From contig VGWG01000013.1 in NCBI GenBank assembly GCA_016873675.1, positions 1-45,229 of the forward strand: a stretch of DNA of 45,229 bases, in the 5' to 3' direction. This DNA comes from Lentisphaerota bacterium. Its GTDB lineage: Bacteria; Verrucomicrobiota; Kiritimatiellia; RFP12; JAAYNR01. Below the pieces are notes generated by a model, which searched no databases, was not told the DNA's origin, and worked only from the letters and a program-made list of their open reading frames with translations. Every line of letters begins with the position of its first letter. The first letter of the stretch is position 1. Below, piece by piece: positions 1 through 45,229 of this stretch. Both the position numbers and the translations under genes were made by a program.

Positions 1-1
1 C

Positions 2-187
2 CGCATCGTGCATTCCAACGATGCGTTCGGCTCTTTCATCTTCACGCTCCACGGATGTGGAGGCGGGGGCGGGGGCGGGGGCGGGGAGCGGACGCAGGGA
101 GCGCCCGAGAAGTTGGCACTCTCAAGCGCAGGAGGGTTTTTCCGCAAATTTCCTGCTCGTCGAAAATTCCCTGGTCGAACGCGGTAA
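2..187 (+). pseudogene. 3' end of a choice-of-anchor/ASH-domain surface protein (remnant)
   Basis: Reading the first 187 bases in frame 2 gives an open stretch that runs in from beyond the left edge and stops at TAA 185-187. It begins RIVHSNDAFGSFIFTLHG, which resembles the last strand of an ASH / choice-of-anchor D domain (pattern xxxSNDxxxxxFxFxLxG). A run of eight glycines encoded by GGC/GGG codons follows, and then sequence that looks like nothing. The frame overlaps the beginning of the histidine kinase ORF at 21. I infer the tail of a large secreted surface protein cut off by a rearrangement. The match is short, so this is tentative. Confidence 0.4.
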
Positions 188-2165
188 AGATGGCTGTTTA
201 TGCCAGGACGAGAATGGCAACGTCCGGCTGGAATGCACCTGTGGGTTAGTCCTCTCCGGCAAAACCGACCCCGCCAATCCCCTTTTTACCAAGGGTGGAA
301 GCTTCTGGACAAACAACTCATTCCCTCTGCTGGATCTGCCCTCCGATCAGGATCCGCGCCTGCATCCGCGTAATAACTGCATCCATCAGGGATTTGCATC
401 CGTAGCGCTGATCCCTCTTCGTAATAAAGACCGGATTGTGGGGCTGATTCAACTCAATGCCAGACAAAAGGACTTATTCTCACTCGAAACAATAGAAATT
501 CTTGAGGACATAGCCGCCCATGTAGGGGCCTTCCTTGCTCGTATCCAGGCTGATTCCCGTGTCAGTGAATCTGAAGCACGATTCCGAAGTGTTTTTGAAC
601 AATCGTCTGTCGGGGCCGTCCTTGTCGGTCTGGATAAACGCTTGATGAAATGCAATCCTGCCTTTTGCGCTTTTTTGGGATATACCGAAAAAGAACTTAT
701 AGGGAAATATATCTCAGATATTACCCATCCGGACGACCTTGAAATTGGAACGAAGGAACTGGAGCAAATGATCGACGGGAATCGGGTTTCCTTTTCGGCA
801 GAGAAGCGCTACATCCGAAAAGACGGCAGGATGGTTTGGGGGGAAGTCAATGTATCCCTTGTTCGTGATTCTGAAGGGAAGCCTTTATACTTCCTCCCCT
901 CGGTCAATGATATTGAAGCTCGTAAAAAAGCCGAAGAAGAACTCCGCAAATATGAAGAGCAGCTTCGTGTGACTCAAAGATTGGAATCGCTGGGTATACT
1001 TGCGGGCGGGATCGCTCACGACTTCAACAATATCCTCGCGGCCATCATGGGGAACGCGGAACTCGCGCTCGATGATATTTCTCCGCTTTCTCCCGGCAGG
1101 GAAAGACTTGAGGGAATCATGACAGCATCCAAGCGCGCGGCGGGCTTGTGTGCGCAGATGCTTGCCTATGCGGGAAAGAGTCGAATCGAGAAGCGCAACA
1201 TAGCTCTGGGAGATCTTGTCGAAGAAACCCTCCACTTGCTCAAGACCAGCATCTCGAAGAAAGCGATCCTGAACTTGAAGCTGGAGACGTCGCTTCCGTG
1301 CATGTTAGGCGACCCCGCGCAGATTCGCCAAATCCTGATGAATCTGGTCATCAACGCGTCGGAGGCCATAGGCGAGCGAAGCGGTGTCATCGCCCTTTCC
1401 ACCGGCGCGATGGATTGCTCGGGGCAGCACCTGACCAATGGCTACATCGTGGCGCCCGACAAGCCGGGGACCTATGTCTACATCGAGGTGTCCGACACGG
1501 GTTGCGGAATGGACAAGGATGCCGTTCAACGCATCTTTGAGCCATTCTTCACGACCAAGTTCACTGGACGCGGGCTGGGGCTGTCGGCTGTTCTGGGCAT
1601 TGTCAAAGCGCACGAGGGAGCGCTGCGAGTATACAGTGAACCGGGAAAGGGTTCGACGTTCAAGGTGCTGTTCCCCGCGATTGACGTGGCGGAGGATCGA
1701 GAACCCGAACACGACGCCAACCGCGATTGGCATGGGTCTGGAACGGTTCTGCTCGTGGACGACGAAGAGAGCATTCGCGCAATCAGCTCACAGCAGTTGC
1801 GGCGATTGGGACTCCAAGTCCTGACGGCGGAGGATGGGCTGCAGGCTGTGAATCTGTATCGCGAGCGCAAGGACGCCATCGTGCTTGTTCTGCTGGACTT
1901 GACGATGCCGCACATGAACGGAGAAGAAGCCTTCCGGGAACTTCGGCAAATAAACCCGAATGTGCGTGTGATCCTTGCCAGCGGCTATGCCGAGGATGAC
2001 ATCGCGGCGCGATTCGCCGGTATGGGGTTGGCTGGTTGCCTGCAGAAACCGTACACCGTTGACAGATTGCGCTCGCTGCTGTCCACGCTATTGCCCAAGG
2101 CAGAGCAGACAACCCGATCTGAAGAAGGGAGACGCCCCATCAAGGGCGTGCAGGCGGACGGCTAA
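21..2165 (+). CDS. GAF-PAS hybrid sensor histidine kinase with receiver domain, probably 5'-truncated
   Basis: This is a signal-transducing kinase, predicted cytosolic because no membrane segment is seen. In the 714-residue reading the order is: a GAF domain of the GGSFWTN type (about 38-180), PAS (185-300), a short coiled coil (300-320), HisKA with phospho-acceptor H333 in IAHDFNN, HATPase_c (N box near 441-446, G box GRGLGLS near 517), then a receiver with D580/D581, phospho-site D626 and K677. Such proteins normally autophosphorylate and pass phosphate to their own receiver. The first 35 residues are low-complexity (AGAGAGAG) and not GAF-like. Related GAF domains normally have another 50 or so residues before the conserved GFSANFLLVENSL stretch, so the real N-terminus seems lost. 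The reading frame stays open to the left edge, and no convincing ribosome site precedes ATG 21. It converges on the HU gene. Confidence 0.85.
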   Translation: MRSALSSSRSTDVEAGAGAGAGSGRRERPRSWHSQAQEGFSANFLLVENSLVERGKDGCLCQDENGNVRLECTCGLVLSGKTDPANPLFTKGGSFWTNNSFPLLDLPSDQDPRLHPRNNCIHQGFASVALIPLRNKDRIVGLIQLNARQKDLFSLETIEILEDIAAHVGAFLARIQADSRVSESEARFRSVFEQSSVGAVLVGLDKRLMKCNPAFCAFLGYTEKELIGKYISDITHPDDLEIGTKELEQMIDGNRVSFSAEKRYIRKDGRMVWGEVNVSLVRDSEGKPLYFLPSVNDIEARKKAEEELRKYEEQLRVTQRLESLGILAGGIAHDFNNILAAIMGNAELALDDISPLSPGRERLEGIMTASKRAAGLCAQMLAYAGKSRIEKRNIALGDLVEETLHLLKTSISKKAILNLKLETSLPCMLGDPAQIRQILMNLVINASEAIGERSGVIALSTGAMDCSGQHLTNGYIVAPDKPGTYVYIEVSDTGCGMDKDAVQRIFEPFFTTKFTGRGLGLSAVLGIVKAHEGALRVYSEPGKGSTFKVLFPAIDVAEDREPEHDANRDWHGSGTVLLVDDEESIRAISSQQLRRLGLQVLTAEDGLQAVNLYRERKDAIVLVLLDLTMPHMNGEEAFRELRQINPNVRVILASGYAEDDIAARFAGMGLAGCLQKPYTVDRLRSLLSTLLPKAEQTTRSEEGRRPIKGVQADG
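62..86 (+). repeat. GGGGGC tandem tract (G-quadruplex motif)
   Basis: Four G runs at 65-69, 71-75, 77-81 and 83-86 are separated by single C bases. This is a textbook intramolecular G-quadruplex pattern with one-base loops. It sits at the apparent junction between the surface-protein remnant and the kinase gene. Such tracts are prone to slippage, recombination and sequencing error. Confidence 0.8.
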
Positions 2166-2279
2166 TCGCCGCCGCCGCCCGCCATTCAGGCAGTCCAGAA
2201 CCAGACGGAGCATTCAAACCCCATAGCCCGAAACCCGTCCCCGCGGCTCCGTTCAACGATGGTATTCGTTCGCTGCGCC

Positions 2280-2558
2280 TCACGCGGGGGTCATGATCGC
2301 TTCTTTGGCCGCCTTGGCGAGCCTGAACTTCAGGGCCGACTTGGCCGCGATCTGGATCGTCTCGCCCGTCGCCGGGTTGCGCCCCATCCGGGCTGCGCGC
2401 TCCACCTTGACGAGTTTGCCGAGTCCCGGAATGGTGAACCCGTCCGCGGCTTCCCGGATGGCCATCGCGACCAGAGCTTCCAACATCGTCGCCGCCTGCG
2501 CCTTCTCGACACCAGCCGTTTCAGCCAACTCTGCAATGATTTCGCTCTTGGTCTTCAT
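2280..2558 (-). CDS. HU/IHF-family DNA-binding protein
   Basis: This is a 92-residue nucleoid protein of the HU/IHF family, which binds and bends DNA as a dimer. Helices occupy residues 1-40. The beta-arm carries the family signature GRNPATGETIQI (59-70), with the Pro that intercalates into DNA, and is followed by AAKSALKFRLAKAAKEAI. The length is normal (about 90-100). The start ATG 2558 follows AAAGGA at good spacing. The N-terminal half (ELAETAGVEKAQA) is more acidic than typical HU. A likely promoter and a 13-bp palindrome lie upstream. It converges with the kinase gene ending at 2165. Whether it is HU or IHF-like cannot be told. Confidence 0.93.
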   Translation of the reverse strand: MKTKSEIIAELAETAGVEKAQAATMLEALVAMAIREAADGFTIPGLGKLVKVERAARMGRNPATGETIQIAAKSALKFRLAKAAKEAIMTPA

Positions 2559-2631
2559 GGTGATTCCTTTAGGATTGTTCAGTGATCGCTCCTTGGCCGA
2601 CGAAGGCTCATGCCTGCTGTAAACCGGCCAA

Positions 2632-2644
2632 ACCGATAATCGGT
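2632..2644. promoter_or_regulatory. 13-bp palindrome in the HU leader
   Basis: ACCGATAATCGGT is a perfect dyad with a one-base centre. It lies between the proposed HU promoter and the HU start codon, inside the predicted 5' leader. It could be an operator, possibly autoregulatory, or a small hairpin. Confidence 0.4.
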
Positions 2645-2661
2645 AGCGATGTCACGCAGGG

Positions 2662-2690
2662 AGTATGCCAGAAGCGCAAAGCAATGTCCA
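2662..2690 (-). promoter_or_regulatory. Candidate sigma-70 promoter for the HU gene
   Basis: On the minus strand TGGACA (2690-2685) is followed after 17 bases by CATACT (2667-2662). The predicted transcript start is near 2655, giving a leader of about 97 bases before ATG 2558. Confidence 0.5.
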
Positions 2691-2712
2691 GCGCGCTGCG
2701 GCGATGGCGGAG

Positions 2713-3483
2713 CTATTCTAATGTGTGAAAATAGCGGCTGACCCGCGGGTCATCGCAGCGCGCCAGCACCAGACGCTCGCGGTATTCCAGCACGCGCCGT
2801 TCGCGGGCCAGCCGCCGCGACTCGGCATAGTGCAACTGCCCGGAAAGCCACGAGACCTGCACCATGACAAAATCGCAGAAGGTGGTGACATCGCGGTAAT
2901 TGATCGCGCGCCCCGCATCGAGCGCCGCCAGAATGGGTTCGGAAACCCCGCCCTCCAGTTGCATGTTCCACGTGATCTCGGGATTATGCTCCAGCTGCCC
3001 GCTCTCAACAGCCTCCTCCAGCACGCGGAAGATGTCGAGTTTATCGGCATCACGCACCATATAGGCGATCCGGGCTGCGTCTGGAGCGATGTCTGGCGGC
3101 AGCGCGATTCCATTGTGCAGCCTCACCGCTTCAAAGATGATCCGCGCATCGTCCTCGGGCATCCCGAAGCAGATCCCCTCCTGACGCATCACCGCGCATC
3201 CCCGTTCGGCGTGGTTCACCGAGGCGCTGTCCTGAAACGTGCCGAACTCGGCGTACTGCGAGAAGCGTCCGATGTCGTGCAGAAGCGCCGCCGTCCGCCC
3301 GAGCAGCGCCTCTGCCGTCGCCCATCCCTCTGCGGCCATGATGCGCCCGGCGTCGGCTACCACATGGGCGGTGTGCCGCCGCTTGAGCGCTTGCATCGGG
3401 GGAAATGCGCCGTCAGGCCCGCGAAATCGGGCCACGTACCGGTTGAAGCGGCTTCGCACCGCCTGGAAATGTCCGTGGTTCAT
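2713..3483 (-). CDS. HD-domain phosphohydrolase
   Basis: This 256-residue cytosolic protein has an HD metal-dependent phosphohydrolase fold. Visible ligands are H37 (RRHTAHV), the H69-D70 pair (ALLHDIGRF), H91 (NHAERG) and D145/D147 (VRDADKLD). Family members hydrolyse phosphate esters of nucleotides or other small molecules; the substrate cannot be read from the sequence. The gene lies 55 bp downstream of the GH43 gene on the same strand and could be the last gene of the GH110-GH43 transcript, but nothing links its function to sugar use. The start ATG 3483 is preceded by purine-rich GAAGGATGAGGGG. Confidence 0.85.
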   Translation of the reverse strand: MNHGHFQAVRSRFNRYVARFRGPDGAFPPMQALKRRHTAHVVADAGRIMAAEGWATAEALLGRTAALLHDIGRFSQYAEFGTFQDSASVNHAERGCAVMRQEGICFGMPEDDARIIFEAVRLHNGIALPPDIAPDAARIAYMVRDADKLDIFRVLEEAVESGQLEHNPEITWNMQLEGGVSEPILAALDAGRAINYRDVTTFCDFVMVQVSWLSGQLHYAESRRLARERRVLEYRERLVLARCDDPRVSRYFHTLE

Positions 3484-3538
3484 CCCCTCATCCTTCGAAG
3501 CCCCTCATCCCGACAGGACATTGACTGGCTCCAACCGT

Positions 3539-4489
3539 TCAGAGGGCCGCAAACACCGAAAGATCCCACTCGTCGAACCAGCGTATCTCCAAGCGCCCGT
3601 CCTTGAGCTGCAACGGGAGCCAGACATACCGCGAGTCGGAGATGTCCCCCGGCGTCCAGCGATCCGCCACCCCGATAAAGTGCCCCGGCCGGTCCGCAAG
3701 TTCAAACGCGGACCCAAACTGAGAATCGAAACTCGTCTCCGCTTTCGTCCCCACACAGGGATTCCCATGCGTTGTCCAGGGCCCATGAATCAGATCCGCC
3801 GAGGCCCATTCCGATGGATTGGCGCCGTAGCCGGTGGTCCCGGAGGTGATCATGAAATAGCGTTGATTCTTCTTGATCACCACCGGCGCCTCCCGCGCAG
3901 ACGGCGGACCCGAATGCGGAAAGTGCAGGCTGTACATGCCGGTCGTGTTCAAATAATCATCCGTAAGGTCTGCAATCACGACCGATGTGTGGGGCCGGTT
4001 GAAAATCCAATAGGCCTTCTGCTCGTGGCCTGGCTCCAAAAAGAAATTGGGATCCCCGGAAACCATCCCGCAGGGCAGAAACGAGCGGAGATAACGAAAG
4101 GGACCAGTCGGTGTATCCGCCACCGCGACGCCCGTCCGCTGTGCGCCCCCCCATCCACCGCGCACAATCTTCATCCACATGACGTATTTTCCGGTGGAGG
4201 CGTTGAAGAGAACGTGCGGACGATCCATAATATTGAAAGGCGACAAGTCGTGTTCCGTGTCGTCTGGCCTGGATGGCAGAACGGTGCCTTCAAACGTCCA
4301 ATCCGTCAGGTTCTTGGACGAATAACAATTTACGCCCGCATGCCACGGCTGCCCGTTCATAAACGCACTGCAGCCGGTCTTGTTCTCGCCATACCAGTAG
4401 TAGGTTCCATGAAAGCAGTTAATCCCGCCGCCATGGGCCTGAATCGGATTGCCGTCCGTGTCTTTCCATATCTGTCCAGGATAAAACAT
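3539..4489 (-). CDS. Glycoside hydrolase family 43, subfamily 24-like (exo-beta-1,3-galactanase type)
   Basis: This 316-residue five-bladed beta-propeller hydrolase opens WKDTDGNPIQAHGGGI followed by GTYYWYGENK. That opening is typical of GH43 subfamily 24, whose characterised members release galactose from beta-1,3-galactans such as arabinogalactan-protein backbones. The usual GH43 N-terminal catalytic Asp is replaced by the HGGG stretch, as expected for that subfamily. SGDPNFFLEP (around 144) and REAPVVIKKNQRYFM (around 199) mark later blades. There is no signal peptide or carbohydrate-binding module, so the protein appears cytosolic, whereas many relatives are secreted. ATG 4489 has a strong AGGAG site. 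It lies 50 bp after the GH110-like gene, so the two are probably co-transcribed. Confidence 0.85.
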   Translation of the reverse strand: MFYPGQIWKDTDGNPIQAHGGGINCFHGTYYWYGENKTGCSAFMNGQPWHAGVNCYSSKNLTDWTFEGTVLPSRPDDTEHDLSPFNIMDRPHVLFNASTGKYVMWMKIVRGGWGGAQRTGVAVADTPTGPFRYLRSFLPCGMVSGDPNFFLEPGHEQKAYWIFNRPHTSVVIADLTDDYLNTTGMYSLHFPHSGPPSAREAPVVIKKNQRYFMITSGTTGYGANPSEWASADLIHGPWTTHGNPCVGTKAETSFDSQFGSAFELADRPGHFIGVADRWTPGDISDSRYVWLPLQLKDGRLEIRWFDEWDLSVFAAL

Positions 4490-4539
4490 TGTCTGCTCCT
4501 ATTGAATTGATAATCACTCGGCACGCTTTTGGGAGGCCG

Positions 4540-6249
4540 TCATGCCGGACTGCACGGGAGTACCGTTGCATCCCGGCACCCACACAGTTGCACGGGCGGT
4601 TTGCCTGCGGCGTTGGGGACAAACGCATCCGAGACCTTCACCCGGTTGTTTCTGAACACCAGCCCATCCACATGGTGGGCCGTGAGCAGGTTGGGATTGG
4701 GCGAGATGAAGGTGTTGTCTTCGATCACAATCCCGAGGTGATAGCCCGCCTTCGCCTCCTGGGGCTTGGGCACTTCGGGCCGAATGTTGATAGGCGCCGC
4801 GCCGTCGGCATAGCCACAGTTCAGAAACGTGTTGCCGCGGATGGTGAGATCGCGCACCGGCCCCGACTCAAACCAGTAGTTGGCATCGCCAGAAACGTGA
4901 ATCGCGTGCGACGAGTTGTAGAACGTGTTCCCTTCGATCAGCATCGGCCGGTTGCTGCTGAGCAGAAAACCGCGAGGCCGGTTGTTGCCCGTGCGGCAGC
5001 CGCGAATGACCACCGCCGGCAGGCGCGTGACGTTGGTGACCGCAAAGCCCGAGCACACCCCCGCCGGGATGGCAGCCTTGAAACGCAGCTCGAAGAAGCG
5101 TGCGTTGATCACGCGCGCTTCGGCCACCACCCCTTCGGCCAGCGTCTGCATGGTCTGCGCCTCCGTGAACGCCACCCGGTCGCCCGGCCGGTACGAGCAG
5201 ATCCCGTACTGCTGAAAGTGCTTCAGCTCCGCCTCGATCGTGTCCTTCCCCGCGACGCGCGAGATGCGCGAATAGATGCCGTGAATATTCGTAGCGTCGT
5301 CCAGCATGTTGTCGAACTGGCAGTCCTCCATCCGGATCGTCCCCTCGCAGTTGACAAAGTGCGTGGCATCGGCCTTGGCAGAGATGATGCGTGACGAACC
5401 CGGGCGTGTGGCGACCACGACCCGCTTGAGCGTGATGTCGGCGGAGAGCTGACCGATCACACCCATGGCGCCGACGTGGTACAGGCGAACGTCCTCAATG
5501 GCGACGTTGCGCGACTCGTGAATGAACACGCCGGGGTTGTTCCGCTTCTCGTGACTGATGGTCACGATGTTGCCGATCGTGTGGAGCCATGGGGTCTTGT
5601 AGTGCAGACGCACCACGCCCGGCTCCGGTTCCGTGGAGGTGAAGAGCTGCGCCCACTTGTCGGTGCTTTCGTCCAGATGGGCGATCGAAACAGCCTTGAT
5701 GGGGTAATAGTACATGCTTCGCGTCGGGGCGCGGGTGCGTGGGTCGAACTCCGTAATCAGCCAACTGCAGTCGTTCAGGCTCATCCAGTCGGCCGACGTG
5801 AAGTACAGCGTCCTGCCTTCCACGCGATAGGGAAACTCCTCCTGCGAAATCCGCAGGTCCAGCGATTGCGCCGTGCAGGCCACGACTTCGCCCTGCGAGT
5901 AAAAGGGGCGGTCGCAATCCACGCTGAAGTTGCGCAATACCATGTTGCTGGAATGATCCACGACAAACGGGGTGATGCGCCCATGGAAGATAAACTCCGC
6001 GCCGCCCCCGTCAAGGGTCAGCCCGTTCATAGCGACCAGCGGAAAAGCGATGCGCCGGACGCCACTGTCGTTGTTCGAGATGTAGGAGAATGTTTCGGGG
6101 GCTCGGTCTGCACGAAAGTGGTAGACGCCGGGATGAAAGCGTAGGGTCGGATGATCCGCCGTGCGGCAGGCCGCCAGCGCGCGCTGAACAGCCGGCACGA
6201 TGTCAACGGAGGAGTTTTCGTCGAGATGGTCTTGAATGTCGATGATCAT
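4540..6249 (-). CDS. GH110-like alpha-1,3-galactosidase (right-handed beta-helix)
   Basis: This 569-residue beta-helix protein matches the GH110 pattern: PTLRFHPGVYHFR near 35-47, YISNNDSGVRRIAFPL near 56-71, a LTLDGGG turn, NFSVDCDRPFYSQGEV near 107-122, MEDCQFDNMLDDATNIHG near 311-328, and repeated IEGNTFYNSS / IRGNTFLNCG rungs towards the C-terminus. Characterised GH110 enzymes remove terminal alpha-1,3-linked galactose, as on blood-group B or in some algal galactans. Most are exported; this one starts MIIDIQDHLD with no signal peptide, so an intracellular role on imported oligosaccharides is inferred. It is the first gene of the operon, with a promoter just upstream and the GH43 gene 50 bp downstream. 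The exact substrate is unknown. Confidence 0.83.
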   Translation of the reverse strand: MIIDIQDHLDENSSVDIVPAVQRALAACRTADHPTLRFHPGVYHFRADRAPETFSYISNNDSGVRRIAFPLVAMNGLTLDGGGAEFIFHGRITPFVVDHSSNMVLRNFSVDCDRPFYSQGEVVACTAQSLDLRISQEEFPYRVEGRTLYFTSADWMSLNDCSWLITEFDPRTRAPTRSMYYYPIKAVSIAHLDESTDKWAQLFTSTEPEPGVVRLHYKTPWLHTIGNIVTISHEKRNNPGVFIHESRNVAIEDVRLYHVGAMGVIGQLSADITLKRVVVATRPGSSRIISAKADATHFVNCEGTIRMEDCQFDNMLDDATNIHGIYSRISRVAGKDTIEAELKHFQQYGICSYRPGDRVAFTEAQTMQTLAEGVVAEARVINARFFELRFKAAIPAGVCSGFAVTNVTRLPAVVIRGCRTGNNRPRGFLLSSNRPMLIEGNTFYNSSHAIHVSGDANYWFESGPVRDLTIRGNTFLNCGYADGAAPINIRPEVPKPQEAKAGYHLGIVIEDNTFISPNPNLLTAHHVDGLVFRNNRVKVSDAFVPNAAGKPPVQLCGCRDATVLPCSPA

Positions 6250-6270
6250 GGGCTGTTCTTCTTTTGCGGT

Positions 6271-6299
6271 TTATCAAACGGGTCAGACGGGCCAGACAA
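6271..6299 (-). promoter_or_regulatory. Candidate promoter of the GH110-GH43 operon
   Basis: On the minus strand TTGTCT (6299-6294) is followed after 17 bases by TGATAA (6276-6271), about 20 bp before ATG 6249. TTGTAAACGATTGTC overlaps the -35 box and partly resembles LacI-family/cre operators. Confidence 0.45.
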
Positions 6300-6579
6300 T
6301 CGTTTACAACAGATCGATAAGCACATCGCTTTTCGACAAGCACCGGCCCGCATGTGCCTAAAGCATGCCTGCATCGATCTGACGGGATGAATTCATTGTG
6401 ATAGCGTGCCAGAAATGGGGGCAGATAACCAGCAAATCTTTCGAAGCGCAATGACCTGGCGCGCAAGGTGCGACACGTGCTGGACGAGAACGTGCATACG
6501 AAGGATGCTCCCTGAACAAGCGATCAGAAATTCAGCGGGCCGGGATCGCTCCGCTCGTGCTGCTCACGCTCCGGTTGAC
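6300..6579. other. Intergenic region upstream of the GH110 promoter
   Basis: About 280 bp lie between the proposed GH110-operon promoter and the stop of the upstream hybrid kinase. I see no convincing gene in either strand; the short ORFs lack ribosome sites and family resemblance. No T-tailed hairpin was found after the kinase. Confidence 0.6.
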
Positions 6580-9393
6580 TCACACGCTCGTGCACGAGCG
6601 GTCGGCTGGCGATGAACGCGCCGTCGCGGCACCGTCCAAGACTTCGCGCACCTTGCGCAGCAAATCATTGGGCCGATAAGGCTTCTGAATCAGCCGAAGT
6701 CCCTCGTCAAGAACGAAGTTGGTGTGAATGGCGCTCAAGCTGTACCCGGTGCAGAAGATGACCGGCACCTGCGGACGTTGCGCCCGAATCCGTTCGTAGA
6801 CCGCTCGGCCGCCCAGCTTGGGCATCACGACATCGAGCAATACCAGATCGACGCAGTCCTTCAGGTCGTCGAATAGCCGCAGGGCCACTTCGCCGTCTTC
6901 GGCCATATGCACCTGATATCCGGCGCCGCTGAGGACGGCGCGCGTCAGCATTCGCACCACTTCGTCATCCTCCGCGACTAAAATGGTCTCGGACCCGCTG
7001 CGGACGCAGGGTTCGCTCTTTTCCTCGGACACGACGACGGCGACGCTGCCGGTCAATGGAATGTAAATTCTGAACGTAGACCCCTTGCCGATTTCGCTGA
7101 GGACGTTGACGAGGCCATGGTGTTGCTTGACCAAGCCATAGACGGTGGCCAGCCCAAGCCCCGTCCCTTGCCCGAGAACTTTCGTTGTAAAGAACGGCTC
7201 AAAGATGCTCGCGAGTGTCTTCTCGTCCATTCCGCATCCGCAGTCTGTTATACTCAGGCACGCATAGCGTCCCGGCAGAGCCCAAGCGTGCGTACGACAG
7301 AAGGTCTCATCGATCACGACAGCCTCCGTCTCGATGACGATTCGCCCCCCCTCTGGCATAGCATCGCGCGCGTTGAGGCAGAGGTTCATCAGAATCTGCT
7401 CGATCTGCCCCTTGTCCGCCCGCACGATGCCCAGATTTAAACCGGGAACGACATCGAGCACGATGTGCTCGCCGATGACCCGCCGAATCATTTTAATCAT
7501 GTCGGCGATGACTTCATTCAGATCGACATCTCGCATGTCGAGGACCTGTTGCCTGCTGAAGGCGAGCAATTGCCGGACCAAGGTGGCCGCGCGCCGACCC
7601 GCCTTCAAGACCATCTCGACGGATTCGCGGGCATCCGGGTTGACCGTGTCGAGCGCCAGCTCCGCATACCCCAGGATGGCCTGCAGGAGGTTGTTAAAAT
7701 CATGGGCCACCCCGCCCGCCAGTTGCCCGACCGCTTCCATTTTCTGAGACTGCCGCAGATGGGCCTCGATCGTGACGTTCTCTTTCTCGACGCGCTTGCG
7801 CTCAGTAATGTCGCGATCCACACCGCGGTACCCTTGAACATCCCCCGCGCCGTCGCAGATCGGCGTGCCATTCGTTTCGAGGACCATCAGCCGCCCGTCC
7901 TTGTGCCTGTTGACGTGCTCTAGCCCGATGATCGGCTGACCGGCCGCAACCCGCTCTCGGAACAACGTGCCAAACCGATCGGCTTCGTCTGCAGGCATGC
8001 GATCAAACGGCGTCTTCCCCAACACCTCATCGGGCGAATAACCAAGGACCTCGCGAACTCTCGGACTGATGTAGGTGTAGACGCCCTGCCGGTCCATTTC
8101 CCAGATCAGGTCGGCGGATGACTCGACCAACGCGCGGAAGCGGCTCTCGCTGTCCGCCAAAGCCCGTCGCATCCGGTATTCCTCCGTTACGTCGCGGAAG
8201 ACCAGCACCACACCGGTGATGACGCCTGCAGCCGACCGGATGGGCGCGGCGGAGTCCGCGATCGGGTGCTCGGTTCCGTCGCGACACAGAAGCACCGTGT
8301 GGTTCGCGATCCCGACGACCCTGCCGTTTGCGATGACCTGGCTGACCGGGTTTGCGGCTGGCACCCGGGTCAGCGCATTGACGATCCGAAACACCTCGCT
8401 CATGGGTCTGCCGCGCGCCTCCTCGCTCCGCCAGCCGGTGAGCGCTTCCGCCACCGGATTCATCCGCGCGACATTGCCGTGCGCATCCGTGGCGATGACC
8501 GCATCGCCAATGGAATCCAAGGTTGTGCGCAGGCTCTCCTCGTTCTCGCGCAGCCGGGCTATCGCCTGACGCAGGTCATCCAGCGTCTGTCGGAACGCAT
8601 TCGCCAGATCGCCGATCTCGTCATTGCCGCGCACGGCAATGATGCCTGCAGCCGCAGTGTTCGCATGCCCGGTCACTTGGCTCACCTGCTGGGCCAGCGC
8701 GACGATGGGTCTGGCAACCAAAGACGCAATGACGTAAAGGATGCCCCACGCCAGTATAGCGCCGAAGCCGAGGACAAGGGCGGCGTCGCATTTCAGCGTT
8801 CGAACGGCATCATCAATATCCTGCGTATACAGGCTCGAACACACCACCCAGTCCCACGGATAGAAATAGCGCGCACACGTGGTCTGCGGCTCGGACACCG
8901 TCTGGCTCCATTTCGCAAACCAGATGTAGTTGACGAAGACGCTCCCTCGTCGCTGCGCCTCGAAAGCCATGTCCCGGAACGGCTGGCTGCCGTCCGGTGC
9001 CTTCTCTGCAGACAGGTCTCGGCCTTGCAGGTCGGGTTTCAGCGGATGCATGATCATGCGCGCCGCGCTGTCGAGGATGAAAATGTGCTCGTCCTTTTCG
9101 TAACGCAACGGCCGCAGGTACGCCAACACCTTCTCCTGGGCCTCCTCGCGGGTGCGCGGCAGCGACGAGTCGGTCTTCCATTGGTAAGTGCGAACGGCAT
9201 CCTCGTAGTGGGCCATCAGCGAGACAGCCGTCTCTACGACGGCACGCAGCTTGTTTTCGCGCTCGCCCCGTTTCTCGCGCTCGACCATGGGGATGACGAA
9301 GCCATAGACGATAATGGTGAGGAGCACCACCACCACCACGGTGAACAGATTGAGTTTGGTGCGGATCCCGAATCGGAACGGCCGTCGGTTCAT
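6580..9393 (-). CDS. Membrane hybrid histidine kinase (sCache-HAMP-PAS-PAS-HisKA-HATPase-REC)
   Basis: This 937-residue inner-membrane sensor kinase has TM1 near 12-35, an extracytoplasmic single Cache-like domain (about 40-205; EHIFILDSAARMIMHPLKPDL and ARYFYPWDWVVCSSLY), TM2 near 208-232 and a HAMP linker. Two PAS domains follow (GDAVIATDAHGN; FRALVESSADLIWEMDRQGVYTYISP), then HisKA with AHDFNN, HATPase (NLCLNARDAMPEGG, GQGTGLGLATVYG) and a C-terminal receiver (LVAEDDE, LLDVVMP, QKPY). I chose ATG 9393 rather than the longer in-frame start because it overlaps the upstream stop as ATGA, which indicates translational coupling to the binding protein. The pair probably forms one sensing unit in the envelope. 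No DNA-binding partner is nearby. A 16-bp palindrome sits at its 3' end. Confidence 0.9.
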   Translation of the reverse strand: MNRRPFRFGIRTKLNLFTVVVVVLLTIIVYGFVIPMVEREKRGERENKLRAVVETAVSLMAHYEDAVRTYQWKTDSSLPRTREEAQEKVLAYLRPLRYEKDEHIFILDSAARMIMHPLKPDLQGRDLSAEKAPDGSQPFRDMAFEAQRRGSVFVNYIWFAKWSQTVSEPQTTCARYFYPWDWVVCSSLYTQDIDDAVRTLKCDAALVLGFGAILAWGILYVIASLVARPIVALAQQVSQVTGHANTAAAGIIAVRGNDEIGDLANAFRQTLDDLRQAIARLRENEESLRTTLDSIGDAVIATDAHGNVARMNPVAEALTGWRSEEARGRPMSEVFRIVNALTRVPAANPVSQVIANGRVVGIANHTVLLCRDGTEHPIADSAAPIRSAAGVITGVVLVFRDVTEEYRMRRALADSESRFRALVESSADLIWEMDRQGVYTYISPRVREVLGYSPDEVLGKTPFDRMPADEADRFGTLFRERVAAGQPIIGLEHVNRHKDGRLMVLETNGTPICDGAGDVQGYRGVDRDITERKRVEKENVTIEAHLRQSQKMEAVGQLAGGVAHDFNNLLQAILGYAELALDTVNPDARESVEMVLKAGRRAATLVRQLLAFSRQQVLDMRDVDLNEVIADMIKMIRRVIGEHIVLDVVPGLNLGIVRADKGQIEQILMNLCLNARDAMPEGGRIVIETEAVVIDETFCRTHAWALPGRYACLSITDCGCGMDEKTLASIFEPFFTTKVLGQGTGLGLATVYGLVKQHHGLVNVLSEIGKGSTFRIYIPLTGSVAVVVSEEKSEPCVRSGSETILVAEDDEVVRMLTRAVLSGAGYQVHMAEDGEVALRLFDDLKDCVDLVLLDVVMPKLGGRAVYERIRAQRPQVPVIFCTGYSLSAIHTNFVLDEGLRLIQKPYRPNDLLRKVREVLDGAATARSSPADRSCTSV
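6585..6600. repeat. 16-bp perfect palindrome at the 3' end of the hybrid kinase gene
   Basis: CGCTCGTGCACGAGCG is fully self-complementary and lies in the last codons of the kinase, ending 5 bases before the stop. It could fold as a hairpin in the mRNA tail. No T-run follows, so a standard intrinsic terminator is not supported. Confidence 0.5.
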
Positions 9394-11225
9394 GGCGGTG
9401 CCCTCTTCCATTCCTTCAGCAGATCCTCGTAAAGGCACGTCTTCGGCGTCTCCCGCTCAGCAGACGGTGGCGGCTCCGCGTGGTCCGGCCCTTGGGCTTC
9501 GGGCTTCGGCGGACTCAACCGCGGAGAGTACGCTTCCAACGTCAGCGACCCCATCAGCGCGTCGAGTTGTTCGGCGAGATGATCGAGCGCCTCCTGCGGA
9601 GACGATTGGCCCTCGATGGCCAGCGAGATGTTTTGCCACCACAGGGCCGACATTTGCGGATAGTGCGGAACGTTGAGTCCGGTGTCGGTGTAATTTTTGA
9701 TCACCGGGGATCGCAGGAACTCGATCAGGCCACCCAGCCGCCGCTGGCTCTGGGTCGCCGGCCCCGAATAGAGCGTGCTCCTGCGCACCGGTGTGGCGTC
9801 GGCCATGAACTTCTTCAGCGCGACGCTCTTGGACAGGCAGAACTGTGCCCACAGCCAGGCGGCGTGTCGGCGCGGACCGTCGGTATCCAGCGGCAGGGTC
9901 CAACTGCCTGCGTCCATATACCCCATCTTCATCCCTTCGCGCCAGTACTTGCCGCGTGGCATGGGGGCGATGCGCCACACGGGATTGCCCTGTTTGTCGC
10001 AGACGGGGCTTCCCACTTTGTTGTACTCGGGATTGAGCGCCGCATAGATCTGGCACCAGTACCAAGTCTGAGCAATGTCGCCCCGGGGCGGAATGCGTCC
10101 CTGCCCCAGCCAGTCCAACTGCCGAGATTCGGGGGGCGCGTAGCGGTTGAGCAGAGACAGCCAAGTCGTCAGCGCGTAGACCGCCGCCGGTCCATTGATG
10201 GCGCCCCCACGCGCGACCGAGGCCACCACCGGAATTCGATCCTCGACCCGAATGCCCCAGTCGTCGACCGGCAGCCCGTTGGGCACACCGACATCGCCCA
10301 TCCCGGCTACCCCCAGAAAAGCGTCCGAAAATCGCCAGCCCAGCCACGGACCGGGCAACCCGTAGTCGGCATGGCCGCGGGCAACGACCTCCGAACCATT
10401 GGGGTTTGTCATCGTCCGGCCATGGAAGAAAGCGGCAATGTCCTCGTAAGCGGCCCAGTTCAGCGGAACTCCGAGCGCATACCCGTAGCGCTTGAAAAAG
10501 TCGCTCCGCACCTGGGGGTCCGAAAACCAGTCATGACGGAACCAGTAGACCAGCGGGAACTGATAGTTGGGGAGCTGCAGTTGTCGCCCGTCGTAATCTT
10601 GCGCGCATTCCAGATTGAGAAAGTCGTCCACGTCCAAATAGGGATTGGTGTAGGCCTTGCCATCGCCGGCCATGTAGTCACCAAGCACGACGATACCCCG
10701 GGTCCGCAAAAGCCATCCGTTCAGATCCGCGTCGGCCACGTAAATGTCGTAGCGGTGCTTGCCGTGCTCGATCTGATCGACCAGCCGGTCGACGAGATCG
10801 CCCTCGCCAATCACGTCGTGACGTACGCGAATGCCGGTGATCTCCTCAAACGCGCGCGAAAGATACTGGCTTTCCCAAAAGCTGGTCTCGATGTCCTCCC
10901 CGACCGAAACCAGATTCATTCCCGCGAACTCGGCCCCCTTCTCACGGAACCAGGCGAGTTCGGCGCACCGCTCGTCAAGCGTCAACACCGAGGGGTGAAA
11001 CAGCTCCGCCCATCGTCTCACCACCGGATCGTACTGCGGTTTGGCGATCACGGACGGCTCGTGCTTTCCACACCCGCCGAGGACCAGAGCGACAAGGACT
11101 AGCGCGAGAACACCAGACACCGACAACCGCGCAGCCGCACCGATTGACACGCAATCGCTTGTCGGCTCGCCCTGGCCCACACGAGCCGAGCATGTGCCAA
11201 AAACCGTCTGGACCCGCGAATCCAT
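9390..11225 (-). CDS. Extracellular solute-binding lipoprotein (family 1-like), orphan
   Basis: This is a periplasmic or outer-face binding protein of about 611 residues. A long N-terminus leads to a hydrophobic stretch (LSVSGVLALVLVALVLGGC) ending in lipobox LGGC, so it should be lipid-anchored. The SFWESQYLSRAFEEITGIRVRHDVIGEGDLVDRLVDQIEHG section and the following YDIYVADA look like a sugar-type SBP. At over 600 residues it is longer than the usual 400-450. No permease or ATPase is adjacent; instead its stop overlaps the start of the Cache-domain kinase, so a ligand-presenting role is more likely than transport. I prefer ATG 11225: the TTG 36 bases upstream lies inside the predicted -35 box, and the promoter points to a transcript starting at or near this ATG. 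The proline-rich tail after residue 570 is unexplained. Confidence 0.8.
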   Translation of the reverse strand: MDSRVQTVFGTCSARVGQGEPTSDCVSIGAAARLSVSGVLALVLVALVLGGCGKHEPSVIAKPQYDPVVRRWAELFHPSVLTLDERCAELAWFREKGAEFAGMNLVSVGEDIETSFWESQYLSRAFEEITGIRVRHDVIGEGDLVDRLVDQIEHGKHRYDIYVADADLNGWLLRTRGIVVLGDYMAGDGKAYTNPYLDVDDFLNLECAQDYDGRQLQLPNYQFPLVYWFRHDWFSDPQVRSDFFKRYGYALGVPLNWAAYEDIAAFFHGRTMTNPNGSEVVARGHADYGLPGPWLGWRFSDAFLGVAGMGDVGVPNGLPVDDWGIRVEDRIPVVASVARGGAINGPAAVYALTTWLSLLNRYAPPESRQLDWLGQGRIPPRGDIAQTWYWCQIYAALNPEYNKVGSPVCDKQGNPVWRIAPMPRGKYWREGMKMGYMDAGSWTLPLDTDGPRRHAAWLWAQFCLSKSVALKKFMADATPVRRSTLYSGPATQSQRRLGGLIEFLRSPVIKNYTDTGLNVPHYPQMSALWWQNISLAIEGQSSPQEALDHLAEQLDALMGSLTLEAYSPRLSPPKPEAQGPDHAEPPPSAERETPKTCLYEDLLKEWKRAPP

Positions 11226-11232
11226 GACGCGA

Positions 11233-11261
11233 AATATTTCAAAAATGAAGGTGTCTGTCAA
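11233..11261 (-). promoter_or_regulatory. Promoter of the binding-protein/kinase operon (possibly leaderless)
   Basis: On the minus strand TTGACA (11261-11256) is followed after 17 bases by AATATT (11238-11233). The -10 box ends 7 bases before ATG 11225, so transcription would start on or next to the start codon. Confidence 0.65.
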
Positions 11262-11286
11262 GAGGATTCAAAACCCGCCCAGCAAT

Positions 11287-11416
11287 TCAAATTTTGGATA
11301 TGGGACCATCGGCGTCGGGGTCGGAATCGGTATCGGTATCGGTATCGATAAAACCAACGGAAATTCGATCCCGATTCCGATACCGACCCCGATGACCCAA
11401 TCGCCTCAAAATTTGA
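11287..11416. repeat. 130-bp imperfect palindrome built of TCGGNA hexamers
   Basis: The outer arms TCAAATTTTG (11287-11296) and CAAAATTTGA (11407-11416) are exact reverse complements. Inside, the left arm carries tandem hexamers of the type TCGGTA/TCGGAA (about 11314-11346), and the right arm carries their complements (about 11366-11393), with an AT-richer loop around 11347-11365. The whole can fold as one long hairpin. It lies upstream of the binding-protein promoter, outside any convincing gene. It may be a dispersed intergenic repeat, a MITE-like relic, or a transcribed hairpin. Confidence 0.75.
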
Positions 11417-11589
11417 CTTACTGATGGAGAGGCACTGGGTGAAGCTGAATGTCCGGCCCGATCCGCCACGCACTGGCTCGTCACACACCTGCCACGTCAG
11501 ACTATCCAGTGCCCTTTCGCCTCTTCTCGCGCTGCCCCCCCTGTGGCTTACCGATTACACCCGCGCAGCCATTCTAACGCGCCCCGCAC

Positions 11590-11659
11590 CCCCCGCGATT
11601 CGGGCGCATCCACGATTATGTTGCGCGCAACATAAACGGGGATGCACCCCCGCGATTCG
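11590..11659. repeat. Palindrome framed by 13-bp direct repeats
   Basis: TTATGTTGCGCGCAACATAA (11616-11635) is a perfect 20-bp dyad. With a few mismatches the symmetry extends to 11602-11649. Identical copies of CCCCCGCGATTCG flank it at 11590-11602 and 11647-11659. The right repeat ends 17 bp before the -35 box of the protease promoter. It could be a strong operator for a dimeric regulator, or a small mobile/REP-like insertion with a target duplication. Confidence 0.7.
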
Positions 11660-11676
11660 AAGACACGCATTCGGTG

Positions 11677-11705
11677 TTGGCCCGGCCCGGCAGCAGTGGT
11701 ATAAT
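11677..11705 (+). promoter_or_regulatory. Promoter of the serine protease gene (possibly leaderless)
   Basis: TTGGCC (11677-11682) is followed after 17 bases by a perfect TATAAT (11700-11705). The expected start of transcription is at 11711-11712, on the GTG start codon itself. Confidence 0.65.
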
Positions 11706-11710
11706 GTGGC

Positions 11711-12952
11711 GTGTTTGTGACGACCAAGAACGGCTGCTTCCGGTGGATGATCGTGGGGCTCGCTTTACGGCTGGCACCGACGTCCTACGCTGTGCTTTTT
11801 GACGCCACCCCCGATGCATCGTACAACACGAATGCTCCTGCGGGCGCCTTGACGAACAGCGGGTGGCACTACATCGGCCGATTCGGAACCGCCCAGGCCA
11901 CGGCCATCGCGCCCTTTTTCGTGTTGACGGCCAAGCACCTCAGCGTGTCAACAAATTTCGTTCTCGACGGCTCAAACTACACGCTGAGCACCGTCTACGA
12001 CGATTCCCATTCCGACCTGCGGCTCTGTCGATCCGTGACGCGGTTGCCCCGCCACGCACCCCTGTACGTCGGCACCAACGAAGTCGGCGCGCCGCTGCTG
12101 GCTTTCGGCCGCGGGCGGAAGCGAGGCAATGCGGTGGTGACCGCCGGTCTGACCAACGGCTGGAAATGGGGTGGCGCCGACGGCATCATGCGCTGGGGCT
12201 CGAATCAGGTGGCCTCCATCAGACAGGCGGGCGGCGCCGACTGTCTGTATGCCACGTTTGATCACGGCGCGGGTCCCGACGAATGCCATCTGGCCACATG
12301 GGATTCCGGGGGGGCAGCCTTTGCCTGCATTGACGAACGCTGGCAACTGGCCGGTGTGCACTATTCCGTCGACGGATCCTTCAATCAGAGCACCAACAAC
12401 ACCACCGAATTCAATGCCGCTATCTACGATGGCTATGGCCTCTACATGGGCTCCGACAACAACTGGACGCTGATCACCAACCCTGTTCCCAGCGGCTTCT
12501 ATTCCACCCGCGTCTCCTCGCGCTATGCGTGGATCACCAATATCATCCCCCATTTCGACAGTGACGTTGATGGCCTTCCGGACTGGTGGGAAGGCCGCTA
12601 CGGCGGCAGCGTTCAGGGAATGGATGCTACACACGACGCCGACGGCGACGGCGCGAATAACCTCGCCGAATGGATCGCCGGATCGGATCCGACAAACACC
12701 GCTTCCTTGTTCCAAATCGCCGCCGTCTGGCAAACCAACGATGTGGACACCCTCTCTTTTGACGGCCACACCGATCGTCTCTATCGCGTCTGGCAGCGGG
12801 ATTTGACCCTCGCGCCCACCACGCCGTGGCAGTCCGCCGTCACCGGCGCCTTTTCCGGTGCCGGCAACCCGACGTACTGGTCCGCCACCAACACCTCACC
12901 CGCCACACCACGCTTCTATCGGCTCGGTGTGACGGTCCCGGACGGGATGTAG
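11711..12952 (+). CDS. Secreted trypsin-like (S1-fold) serine protease with Ca-binding tail
   Basis: This 413-residue exported protein has a signal peptide (positive KNGCFRW, then MIVGLALRLAPTSYA) followed by a chymotrypsin-like domain. The probable triad is H76 (LTAKHLS), D102 (SHSDLRL) and S199 (TWDSGGAAF), the last a variant of GDSGG. After about 290 comes DSDVDGLPDWWEGRYGG, then DADGDGANNLAEWIAGSDP, a thrombospondin-3/dockerin-like Ca loop common at the end of secreted PVC proteins, then a small beta domain. Substrate and targets are unknown. The start is GTG 11711, matching the promoter; ATG 11747 is an alternative but would shorten the signal peptide's n-region and has no clear ribosome site. 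The M28 peptidase follows after 42 bp. Confidence 0.82.
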   Translation: MFVTTKNGCFRWMIVGLALRLAPTSYAVLFDATPDASYNTNAPAGALTNSGWHYIGRFGTAQATAIAPFFVLTAKHLSVSTNFVLDGSNYTLSTVYDDSHSDLRLCRSVTRLPRHAPLYVGTNEVGAPLLAFGRGRKRGNAVVTAGLTNGWKWGGADGIMRWGSNQVASIRQAGGADCLYATFDHGAGPDECHLATWDSGGAAFACIDERWQLAGVHYSVDGSFNQSTNNTTEFNAAIYDGYGLYMGSDNNWTLITNPVPSGFYSTRVSSRYAWITNIIPHFDSDVDGLPDWWEGRYGGSVQGMDATHDADGDGANNLAEWIAGSDPTNTASLFQIAAVWQTNDVDTLSFDGHTDRLYRVWQRDLTLAPTTPWQSAVTGAFSGAGNPTYWSATNTSPATPRFYRLGVTVPDGM

Positions 12953-12994
12953 CCGACGATATTGATCAAGGTTCCTGAGTGTGGAGAACGTCAC

Positions 12995-13966
12995 ATGAAA
13001 AGACGCCTTTTACTATCTTCCGCGCGCATCCTGGCCGCTGTTGCGCTCGTCGTCGCTGTGACGGGGTGTCTGATTTCCCAGCCCACATTCCGAAGCAATC
13101 AGCCTTCTGCGGTGTCCGTTGCACCCGATCAGTTGCGGGAACATGTGACCACGCTGAGCGAGACCTTCCATCCACGGGACTGGGAGCACGAGGCTAACCT
13201 CAGCATCTGTGCAGACTATATCGGCACCCACTTCACGAACGCCGGTGCTGTCGTGCAGTTCCAACCCGTCCCAGCCCAGGGGCGGCAGTACCGCAATGTA
13301 ATCGCCCGTTTCGGCGTGGGGAAAGGCGCTAAGATTGTGGTGGGGGCACACTACGATGCCTGCGGCGACACCCCGGGTGCGGACGACAATGCCAGCGGCG
13401 TGGCCGCTCTCATTGAACTGAGCTACCTGTTCGGGCGTCACCCGCCAGAGAGGGAGATTGAACTGGTCGCCTATGTTCTGGAGGAACCCCCATTTTTCCG
13501 GACGCCGCTCATGGGGAGCGCCGTCCATGCGGCAAGCATTGCGGCCGAGCAGGAAAAGATTGAGGGCGTGATCGTCCTGGATACGGTCGGATACTTTAAC
13601 GCTGCGAAGGGCTCTCAGTCTTATCCCTCGCAATGGCTCAAGTTGATCTACCCCAGTCGAGGCACCTTCATCGCCGTCATTGGACGCTGGGACCAAGGCC
13701 GGTGGATCAAGCGCATCAAGGCGGGCATGAAAGGAGCGACAGACCTTCCCGTGTACTCCCTGCGGGCTCCAGCCTCCATTCCGGGCATTGATTTCTCGGA
13801 TCATCTCAACTACTGGCCGCTTGGACTCAATGCCCTGATGATCACTGACACCGCATTCTACAGAAACAGGGCATACCACACAAAAGAGGACACGTCCGGG
13901 CGGCTGGACTACGAGCGAATGTCCAAAGTCGTGATTGCTGTATTTGAAGCCGTGAGCTCCCGATAA
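12995..13966 (+). CDS. M28-family zinc aminopeptidase lipoprotein
   Basis: This 323-residue exopeptidase is predicted to be membrane-anchored in the envelope. The start MKRRLLLSSARI leads to lipobox VTGC with C25. Zinc ligands expected for M28 are visible: H119 (GAHYD), D130/D131 (GADDNASG), E163/E164 (LEEPPF), D196 (VLDTVGY) and H270 (FSDHLNYW). The family removes N-terminal amino acids with a two-zinc centre. The length is normal. I chose ATG 12995 because GGAG lies 8 bases before it; the upstream TTG 12962 has no such support. It follows the secreted serine protease on the same strand, so the two may act together on exported proteins or peptides. Confidence 0.88.
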   Translation: MKRRLLLSSARILAAVALVVAVTGCLISQPTFRSNQPSAVSVAPDQLREHVTTLSETFHPRDWEHEANLSICADYIGTHFTNAGAVVQFQPVPAQGRQYRNVIARFGVGKGAKIVVGAHYDACGDTPGADDNASGVAALIELSYLFGRHPPEREIELVAYVLEEPPFFRTPLMGSAVHAASIAAEQEKIEGVIVLDTVGYFNAAKGSQSYPSQWLKLIYPSRGTFIAVIGRWDQGRWIKRIKAGMKGATDLPVYSLRAPASIPGIDFSDHLNYWPLGLNALMITDTAFYRNRAYHTKEDTSGRLDYERMSKVVIAVFEAVSSR

Positions 13967-14147
13967 AGAGTCTCCCTGAGAGTGTGCCTCTATCCAGCGG
14001 TTTATAAGGGACACTCCGTATATTTAACTTATGCGGGTACGCTTCGCCAATTTCGCTTGCGGAACCGATCATCAGGGTCATCCGAGGCCGGGCAAGTAGA
14101 CACAGCTTCTCTCCCCGAGATCCGTCAACCGGAAAACAGCGATTTTA

Positions 14148-14236
14148 TGGTGCCTGGGGAGGGAGTCGAACCCTCACGCCGGATTACCCGGCAACGGATT
14201 TTAAGTCCGGTGCGTCTGCCATTCCGCCACCCAGGC
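14148..14236 (-). tRNA. tRNA-Leu(UAA)
   Basis: The minus strand folds as a class II tRNA. The acceptor GCCTGGG (14236-14230) pairs with CCCAGGC (14158-14152), discriminator A is at 14151, and CCA is encoded at 14150-14148. The anticodon loop CTTAAAA holds TAA at 14203-14201. The T arm contains GGTTCGACTCC, and the long variable arm CCGGGTAATCCGG is typical of Leu. The outermost anticodon-stem pair is mismatched. Confidence 0.96.
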
Positions 14237-14285
14237 TAAACAATCTGATTACGGCAGTGGGCCGCACTCGAAAACAGACAGACGC

Positions 14286-14314
14286 AGTATGGCACGTTTT
14301 TCGAGGTGTGTCTA
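14286..14314 (-). promoter_or_regulatory. Candidate promoter of tRNA-Leu
   Basis: On the minus strand TAGACA (14314-14309) is followed after 17 bases by CATACT (14291-14286), about 50 bp before the tRNA 5' end. It is back-to-back with the divergent promoter at 14316. Confidence 0.5.
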
Positions 14315-14315
14315 C

Positions 14316-14343
14316 TTGCAAAACCCGTCACGTGTGGTATGCT
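14316..14343 (+). promoter_or_regulatory. Candidate promoter of the toroid-protein gene
   Basis: TTGCAA (14316-14321) is followed after 16 bases by TATGCT (14338-14343). The -35 boxes of this and the tRNA-Leu promoter are one base apart and point in opposite directions. Confidence 0.45.
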
Positions 14344-14365
14344 GGGGTCGCGTCAAGGAATGGTA

Positions 14366-15052
14366 ATGAAAGCCGATGATCCGATCATGAAACCCGTTTT
14401 TTTCATGTGTGCCGCGCTGGCCGTTCGCTGCTGGGCGGATACTGCCGGGACCGTCCGGGAGTCGCCCACGCCCCGACTGCCGGGGGGCCGGCTCCACCTT
14501 TCCCTGCAGCAGGAAGCCGATGCGGCGGTGCGCCGCGGGGGGCTATGGCTGCGGGCGGGGCAGCAGCCCGGCGGATATTGGGGCGTCAGCAACCGCCTCG
14601 CCACCGCCTATGCCGTCCTGGCGCTGCGCCAGATGCCCGCCGACACGAACCTTCAGGCCGCCGTTGATCGCGGTCAGGCGTGGCTGCGCCGCACCTCCGA
14701 CTCGGGCACCAACACCTTCTGGACGGCGCTCGCCACGGGGGCCGAGATCACTCCGTGGCCATCATCCGGGACCGTGGATGCCGCCAGGCCGCTCACACTG
14801 GACATTGTCCAGTCTTCCTTGCTTTCAGGCGATCGGGTCCTCCTGATCACCGAAATCAACCGCGCCATCCCCGTTGGCCTCGTCGTCACCCCGGCCGACT
14901 GGCGGGAGCAACTGGCGGGCACGCTGGTCGCCCGCCAGCAGCACGACCCCCAAACGCCCGGCGCCGGTTTCTGGCTGGCCACGGGCATGACTCACGAGGC
15001 CGCGGCCGAAGCGCAGACCGCGCTCGCCATGCTCATCCTCTTGCAGCTTTAA
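14366..15052 (+). CDS. Small exported alpha/alpha-toroid (squalene-cyclase/prenyltransferase-like) protein
   Basis: This protein of 228 residues has a probable signal peptide (MKPVFFMCAALAVRCWADT). The mature part LSLQQEADAAVRRGGLWLRAGQQPGGYWGVSNRLATAYAVLAL follows the repeat of squalene-hopene cyclase and prenyltransferase toroid domains (hydrophobic helix, QxxxGxW, then ATAxAxLAL). A second, weaker repeat follows. It is far shorter than cyclases (about 650) and shows no DxDD catalytic motif, so it is unlikely to be a cyclase. The role is unknown. ATG 14366 is preceded by AAGGA 6 bases away; ATG 14387 would give a tidier signal peptide. It ends 5 bp before queH. Confidence 0.65.
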   Translation: MKADDPIMKPVFFMCAALAVRCWADTAGTVRESPTPRLPGGRLHLSLQQEADAAVRRGGLWLRAGQQPGGYWGVSNRLATAYAVLALRQMPADTNLQAAVDRGQAWLRRTSDSGTNTFWTALATGAEITPWPSSGTVDAARPLTLDIVQSSLLSGDRVLLITEINRAIPVGLVVTPADWREQLAGTLVARQQHDPQTPGAGFWLATGMTHEAAAEAQTALAMLILLQL

Positions 15053-15057
15053 GTGTC

Positions 15058-15618
15058 ATGCGCGTACTCCTCCATGCCTGCTGCGCCCCGTGCGCCTCGA
15101 CCGCCGTCGAGCGTCTCCTCGGCCTCGGCCACGCCGTGACCCTGTTCTTCAGCAACCACAACATCGACACCCCCGCTGAGCACGCGCTGCGGCTGTTGCA
15201 CGTCGAACGGCTGGCCGCGCATTTCCTCGCGCCGCTCCTCGTCGACGCCCCGGACCGCGACGCCTGGCGCGCAGCCGTGGCCGGCCACGAGAATGCCCCG
15301 GAGCGTGGCAGCCGCTGCGCCCTGTGTTTCCGCTACAGCCTCGCCCGCACCTGCGGCCACATGTTACAGGCCGGGTTCGACGCCTTCACGACCAGCCTCA
15401 CCACCAGCCCCCACAAATCGTCGCCGATCCTCTTCGTGATCGGGCGGGAACTCGCGGCGGATCGCTTCCTGGCCCTGGATTTCAAGAAGGACGACGGCTT
15501 CGGCCGCGCCCGTTCGATCAGTTCCGCCCTCGGCCTGTATCGGCAGGATTACTGCGGCTGCGCCTTCTCGCGCCCGGCGTATGACGGCTCGCAAACTCGG
15601 AGATGTCTGAATCGATGA
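15058..15618 (+). CDS. queH: Epoxyqueuosine reductase QueH
   Basis: This 186-residue cytosolic enzyme performs the last step of queuosine tRNA modification, reducing epoxyqueuosine at the wobble base of GUN-anticodon tRNAs. The family's metal-binding cysteines are all visible: C8/C9/C12 (HACCAPC), C87/C90 (RCALC) and C166/C168 (DYCGC). These hold an Fe-S cluster and a nearby metal. SLTTSPHKS is another family signature. The length is normal. ATG 15058 begins 5 bp after the previous stop, and its own stop overlaps the next gene's ATG 15615 (ATGA). No other queuosine genes are in the window. Confidence 0.93.
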   Translation: MRVLLHACCAPCASTAVERLLGLGHAVTLFFSNHNIDTPAEHALRLLHVERLAAHFLAPLLVDAPDRDAWRAAVAGHENAPERGSRCALCFRYSLARTCGHMLQAGFDAFTTSLTTSPHKSSPILFVIGRELAADRFLALDFKKDDGFGRARSISSALGLYRQDYCGCAFSRPAYDGSQTRRCLNR

Positions 15619-17474
15619 GCAGAGCGCGCAAACACAAAAAAACGGGGATTTCGGACGACTGGTCGGCCGCGCGGGCCTGTCTCGGCCCGGACGGCCGGTT
15701 GAGCGTGGTCATGCCGGCCTACAACCTCGGCCCCTCGATCGCGGCCAACAGCGACCGCGTCCGCACGCTGCTCGACGGCCGCATCCCGTTTGAGATCGTC
15801 GTGGTGGACGACGGCAGTCGCGACAACACGGCGAATGAGTTGCGGGCTGCGGCCGAGCGTCATCCGGATATCGTGCGCCCCGTGCTGCTGGCGGCCAACG
15901 CCGGCAAGGGCGCGGCGCTGCGCGCTGGCCTCGCGGCCTGTTCCGGAACCCACGTGCTGCTGCTCGACGGCGACCTCGACCTCTCCCCCGAGCGGATACC
16001 GACCTTTTTTGCCGTGATGCAGGCCGAGCGCGCCGACATCGTGATCGGCTCCAAACGCCATCCGCAATCCCAGATTGACTACCCGTGGCATCGCCGACTC
16101 GCGAGCCGGGTCTACTACACCCTCGTCCGCATCCTCGTCGGCCTGCCGGTGACCGACACCCAGACGGGCATGAAGCTGTTCCGCCGCGAGGCCATTGCCT
16201 GGGCCTTCGAGCGGATGCTCTGCAAGAGTTTCGCCTTTGACCTGGAGATGCTGGCGATCTGCCATGCCAAGGGATACCGCGTCGCCGAGGCCCCGATCCG
16301 CATGGAATTCGGCAACAAGGTTGGCTGCCTGAGCTTCTCGACCGTCAAGCACGTCATGGTGGACACACTGGCCATCTTTTACCGTCTTCGCGTCCTCCGC
16401 TACTATCCGAGCGTCGAGGTCCATCCCCTGCCCGATCCCCTGCCGCTGGTGTCGATCATCATCGCCTGCCCCGCCCCCTCGCCCTATCTCGACGAATGCC
16501 TCGCGGGCATCGCCCGGCAAACGTATGCTCGGATCGAGACCCTGGTGCTCCCCGACCTCTCCGCGCAACTTAACGCCGCGCCCGCCGCCGGTTTGCGCGT
16601 CATCCCGACCGGCCACATCCGCCCATCGGAGAAGCGCAACCGGGGCATCCGCGAGGCCTGCGGTTCTCTCGTCGCTTTTCTGGATGACGACACGATCCCC
16701 TACCCCGACTGGCTGGCGCACGCGGTCCCCTATTTCTCCGACAGCGGCGTGGCTGCGGCCGGCGGTCCGGGCGTCACGCCGCCGCGCGACCCCTGGATGG
16801 CGCAACTGGGGGGCGAAGTCTATGCCAACCGGCTGGTTTCCGGAACCTGCGTGTATCGGTACCGGCCGGGACGGGTGCGCACGGTAGACGATCTGCCGAG
16901 TTGCAATCTCATTGCTCGCGCCGACGTGGTGCGCGAGTTGGGCGGATTCAACACCGCGTACTGGCCGGGTGAGGACACGATCCTCTGTTCCGACATCGTC
17001 CACCGGCTCGGGCGGCGTATCGTGTACGACCCGTGGGCTTCGGTCGCCCACCACCGGCGCGCGCTCTTCGGGCCCCACCTGCGGCAGGTCGGGCGCTACG
17101 CCCTGCACCGCGGCTTCTTCGCCAAGCGCTTCCCCATCACGTCGCGCCGCCCGGCCTACATGCTGCCGTCGCTCTTTGTGCTCGGCCTCGTGCTGGGTGC
17201 GCCCCTGGCCGGGGTCCATCCGTGGCTGGCGCGCGCCTACCTGTGCGGCGTGGGTGCCTACCTGGTGATCACCGGACTGGCCGCCATACGCAGGTGCCCC
17301 CTCGATTGGCTCATCGTCTGGCTCGGCATCATCGCGACGCATCTCGTCTATGGCGTTCGCTTCCTTCAAGGCCTGCTCTCCAGCCGAATGCCCTGCGAGC
17401 GCCAGCGGTTCGACCATCCCTCAGAGAACACGACTTCTGACGCGGAGAGGTCCAGGTCTGTGACGCCCTCATGA
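15615..17474 (+). CDS. Tandem two-domain GT2 glycosyltransferase with C-terminal membrane segments
   Basis: This fusion of two family-2 glycosyltransferases has about 619 residues. Domain 1 (about 30-265) resembles dolichyl/polyprenyl-phosphate sugar transferases: VVMPAYNLG, VVVDDGSRDNT, LLDGDLD and TDTQTGMKLFRREA. Domain 2 (about 275-500) has LVSIIIACPAPSPYLDECL, a DDDT acceptor motif (FLDDDTIPYPDW) and NLIARADVVRELGGFN, like wall or capsule GT2 enzymes. Two or three hydrophobic helices (about 515-590) anchor it to the inner membrane. It likely loads a sugar on a lipid carrier and extends a glycan; donor and acceptor are unknown. ATG 15615 overlaps the queH stop; ATG 15603 is also in frame. 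It opens the glycan cluster. Confidence 0.85.
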   Translation: MSRARKHKKTGISDDWSAARACLGPDGRLSVVMPAYNLGPSIAANSDRVRTLLDGRIPFEIVVVDDGSRDNTANELRAAAERHPDIVRPVLLAANAGKGAALRAGLAACSGTHVLLLDGDLDLSPERIPTFFAVMQAERADIVIGSKRHPQSQIDYPWHRRLASRVYYTLVRILVGLPVTDTQTGMKLFRREAIAWAFERMLCKSFAFDLEMLAICHAKGYRVAEAPIRMEFGNKVGCLSFSTVKHVMVDTLAIFYRLRVLRYYPSVEVHPLPDPLPLVSIIIACPAPSPYLDECLAGIARQTYARIETLVLPDLSAQLNAAPAAGLRVIPTGHIRPSEKRNRGIREACGSLVAFLDDDTIPYPDWLAHAVPYFSDSGVAAAGGPGVTPPRDPWMAQLGGEVYANRLVSGTCVYRYRPGRVRTVDDLPSCNLIARADVVRELGGFNTAYWPGEDTILCSDIVHRLGRRIVYDPWASVAHHRRALFGPHLRQVGRYALHRGFFAKRFPITSRRPAYMLPSLFVLGLVLGAPLAGVHPWLARAYLCGVGAYLVITGLAAIRRCPLDWLIVWLGIIATHLVYGVRFLQGLLSSRMPCERQRFDHPSENTTSDAERSRSVTPS

Positions 17475-17505
17475 AACGTTCTGAGTTTGTTTGACACGGA
17501 AACCC

Positions 17506-18675
17506 ATGCCTTCAGCAATCACATCCAGCGGACGGCTGATCACCGTCCTGTTCGCGACGCTGATCAGCGTCCCCTTTCTGGGAACTTTTTTCAACTGGGA
17601 CTTTCATCCGCCCGGGGATGAGAATCGTCTTCTGGCCGAGCGCCCGAGGCTGCTGTCGCTGCCGCTGGCAGCCTGGCCTGCGAGCTTGGACGCTTATTGC
17701 AACGATCACATCGGCTTCCGCAACACCTTCATTCGGCGCCACCGGAAGCTGATGCAGGATGTTTTTCACCGGCAATCCGATCGCGTGCTGGAAGGACGAG
17801 ACGGCTGGCTATACCTCAAGGATAACGGCAATATCGCGGACTTTCTCGGCCTGCGCACCCTGTCGGATGAAAAGATGCAGAACCTGCGCATCAGTTTCGA
17901 AGGCCGGCAACGCTGGATTGAACAGCAGGGCATTCACCACCTGTTCGTCATCCCGCCGAACAAGCCGGTGATCTACCCCGAACATCTTCCGGATGCGGTT
18001 CTGAAGGCGCGTGGCACGGACGGCATCATGCAGTGGCTGAGCTGGCTGGAGCGCGCGTCCTCCGCGTTGAACATTCTGGACCTTCGCGACGAGCTCCTGG
18101 CGCGCAAGTCTGAAGGGCTGCTTTACTTCCCCAACGACACGCATTGGACCTATCTCGGCAGTTATTTCAGTTATTGCGCGGTCATTAAGAGGCTCAAACG
18201 GCGCTTTCCCGACGTGGAGCCGATCAGGCGCGAGTCCTGCGTTGAGGTTGAGAGCCTGTGGAAAGGCGATCTGATTGCGATGCTCGGCGACGGTCGCCCC
18301 GCCACGATCTCCTGCGTCGAGATCATGCCCGACTCGGCGCACACCAACCGGATTCAGGAGGCCCCCGCCGAGGAGATTGCGTCCCTGAAACTGCCGGATG
18401 GCATCTCCGGCGTTCGCATCATGCGCAACCCGGATGGCTCCGGGCGGATTGTGATCATTCATGATTCGTTCGCCTGGCAGGGGTGGTTTCGGTTTTTTCC
18501 CCTCCATTTTAAAGAAACCATCTTTCTGGCGACGTTGCGTCCCTCCATCGGCACCTATCGCTGGATCATCGAATCCTTCCACCCGGACGCGATTGTGGAC
18601 GAACAGATTCACCGGAACGTCCTGCACAAGCCGCAACCGGTTTTTGATGAATGGGCGAAGGCGCTGGAAAGATAG
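17506..18675 (+). CDS. AlgJ/AlgX-like O-acetyltransferase (SGNH-type)
   Basis: This 389-residue protein with one N-terminal membrane anchor (residues 10-28) has the catalytic domain outside the inner membrane. Family signs are FRNTFIRRHR, GRDGWLYL (97-104), PPNKPVIYPEHLP (150-162), the D211/H213 pair in PNDTHWT, and nucleophile S321 in HDSF. AlgJ/AlgX proteins transfer acetyl groups, supplied across the membrane by an AlgI-type MBOAT, onto polysaccharide hydroxyls. The MBOAT gene follows 5 bp later, which supports the pairing. ATG 17506 was preferred over TTG 17491. The polymer here is unlikely to be alginate, because no alginate genes are present. Confidence 0.88.
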   Translation: MPSAITSSGRLITVLFATLISVPFLGTFFNWDFHPPGDENRLLAERPRLLSLPLAAWPASLDAYCNDHIGFRNTFIRRHRKLMQDVFHRQSDRVLEGRDGWLYLKDNGNIADFLGLRTLSDEKMQNLRISFEGRQRWIEQQGIHHLFVIPPNKPVIYPEHLPDAVLKARGTDGIMQWLSWLERASSALNILDLRDELLARKSEGLLYFPNDTHWTYLGSYFSYCAVIKRLKRRFPDVEPIRRESCVEVESLWKGDLIAMLGDGRPATISCVEIMPDSAHTNRIQEAPAEEIASLKLPDGISGVRIMRNPDGSGRIVIIHDSFAWQGWFRFFPLHFKETIFLATLRPSIGTYRWIIESFHPDAIVDEQIHRNVLHKPQPVFDEWAKALER

Positions 18676-18680
18676 GACCC

Positions 18681-20192
18681 ATGGTTTTTAGTTCACTCAC
18701 TTTTCTCTTTTTCTACCTTCCCGTCGTCCTGATTCTTTACCACCTGCTCTTTCTGCAGGTTTCCCGCCACAGCTCGCGCGCGCCGCTGTTCCTCCGTCTG
18801 TCCAATCTTCTTCTGCTGTGCGTCAGCATCCTGTTCTACTTCTGGGGCGAAGGCTGGCTCGTGTGGATACTCCTCACCTCAACGCTGATTGACTACGTGT
18901 GCGGCCTGCTGATTTCCGGCGCATGGCGCACCGGACGTGTGGAGCCATTGGCGGCGGGAGGACTGCGGTCCCGCGCGCAACGCCTGACGCTGATCGCATC
19001 CCTGACGGCCAATCTGCTTTTTCTCGGTTTCTTTAAGTATTTCAACTTCGGCTTGGATACCGTGAACCATCTGGTTCCAGAGGCCTGGCGTCTGACGGAT
19101 GCCCTGCGGGTGACGCTTCCCCTCGGCATCAGTTTCTATACGTTCCAATCGATGAGTTACACGATTGACGTGTATCGCGGCCATGTGAAAGCCACCCGCA
19201 ATCTCATTGACTTCGCCTGCTATGTGGCGTTGTTCCCGCAGCTCGTGGCCGGGCCGATTGTCCGCTACGCCGATATCGCCCAGCAATTGGTGCATCGGAC
19301 CCTGTCCGCGCCGGTGTTCGCTTCCGGCGTCAACCGGTTTGTTCTGGGGCTGGCCAAGAAGGTGTTGATTGCCAACACCGTTGCCCGCGCGGCAGACGCC
19401 GTGATGGCGTTGCCCGCCGATCAGGTCACCACTCCGCAGGCCTGGGTCGCGACCCTCTGTTACAGCATTCAGATCTATTATGACTTCTCGGGCTACAGCG
19501 ACATGGCGATCGGACTGGGACGCATGTTCGGATTCCAGTTTTTGGAAAATTTCAATTATCCCTACGTCTCCCGATCCATCCAAGAGTTTTGGCGGCGGTG
19601 GCACATCTCCCTGTCGACCTGGTTCCGGGATTACCTGTACATTCCTCTGGGCGGCAACAGAAAAAGCGAAAGCCGCACGTATCTCAACCTGATTGCCGTC
19701 TTCTTCCTGTGCGGGCTCTGGCATGGCGCCAACTGGTCGTATGTGGCCTGGGGCCTCTTCCATGGATTCTTCCTCGTGGTGGAGCGTCTCGGCCTGGCCC
19801 GCCTGATCAATCGATTACCGCGTCCCCTGCAACACGGGTATGCCTTGCTGGTGATCATGGCCGGCTGGGTTCTTTTTTACACCGAATCCTTCTCGCGAGC
19901 CGTCGTGCTGATCACGTCGATGGCGGGGTTTGCGCCGACTGCGAAAAGCTCGCTCATGCTGCAGGACTGGTGGTCCGGTGACGTCCTGGCGGCCCTCGTG
20001 TTCGGCATTGTGTTTTCCGCGCCAGTCCTGCCGCGCGCCCGGCTGTGGTGTCAGCGGCTATTCATGCGCAACCCGGCCGGCGCGGCCGCCTATACGCTGG
20101 TCAACGCCGCGGCCGTGGCGTTTTTGTTCCTCTTCAGTGCCATGTCGCTAGCGGCCGGGACGCACAACCCCTTTATCTATTTCCGGTTCTAG
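18681..20192 (+). CDS. AlgI/DltB-family MBOAT O-acyltransferase
   Basis: This 503-residue polytopic inner-membrane protein has about ten hydrophobic helices. The MBOAT signature is clear: RRWHISLSTWFRDYLYIPLGG (about 305-325) and the invariant catalytic histidine H348 in LCGLWHGANWSYVAWGLFHG, with a second His at 361. Family members move acyl groups from a cytosolic donor across the membrane to an external transferase, here probably the AlgJ-like protein encoded immediately upstream. ATG 18681 follows TAGGAC at about 6 bases. Together the pair implies an O-acetylated exported glycan. Confidence 0.93.
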   Translation: MVFSSLTFLFFYLPVVLILYHLLFLQVSRHSSRAPLFLRLSNLLLLCVSILFYFWGEGWLVWILLTSTLIDYVCGLLISGAWRTGRVEPLAAGGLRSRAQRLTLIASLTANLLFLGFFKYFNFGLDTVNHLVPEAWRLTDALRVTLPLGISFYTFQSMSYTIDVYRGHVKATRNLIDFACYVALFPQLVAGPIVRYADIAQQLVHRTLSAPVFASGVNRFVLGLAKKVLIANTVARAADAVMALPADQVTTPQAWVATLCYSIQIYYDFSGYSDMAIGLGRMFGFQFLENFNYPYVSRSIQEFWRRWHISLSTWFRDYLYIPLGGNRKSESRTYLNLIAVFFLCGLWHGANWSYVAWGLFHGFFLVVERLGLARLINRLPRPLQHGYALLVIMAGWVLFYTESFSRAVVLITSMAGFAPTAKSSLMLQDWWSGDVLAALVFGIVFSAPVLPRARLWCQRLFMRNPAGAAAYTLVNAAAVAFLFLFSAMSLAAGTHNPFIYFRF

Positions 20193-20265
20193 CCTGAGAT
20201 GGACATCCTCCTTCAATCATGCCATACTTTCCAACCGTTTCAGGGGCCATCTCCAGGAATAATAC

Positions 20266-22146
20266 ATGTGCGGTTTTCTTCAGGTGATTCACAGGAACAA
20301 GCCGGTGAACCGGGATCGCTTTCGTCATGCGCTGGCGTCGATGCGTCATCGCGGCCCCGACCAAAGCGGCGAGCTTTTTGTTGAACGCGAAACGTGTGCA
20401 CACGAGGGCCAAAAGCAGACGGTTTATTTTGCGTTCGGCCATCAGCGGCTGTCCATTCTGGATGTGTCGGAGAAATCCAGACAACCGTTTGTCATCGGCC
20501 CGGACGTGTTGTTGTTCAACGGAGAAATCTATAATTTTAAAGAGTTGAACGAAGCCCTGATAGCACGGGGACACGTGATCGAGACCCACGGGGACACAGA
20601 GACGCTTTTCAAGAGCGTCCTCGCCCAGGAGGACCAGGCCCTCAAACACTTCAACGGCATGTGGGCTTTTTCGCTGTATCAGGCGGATCGATTCCGTCTG
20701 TTTCTGTCACGCGACCGCTATGGAAAAAAGCCGCTTTTTTATTATCGGGATACCGATACGTTCTGCGTGTCATCCACCCTCTATGCGATCCAATCCTATC
20801 TCCATCGTCCACTCGTCTTTAACCGGGACACGGTGGCGCGCTACCTGGTTCATGGAACGCTGTATCCATCCGGATGCGCCGAGACCCATTATCAGGGGAT
20901 TTCGCAGATTTTGCCCGGACACTGGGGCGTTTTTGACCTCAACTCCTGGACAATCCGGCAGGAGCGGTATTTCAATTTTTATGATTCCGAACTGGCAGGT
21001 CAGATCAACGACGATCCGGAACAGCTTGTGGAGGACCTCAAGGACAGCGTTCGAAAAAGGCTTATTTCGGATCGTCCGGTCGGCTTGTTGCTTTCGGGAG
21101 GCATTGACAGCACGCTGATCCTATCCACGCTCTATACGCTCGGGCTGCATGAGCACTGCCGGGTGTACATGGGCGACACCGGGAAATCGGAGGACTATGC
21201 GTATGCCAAGCGGTGCGCCGATCAACTGGGTGTCCGCGCCGAAACCGTCTTGCTCGACTATGACTCGAACACCTTTGATCGCTTTCTCACGATCTGCCGG
21301 CATCAGGAGAAGCCGTTCTCGATGAATGGCAGCACGATGGCGATGCCGCAAATGTATGAGGTGATCGCCGCGCAAGGCGTGCCGGTCGTGCTGGATGGCA
21401 CGGGCGGGGACGAGCTATTCGGCGGCTATTGGCAGCGCCAGTTTCCGTTTGCGGTGCGCGAGGCCGTCAGACAGGGCGACTGGACGTGGATCTGGAATCA
21501 GCTGTTGTGCAAGGACGATGAGCACATCGTCCGCACCCATCTGTTGCGTTCCTTTCTGCCCGCTGCCTGGCTTGAAGCGACGCAGTCGGCGGGCAACAAA
21601 CTGAAGGCTCTGGCCTATCCCTGCTTGAAGGTTGAGCTGCGTCAGATCCTCGGATCATCCACCGCCGACCCGCTCGACAATCTCTCGTTCTCTTTCACAG
21701 AGGCGATGTGCGCCGATCTCGCGCCCGGCGGCCGACTGGGTGAATGGCTGTGGCATAACGACCGCAACTCCATGATGTCCAGCGTGGAAGGGCGCAGCCC
21801 CCTGTTGGATTACCGGCTCAATCGCTATGCCTACAGCGGGTATCGCCGGAAGTTCCGTTCCGCCTGGAACAAATATGAATTGCGCCAGGCCTTTGACTCG
21901 CTCGCGCCGCTGCCGTCACAATGGCGGCAGCAAAAGCAGGGTTTCCGCTGGGACGGCAAACGATTCCTGTACAACAATCAGTCTCGCATTCTGGAATTGC
22001 TTCGCGCCAACACGTGCCTGACGGATCTTGTCGACATGCCGAAGCTGGTGTCTTATGCCCATAGATATCCCAAATTGCTGCGTTCGTCATTCTTGAAAAA
22101 GGCGCTGGTCATTTCGGGCGTTGAGGCCGCACTGGGGGGCGTTTGA
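20266..22146 (+). CDS. Asparagine synthase (glutamine-hydrolysing)-like amidotransferase
   Basis: This 626-residue class II glutamine amidotransferase starts MCGF, so Cys2 becomes the N-terminal nucleophile. The glutaminase half has R61LSILD, N85GEIYN and GD at 109-110. The synthase half carries the ATP pyrophosphatase loop SGGIDS at 277-282 and DGTGGDELFGGYW further on. True AsnB makes asparagine from aspartate. Paralogues in polysaccharide clusters are thought to amidate sugar acids or peptides, and that is likely here given the neighbours, though unproven. ATG 20266 follows AGGA. The next gene's ATG is 1 bp after this stop. Length is typical. Confidence 0.88.
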   Translation: MCGFLQVIHRNKPVNRDRFRHALASMRHRGPDQSGELFVERETCAHEGQKQTVYFAFGHQRLSILDVSEKSRQPFVIGPDVLLFNGEIYNFKELNEALIARGHVIETHGDTETLFKSVLAQEDQALKHFNGMWAFSLYQADRFRLFLSRDRYGKKPLFYYRDTDTFCVSSTLYAIQSYLHRPLVFNRDTVARYLVHGTLYPSGCAETHYQGISQILPGHWGVFDLNSWTIRQERYFNFYDSELAGQINDDPEQLVEDLKDSVRKRLISDRPVGLLLSGGIDSTLILSTLYTLGLHEHCRVYMGDTGKSEDYAYAKRCADQLGVRAETVLLDYDSNTFDRFLTICRHQEKPFSMNGSTMAMPQMYEVIAAQGVPVVLDGTGGDELFGGYWQRQFPFAVREAVRQGDWTWIWNQLLCKDDEHIVRTHLLRSFLPAAWLEATQSAGNKLKALAYPCLKVELRQILGSSTADPLDNLSFSFTEAMCADLAPGGRLGEWLWHNDRNSMMSSVEGRSPLLDYRLNRYAYSGYRRKFRSAWNKYELRQAFDSLAPLPSQWRQQKQGFRWDGKRFLYNNQSRILELLRANTCLTDLVDMPKLVSYAHRYPKLLRSSFLKKALVISGVEAALGGV

Positions 22147-22147
22147 G

Positions 22148-22816
22148 ATGGAATCCGTTCTCAGTTTGGGCGATTGCAACACCTGCGGCATCGCTCCGTG
22201 CGAAGGGAATGCCTATCCGGAGCGGTTCGCGCAGCTTCTTGGCGGAGTCGTGCGCAACTGTGGCTACACCATGTCCACCATGCGGGAGGCCTCCTATTTC
22301 TTCCGTGATTTCTACACGCATGACACGACCATCGTGACTCTCCAATACGGACTTGTGGATTCCTGGGAAACCTTTGCCTACGCCCCCTATGTCCTGTACT
22401 ATCCCGACAATCTGGTCCGCAAACTCTGTCGAAAAGTTGTCAAACGCTATAAGAAGCTCTGTCGTCAGACGGGCCTGAACACCTGGCTGGGTAGCGCGCC
22501 GCTCGTGCCGGTGGAGGAGTATGCGCGCAGGCTGACCCAGATCATCGAAGCCTGCCGGCCCGACACCCGAATCCTGCTCATTGAAACCGTGCCGAACCGG
22601 AATGAATCGCGCAATCCCGCCATCCGACGTTATAACGACGCCCTGCGGAACGTTGCGGCAGCGCATCCCCGCTGCCAGGCGCTCGACACCTACGATTGGT
22701 TTGCCACCCATCGCGACACGCTGTATCTGGACGACACGCACATCAACGCGCAGGGGCATGAATGGATCTCCCGCGGGCTTCTTGACCTCTGCTCAAACGC
22801 GGAGGGTGCCGCATGA
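22148..22816 (+). CDS. SGNH/GDSL-hydrolase-like protein with Cys at the nucleophile position
   Basis: This 222-residue protein has no signal peptide. The block I motif is LSLGDCNTCG, so Cys10 stands where the catalytic Ser of GDS is expected. Block III reads LQYGLVDSW instead of GxND. Block V is intact with D195/D196 and H198 (LDDTHINAQGHEW). The fold assignment is good; the activity is not obvious. It could be a thiol esterase or acyltransferase, or an inactive relative. It lies between the AsnB-like gene (1 bp gap) and the ELM1-like gene (ATGA overlap), so it probably acts in the same glycan pathway. Confidence 0.75.
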   Translation: MESVLSLGDCNTCGIAPCEGNAYPERFAQLLGGVVRNCGYTMSTMREASYFFRDFYTHDTTIVTLQYGLVDSWETFAYAPYVLYYPDNLVRKLCRKVVKRYKKLCRQTGLNTWLGSAPLVPVEEYARRLTQIIEACRPDTRILLIETVPNRNESRNPAIRRYNDALRNVAAAHPRCQALDTYDWFATHRDTLYLDDTHINAQGHEWISRGLLDLCSNAEGAA

Positions 22817-23895
22817 AGCCAGTTATTCGATGCCTGATTCTTTCCGACAACAAGCCCGGCCACGTGACCAACAGCATGGGGGTGTTCAAGGCCATCCAAA
22901 CAATCGTGGCGGCGGAATCGGTCGTGCTTCAGGTCCGCCTCCGCCTGAAAATGATCCGCTATCCGTTACGATGGCTGCTGAACCGGCCGACCCTTCTGCG
23001 CCGCATTCCCGCAGGCACGCAACGCCGGCTGATGGGACTCGTGTACCAAATGTGCGAGCCTCAGCACCTCGACCCGACACAGCCGTTTGACTGGGTCATA
23101 TCGAGCGGCGGCGACACCTCCTTCCTGAACGTCTGGCTGGCCCAGCGTCATGGCCTCAGAAACATGTACTGCAGCGCGTTGAGGGGGCTGAATCCTGCCC
23201 TCTTCACGGTGTATTTCTCGCTGGGCGCGGCCTCGGTTCACAACAACAACATCCGCGTGCCCTTTATTCCCCTGCTGACGGACCGGGCGCGGATCTTGGA
23301 GCAGGGCCAGCAATTCAGGACGGCCCACGGGCTGGAACATCAAACGGTCTGGTGCGTGCTGATCGGGGGTGATGGCGCAGGGTATCACTATGACGCCGCA
23401 TCGCTGGAGCAGTTGGCCCACGGGCTTCTCGCGCTGGCTCGGGACTATCAGGTCAAGCTGCTCGTTACCACGTCTCGCCGCACCGGATTGAAGCTCGAGC
23501 GCGTGCTGAAATCGGTGCTCGGTGATTGCCCGGCCGTAGCGTATGCCACGTACTATAATCACCGCCCCGAGAAAGTTGTCGCGTCGTTTCTCGGTGCCGC
23601 AGATCTGGTGTTTTGCACTGCGGACAGCGGATCGATGATCACCGAAGCCATGACGGCGGGCAAACCCGTCTATTCCCTCATACCCGAACAGGTCCGGCCG
23701 CAACCGTTCTATCAGGCGTTTCTTCAATCCCATGCCGACGCCCGCCGGATCAAGCCGGTCGCCATCGGCTCCCTGCACACGCTCGATCCAAAACGGGACG
23801 TCGCCTCCTATTTTCAGGTGCTGGAAAAGGACACCACGGCGGAGCTTGCCGCCCAGCTCAGCCCCTGGATTCGGACGGAGGACTCATGCGCATAG
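22813..23895 (+). CDS. ELM1-like (DUF1022) GT-B-fold protein
   Basis: This 360-residue protein opens LILSDNKPGHVTNSMGVFKAI, the start typical of the mitochondrial-fission ELM1/DUF1022 family. The bacterial members look like GT-B glycosyltransferases. Later signs are DWVISSGGDTSFLNVW, VLIGGDGAGYHY, and CTADSGSMITEAMTAGKPVY, which matches the nucleotide-sugar-binding half of GT-B enzymes. No membrane segment is seen. Its function in bacteria is poorly known; in this cluster a sugar transferase is the simplest guess. The ATG overlaps the previous stop (ATGA), and its own end overlaps the next gene by 10 bp. Confidence 0.75.
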   Translation: MKPVIRCLILSDNKPGHVTNSMGVFKAIQTIVAAESVVLQVRLRLKMIRYPLRWLLNRPTLLRRIPAGTQRRLMGLVYQMCEPQHLDPTQPFDWVISSGGDTSFLNVWLAQRHGLRNMYCSALRGLNPALFTVYFSLGAASVHNNNIRVPFIPLLTDRARILEQGQQFRTAHGLEHQTVWCVLIGGDGAGYHYDAASLEQLAHGLLALARDYQVKLLVTTSRRTGLKLERVLKSVLGDCPAVAYATYYNHRPEKVVASFLGAADLVFCTADSGSMITEAMTAGKPVYSLIPEQVRPQPFYQAFLQSHADARRIKPVAIGSLHTLDPKRDVASYFQVLEKDTTAELAAQLSPWIRTEDSCA

Positions 23896-24983
23896 CCTAT
23901 TTTGTCAACTCGTTCAATGCGATCAACTGGGGCGGACAGGCGACCTCCACCGGTCTGAAGCGGCTGGCGGCGCAGAATTATCCGCATGCGGAGTTCGTTC
24001 CACTGGACGTGCCCAAGCTGCCCTACAAGCATCTCGCGCCCATTCGGTCTCTTTTCGAGCATCACCTGGCCCGAGCGATTCTGGCGGATGATGCGGCTGG
24101 TGTCGCGCGCAATCTGCGGCGCCTGAACATCCCGCTCACGCTTTTTCAGGGTTTTGACACCGTCTGTTTTAATGGCGAGGGAGCCATTCATGCGAAGTCC
24201 GGCCATTTGATTCGCCTCATGGGCATGCTGTGGTATTTCAAGCACGCGGGGTGCTTTGTCAGCGCGTTGAATCAAACGGTGGACCTGGGCCGGCAGTCGC
24301 TGGCCCGGGAGGTGGTTGCACACGTCTATCGCACGCTCGATTACGTCAGCGCCCGCGAGCCCGTCTCCTTCCGGGAACTGGTCGGCCTCGGGGTCCGCGC
24401 GCAGCTCGTTCCGGATGCGGTGTATGCGCTCCCCCGGCTCTCGGAGTCGGAGATCGAACCGCTCACGGCCGGTTTGAATCTTCCGCCTCATTTCATCGGC
24501 GTGACCGGGTCATCGGCATTGAGCAAGTCATCCACGCGCACGATGGATCGCCTGCTGACGTGCATTCGCGCCCACTACGCGATGCCCATCGTGTTCCTGG
24601 CAAACGCGAAGACCGACATCGCCCTGGCGAAAGCGCTGAGGCGGAAGCATCCCTTTCTCATCATCCAGCCGCCGGTCCGGTATGAACAGGCCATGGCGGT
24701 CGTCGCCAAGGCGCATCTGATCGTCGGCGGCAGGCAGCATCCGAACATTTTTGCGGCGATGCATCGCGTGCCGTTTGTCCCGTTTCGAGGCAACACGCAT
24801 AAAATGGAGGGGGTCTTGGAGTTGCTCGGCTATCCGCTTCAAGCCCTGCCGTGGAGCAGCGATGCGCGCGCCATCGAAGCCGCTTTTCAAACTGTTGACC
24901 GCCTCTACGACACCCTTCGCGCGATTGAGGCGCCCCGTGTCACGACGCTTGTTCTGAGTCAGAAAAGTGAGGACGTGAAATGA
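23886..24983 (+). CDS. Polysaccharide pyruvyl transferase family protein
   Basis: This protein of 365 residues resembles the WcaK/CsaB polysaccharide pyruvyl transferase family. Signs are the N-terminal MRIAYFVNSFNAINWGGQATSTGL, FNGEGAIHAKSGHL (about 97-110), SAREPVSFREL (about 155-165), a GVTGSSAL turn, and the C-terminal IVGGRQHPNIFAAMHRVPFVPF, where this family usually has G(G)R-H. The enzymes transfer pyruvate from phosphoenolpyruvate to sugar hydroxyls as ketals, giving the glycan negative charge. ATG 23886 overlaps the preceding gene by 10 bp. Its stop overlaps the methyltransferase start (ATGA). Confidence 0.8.
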   Translation: MRIAYFVNSFNAINWGGQATSTGLKRLAAQNYPHAEFVPLDVPKLPYKHLAPIRSLFEHHLARAILADDAAGVARNLRRLNIPLTLFQGFDTVCFNGEGAIHAKSGHLIRLMGMLWYFKHAGCFVSALNQTVDLGRQSLAREVVAHVYRTLDYVSAREPVSFRELVGLGVRAQLVPDAVYALPRLSESEIEPLTAGLNLPPHFIGVTGSSALSKSSTRTMDRLLTCIRAHYAMPIVFLANAKTDIALAKALRRKHPFLIIQPPVRYEQAMAVVAKAHLIVGGRQHPNIFAAMHRVPFVPFRGNTHKMEGVLELLGYPLQALPWSSDARAIEAAFQTVDRLYDTLRAIEAPRVTTLVLSQKSEDVK

Positions 24984-25705
24984 TTATTCATCCCGACGAT
25001 CTGGTTTATCTGCACGGCCGTCAGTATACCAACAGTTTGAGGGCTCGCTTTGTTTTGGACCCGCGTGATTTCATCTACCAGACGCGCGTTCATATCCTCG
25101 AAGACCGATGTCGTGGAAAGCACGTCATTCATCTCGGCTTTGTGGATCACACCCCGCAATCGGTTGACAAGAAATTAAAGAAGAACAAATGGCTGCATGA
25201 GGCGCTCTGCCGCGTGGCATCCCGGTGTTATGGGTTGGACATCGATCAGCCGGGGGTCGACTACGTGAAGAACGTCCTCGGCTATCAGGACGTGGCGTGT
25301 CTGGATATCCTCAAGCAGGACTGCGCAGATATCTTTTCCCGGACCTGGGATTGCCTGCTCATTCCGGATGTTCTGGAGCACCAAAACAATCCGGTGGACT
25401 TCCTGGCCGCATTCGCCCGCAGGTTCAACGGTGTTGCGGCTGAAATGATCATTACCGTGCCCAATGGATTTGCGCGGGAGAACCATCGGGCCGTGCGGCA
25501 GAATTGCGAAGTGATCAACTCCGATCATCGGTATTGGTTCACCCCCTACACGCTGGCCAAGGTCATCACGGCCGCCGGCTTGCGCGTGAAGGAGATGCGA
25601 ACGTGCCGCAGTGGAACGATCAAATCGTGGACCGTGTTGAAAAATCACTATTACGCGAGACATCCGTTGCTCAGAAACAGCATCGTGGCTGTTGTCGATG
25701 TGTAG
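24980..25705 (+). CDS. SAM-dependent methyltransferase (glycan cluster)
   Basis: This 241-residue class I methyltransferase has motif I degenerate as VIHLGFVDHT (about 49-58), the acidic residue after strand 2 in GLDIDQPGVD (about 83-92), and a DVLEH motif (LLIPDVLEHQNNP, about 126-138) typical of the Methyltransf_11/23 groups. An IITVPNGF strand and SDHRYWFTPYTL follow, as in sugar and ubiquinone methyltransferases. The target is unknown; position suggests O-methylation of the cluster's glycan. ATG overlaps the previous stop. A 48-bp gap separates it from the GT4 gene. Confidence 0.8.
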   Translation: MIIHPDDLVYLHGRQYTNSLRARFVLDPRDFIYQTRVHILEDRCRGKHVIHLGFVDHTPQSVDKKLKKNKWLHEALCRVASRCYGLDIDQPGVDYVKNVLGYQDVACLDILKQDCADIFSRTWDCLLIPDVLEHQNNPVDFLAAFARRFNGVAAEMIITVPNGFARENHRAVRQNCEVINSDHRYWFTPYTLAKVITAAGLRVKEMRTCRSGTIKSWTVLKNHYYARHPLLRNSIVAVVDV

Positions 25706-25753
25706 CGGTTGCGTTTTGCTTCTTAACCCGCATGAGATTGTCACAGGGCACAC

Positions 25754-26761
25754 ATGCATAGTTGCCATATTATCGCGAGCGCGGCAGCGGGCGGCATGGA
25801 AAACCACCTGATTGCCCTCTGCAACGGGCTGTGTCGGAACCAGACCGTCACCGTGGTGGCGGCCGACTGGTTTCTGGATAAGTTTCATCCAGACGTGCGC
25901 GTTATCCCCTTCAACGGGCTGTTGTCCAGTCGGTATAATCCGCTGACCCTGATACGGCTGCGGCGGTTGATCAAACAGATCGCCCCCGACCTCATTCATG
26001 CGCACGGCAGCAAAGCGGCGACCTTGATCGCCGTCCCCCGTTTGTTTGACGCGTTCGTACGCGTGACCACGGTGCATGGGCTGAAACGGCGAACCTCCTT
26101 CCTGCGGGCGTTTGACCGCGTGATTGCCGTGAGCCGGACGGTCGCCAACGCCCTCGCCGGACTTCCGGTTGATGTGGTCATGAACGGCGTGCCGCTGTCG
26201 GATGATCCTCCAGCCCCTGGGCCTGCCAACCAGCCTCCGCTCGTCATTGCGATTGGCCGTCTCGTTCCAGTCAAGGGTTTTGATGTGCTGCTGCGCGCGT
26301 GGGTTGAGGTCCCGTCCGCGCGATTGCTGATTGTCGGCGAGGGGCCCGAGCGCACCGCACTCGAATCGCTGTCCCGCCAGCTGGGCGTGTCTTCCCGCGT
26401 GACGTTTGCCGGATTTCGTGCGGACGTCCAGTCGCTGCTCCGGACGGCTGATTTGATGGTCATCGCCTCGCGGCGCGAAGGGCTGCCGCTGGTGCTGATC
26501 GAAGCGCTGCATGCGCGGCGTCCAGTCGTTTCGACGGCCGTGGGCGGGATGCTGGGTTTTCTACCGCCGGAGACGCTGGTGCCGTCCGAAAATCCAGCGG
26601 CTCTAGCCGCCACACTCAACACCGCGCTCGCCGATCTGCCCGCATACGGAACGTCTTTTGAAGCGCTCTGGGCGTTTGCCCGCCGCGAGTTGACCGACGA
26701 CGCCATGGTCGCGCGCACCGAGGCCGTCTATCGATCGGTCCTGGCCGCGCGTTGCGTCTAG
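25754..26761 (+). CDS. GT4-family glycosyltransferase
   Basis: This 335-residue GT-B enzyme has an N-terminal acceptor domain with AAAGGMENHLIAL and PDLIHAHGSKAATL. The C-terminal donor domain has AIGRLVPVKGFDVLLRAW, LLIVGEGPERTALESLSRQLGVSSRVTFAGF, and the EX7E-type stretch SRREGLPLVLIEALHARRPVVST. This is the classic GT4 (WaaG/PimA-like) layout using a nucleotide-sugar donor. No membrane segment is present. It is the last gene of the plus-strand cluster and converges with the DsbD-like gene, whose stop lies 10 bp away. The sugar transferred is unknown. Confidence 0.92.
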   Translation: MHSCHIIASAAAGGMENHLIALCNGLCRNQTVTVVAADWFLDKFHPDVRVIPFNGLLSSRYNPLTLIRLRRLIKQIAPDLIHAHGSKAATLIAVPRLFDAFVRVTTVHGLKRRTSFLRAFDRVIAVSRTVANALAGLPVDVVMNGVPLSDDPPAPGPANQPPLVIAIGRLVPVKGFDVLLRAWVEVPSARLLIVGEGPERTALESLSRQLGVSSRVTFAGFRADVQSLLRTADLMVIASRREGLPLVLIEALHARRPVVSTAVGGMLGFLPPETLVPSENPAALAATLNTALADLPAYGTSFEALWAFARRELTDDAMVARTEAVYRSVLAARCV

Positions 26762-26771
26762 CGAACCGCGC

Positions 26772-27944
26772 TCACCAGCCGGTCAGCAGCAGGATCGCGA
26801 TGGCACTGAAGAACAGGCCCAAAATCACTTTGACCACCACCAGATTGCGGCGGCTCCAGTCTAGGAGGCGATTGATCTGCATGCCGCGATGGAAGCAGAT
26901 GAAGACCACGGCAAGGGGGACGACAAAGAGCAGGTTGTACAAGACGAGAAGCAGCCAGGCGTAGAGCCGGGAGGTGTCGTGCTTGACCAGATACATCAGG
27001 ACCGGCAGGTAGCCCTGTCCGGTGCAGACGCTCTCGAGAATGGTGACGGCCGCGCCGATGAGGAAGCCGCTGATGACCGGTCCCCCGAAGCCGAGGCCAC
27101 TACGCATGACCGCATGGATGCGCGTCTTAATGCCTGTGGGGATTTGGAGCGTGACATCATTCACGCGACCCGTTTTCTTAAAGCGGAAGGCATCCCGGAA
27201 CGAGAGGACGGCGAGAGGGATCATGCCGAGGCCGACGGCGATCTCAACGTATTTCTTGAAGGCGTAGAAATTGGGCACCCGCCGGAGGGCGAAGAAAAAG
27301 CCCAGCCCGAGGCCGGTATAGACGATGAACGAGGCGGTGATGAATGAAATGCCCACCAGCAGGCGGGTGCGCTTGCTGACTTTGAGGACGGTCAGCAGAC
27401 TCAGGAAGAAGATGAGCGTGGAGATGGCGCAGGGGTTGAAGCCGTCGGTCAGACCGCCGATGGCCACGATGGAAATGGTCATGGCGCTGGCGCGCTTCTG
27501 CACGACGTCGCGCTGTTCGTCCGTTGTCATCCGGGGTGGCTCCGGAGGACGCCAGTTGGAGGACTGGCGGCTGGCCAGGGCCGCGTTGACGCGATCCAGC
27601 AATGTCGCGGCAATCGTTTCATAGCCCGAAAGAAACACGGTGTGATCCACGATGATGGAGACGAGGCCGCTTTCATGATTGTCGCACCGATTCTGGTAGG
27701 CGATCAGCAGGGGGATGGTCTCCGCCTGGTTCATGTCGTGCGCGACCAGCTCGTAAAAATCCGCGAATCGCTCCTCCAGTTCGGGGAACACCTCGCGCTT
27801 CACGCGTTCGCACTCGGAGCACCCGGGGGAGAAGAAGAAATCGAGCCGCACCTGATCGGCGATGCCGGCGCGAAGGGGCGGACACAAGGCAAACGCGAAC
27901 CAGGCAAGGGCGAGAAGAACCGGCACTCGGAATGTACGTAACAT
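26772..27944 (-). CDS. Thioredoxin-domain/DsbD-CcdA-like thiol-disulfide transporter
   Basis: This 390-residue membrane protein has a signal sequence (1-26), a periplasmic thioredoxin-like domain with C42-x-x-C45 (FFSPGCSECERVK), and then about six to eight helices of the DsbD/CcdA type. GFNPCAISTL (about 170) and ESVCTGQGYLP (about 295) carry the two membrane cysteines. DsbD-type proteins carry electrons from cytosolic thioredoxin to the envelope. Here the soluble thioredoxin is at the N-terminus rather than the C-terminus as in DsbD, and there is no separate alpha domain. It probably delivers reducing power for periplasmic disulfides or cytochrome maturation. The start ATG 27944 fits the promoter upstream. 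Confidence 0.82.
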   Translation of the reverse strand: MLRTFRVPVLLALAWFAFALCPPLRAGIADQVRLDFFFSPGCSECERVKREVFPELEERFADFYELVAHDMNQAETIPLLIAYQNRCDNHESGLVSIIVDHTVFLSGYETIAATLLDRVNAALASRQSSNWRPPEPPRMTTDEQRDVVQKRASAMTISIVAIGGLTDGFNPCAISTLIFFLSLLTVLKVSKRTRLLVGISFITASFIVYTGLGLGFFFALRRVPNFYAFKKYVEIAVGLGMIPLAVLSFRDAFRFKKTGRVNDVTLQIPTGIKTRIHAVMRSGLGFGGPVISGFLIGAAVTILESVCTGQGYLPVLMYLVKHDTSRLYAWLLLVLYNLLFVVPLAVVFICFHRGMQINRLLDWSRRNLVVVKVILGLFFSAIAILLLTGW

Positions 27945-27974
27945 AGATCAGGCCCCGTGATTTGTTGGGTACAG

Positions 27975-28003
27975 ACTATAATGAAACGGGACGCGGGGTT
28001 CAA
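27975..28003 (-). promoter_or_regulatory. Promoter of the DsbD-like gene
   Basis: On the minus strand TTGAAC (28003-27998) is followed after 17 bases by TATAGT (27980-27975), giving a leader of about 25 bases before ATG 27944. Confidence 0.55.
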
Positions 28004-28096
28004 TGAAAACTTGAATCCAGACTACACGACCTTGAATGGATTCGGTTTCGGTGATGGCGTTTCCGCACCGGGGAATGGAGGGGACGCGACTTGGGA

Positions 28097-28429
28097 TTAT
28101 GTCTTGCCCATCGCCAACAGGATCATGCCGGCGAAGATCGCGGCAACTCCACCCCATTGTGTCACCGAGAGGCCCGATTTGAACACCACGGCCAACGCCA
28201 ACTGCGCGAGCAGGAACGAGCCGCCGCCGCAGATGCCGAGGGCGACGTTGGGATTCATGGATCGGTACACGAGCATGAGAAGCCAGATGCTGGAGAAACC
28301 GAAGAGGTTGCCGCCGAGAAACCCCCGCCACCATCGGCCCTCTACCATGCTGCCCCACTTGAAAAACAACTGCGCGATGACCTGCATGGTCAAGAAGATC
28401 GTGATCGCCATGATCGTCGCTATCGTCAT
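28097..28429 (-). CDS. Small four-helix DMT/SMR-like transporter
   Basis: This 110-residue protein has four predicted membrane helices (about 4-24, 38-56, 64-84 and 90-107), the layout of small multidrug resistance and EamA-half proteins. The glycine-rich helix NPNVALGICGGGSFLLAQLALAV and the last helix SVTQWGGVAAIFAGMILLAMG match drug/metabolite transporters. The SMR-type glutamate of helix 1 is not obvious (the helix has Q at 16-20), so it may not be a classic drug pump. Such proteins work as dimers. The substrate is unknown. A TTGACA promoter lies just upstream. Confidence 0.75.
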   Translation of the reverse strand: MTIATIMAITIFLTMQVIAQLFFKWGSMVEGRWWRGFLGGNLFGFSSIWLLMLVYRSMNPNVALGICGGGSFLLAQLALAVVFKSGLSVTQWGGVAAIFAGMILLAMGKT

Positions 28430-28461
28430 TCTAATTCTTTATCGATCACCTTTTGCAGCAC

Positions 28462-28489
28462 TATATAATGACCGATCAGGTATTGTCAA
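28462..28489 (-). promoter_or_regulatory. Promoter of the SMR-like gene
   Basis: On the minus strand TTGACA (28489-28484) is followed after 16 bases by TATATA (28467-28462). The leader would be about 25 bases to ATG 28429. Confidence 0.55.
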
Positions 28490-28520
28490 TATTCCAGATC
28501 GCTGCGTTGAGCGTTTTGAG

Positions 28521-28549
28521 TTGAGTATTTCCGTCAGACCGTCTATAAA
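28521..28549 (+). promoter_or_regulatory. Promoter of tRNA-Ser
   Basis: TTGAGT (28521-28526) is followed after 17 bases by TATAAA (28544-28549), 24 bp before the tRNA 5' end. A GGGCGGCG stretch follows the -10 box, a GC-rich discriminator as is common for stable RNA genes. Confidence 0.6.
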
Positions 28550-28573
28550 GGGCGGCGTTTTCGCGCACCTTCT

Positions 28574-28664
28574 GGAGAGGTGGCCGAGTTGGTCTAAGGC
28601 GCAGCACTGGAAATGCTGTGTGCTCTTACGGGCACCGGGGGTTCGAATCCATCCCTCTCCGCCA
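28574..28664 (+). tRNA. tRNA-Ser(GGA)
   Basis: This is a class II tRNA. The acceptor GGAGAGG (28574-28580) pairs with CCTCTCC (28654-28660), discriminator G is at 28661, and CCA is encoded at 28662-28664. The anticodon arm CAGCA-CTGGAAA-TGCTG places GGA at 28609-28611. A long variable arm and GGTTCGAATCC T loop are present. Confidence 0.97.
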
Positions 28665-28764
28665 CTTCTCGTCAAAAACCCGCGGGACGCGGCATACCCC
28701 CTTCGCCCCGGGCGCCAGCGCCGTGTGTCAGCGATTCCGGGTCCCTGTGTGAGAGGCATGCTGC

Positions 28765-29307
28765 ATGAATACTCCGAGACTGTCCATCCGATGGAAACAC
28801 CCGGTCGCACGGACCGGCGCGGTGCTCTGTCTTCTGGCAGCCGCCACCTCCGCGGCCGCTGCCGGGAAGCGGCAACCGATCCCCGAGGTGCGGGACGCGT
28901 GGATACAGACGACGGCGACCGAACTCCGGAATTTCGTTCCGAGTTCCGGCCTCGCCACCGGCCGGTTTCGTCCGACCGGACATAAGGGGGTCGAGGCCCT
29001 GTGCTGCGAGATCAACGGCCGGGGCCTGCTGAACCTCGGCACCAATGACTGGGTCTGGATCGTCAGCCACTCCGCCCATGACGATCCGAACATCGGCGAT
29101 GTCAGTATCGGGGTGTGCCAGGGGGGGCGACTCTACAAGAACGAGGCCCATGTCTGCGGAAAGCAGCTTCGTCTGGTATCCACCAACGGACTGGCGCTTC
29201 CCGCGAGCAGCGAACAGTTCTTCCGCCTCTTTTTGGACGAGATTGATGACAAGCCCTGGATTCCGCTCCCGTCCGATCCGAAAACGCCGGCAATCGGCGC
29301 CGAGTAA
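28765..29307 (+). CDS. Secreted protein of unknown function
   Basis: I do not recognise this 180-residue protein. It has a clear signal peptide: basic MNTPRLSIRWKHPVAR, hydrophobic TGAVLCLLAAATSAAAA, with cleavage likely before GKRQ. The mature part has four or five cysteines (EALCCEING, VCQGG, VCGKQ), which could form disulfides in the envelope, and phrases such as LNLGTNDWVWIVSHSAHDDP that look like beta strands. GAGAGG lies about 9 bases before ATG 28765. It stands alone between tRNA-Ser and the toxin-antitoxin pair. No function is assigned. Confidence 0.7.
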   Translation: MNTPRLSIRWKHPVARTGAVLCLLAAATSAAAAGKRQPIPEVRDAWIQTTATELRNFVPSSGLATGRFRPTGHKGVEALCCEINGRGLLNLGTNDWVWIVSHSAHDDPNIGDVSIGVCQGGRLYKNEAHVCGKQLRLVSTNGLALPASSEQFFRLFLDEIDDKPWIPLPSDPKTPAIGAE

Positions 29308-29442
29308 CAAGGAACGGGCCTGCTGTCGATAGACTTTGCCGGCAAGCCGTTCGGGCATGACTCCGTTTCCCTGTTCCCCTCTGAGCACAACGCCAGCGGT
29401 GAAGCGGCGGCATCCCGTCGCCTCCACCGCGTTGTTCGCCAA

Positions 29443-29709
29443 TCATTCATAATGTGACCAGAGCCGGATGACCTTGACGGTCTTAACGTCAGCCAAAACC
29501 TGATAGACAAGCCGATGTTGGATATTCACGCGCCTAGAATACGCGCCGGACAGATCGCCGACGAGTTTCTCATAGGGAGGCGGATTCTGAAACGGGTCTT
29601 TCTCAAGAACCGCGAGAAGCCGTTCTGCCTGTGGTTTCAAACCCGAAGCCCGAAGTTTCTTTGCATCTTTCTGGGCTTGCTTGGTAAAGACAAGCGTCCA
29701 GTTCACCAT
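29443..29709 (-). CDS. yoeB: YoeB/Txe-family mRNA endonuclease toxin
   Basis: This toxin of 88 residues in the type II RelE/YoeB fold cleaves mRNA on the ribosome. MVNWTLVFTKQAQKDAKKL is the family opening. PPPYEKLVGDLSGAYSRRVNIQHRLVYQV supplies the general-base Glu and catalytic Arg, and the C-terminus VIRLWSHYE ends with the functional His-Tyr. ATG 29709 has a strong AGGAG site, and the extended start at 29727 is not needed. The ORF overlaps the antitoxin gene by 7 bp, as in yefM-yoeB. All key residues appear intact. Confidence 0.93.
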   Translation of the reverse strand: MVNWTLVFTKQAQKDAKKLRASGLKPQAERLLAVLEKDPFQNPPPYEKLVGDLSGAYSRRVNIQHRLVYQVLADVKTVKVIRLWSHYE

Positions 29710-29945
29710 TTCAACTCCTTGTCGCATTTGCTGACTGGAGTCCTCATCCCGGACTGAATGGATTTTCTCATTCCGGGAATCGATGTGAGAAACAAAGTCT
29801 CTTGGATGGCCTGCCAGTCGTCATGGGAAACAAGGACAGCGGAGCTCCTCTTGCCCGTGATCTGGACGATCCTGTGGGAATCCGCCACGTCATCCAAAAG
29901 GCCATACAAGGATTTTCGAGCCTCTGTGGCCGTAAGTGTTGTCAT
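29703..29945 (-). CDS. yefM: YefM/Phd-family antitoxin
   Basis: This 80-residue antitoxin begins MTTLTATEARKSLYGLLDDVADSH, the DNA-binding fold of Phd/YefM proteins. RIVQITGKRSSAVLVSHDDWQAIQETLFLTSIPGM follows, and then a flexible tail that would wrap the YoeB partner. It neutralises the toxin and represses the operon. ATG 29945 has an AAAGG/GGG ribosome site and lies just after a promoter with an embedded palindrome. The much longer open frame extending to 30596 is not real coding. Confidence 0.93.
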   Translation of the reverse strand: MTTLTATEARKSLYGLLDDVADSHRIVQITGKRSSAVLVSHDDWQAIQETLFLTSIPGMRKSIQSGMRTPVSKCDKELKW

Positions 29946-29959
29946 AAGCCCTTTCCTTT

Positions 29960-29998
29960 CGTACGCAATATCGTACGTCAGCCTTCTCACTCTGTCAA
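29960..29998 (-). promoter_or_regulatory. yefM-yoeB promoter with operator palindrome
   Basis: On the minus strand TTGACA (29998-29993) is followed after 17 bases by TACGAT (29975-29970). Overlapping the -10 box is CGTACG-ATATTG-CGTACG (29960-29977), two self-complementary hexamers in mirror arrangement, a likely site for YefM repression. Confidence 0.65.
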
Positions 29999-30181
29999 GT
30001 CGGCGCAGAAGAGTCGACACCGGTTGTTTCGTGAGACGAACATCGCAGTGAAAAGCGCACACACAAAGAGTAGTGTGATTGCAATAGTCTTGAATCCGGA
30101 CAGGCCGCGCACACTGAAAACGTAGTACGGAAAAGCGATGAGCCAGACGAGAAGCAGGCTGGCGCGTAATGCTTTGCTCAT
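29987..30181 (-). CDS. Small two-helix membrane protein (hypothetical)
   Basis: This open frame of 64 residues encodes two hydrophobic helices (ASLLLVWLIAFPYYVFSV and TIAITLLFVCALFTAMFV) followed by a basic tail. It ends inside the -35 box of the yefM-yoeB promoter. No family is recognised and the ribosome site is weak, so it may not be expressed. The regular hydrophobic pattern and clean ATG are the only support. Confidence 0.4.
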   Translation of the reverse strand: MSKALRASLLLVWLIAFPYYVFSVRGLSGFKTIAITLLFVCALFTAMFVSRNNRCRLFCADLTE

Positions 30182-30232
30182 TCTGTATCCGTGTTGCAGG
30201 GCGTCGTAATGACACCAACCTCATGGCCCGTC

Positions 30233-31318
30233 CTATCTCACCAGATCCTGCACGGCGGTTTTGGCGGGAGCGCCCGGAATATCGGCGACGAAGCGGGGCA
30301 TGGCCAATCCGCCGATCCGCCGCGCGAGCGCATCGGCCATCTCCACGGCCTGCTGCGCCGTGACGCGGAAATGCACCGTCCCCGCGACCGGGTCGCCGAT
30401 AAAAACGTAATACGGCCGCACCCGGATCCGTTGCAGCCCCGTGCATAACCGCGCCAGCGCCTCGACCGAATCGTTCACGCCCTTGAGCAGCACAGCCTGA
30501 TTGGACACCGGTATGCCCGCGTCCACCAGACGCCCGCACGCCTCGGCCGCCTCGGCTGTCAGCTCTCCCGCATGATTGAACTGGGTGTTGACCCACACTT
30601 TTTTCGATGCGCCCAACGCGCGGGCCAATGCGTCGGTAATCCGCATCGGCAGCGTCGCCGGCGTCCGCGTGCCGATCCTCACCGCATCGAGCTGCGCCAG
30701 TTCGGCAAAGGCCCGGACGCGCCGCAGCACCGCCGCGTCGCGCTCCAGCAGCGGGTCGCCGCCCGACAGGATCACCTCGCGCACGCCGGGATTGGCCCGG
30801 ACATAGGCGACCGCCGCGCGCAGCCCCGCCGCATCGGTCATCACGGCACGGTTCTCAAAATCGTTCTTCCGGGTGCAGTGACGGCAGTTCACGGCGCACC
30901 GCGCCGACGCAAGCACCAGCACGCGGTCGGAAAACCGATGCACCAGGCCGGGCACGGGCGAATGGGTGACCTCCTCAAAGGGATCGGCGCAATACCCTGC
31001 CGCCGCCGCCATCTCTCCAGCATCGGGAATCCACTGCGCGCGCAGCGGATCGGCCGGATCGGTGAAATCGCCCGCCGCCAGATAATAGGGCGACACGCGC
31101 GCCGGATAGCGGATGGCGGCTGCGGCTGAGTCGGGGTGCGCCAACAGGCCGAGGCGCGCCAGATCCGCCGCATCGAGCGCGTGTCGCATCTGCCACTTCC
31201 AATCCGCCCACGCCGGCGTCGCGCGGACCGCATCCAACCACCCCCGCAACGCCGCCGCATCCATGAATCGGATCCGGCTGCGAACGCGTGGCCTTTTAAG
31301 ACTGTCCGTGTTGGCCAT
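30233..31318 (-). CDS. KamA/EpmB-family radical SAM lysine 2,3-aminomutase
   Basis: This radical SAM enzyme of 361 residues uses PLP. The cluster ligands are C141, C145 and C148 (ARCAVNCRHC). VILSGGDPLL (about 183-192) is the SAM-binding GGDP, and RPYYVFIGDPVAGTVHFRV marks the C-terminal PLP/aminomutase part, where EpmB-like members retain the PLP lysine region. The family interconverts alpha- and beta-lysine; EpmB versions prime elongation factor P. No efp or epmA is in the window, so which reaction applies is open. It is the last gene of the nadC-coaX-coaC-kamA run, overlapping coaC by 23 bp. Start ATG 31318; ATG 31264 would remove the overlap. Confidence 0.85.
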   Translation of the reverse strand: MANTDSLKRPRVRSRIRFMDAAALRGWLDAVRATPAWADWKWQMRHALDAADLARLGLLAHPDSAAAAIRYPARVSPYYLAAGDFTDPADPLRAQWIPDAGEMAAAAGYCADPFEEVTHSPVPGLVHRFSDRVLVLASARCAVNCRHCTRKNDFENRAVMTDAAGLRAAVAYVRANPGVREVILSGGDPLLERDAAVLRRVRAFAELAQLDAVRIGTRTPATLPMRITDALARALGASKKVWVNTQFNHAGELTAEAAEACGRLVDAGIPVSNQAVLLKGVNDSVEALARLCTGLQRIRVRPYYVFIGDPVAGTVHFRVTAQQAVEMADALARRIGGLAMPRFVADIPGAPAKTAVQDLVR

Positions 31319-31865
31319 GTCCGATCATCCGCCGCGCCGCTTCAAGAATCGCCTCGGGCTCGGCCATGCGGCCCGGGCCGTTGGCGCCGCAGGCCAGCTC
31401 GCCCGCCGCAGCCTCGATAATCCCGGCGCCGCGCGCACGCACCGTAGCCAGATTGGCCTGGGTCGCCGGATGATCCCACATCCCCGTGTTCATCGCCGGC
31501 GCAATCAGCAGCGGCGCGCGCGTTGCGAGCGCGGTGGCGGTGAGCAGGTCGTCGGCCAAGCCGTGAGCCAGCTTGGCCAGCACGTTGGCCGTGCACGGCG
31601 CCACCACCATGATGCCAGCTCGCTCGGCGAGTGACACATGCCCCGGCATCCACTCCTCCGGATCGTCCAGCGCACTCACGCCGACCGGGTTGCGCGAGAG
31701 GGTCCGGAAGGTCAGCGGCGTCACGAAACGGGTCGCAGCCTCGGTCATCACCACATGCACGGACCACCCCGCCTTGATCATCAGCCGAGCCAGCTCCGCC
31801 GCCTTGTAAACGGCGATCGAACCGGTCACGCCGAGAACCACTTCCACTGGTTTTGTTTGTTTCAT
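31296..31865 (-). CDS. coaC: Phosphopantothenoylcysteine decarboxylase (CoaC-type flavoprotein)
   Basis: This 189-residue FMN enzyme of coenzyme A synthesis decarboxylates 4'-phosphopantothenoylcysteine to phosphopantetheine. Diagnostic features are LGVTGSIAVYKA (FMN loop), catalytic H76 in PGHVSLA, PAMNTGMW (123-130), and C159 in the substrate flap LACGANGPGRM. Most bacteria fuse this domain to CoaB synthetase; here it stands alone and no coaB is seen. ATG 31865 has a perfect AGGAGG site. It lies between coaX (11 bp upstream) and kamA. Confidence 0.93.
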   Translation of the reverse strand: MKQTKPVEVVLGVTGSIAVYKAAELARLMIKAGWSVHVVMTEAATRFVTPLTFRTLSRNPVGVSALDDPEEWMPGHVSLAERAGIMVVAPCTANVLAKLAHGLADDLLTATALATRAPLLIAPAMNTGMWDHPATQANLATVRARGAGIIEAAAGELACGANGPGRMAEPEAILEAARRMIGHGQHGQS

Positions 31866-31876
31866 GGAATCCTCCT

Positions 31877-32638
31877 TTATTTTTTGCTTTCCGCGTTCTG
31901 CTCAAAAATGGTCCCCAGCCCGAACACGGTCAGGTGCGGGTCAATCACAAACGGCATGCCGATTCCGGTCAGCACCCAGCGGGCAAAACCGCCGGTTCCG
32001 ACGAGTGTGACGTCGGGTCCCAGCGTCTGCAACAGGTAGCCGACAATCTCGCGCACCATGCCGCGGTAGCCAATCCGGGCGCCGATCTGGATTGCGCCGC
32101 GCGTGCTGCGTCCGATCTTCGGACACGCACCGCCCGGCGCCACGTGCGGCAGCAGGGCCGTCCGCTCGTGCAGGTAGTCGGTCATCAGTGGCAGCCCCGG
32201 CGCAATCACGCCGCCGATATAGCCCCGCGCCGGCGTCACGATATCGAATGTCAGCGCCGTGCCGAAGTCGGCGACGATCAGCGGCGCGCCGTACTTCACC
32301 ACGCCGCCGGCCGCGTTCGCAAGCCGGTCTGCGCCGATGGTCCGGGGATCCGGATAATCGATCGCCACCGCCATCGGAATCCCCGCCCGCACCACCAGCG
32401 GCGTGCATCCCAGCTCGCGCATGACGAGCGTGCGCCACAGCGGGTTCGTCGCGGGGACAACCGACCCCAGCACCGCGCCGCACACCCCGCCTTTGGCGGC
32501 CCGCCGCACCGCCGCGGCGCAGGCGTCCGGATTCTTGACAACGCCGCCCGCCACATGGGCAAACCGCGAAACACGGCCATCCACATAGAGCGCCAAGCTG
32601 GTCGACGTGTTGCCGACATCAATCACCACACACCGCAT
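31877..32638 (-). CDS. coaX: Type III pantothenate kinase CoaX
   Basis: This ASKHA-fold kinase of 253 residues phosphorylates pantothenate, the first step of CoA synthesis, and typically needs a monovalent cation. It has the N-terminal IDVGNTSTSLALY phosphate loop, GADR (RTIGADRLANAAGG), IVADFGTALTFDIV and GGVIAPGLPLM. The length is normal. It sits 17 bp after nadC and 11 bp before coaC, so two CoA steps and one NAD step are co-transcribed. Confidence 0.95.
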   Translation of the reverse strand: MRCVVIDVGNTSTSLALYVDGRVSRFAHVAGGVVKNPDACAAAVRRAAKGGVCGAVLGSVVPATNPLWRTLVMRELGCTPLVVRAGIPMAVAIDYPDPRTIGADRLANAAGGVVKYGAPLIVADFGTALTFDIVTPARGYIGGVIAPGLPLMTDYLHERTALLPHVAPGGACPKIGRSTRGAIQIGARIGYRGMVREIVGYLLQTLGPDVTLVGTGGFARWVLTGIGMPFVIDPHLTVFGLGTIFEQNAESKK

Positions 32639-32654
32639 GCGTCGCCTCCTTCCA

Positions 32655-33542
32655 TCAGACCGCCGCCCATTCCAACGACAGGTCCACTGCGGGGGCTGAA
32701 TGCGTCAGGCACCCCAGCGAAATCGCATCGACGCCGGTTGCCGCCACCGCCGCCGCCCGTTCGAGCGTAATCCCGCCGGAGGCCTCCAGACGCGCGCGGC
32801 CCGCCGTGATCTGGACGCATTCGCGCATCCTGGCGCAATCCATATTGTCGAGCATGACCCAGTCGGGGTTGCCACGCAGCGCGCTGACCAGTTCCTCGAC
32901 GCTCTCCACTTCCACCTCGACCGGGATCGCGGGGAAGCAGCGCCGCGCCGCCGCGACGGCCAGATCCAGCCGCGACGGATCGCCACCCTGCCAGAGCCGG
33001 CGGTGATTGTCCTTCATCAGCACACGGTCGAAGAGGCCGAAGCGGTGGTTGGCGCCCCCGCCGCATAGCACGCTGTATTTTTCGAAGAGCCTCAACCCGG
33101 GCGTGGTCTTGCGGGTGTCGAGGATTTGCGTCCCCCACGGTTTGACGACCTCGGCGAAACGGCTCGTGAGTGTCGCGATGCCGCACATCCGCTGCATGAA
33201 ATTGAGGGCCGTCCGTTCGGCGGTCAGAATCGCCGCCGCCCGTCCGCGGATCGCGAGCACCGTCGCGCCGGGCGCCGCGTCGCAGCCGTCGGCAATGACG
33301 GTCTCGCAGACCACGTCCGGGTCCACCGCTTGCAGGACGGCTGCCGCCACGGCTCCTCCGGCCACGCGGCACGCCGCGCGGCTGAGGATCGCTCCGACGG
33401 CCTCCGCATCCGGATCCACCAGCGCCAGCGTCGTCACATCCCCCGGCCCGACATCCTCGTCCAGCGCCAGCCGCACCGCCTCAAAGGCCCGCGGATTCCC
33501 CATGAGATCAGGCAACACCCTATCACCCCTTACGTTTGGCAT
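32655..33542 (-). CDS. nadC: Nicotinate-nucleotide pyrophosphorylase (quinolinate phosphoribosyltransferase)
   Basis: This enzyme of about 295 residues converts quinolinate and PRPP to nicotinate mononucleotide in de novo NAD synthesis. Clear signs are LALDEDVGPGDVT, TAERTALNFMQRMCGIAT, ILDTRKTTPGLRLFEKYSV, HRFGLFDRVLMKDNH, VEVEVES, and SGGITLERAAAVAATGVDAISLG. It is the first gene of the operon with coaX, coaC and kamA. The open frame extends 44 residues upstream without family similarity. ATG 33542 (MPNVRGD) and ATG 33503 (MGNPRAFEAVRLAL) are both possible starts, and neither has a clear ribosome site. No nadA or nadB is in the window. Confidence 0.93.
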   Translation of the reverse strand: MPNVRGDRVLPDLMGNPRAFEAVRLALDEDVGPGDVTTLALVDPDAEAVGAILSRAACRVAGGAVAAAVLQAVDPDVVCETVIADGCDAAPGATVLAIRGRAAAILTAERTALNFMQRMCGIATLTSRFAEVVKPWGTQILDTRKTTPGLRLFEKYSVLCGGGANHRFGLFDRVLMKDNHRRLWQGGDPSRLDLAVAAARRCFPAIPVEVEVESVEELVSALRGNPDWVMLDNMDCARMRECVQITAGRARLEASGGITLERAAAVAATGVDAISLGCLTHSAPAVDLSLEWAAV

Positions 33543-33637
33543 GGATGTACATTTTGAAGCATACGGACGAAAAGATACACAATAAAATGCGGGGGTGTTG
33601 GGGTGAGAAGGCGGGTAAGTGCGAAGCGAGACACTTT

Positions 33638-33667
33638 TTGCTTGCAGTTTGTTACCGCAAGTACTAA
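33638..33667 (+). promoter_or_regulatory. Candidate promoter of the DUF4143 ATPase gene (possibly leaderless)
   Basis: TTGCTT (33638-33643) is followed after 18 bases by TACTAA (33662-33667), only 9 bases before ATG 33677. The spacer holds an inverted repeat CTTGC (33641-33645) / GCAAG (33657-33661). Confidence 0.45.
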
Positions 33668-33676
33668 TCTGCACGC

Positions 33677-34918
33677 ATGTTCAAGGAAAGATCACTCTCA
33701 TCCCGCGTCAGGGGGGCCGTCAAGTCTTTCCGCGTTGTCGTGGTGAGCGGTGCGCGACAGACCGGCAAGACAACCTTGCTGCGTCATCTCTTTCCGGAAT
33801 GGGATTGTGTCACGTTCGACCCGGTGACTGACATCGAAGGCGCGCGCGCCGATCCCGATCTGTTCTTGGACAACCACCCGCCGCCTCTGATCCTCGATGA
33901 GATCCAGTATGCGGCCGAGGTCGTTGCCGCGCTGAAGCGCCGCGTGGACCGCGCCGGCGACCTTCCAGGCCAGTACATCCTGACCGGTTCGCAGCAGTGG
34001 CAGGTCATGCGCGTGTTGGCGGAGAGCCTGGCTGGACGGGCAGTCTTCATCGACCTCCACGGTCTGAGTGTGGCCGAATCCGCCGATGCGCCCGAGAGCG
34101 GCTGGCTTCCGTTCTGGCTAGGGGGTGCCGACGCATTCATGGACCATCAGGCCGGACGGCGGTCCGGTCTGCGGCTCCACCGCTGGCTGTGGCGCGGTTC
34201 GCTGCCAGGAACCCTGCTGGTGGAGGACGCGTGGATCGCCTCATTCTGGGACGCCTACCAGCGTACCTACATCGAGCGTGATGCGCGCGCCTTGGCCGAG
34301 CTCGGCGATTGGCAGCAGTTCGGCCTGTTTCTCCGTCTGGCGGGGGCGCTGAGCGCGCAGGAGGTGAACGCGAGCCAGTTTGGGCGCGAGATGGGCGTGA
34401 CGCCCCGCACCGCGCGCAAGTGGCTGGACGTCCTCACGGGGACCTTCCAGTGGCACGAGATTCCCGCCTGGCAAGGGAATGCCGTCAAACGCGTGATTGC
34501 CAAACCCAAGGGCTATCTGGGTGACACGGGACTCATCTGCCACGGTCAGCGCATCTCCTCGTCCGAGGCGTTGGGCGGGCATCCGCTCCTGGGCGCCTTG
34601 TTCGAGACGGCCGTGGTTGGCGATATCCGCCGCCAGGCCTCGGCGCTGGCGTTTGCGCCCGGTTTCTGGCATTGGCGCGCGGCGGGGGGTGCGGAGGTCG
34701 ATCTGATCATTGAGGCCGATGGCTGCCTCTATCCCGTAGAGGTCCGCCTGACCAGCAATCCACGTCCGCGGGACGCGTCGGGGATCAACGCCTTCCGCGC
34801 CGCCCATCCCGGCCAACGGATCGCGCCAGGGTTGATTGTCTGTGCGGCCGACCGTCCCCGTCGCGTCACCGAAAATGTTTTCGCCCTACCCTGGGACTGG
34901 CTGGTCACGCCCGGATGA
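33677..34918 (+). CDS. AAA ATPase with C-terminal DUF4143
   Basis: This 413-residue protein has Walker A GARQTGKTT with K31, Walker B PPLILDEIQY (about 69-78) and a sensor-1 YILTGSQQW. From about 210 onward DUF4143 follows, with YLGDTGLICHG, a LGALFETAVVGDIRRQA helix, and AEVDLIIEADGCLYPVEV resembling a nuclease-like core (DxD/ExK: E-V-D, E-V-R). Such proteins are widespread in bacteria, often single-gene and mobile; their job is unclear. No partner gene is adjacent. ATG 33677 lies right behind the -10 box with no ribosome site. Confidence 0.88.
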   Translation: MFKERSLSSRVRGAVKSFRVVVVSGARQTGKTTLLRHLFPEWDCVTFDPVTDIEGARADPDLFLDNHPPPLILDEIQYAAEVVAALKRRVDRAGDLPGQYILTGSQQWQVMRVLAESLAGRAVFIDLHGLSVAESADAPESGWLPFWLGGADAFMDHQAGRRSGLRLHRWLWRGSLPGTLLVEDAWIASFWDAYQRTYIERDARALAELGDWQQFGLFLRLAGALSAQEVNASQFGREMGVTPRTARKWLDVLTGTFQWHEIPAWQGNAVKRVIAKPKGYLGDTGLICHGQRISSSEALGGHPLLGALFETAVVGDIRRQASALAFAPGFWHWRAAGGAEVDLIIEADGCLYPVEVRLTSNPRPRDASGINAFRAAHPGQRIAPGLIVCAADRPRRVTENVFALPWDWLVTPG

Positions 34919-34960
34919 GCGGCCCCAGATTCGGGGAATGTCCTACGCCACCGCTGCCGC

Positions 34961-34992
34961 GTCGAAACCGAGGTCGAAACCCGGTCGAAACC
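34961..34992 (+). repeat. Three direct repeats of GTCGAAACC
   Basis: Exact copies occur at 34961-34969, 34973-34981 and 34984-34992, with 12- and 11-bp periods, close to one helical turn. The array ends 23 bp before the -35 box at 35016. It could be a multi-site operator. Confidence 0.6.
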
Positions 34993-35015
34993 GACATGTG
35001 GGCCCCGCTCAACGC

Positions 35016-35044
35016 TTGACAGCGCAGGCGACCTGTCGCACAAT
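35016..35044 (+). promoter_or_regulatory. Promoter of the HAD-rsmC-like genes
   Basis: TTGACA (35016-35021) is followed after 17 bases by CACAAT (35039-35044). Transcription would start near 35051, giving a leader of about 65 bases before TTG 35115. Confidence 0.55.
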
Positions 35045-35114
35045 CGCAACCGATACGGGCGCGTGGTGTTCAGGCGCCAGCGCATGGGCGGCGGACGCGC
35101 GAAGGGAGTTTCTT

Positions 35115-35819
35115 TTGGCTCAGGCTTTCACTAATGGGTTTCCGGATCAGGCTCGTCCCGGTACCGGCGGGACCCGCGTCACCTGCATCATCTGGGATTG
35201 GAACGGAACCCTGTTGGATGATGTCTGCGCCTCGGTAAACGCGCTGAACGCGCTCATGGCGCCCCGCGGCCTTGGTCCCGAAACCGTGGCGCGCTACCGC
35301 GACCGCTTCGGCTTTCCGGTCAGCGACTATTACCAGGAGGCCGGCTTCGACCTGGCCCGTGAGGATTGGGAGCGCCTGGCCCGCGACTATCACGACGCCT
35401 ATCTCGCGCAGCCCGACCTGCGCCTCTTCGACGACGCCCGGCCCGTTCTGAACACCCTCGCCGCCTGCGGCATCCGCCAGGCGATCCTCTCGTCGTGCGA
35501 ACAGTCGATCCTGGAGCGCCTGATCGGCGAGGCGCGGCTGACCGGCTGCTTCTCCCGCATCTTCGGCTCCGACAACCTGCACGGGCTCTCCAAGGCCGAA
35601 CGCGGACGCGGCCTCGTCCGCGATCTCGGCTGCATCGCCGCCTCGACGCTTTTCGTGGGCGACACCCTTCATGACCACGACGTGGCCGCCGAACTCGGCT
35701 GCCGCTGCGTCCTCGTCGCCCGCGGACATCAATCCCGCGAGCGGCTGCTCGCCGCCTGCCGGCCGGTCATCGACCGCCTGGACGATCTTCCCCGCCTCAT
35801 CGCCGAAGGAATCTGCTGA
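35115..35819 (+). CDS. HAD-superfamily phosphatase (phosphoglycolate phosphatase-like)
   Basis: This hydrolase of 234 residues has motif I CIIWDWNGTLLDD with nucleophile D28. The second Asp of DxD is Asn30, which is seen in part of this family but unusual. A helical cap follows. Motif II is AILSSCE, motif III lies around the GLSKAE Lys, and motif IV is FVGDTLHDHDVA. The likely role is dephosphorylation of a small metabolite; the substrate is unknown. No ATG is in frame near the motif. TTG 35115 follows GGGAG by 7 bases and is the best start. Its stop overlaps the next ATG by one base (TGATG). Confidence 0.82.
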   Translation: MAQAFTNGFPDQARPGTGGTRVTCIIWDWNGTLLDDVCASVNALNALMAPRGLGPETVARYRDRFGFPVSDYYQEAGFDLAREDWERLARDYHDAYLAQPDLRLFDDARPVLNTLAACGIRQAILSSCEQSILERLIGEARLTGCFSRIFGSDNLHGLSKAERGRGLVRDLGCIAASTLFVGDTLHDHDVAAELGCRCVLVARGHQSRERLLAACRPVIDRLDDLPRLIAEGIC

Positions 35820-36955
35820 TGCCCGTGACGCTCACCACCACCGACCGCCTCCCGCCGTTGGCCCGCGACGAGCAATTTCTCGACGGCGCCCTGCTGGTGC
35901 GGTCGCGCTCGGGGCTGCATCCCACGGAACGCGCGCTGTTGGAGCGGCTGCCGACGCTTCCCCGCGCCATCTCGCGCGTCCTGGTCGCAGGCAACCGCAC
36001 CGGCGTCCTGCCCGCCGCGATCCGTCATTTCTTCCCTCGGACCGAGGTGCTGGCCCATGTCTTCGACACGCATCACCGGGCGATCATCCTCCGCACACTC
36101 GCCGGAAGCGGCGCCGAAGCGGGCATTGCATGCGTTGCGGCGGCCGACATTCCCCGGTATCCGCCCTTCGACGCCGCCGTCCTCCAACTCTCGCGCCACG
36201 CGATGCCGACCGAGTTGGTGACCGACCTTCTGGAGCAGGTGCATGAGGGGCTGGCGGACGGCGGCGTCTGCCTGATCGGATTCGAGGGCGACGCCGAATG
36301 GCTCCGCGCCCAGCTCAAGGCCATTTTCGGCAAAACCGCCGTGACGGTGGACGCCGATATCGCTGTGGCGTGCGCGACGCGCGTCCGGCCGCTCCCCAAG
36401 CCCCGTAATTTTTCCGCTTCGTTCGAGGTCTCCCTGCCTGGGGTCGCGCCGTTCACCCTGCAGACCCGTCCCGGGGTCTTCGCGCATCGCCGCCCCGACC
36501 TCGGTGGCCTTTCGCTCGCCGAGGTCGCCGCCCGCGAGGTGGTGGCTGGCGACCGCGTGCTCGACATCGGCTGCGGATGCGGCATGGTGGGCATCGCCCT
36601 CACCCGCGTTGTTCCGGGTCTTCACGTCACCTTTCTCGACAGCCACGCCCGCGCCGTGGCGTGCGCCGCCGCCAACGCCGCCGCCAACGGGCTGGCCGAT
36701 CCCGCATTCGAATGCGCCGACACCGGGACCCGAAGGACCGGCTTCACCCTCGCCGTCGGCAATCCGCCTTACTTCGGCGATTACGCCATTGCCGAGCTGT
36801 TCATTCGCACCGCCTGCGAGGCGCTCGCGCCCGGCGGACGCTGCCTGATCGTCGCCAAGCAAACCGACTGGCACGTTGATTTCATGACCCGGCTCTTCGG
36901 CCAGGCCGAACCCATCCGCCGGCGCGATTATACCGTCGTGCGTTCGATCAAGTAG
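35819..36955 (+). CDS. RsmC/RlmG-like rRNA guanine-N2 methyltransferase
   Basis: This 378-residue protein has two Rossmann-like halves, as in RsmC/RlmG. The N-terminal half (about 45-190) is a degenerate methyltransferase fold (VLVAGNRTGVLPAAI). The C-terminal half is active-looking, with VLDIGCGCGMVGIAL as SAM motif I, LDSHARAV after strand 2, and the catalytic NPPYFGDY. The family methylates guanine N2 in 16S or 23S rRNA. The start ATG 35819 is coupled to the HAD gene. Which rRNA site is modified cannot be told. Confidence 0.85.
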   Translation: MPVTLTTTDRLPPLARDEQFLDGALLVRSRSGLHPTERALLERLPTLPRAISRVLVAGNRTGVLPAAIRHFFPRTEVLAHVFDTHHRAIILRTLAGSGAEAGIACVAAADIPRYPPFDAAVLQLSRHAMPTELVTDLLEQVHEGLADGGVCLIGFEGDAEWLRAQLKAIFGKTAVTVDADIAVACATRVRPLPKPRNFSASFEVSLPGVAPFTLQTRPGVFAHRRPDLGGLSLAEVAAREVVAGDRVLDIGCGCGMVGIALTRVVPGLHVTFLDSHARAVACAAANAAANGLADPAFECADTGTRRTGFTLAVGNPPYFGDYAIAELFIRTACEALAPGGRCLIVAKQTDWHVDFMTRLFGQAEPIRRRDYTVVRSIK

Positions 36956-37008
36956 CGGCTAACACCCCCCGGCTTGCTTTTTTCACCGTTTCATGGCACT
37001 TTAAGCGC

Positions 37009-38367
37009 ATGTCTGACGCGGAACTCTTTGATTCGGGCACGCTGGATGTCGCTGACGCGAATGCCGCGCCGGGTGGCGCCTCGCGTCCGCCGCTGGCCGC
37101 CCAAATGCGGCCGCAGACACTCGACGACGTGGTCGGCCAGGATCATATTCTCGGGCCGGGCAAGCTTTTGCGGCGGGTGATCGAAGCCGACCGCCTGCCC
37201 AATCTCATCTTCTACGGACCCCCGGGCAGCGGCAAGACGTCGCTCGCGGAGGTCATCGCCAAAGCCACGCAATGCCGCTTCGAGCGCACCAGCGGCGTGA
37301 TCTCCAACGTCGCCGTGCTCCGCGCCCTGTGTGAAAACGCCAAGCGCTTGCGCGCCCTGCGGAAGACCGTCCTGTTTATCGACGAAATCCACCGCTTCAA
37401 CAAGGCCCAGCAGGATGTGCTCCTCCCCTACGTCGAGGACGGCGCGGTGACCTTGATCGGCGCGACCACCCACAACCCGCAGGTTTTCATCAACTCGCCG
37501 CTCACCTCCCGATCGCTTGTGTTCGAGCTCAAGCCGCTCGACGAGCCGTCCATCGTCCGCCTCATCCTGCGCGCCCTTGCCGACGAATCGCACGGCCTGG
37601 GACTGCTGCGGGTGATCGCCGATTCCGATGCGGTCGCCTGCCTCGCGGGCATTTGCGAAGGCGACGCCCGACGCGCGCTCAACGCCCTTGAAGTCGCCGC
37701 CCGGAGCACGCCCCCCGGCGCCGACGGCGTGATCCACATCACCCGCAGCGTGATGGAAGACTGCGTCCAGCGCCGCATGATTCTCTACGACCGCGACGAG
37801 GACGGCCATTACGACACGATATCCGCCTTCATCAAGAGCGTTCGCGGCTCCGATCCCCATGCCGCCGTCTACTGGCTGGCCAAGATGCTGGAAGCCGGCG
37901 AGGACCCCCGCTTCATCGCCCGCCGCCTGATGATCCTCGCCAGCGAAGACATCGGCAACGCCGATCCCCGCGGCATCACGCTCGCCGTCTCCGCCACCCA
38001 GGCCGTCGAGTATGTCGGCATGCCCGAGGCGCGCATCATCCTCGCCCAGGCGACCACCTATCTCGCCACGGCCCCCAAGAGCAACGCCGCTTACCTCGCC
38101 GTCGATGCCGCGCTGGCCGACGTCCGCGAAGGCCGCGTCCTCGCCATCCCCGAGCATCTCAAAAACCTCCACCTCGACGCGATCGGCCACGACGCCGCCG
38201 ACCACCCCTATCTGTATCCGCACGCCTTTCAAGGCCACATCGTCGAGCAGCGCTACATTCCGGCAGACAAGCATTACTACATACCCACCGATCAGGGCTA
38301 CGAGGAGACCATCCGCAAGCGGATGGAGCGGATCGCCTCCGCCTTGGAGAAGACGGAGCGGCCATGA
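37009..38367 (+). CDS. rarA: Replication-associated recombination protein A (RarA/MgsA)
   Basis: This 452-residue AAA+ ATPase acts at stalled replication forks. LAAQMRPQTLDDVVGQDHILGPG is the family opening. Walker A is YGPPGSGKTS with K76, Walker B is LFIDEIHRFNKAQQD, and sensor 1 is LIGATTHNP. The C-terminal tetramer region contains HYDTISAFIKSVRGSDPHAAVYWLAKML and ASEDIGNADP, both hallmark sequences. A typical start region of about 30 residues precedes the core. ATG 37009 lacks a ribosome site. The stop overlaps the next gene (ATGA). Confidence 0.95.
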   Translation: MSDAELFDSGTLDVADANAAPGGASRPPLAAQMRPQTLDDVVGQDHILGPGKLLRRVIEADRLPNLIFYGPPGSGKTSLAEVIAKATQCRFERTSGVISNVAVLRALCENAKRLRALRKTVLFIDEIHRFNKAQQDVLLPYVEDGAVTLIGATTHNPQVFINSPLTSRSLVFELKPLDEPSIVRLILRALADESHGLGLLRVIADSDAVACLAGICEGDARRALNALEVAARSTPPGADGVIHITRSVMEDCVQRRMILYDRDEDGHYDTISAFIKSVRGSDPHAAVYWLAKMLEAGEDPRFIARRLMILASEDIGNADPRGITLAVSATQAVEYVGMPEARIILAQATTYLATAPKSNAAYLAVDAALADVREGRVLAIPEHLKNLHLDAIGHDAADHPYLYPHAFQGHIVEQRYIPADKHYYIPTDQGYEETIRKRMERIASALEKTERP

Positions 38368-38933
38368 CCAAGGACGAGATCCGCGCCGGCATGCTGGCCC
38401 GCCGCCGCGATGTTGACGATCAGACGCGCCGCGACGCCGGAAAGGCCATCGCGGAACGCCTCGCTTCAACCGCTGCGTTTGCCCGTTCGTGGCGGTTCTG
38501 CTGCTACCTCAGCACCCCGCATGAGGTCACCAGCCGCTACATCCTCCGGACCGTGTTCGAGGCCGGACGCGAGGTGTGCATCCCGGCCTGGGATCCTATG
38601 GCGCAAACCTACGGTCTCTTCGCCTATGATCCGCGCATGCCCCTCATCACCGGACACCGGGGCATCCGTGAGCCGTCCATCCGCATCCCGATCCTCCCCT
38701 GGGATGTGAACTGCTTCATCGTCCCCGGCCTCGCCTTCGACAGCCACGGGGGGCGCCTCGGCTATGGCAAGGGGTACTACGACCGCATCCTCGCACAGGC
38801 CGCCCGCACCGTCCCCATCATCGCCGTCTGTTACGACTGGCAGGTCGTCGACGATCCCCTCCCCTTCGAACCCCACGACATCCGCGTTCACATGATCATC
38901 ACCAACCAGCGCTTCATCACTTGCGCAGTGTAA
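38364..38933 (+). CDS. 5-formyltetrahydrofolate cyclo-ligase
   Basis: This ATP-dependent enzyme of 189 residues converts 5-formyl-THF to 5,10-methenyl-THF in folate one-carbon metabolism. It has the N-terminal KDEIRAGMLARRRDV basic helix, YLSTPHEVTSRYIL, VPGLAFDSHGGRLGYGKGYYDRIL (the substrate and ATP site), and VCYDWQVVDDPLPFEPHDIRV. The length is normal. Translation is coupled to rarA by an ATGA overlap, and its 3' end overlaps the first in-frame start of the helicase. Confidence 0.94.
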   Translation: MTKDEIRAGMLARRRDVDDQTRRDAGKAIAERLASTAAFARSWRFCCYLSTPHEVTSRYILRTVFEAGREVCIPAWDPMAQTYGLFAYDPRMPLITGHRGIREPSIRIPILPWDVNCFIVPGLAFDSHGGRLGYGKGYYDRILAQAARTVPIIAVCYDWQVVDDPLPFEPHDIRVHMIITNQRFITCAV

Positions 38934-41900
38934 TCCTCTTACATCACGTGAACCCTGCCCTTCCGTTTGTCTGTCCGCCCCTGCGCTTCCCCGACGAGTT
39001 GCCGATCACCGCGCACCGCGAGGCGATCGCCGATGCGTTGGCGCGCAGCCGCGTCTTGATCGTCTGCGGCGACACGGGTTCGGGCAAGACCACCCAGATC
39101 CCCAAGATCGCCCTCGCCGCCGGACGCGGCCGCACCGGGCTGATCGGCGTCACCCAGCCCCGACGCCTCGCGGCCGTCGCGATGGCCACCCGTGTTGCCG
39201 AGGAGTTTGGCGGCGAGCCGGGCGGCTTCGTCGGGGTCCAACACCGCTTCGAGCGCCGTCTTTCGCCCGAGACGCGCATCAAGTTCATGACCGACGGCAT
39301 CCTTCTGGCCGAGACCCGCCAGGACCGCCTGTTGCGCGCGTATGACACGCTGATTATCGACGAGGCGCACGAGCGCTCGCTCAACATTGACTTTCTCCTC
39401 GGCATCCTGCGCGGCATCATCTCCCGGCGGCCCGACCTGCGCGTGGTCATCAGCTCCGCCACACTCGATGCCGAACGTTTCGCGACCTTCTTTGCGGATC
39501 GCGGCGCGCCCGCCCCGGTTTTCACCATCCCCGGCCGCCTCTACCCGGTCGAGGTCCGCTACCGGCCTGCCGACGAAGAGGACGCCCCCGACCTGCCTCG
39601 GATGATCGCCCAGGCCGCCGCCGAGCTCGCGGCCGATGCGCCGGGCGACGTGCTGGTCTTTCTTCCCGGCGAGCGCGACATCCGCGATGCCGCCGACGTC
39701 CTCGCCGGCCGCCGCCTCCCCGACACCGCTATCATCCCGCTGCTCGCCTCCCTGCCCGCAGGCGAGCAGCAGCGGGCCTTTAAGACGATCCCCGGCGTCC
39801 GCCGCATCATCCTCGCCACCAACGTCGCCGAAACCTCCGTCACCCTCCCCGGCATCCGCGCCGTGATTGACACCGGTCTCGCCCGCGTCCCCCGCTGGAA
39901 CGCCCGCACCCGCGTCCAGCGCCTCCAGATCGAGGCGATCTCGCAGGCCTCGGCCAGCCAGCGCGCCGGGCGCTGCGGCCGCCTCGGCCCCGGCGTGTGC
40001 ATCCGCCTCTACAGCGCCGACGACCTGGCCGGCCGGCCGCCCTACACCGACCCCGAGATCGTCCGGTCCTCCCTCGCGGGCGTGATCCTGACCATGCTCG
40101 ACCTGCGCCTGGGCGACATCGCCACCTTCCCCTTTCTCGACCCGCCCCCGCCCGCCGCCATCCGCGACGGCCTGCGCGAGCTGATCGAACTCGGCGCTAT
40201 CGAGCATCCCGACGCCCGGCCTGGCGCGCCGTCCGCCGATCCCCGGTCCCCGCCCGCGCTCACCCCGCTCGGCATGCGCCTCGCCCGCCTGCCGCTCGAG
40301 CCGCGCCTCGCCCGCATTCTCTTCGCCGCCGACACCGAGCAGGCACTGCGCCACGCGCTGATCGTTGTCGCCGCCCTCGAATGCGACGATCCCCGCCGGC
40401 GGCCAGTCGAGAAGCAGGCCGAAGCCGACGCCGCGCACGCCCAGTTCCTGACGCCCGCATCCGACTTCTCGGCCCTGCTCCGCCTCTGGCGCTGGTACGA
40501 CGAACAGGGCGGGTTCAGCTCCAACACCACCGCCCGTCGCCTCTGCCGCGACCACTTCCTCTCGTTTCCACGAATGCGCGACTGGCGCGACCTGCGCGAT
40601 CAGCTCGAGCACCTGGTGCGTCCGCTCGGGCTGAATCCGGCGACCGAGGCTGGCGGCGATGCGGGGCTTCACCGCGCCCTGCTGGCGGGACTGCTCGGGC
40701 ATATCGGCAAGCGCGACCCCGAGACCGGCGACTACCGCGGCGCCCACGGTCTGCGCTTCGCCCTCTTTCCCGGTTCCGGCCTTGCCAAGGCCGCGCGCCA
40801 GGCGGGCAAGCGAAAAAAATCCGATGCCGACGTCACCACCGCGCCACCGGCGCGCCCCTCCCCCGCGTCCCTGCCGGTCTCGCGCGACTGGGTGATCGCG
40901 GGCGAACTGGTCGAGACCGCCCGTCTCTATGCCCGCACCGCCGCCTGCATTGACCCGGGCTGGATCGAGCCGATCGCCGGACGTCTCTGCAAATCCTCCT
41001 TCCACTCGCCGTGGTGGGACACCGACAAGGGCTTCGCCCGCATCCGCGAGCGGGTCACCCTTCACGGCCTCGTGCTGGTCGAAAACCGGACGCGCGACTA
41101 CGCCCGCATCAATCCCGCCGATGCGCGCGTCCTGTTCATCCGCCACGGCTTGATCGCGGGAGAGTGTCCGAACCCGCCGCCGATCATCCGCGACAACCTC
41201 AGCCGCCTCGCGCTCCTACGCCTCGCCCAGGCCAAGACCCGCGGCGGCCAGTCCCTGTTGGATGAGGACGCCGTCTACGCCTTTTATGACGCCCACCTGC
41301 CCGCCGACGTTTTCAGTGCCGACGCACTGCGCCGCTGGCTGCGTCAGGCCTCGCCCGAGCAGGTCGAAGCCCTCCGCCTGACCGACGCCGAAATCCCCCT
41401 GCCCGACGGCGCCGCGACGGGCTTTCCCGACACCCTTACGCTCGACGGCCAGTCCATCCCACTCACCTACCGCCATGCGCCGGGAGAGCCCGACGACGGA
41501 ATCACCTGCACCGTCCCCGCCGACCTGCTGTCGCGCCTCCGCGCCTGGCGAGCCGACTGGCTCGTCCCCGGCGCGCTGCCCGAGAAGATCCGCTGGATGC
41601 TCGCGTCGCTCCCCTCCAAGACCCGGCGCCTCGTCGCTCCGCCCGGTGAAACCGCAGACCGCTGTCTCGGACGCATGCCGCCCGGTCGCGAACCGCTGAA
41701 CCAAGCCCTTAGCCGCGCCCTGTACGAGGTCTGCGGCGTCCGCATCCCCGCCGATGCGTGGCGCGAGGACGATTTACCCGACTGGCTCCGCATCCGCTTC
41801 GTGGTGACCGATTCCGACGGCAAGATCCTCGGCAGCGGCCGCACCTTCGACCCCTTGATCAAAACCTTTGCCCTCGCTTCTGTCGGGCCCTCCGCCCCCG

Positions 41901-43033
41901 CTCCGAGTCAGTCGGGAACCGACTCCCGATTTCACCGCGACGGCATCACCGACTGGAGTTTTGGCGATCTTCCAGAAGAGGTCAACATCGACCGCGCCGG
42001 CTGGCCCATGCTCCACTATCCCGCGCTGGTCGACGCGTCACCCGCCGCCTGCGCCCTTCGACTGTTTGCCGACGCCGCGACCGCCGCCGCCATCCATGCC
42101 GAGGGGACGCTGCGGCTCATCGCGCTCGCCCTCGGCCCCGACACGCTCGCCCTCCGCCGTTCGTCCGCGCCAGCCAAAGACCTGCGCGGGGCGCTCGCAG
42201 CCCTTGAGTACACGTCCGAATCTTTCGTTGAGGATATCCTTCGGGCCGCCCTGCACACCTGCTTTCTTGAAGGTCTGGCACCCGTGCGCAGCGAAGCCGT
42301 CTTTCGTCAACGTCTGCTTCTCGGCCGTCCGAAACTGGGTGCCGCTCATCTGCAGATCGCGCGTCTGTGCGCCTCGGTCCTCCATGCGGCGCAGACCCTC
42401 GAACGTGACCTCGGCGGCGACGCGCGGCCGATTCCGGCTGCGGCACCGCCATCGGTGCACACCGCCGAATCGGTTATGCGCGATTTCACCAAAGGTCCGG
42501 CGGCCGTCAAGTCCCCCCCGTTATCAGCGCCCCTCCGGGCCGATGCCCTCGCCACCTTCGCGGATCTGCTGGTATCCTACAACCGCCAACCCAATCCCGG
42601 CGCGCATCACCAGCCAGCCAAACGGGCGGCGGCGCGGGCGCCGGTGGCCGTGACCCTGCATCCGGCTTCGGCAGACGATCTGCGCGACCAGCTCGCCTGG
42701 CTGGTGTTTCCCGGATTCATACGCGCCACACCCTGGGGTCATCTCCAGCACTATCAGCGCTATCTAGAGGGCATGCGCATCCGCGTGGAGCGGCTGCGAA
42801 CCAACCCGGCGGCCGACCTCAAGCGCCTGGCCGAGATTGCGCCCTTCTGGAATCGATACACCGCCTTCACGGCCCGGGATGAGCACGCCACGCACGACCG
42901 CGCCGCCCTCGCAGACTACCGCTGGATGGTCGAGGAGTTCCGCATCTCGCTTTTTGCCCAAGAGTTGGGCACGGCCGCACCCGCCTCGGCCAAGCGCCTC
43001 GAGGCGCAGTGGCAACGGGTGCTCGCGACGTAA
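38921..43033 (+). CDS. hrpA: ATP-dependent RNA helicase HrpA
   Basis: This DEAH-box helicase has up to 1370 residues. Motif I is GDTGSGKTTQ with K56, motif II is IIDEAHERSLN, motif III SSATLDAERF, motif V TNVAETSVTLPGI and motif VI QRAGRCGRLGPG. The helicase-associated region follows, and the long C-terminal half (from about 750) corresponds to DUF3418, as in E. coli HrpA (about 1300). HrpA acts on mRNA and collided ribosomes. TTG 38921 overlaps the folate gene; GTG 38948 is the other likely start, and neither has a good ribosome site. One insert (about 615-650, KRKKSDADVTTAPPARPSP) is low-complexity. Confidence 0.95.
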   Translation: MRSVILLHHVNPALPFVCPPLRFPDELPITAHREAIADALARSRVLIVCGDTGSGKTTQIPKIALAAGRGRTGLIGVTQPRRLAAVAMATRVAEEFGGEPGGFVGVQHRFERRLSPETRIKFMTDGILLAETRQDRLLRAYDTLIIDEAHERSLNIDFLLGILRGIISRRPDLRVVISSATLDAERFATFFADRGAPAPVFTIPGRLYPVEVRYRPADEEDAPDLPRMIAQAAAELAADAPGDVLVFLPGERDIRDAADVLAGRRLPDTAIIPLLASLPAGEQQRAFKTIPGVRRIILATNVAETSVTLPGIRAVIDTGLARVPRWNARTRVQRLQIEAISQASASQRAGRCGRLGPGVCIRLYSADDLAGRPPYTDPEIVRSSLAGVILTMLDLRLGDIATFPFLDPPPPAAIRDGLRELIELGAIEHPDARPGAPSADPRSPPALTPLGMRLARLPLEPRLARILFAADTEQALRHALIVVAALECDDPRRRPVEKQAEADAAHAQFLTPASDFSALLRLWRWYDEQGGFSSNTTARRLCRDHFLSFPRMRDWRDLRDQLEHLVRPLGLNPATEAGGDAGLHRALLAGLLGHIGKRDPETGDYRGAHGLRFALFPGSGLAKAARQAGKRKKSDADVTTAPPARPSPASLPVSRDWVIAGELVETARLYARTAACIDPGWIEPIAGRLCKSSFHSPWWDTDKGFARIRERVTLHGLVLVENRTRDYARINPADARVLFIRHGLIAGECPNPPPIIRDNLSRLALLRLAQAKTRGGQSLLDEDAVYAFYDAHLPADVFSADALRRWLRQASPEQVEALRLTDAEIPLPDGAATGFPDTLTLDGQSIPLTYRHAPGEPDDGITCTVPADLLSRLRAWRADWLVPGALPEKIRWMLASLPSKTRRLVAPPGETADRCLGRMPPGREPLNQALSRALYEVCGVRIPADAWREDDLPDWLRIRFVVTDSDGKILGSGRTFDPLIKTFALASVGPSAPAPSQSGTDSRFHRDGITDWSFGDLPEEVNIDRAGWPMLHYPALVDASPAACALRLFADAATAAAIHAEGTLRLIALALGPDTLALRRSSAPAKDLRGALAALEYTSESFVEDILRAALHTCFLEGLAPVRSEAVFRQRLLLGRPKLGAAHLQIARLCASVLHAAQTLERDLGGDARPIPAAAPPSVHTAESVMRDFTKGPAAVKSPPLSAPLRADALATFADLLVSYNRQPNPGAHHQPAKRAAARAPVAVTLHPASADDLRDQLAWLVFPGFIRATPWGHLQHYQRYLEGMRIRVERLRTNPAADLKRLAEIAPFWNRYTAFTARDEHATHDRAALADYRWMVEEFRISLFAQELGTAAPASAKRLEAQWQRVLAT

Positions 43034-43172
43034 GCGGTCCGCCGCTGGGCGCGATTTCACTTCGTTGCATCGCACCTCGAATTCAGGAGTCAGGAGTTAG
43101 GTCTGTGGGGACTCTCCCGCTCCATCCCCTCCGCATCACCCACGGGGCGGTAAAAAATATTTAAAGAAACGA

Positions 43173-43197
43173 TTGACTTACCCCCCCCCGCTATAAT
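43173..43197 (+). promoter_or_regulatory. Promoter-like site with a C9 tract between -35 and -10
   Basis: TTGACT (43173-43178) and a perfect TATAAT (43192-43197) are separated by 13 bases that include nine consecutive C (43181-43189). The spacing is too short for full activity; a gain of three or four C would restore 16-17. This is the arrangement of slippage-controlled phase-variable promoters. Confidence 0.5.
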
Positions 43198-43220
43198 ATC
43201 GCCTCATCAACTGATTCGGT

Positions 43221-43266
43221 CCCGCTCATTTTGTGTTCCACGCTGGTGGACCCGGAGCGGGTTTTT
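43221..43266 (+). terminator. Two-tier hairpin with T-run (intrinsic terminator or attenuator)
   Basis: CCCGCTC (43221-43227) pairs with GAGCGGG (43255-43261). Inside, TCCAC (43237-43241) pairs with GTGGA (43246-43250) around GCTG. Five T follow (43262-43266). It lies 24-69 bp downstream of the TATAAT, so a transcript of about 60 nt would end here unless read through. Confidence 0.65.
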
Positions 43267-43338
43267 CATGCGGGAAGCAATCAGAGGATGCAACAACGCG
43301 ATTGATCAAACGGGGATGAGGAGGCGATGATTACATAA

Positions 43339-43950
43339 TCCTCTAGCGGTCCGGCGGACGTGGCTTTTTCGCCCAACGCCTCCAATCCCGCCAAGGACAC
43401 CCTCGCCACGTTCACCCAGTCCGGCGACTACACCTTCATGGCCGTGATCTACGACGCCCAGGGGCTTGCGGCCACCAATGGCCAAGTCGAGCTACCTGTT
43501 CCCCAGCGCCAATCTGTCGCCGGATAGCGGTGCGTTCCCGTTCTTCATCTGGTCGCTGGCCGACCTCAACGGACCGGCTAATCAATACATGATCTACCGC
43601 CCCTCCCTCTACGCAGGCGTGACCGATAACACCGCGTGGGACGGAAACAACGGCGACTTCTATTACGGCGATACCGGCAACCGCGTGTATCTCATGCTCC
43701 AACAGCACTCTAGCCATTCGAGAAACCCGGTAAGCGCGAGCTCGTGGTCTCCGACACCCCCAAGACCACCACCCGCTTCACCCTCGACGGCTCGCCCGCG
43801 CTGGTGAGCCTCACCGGCCCGAGCGGAACGACCAACGCGGTGGCGCTGGGCAACCTACGGTTCGAGATGCGTTATCCGGGGAAAGCGCGTGTGTGGGTAT
43901 GTGAATCGAGTCTGTGGGGACAGAGAACGCGTAGCGCCCATTTTTCCTGA
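43339..43950 (+). pseudogene. Decayed PKD/cadherin-like surface protein gene fragments
   Basis: Three adjoining pieces in different frames look like parts of one secreted protein. Frame piece 1 (43339-43527) reads PADVAFSPNASNPAKDTLAT and then TFTQSGDYTFMAVIYDAQGL, a PKD/REJ-type repeat. Piece 2 (about 43484-43710) reads SSYLFPSANLSPDSGAFPFF and GDFYYGDTGNRVYLMLQ. Piece 3 (about 43735-43950) reads VVSDTPKTTTRFTLDGSPAL followed by LTGPSGTTNAVALGNLRFEM. The first has no start codon. An AGGAGG site with ATG at 43328 upstream runs only three codons (MIT) to TAA. I infer a large adhesin-like gene inactivated by deletions and frameshifts; its family is not certain. Confidence 0.6.
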
Positions 43951-44057
43951 TTTCCAGATTCAAACGACCCGATCAGGGACATGCGTCCGGTCCGTCCCAG
44001 ATACACACACTGAGATCTGTCTGCACCTGCCACGTAACCATCAGAGGAGAGATCAAC

Positions 44058-44189
44058 ATGGTCGAGCAGAAAATGGTTGAAGTATGGATCGCTGCGCGGA
44101 AGTCCAGGTTTCAAATCGAGAACAAACTTACGACCTATGGCGTACCACCAGATGAAGCCGCCGCACTGATCGAAGGAAACCACTATTGA
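44058..44189 (+). CDS. 43-residue hypothetical protein
   Basis: This short ORF reads MVEQKMVEVWIAARKSRF and ends PPDEAAALIEGNHY. It has a strong AGAGGAGA ribosome site 7 bases before ATG. The predicted product is one or two soluble helices, charged and without a membrane segment. Its stop overlaps the -35 box of the toxin-antitoxin promoter. The family is unknown. It could be a real small protein linked to the following toxin pair, or the intact end of a lost gene. Confidence 0.5.
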   Translation: MVEQKMVEVWIAARKSRFQIENKLTTYGVPPDEAAALIEGNHY

Positions 44190-44214
44190 CGACAACCGCA
44201 AATTAGATTACATT
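44186..44214 (+). promoter_or_regulatory. Promoter of the HigBA-type pair
   Basis: TTGACG (44186-44191) is followed after 17 bases by TACATT (44209-44214). TGTACA (44214-44219), a self-complementary hexamer, touches the -10 box and could be part of an operator. Confidence 0.6.
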
Positions 44215-44237
44215 GTACACTGATTGAAAGGACGGAC

Positions 44238-44570
44238 ATGCTGACGTTCATAGAGGCGACGCTCTTCACAAAGCGGATCATCGAACTCGGGGCCGAAGAG
44301 ACCTACCGGGCCTTGCAGAATGAACTCGCAGCTAACCCCGATGCGGGCGACGTGATCCCGGGAATGGGCGGACTGCGCAAGATTCGCCTGTCGCTACCCG
44401 GAAGGGGCAAGCGTGGCGCGGCAAGGACGCTGTACCTGCTTTTCACGCGTGCGGAAACCATCGTCTTTCTGATGGTCTACACGAAAAACGACTTCGAGGA
44501 TCTGCCGCCTGACGTAAAGAAAGCCGTGCGCCAACGAATCGCAATAATCAGACAGGAGTTTGAGCCATGA
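44238..44570 (+). CDS. RelE/HigB-type toxin
   Basis: This 110-residue protein resembles toxins of the RelE/HigB superfamily that pair with XRE antitoxins. MLTFIEATLFTKRIIEL opens the fold. GMGGLRKIRLSLPGRGKRGAARTLYLLF carries the basic central strands, and FLMVYTKNDFEDLPPDVKKAV is the C-terminal signature of this group. Such toxins cleave translating mRNA. AAAGGAC lies about 6 bases before ATG 44238. The antitoxin gene follows with an ATGA overlap; toxin-first order is typical of higBA. Confidence 0.9.
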   Translation: MLTFIEATLFTKRIIELGAEETYRALQNELAANPDAGDVIPGMGGLRKIRLSLPGRGKRGAARTLYLLFTRAETIVFLMVYTKNDFEDLPPDVKKAVRQRIAIIRQEFEP

Positions 44571-44893
44571 GCGTGAAACAAAAAGAATATGACTTCGACG
44601 CCGACGAACTGCTTGGTGCTCTCGACGAGACGCTGCAGCACGCACGCGGTAAAATCACCCTGCGCACAACCCGCGTGCCCCTGCCCAAAAAGGCGGCACC
44701 GATGCCACCCGAAAAAGTCGTCGCCTTGCGTCACACACTGAACGTGTCGCAGACGGTTTTCGCTCATCTCCTCAATGTATCGCCCATGACGGCGAAAAGC
44801 TGGGAGACCGGCCGCCGCTCGCCCTGCGGCGCGGCCTTGCGTCTGCTCGAAATCGCGGCTTCAAATCCCAATGTGCTCGCACCGTCCCACTGA
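44567..44893 (+). CDS. XRE-family (HigA-type) antitoxin
   Basis: This 108-residue antitoxin has an acidic N-terminal segment (YDFDADELLGALDETL), probably toxin-binding, then a linker. A helix-turn-helix at about 47-95 follows: PEKVVALRHTLNVSQTVFAHLLNVSPMTAKSWETGRRSPCGAALRLLEIA in family terms (described here by its pattern: helix, LNVSQ turn, MTAKSWE recognition helix). It would repress the operon and neutralise the RelE-like toxin encoded just before it. Confidence 0.9.
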   Translation: MSVKQKEYDFDADELLGALDETLQHARGKITLRTTRVPLPKKAAPMPPEKVVALRHTLNVSQTVFAHLLNVSPMTAKSWETGRRSPCGAALRLLEIAASNPNVLAPSH

Positions 44894-45229
44894 CGGACGA
44901 CGGATACGGATAGGACGTACAAGCAGCCTTTTCCGAGGATCGACGAGTGTCGGTTCTGGACGGATAAATGGCGTTTATGTCAAGTTCCATGGCGGGGCGA
45001 AAGTGTCCGGGGCCGGTCCCGGCGGGATTTTTCGACCCAAATCCTCGCCTAAGGAGCGTCGCCGCCGATAACCTGCGCCTACACGCGCTCCGCAGCCATG
45101 GACCAGTCGCCAGAAAAGGCCGAAAACAGGCGGTTTTTCGACAGTGAGGGGGCTTTGGGGTGGTCAGGGGGCGCAAACGGGCACGCCCTTCCGCCCGGCG
45201 CCATCCTATAGAGTGCCGGTTTCGTCGGT
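44894..45229. other. Right-end non-coding stretch
   Basis: No convincing gene is seen. A small hairpin CCGGG (45007-45011) / CCCGG (45018-45022) is followed by CGGGATTTTT and could be a weak terminator for the toxin-antitoxin transcript. Confidence 0.5.

Follow-up and report, generated by a model that had tools for sequence, protein, structure and literature searches.

Described systems for surface-glycan assembly and modification

Several described systems share parts with the locus analyzed here. Alginate-type O-acetylation (AlgI/AlgJ/AlgX) combines an MBOAT protein with an SGNH partner, with overlapping genes and catalytic-type motifs. The window locus likewise has such a pair, but it lacks alginate genes and its AlgJ similarity is low (E 0.0011 against the AlgJ structure, PDB 4o8v). 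WbpS-type amidotransferases form uronamides in surface glycans (PMC7468200). As with WbpS and WbqG, an AsnB-like protein is encoded within a surface-glycan locus and matches the related TIGR03108 model; unlike them, it falls below the cut-off of that model (WbpS/eps_aminotran_1; 220 against 816.9 bits), and no Wbp uronic-acid genes are found among the nine genes. Wzx/Wzy-dependent polysaccharide loci contain a flippase and a polymerase, whereas the window locus has neither.

The ELM1-like proteins form a further point of comparison. In Acinetobacter baumannii, deletion of either the ELM1-like gene 2903 or lpsB yields the same Kdo2 core, and the paper makes the case for 2903 as a glycosyltransferase, its structure model resembling glycosyltransferases (PMC10936431). 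By description rather than by sequence comparison, this pairing of an ELM1-like protein with a predicted glycosyltransferase, both required for one core step, may be likened to the ELM1 and GT4 of the window. The A. baumannii locus as described in the passages covered (ELM1, glycosyltransferases, polysaccharide deacetylase) also recalls the short-ELM1 part of a Sulfurovum MAG locus, L003; unlike the window locus, it is described there without a pyruvyl transferase, AsnB, or AlgI/J (PMC10936431). Long ELM1 and GT4 proteins of the same clades as those of the window are paired in L003 and in two gammaproteobacterial MAG loci, L004 and L005. In these three proteobacterial-type loci the GT4 gene lies directly ahead of ELM1, whereas in the window the order is reversed, two genes intervene, and no lipid A genes are near.

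Organization of the locus

The window, the whole 45,229-nucleotide stretch of DNA analyzed, is contig C13 of a 3.17-Mb genome in 218 contigs. A Gram-negative lineage is suggested by an LpxL-like ORF on contig C5, as judged by eye. Positions 15603-26761 of the window are filled by nine intact plus-strand ORFs without internal stops (Table 1), in agreement with the nine consecutive genes of the initial annotation. Pfam supports its domain identities gene by gene, with a weak match for the methyltransferase, for which PF13489 lies below the gathering score and PF08241 barely above it. The annotated Cys-type SGNH protein is likewise borne out: GDCNTCG begins at residue 17, where the GDS serine is expected, and the D-x-x-H motif is kept from residue 204.

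Table 1. Genes of the glycan locus, with positions in the window.
Feature	Position	Strand	Evidence
Two-domain GT2 protein (double GT2), C-terminal hydrophobic segments, 623 aa	15603..17474	+	Pfam GT2 x2
AlgJ/AlgX-type SGNH O-acetyltransferase partner	17491..18675	+	PF16822 E 6.8e-19; DTHW at 216, HDSF at 324
MBOAT membrane acyltransferase, AlgI/DltB kind	18651..20192	+	PF03062 E 5.4e-31; HGANW at 358
AsnB-like glutamine-hydrolysing amidotransferase	20266..22146	+	PF13537 (GATase_7), PF00733 (Asn_synthase); Cys2, SGGIDST at 277
SGNH-like protein, Cys for block I Ser	22121..22816	+	PF13472 (GDSL-like lipase) E 1.2e-13; GDCNTCG, DxxH
ELM1-like (PF06258) long form, predicted GT-B glycosyltransferase	22813..23895	+	PF06258 E 3e-31
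Polysaccharide pyruvyl transferase, weakly CsaB-like	23886..24983	+	PF04230 (PS_pyruv_trans) E 1.2e-16
Putative SAM-dependent methyltransferase, weak match	24980..25705	+	PF13489 E 2e-5, PF08241 E 4e-4
GT4 glycosyltransferase	25754..26761	+	Pfam GT4; clade neighbouring long ELM1 in L003, L004, L005

The eight junctions measure, in order, +16, -25, +73, -26, -4, -10, -4, and +48 bp, with the pyruvyl transferase start set to 23886, most likely the true start, an ATG preceded by GGAGGA. Most genes had been described as overlapping or 0-6 bp apart; the five overlaps fit that description, and the three true gaps (16, 73, and 48 bp) do not. Upstream, the double-GT2 gene overlaps QueH by 16 bp. Such an arrangement of nine co-directional, mostly abutting glycan-type genes is not a product of chance, and the genes may be co-transcribed.

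A resident gene and a sporadic block

The double GT2 is widespread in the order, with matches at 46-75% identity in 53 of 58 relatives (54 of 59 counting its own genome), nearly always in single copy. None of genes 2-9 adjoins it in 30 fetched loci searched by tblastn, the sole other match near it being a 24% ELM1 match about 6 kb away in L087. No shared glycan neighbourhood was seen among the 24 loci where the double-GT2 ORF could be placed. The gene is thus an order-wide resident, probably outside the block formed by the eight genes that follow, and possibly a core envelope enzyme. Almost every genome sampled from the order retains it, with neighbours that vary (loci L064-L083 and L086-L095). 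The second GT2 domain resembles MftF (TIGR03965), below the cut-off.

Orthologs of the genes behind it were sought among relatives. Nothing besides itself matches AsnB in 162 genomes of the order (E<=1e-100) or in 289 of the phylum (1e-60), and the same holds for the pyruvyl transferase in 388 genomes of the phylum (E<=1e-15); each count takes in the own genome. The SGNH ortholog was not found in the 388 phylum genomes (the own genome and 387 relatives); partial matches there (E 1e-7 to 7e-4, 23-37% identity) were rejected as orthologs and represent generic SGNH proteins. A search of 369 genomes from the class of L005, run without a positive control, gave no SGNH match at 1e-6, and tblastn of SGNH and ELM1 against plasmids gave no match. 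The relatives sampled represent one phylum and, for SGNH, one other class in addition, and any more distant homes of the set would lie outside this sample.

Since the resident GT2 occurs elsewhere without the set, orthologs of AsnB, SGNH, and the pyruvyl transferase were not found, and ELM1 is rare (see below), genes 2-9 appear, as far as tested with AsnB, SGNH, ELM1, and the pyruvyl transferase in the genomes of relatives, to be a sporadic block behind a resident gene. Base composition is consistent with this division, GC3 being 0.846 for the double GT2, 0.85-0.86 for QueH and GT2, and a mildly low 0.69-0.76 for genes 2-9. It suggests acquisition as a block and does not prove it, because genes in the left part of the window have values (0.62-0.81) that overlap those of genes 2-9. 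The gene on the right flank is matched in genomes of the same genus and the same family (87% over 151 residues; 62%), with other genes beside it. The product of this gene (26772-27944) is a membrane protein that carries a CxxC close to the N-terminus and for which a weak SfLAP match is the only one given by Pfam.

Candidate modifications of the glycan

The AlgJ-type and AlgI-type proteins have the features of an AlgI/AlgJ-type module, namely an MBOAT protein and an SGNH partner with DxH and Ser motifs. Together with the pyruvyl transferase and glycosyltransferase genes, they uphold the annotation of the region as a glycan assembly and decoration locus. The more specific prediction of an acetylated, pyruvylated, methylated, and amidated glycan survives in part: genes for O-acetylation and pyruvyl transfer are present, whereas methyl and amide decoration stay guesses, because the methyltransferase match is weak and AsnB may either amidate a sugar or produce asparagine.

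The AsnB gene overlaps that of the Cys-type SGNH protein by 26 bp. It is conceivable, though we consider it improbable, that the two form an enzyme module for amide- or acyl-linked decoration of the glycan in which the SGNH protein would act as a thioester-type transferase instead of a hydrolase. The AlphaFold2 model of the SGNH protein alone had a pLDDT of 39.5 and was therefore left out of the fold search. A literature search on Cys-type SGNH proteins found none.

Export and polymerization genes

As initially annotated, the nine genes include no flippase or polymerase by Pfam, and no exosortase gene is among them. A search for Wzx/Wzy or ABC exporters outside the window had been proposed. 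In a contig search of the own genome, Wzy_C matches were found on C45 and C21, with one on C128 below cut-off. C45 carries genes of the WecG, GT2, GT4, and Poly_export types, and Wza- and Wzy/WaaL-type genes are likewise assigned to it. A Wzc/Wzz-like (GNVR/Wzz) protein encoded on C128 also has an AAA domain. For the Wzx family, the highest-scoring match lies close to the end of C45 and remained below cut-off. The cell thus seems, judging from gene content, to have export machinery; no link between it and the window locus was found. The C45 region (L100) is a polysaccharide locus in its own right, comprising WecG-STAS, Wzy/WaaL-like, Wza-like, and glycosyltransferase genes.

Proposed function and alternative interpretations

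The reading we favor, and hold to be reasonably probable, is a surface-glycan locus, specific to its lineage, in a Gram-negative bacterium; in it, an order-wide double GT2 is followed by a sporadic block of eight genes. The locus may be of the LPS or polysaccharide type, with an O-acetylated, pyruvylated, and amidated product. For donor, acceptor, order of steps, and product we infer the following scheme. Sugars would be added in the cytoplasm, by the ELM1-like GT-B protein and the GT4, to an acceptor that is lipid-linked or of the LPS-core type. Modification of these sugars would fall to the pyruvyl transferase and possibly also to the methyltransferase and the AsnB-like amidotransferase, and the exported product would be O-acetylated in the periplasm by the AlgI/AlgJ-type proteins. 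Flipping, polymerization, and outer-membrane export would depend on genes elsewhere in the genome.

The initial annotation had instead proposed a conserved, undescribed glycan-decoration system, a reading to which the compact, co-directional genes and their uncommon mix lend some appeal and which we now regard as very unlikely. It had itself named a gene set syntenic in no relative as a finding that would speak against it, and among the relatives searched no such synteny was found. AsnB, SGNH, and pyruvyl transferase orthologs occur in none of them at the cut-offs used, and the double GT2 has other neighbours in its 30 loci. The gene types are known, and an ELM1-like protein has already been tied to the LOS core; with the set in no searched relative, an ordinary lineage-specific locus is indicated rather than a new conserved system. 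A resident gene followed by a sporadic block can pass for one operon or system, and caution is warranted.

The nine genes might also be two units lying side by side, one comprising QueH-GT2-AlgJ-AlgI (resident genes and the O-acetylation pair) and the other AsnB-SGNH-ELM1-PyrT-MT-GT4 as an LPS-core-type cassette. At 73 bp, the spacing between AlgI and AsnB exceeds every other in the run, and a promoter-like match (20200-20228) falls within it; by reading, no AlgI/AlgJ-like ORF was seen in L003, L004, or L005, the three loci of the ELM1/GT4 clades. This alternative is nevertheless rather unlikely. Promoter-like matches over the region are near chance (6 found against 3.6 expected), so that the match in the gap is no evidence by itself; a single strand is used throughout, and in GC3 AlgJ and AlgI are like the genes that follow and unlike GT2. 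It is similarly doubtful that the locus holds, in its AsnB-like protein, an ordinary asparagine synthetase present by chance. The protein passes the asparagine synthase cut-off of TIGR01536 (299 against 267 bits), and the own genome has no second AsnB match. Against this, its gene lies within a glycan locus in overlap with SGNH, a hydroxyamidotransferase (E 1.1e-32) ranks ahead of E. coli AsnB (E 1.2e-20) as its top match in the PDB, and a search of 161 genomes from the order revealed no close relative.

The ELM1-like protein and its GT4 partner

The AlphaFold2 model of the window ELM1 (pLDDT 86.7) matches GT-B-type enzymes in Foldseek, among them UDP-GlcNAc 2-epimerases, MurG, and WaaG, and the protein is accordingly a predicted GT-B fold glycosyltransferase. 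Its GT4 partner belongs to the ELM1-adjacent clade: the window GT4 shares 34-40% identity with the GT4 proteins encoded immediately ahead of long ELM1 in L003, L004, and L005, and 25-28% with other GT4 proteins aligned over their length. The window ELM1 is 32-33% identical to the long ELM1 of the same three loci. In the window the two are not adjacent, being separated by the pyruvyl transferase and methyltransferase genes. Lipid A acyltransferase genes lie near the pair in L003 and L005, with WaaA in L005; L003 also has a polysaccharide deacetylase, and a similar ORF was noted by reading in L005. No lipid A or LPS genes were detected by Pfam among the nine window genes. The pairing is thus seen in a lineage remote from those three loci, where both genes are direct neighbours. 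Combined with the A. baumannii genetics, it provides a function open to testing, glycosyl transfer during LPS/LOS-type assembly, for a protein family whose name still refers to mitochondrial fission; a literature search under the name 'mitochondrial fission ELM1' yielded no papers.

Matches to the window ELM1 in 40 of 95 genomes might suggest conservation. This was rejected, since 22 of the 24 loci re-tested (L006-L029) match the short paralog on contig C5 at 46-91%, and L006 is the long form of genome G029 (57%); weaker matches that returned no locus were outside the re-test. The 40 matches thus appear, from the re-tested sequences, to be largely the other copy. Close relatives occur in only one of 94 relatives, G029, and in a different context: its 57% copy adjoins an APH/Kdo-kinase-like gene and no other window gene, and another long-form copy has 37-39% identity. 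Besides the long ELM1 and the APH/Kdo-kinase-like protein, this region of G029 (L030:3432-8894) encodes three proteins that Pfam assigns to no clear family, and it represents a glycan or LPS locus distinct from that of the window. L016, fetched for a weak ELM1 match, is matched by neither ELM1 query at 1e-10 and has a GT4 match alone (2030-3118), to a GT4 of the L003 GT4a and L084 type (48-55%). The short paralog of the own genome (L033:12053-13000, contig C5) adjoins a MurA-like gene near the LpxL-like ORF, and a MurA-like gene is also adjacent to short ELM1 in two relatives (L010 and L024).
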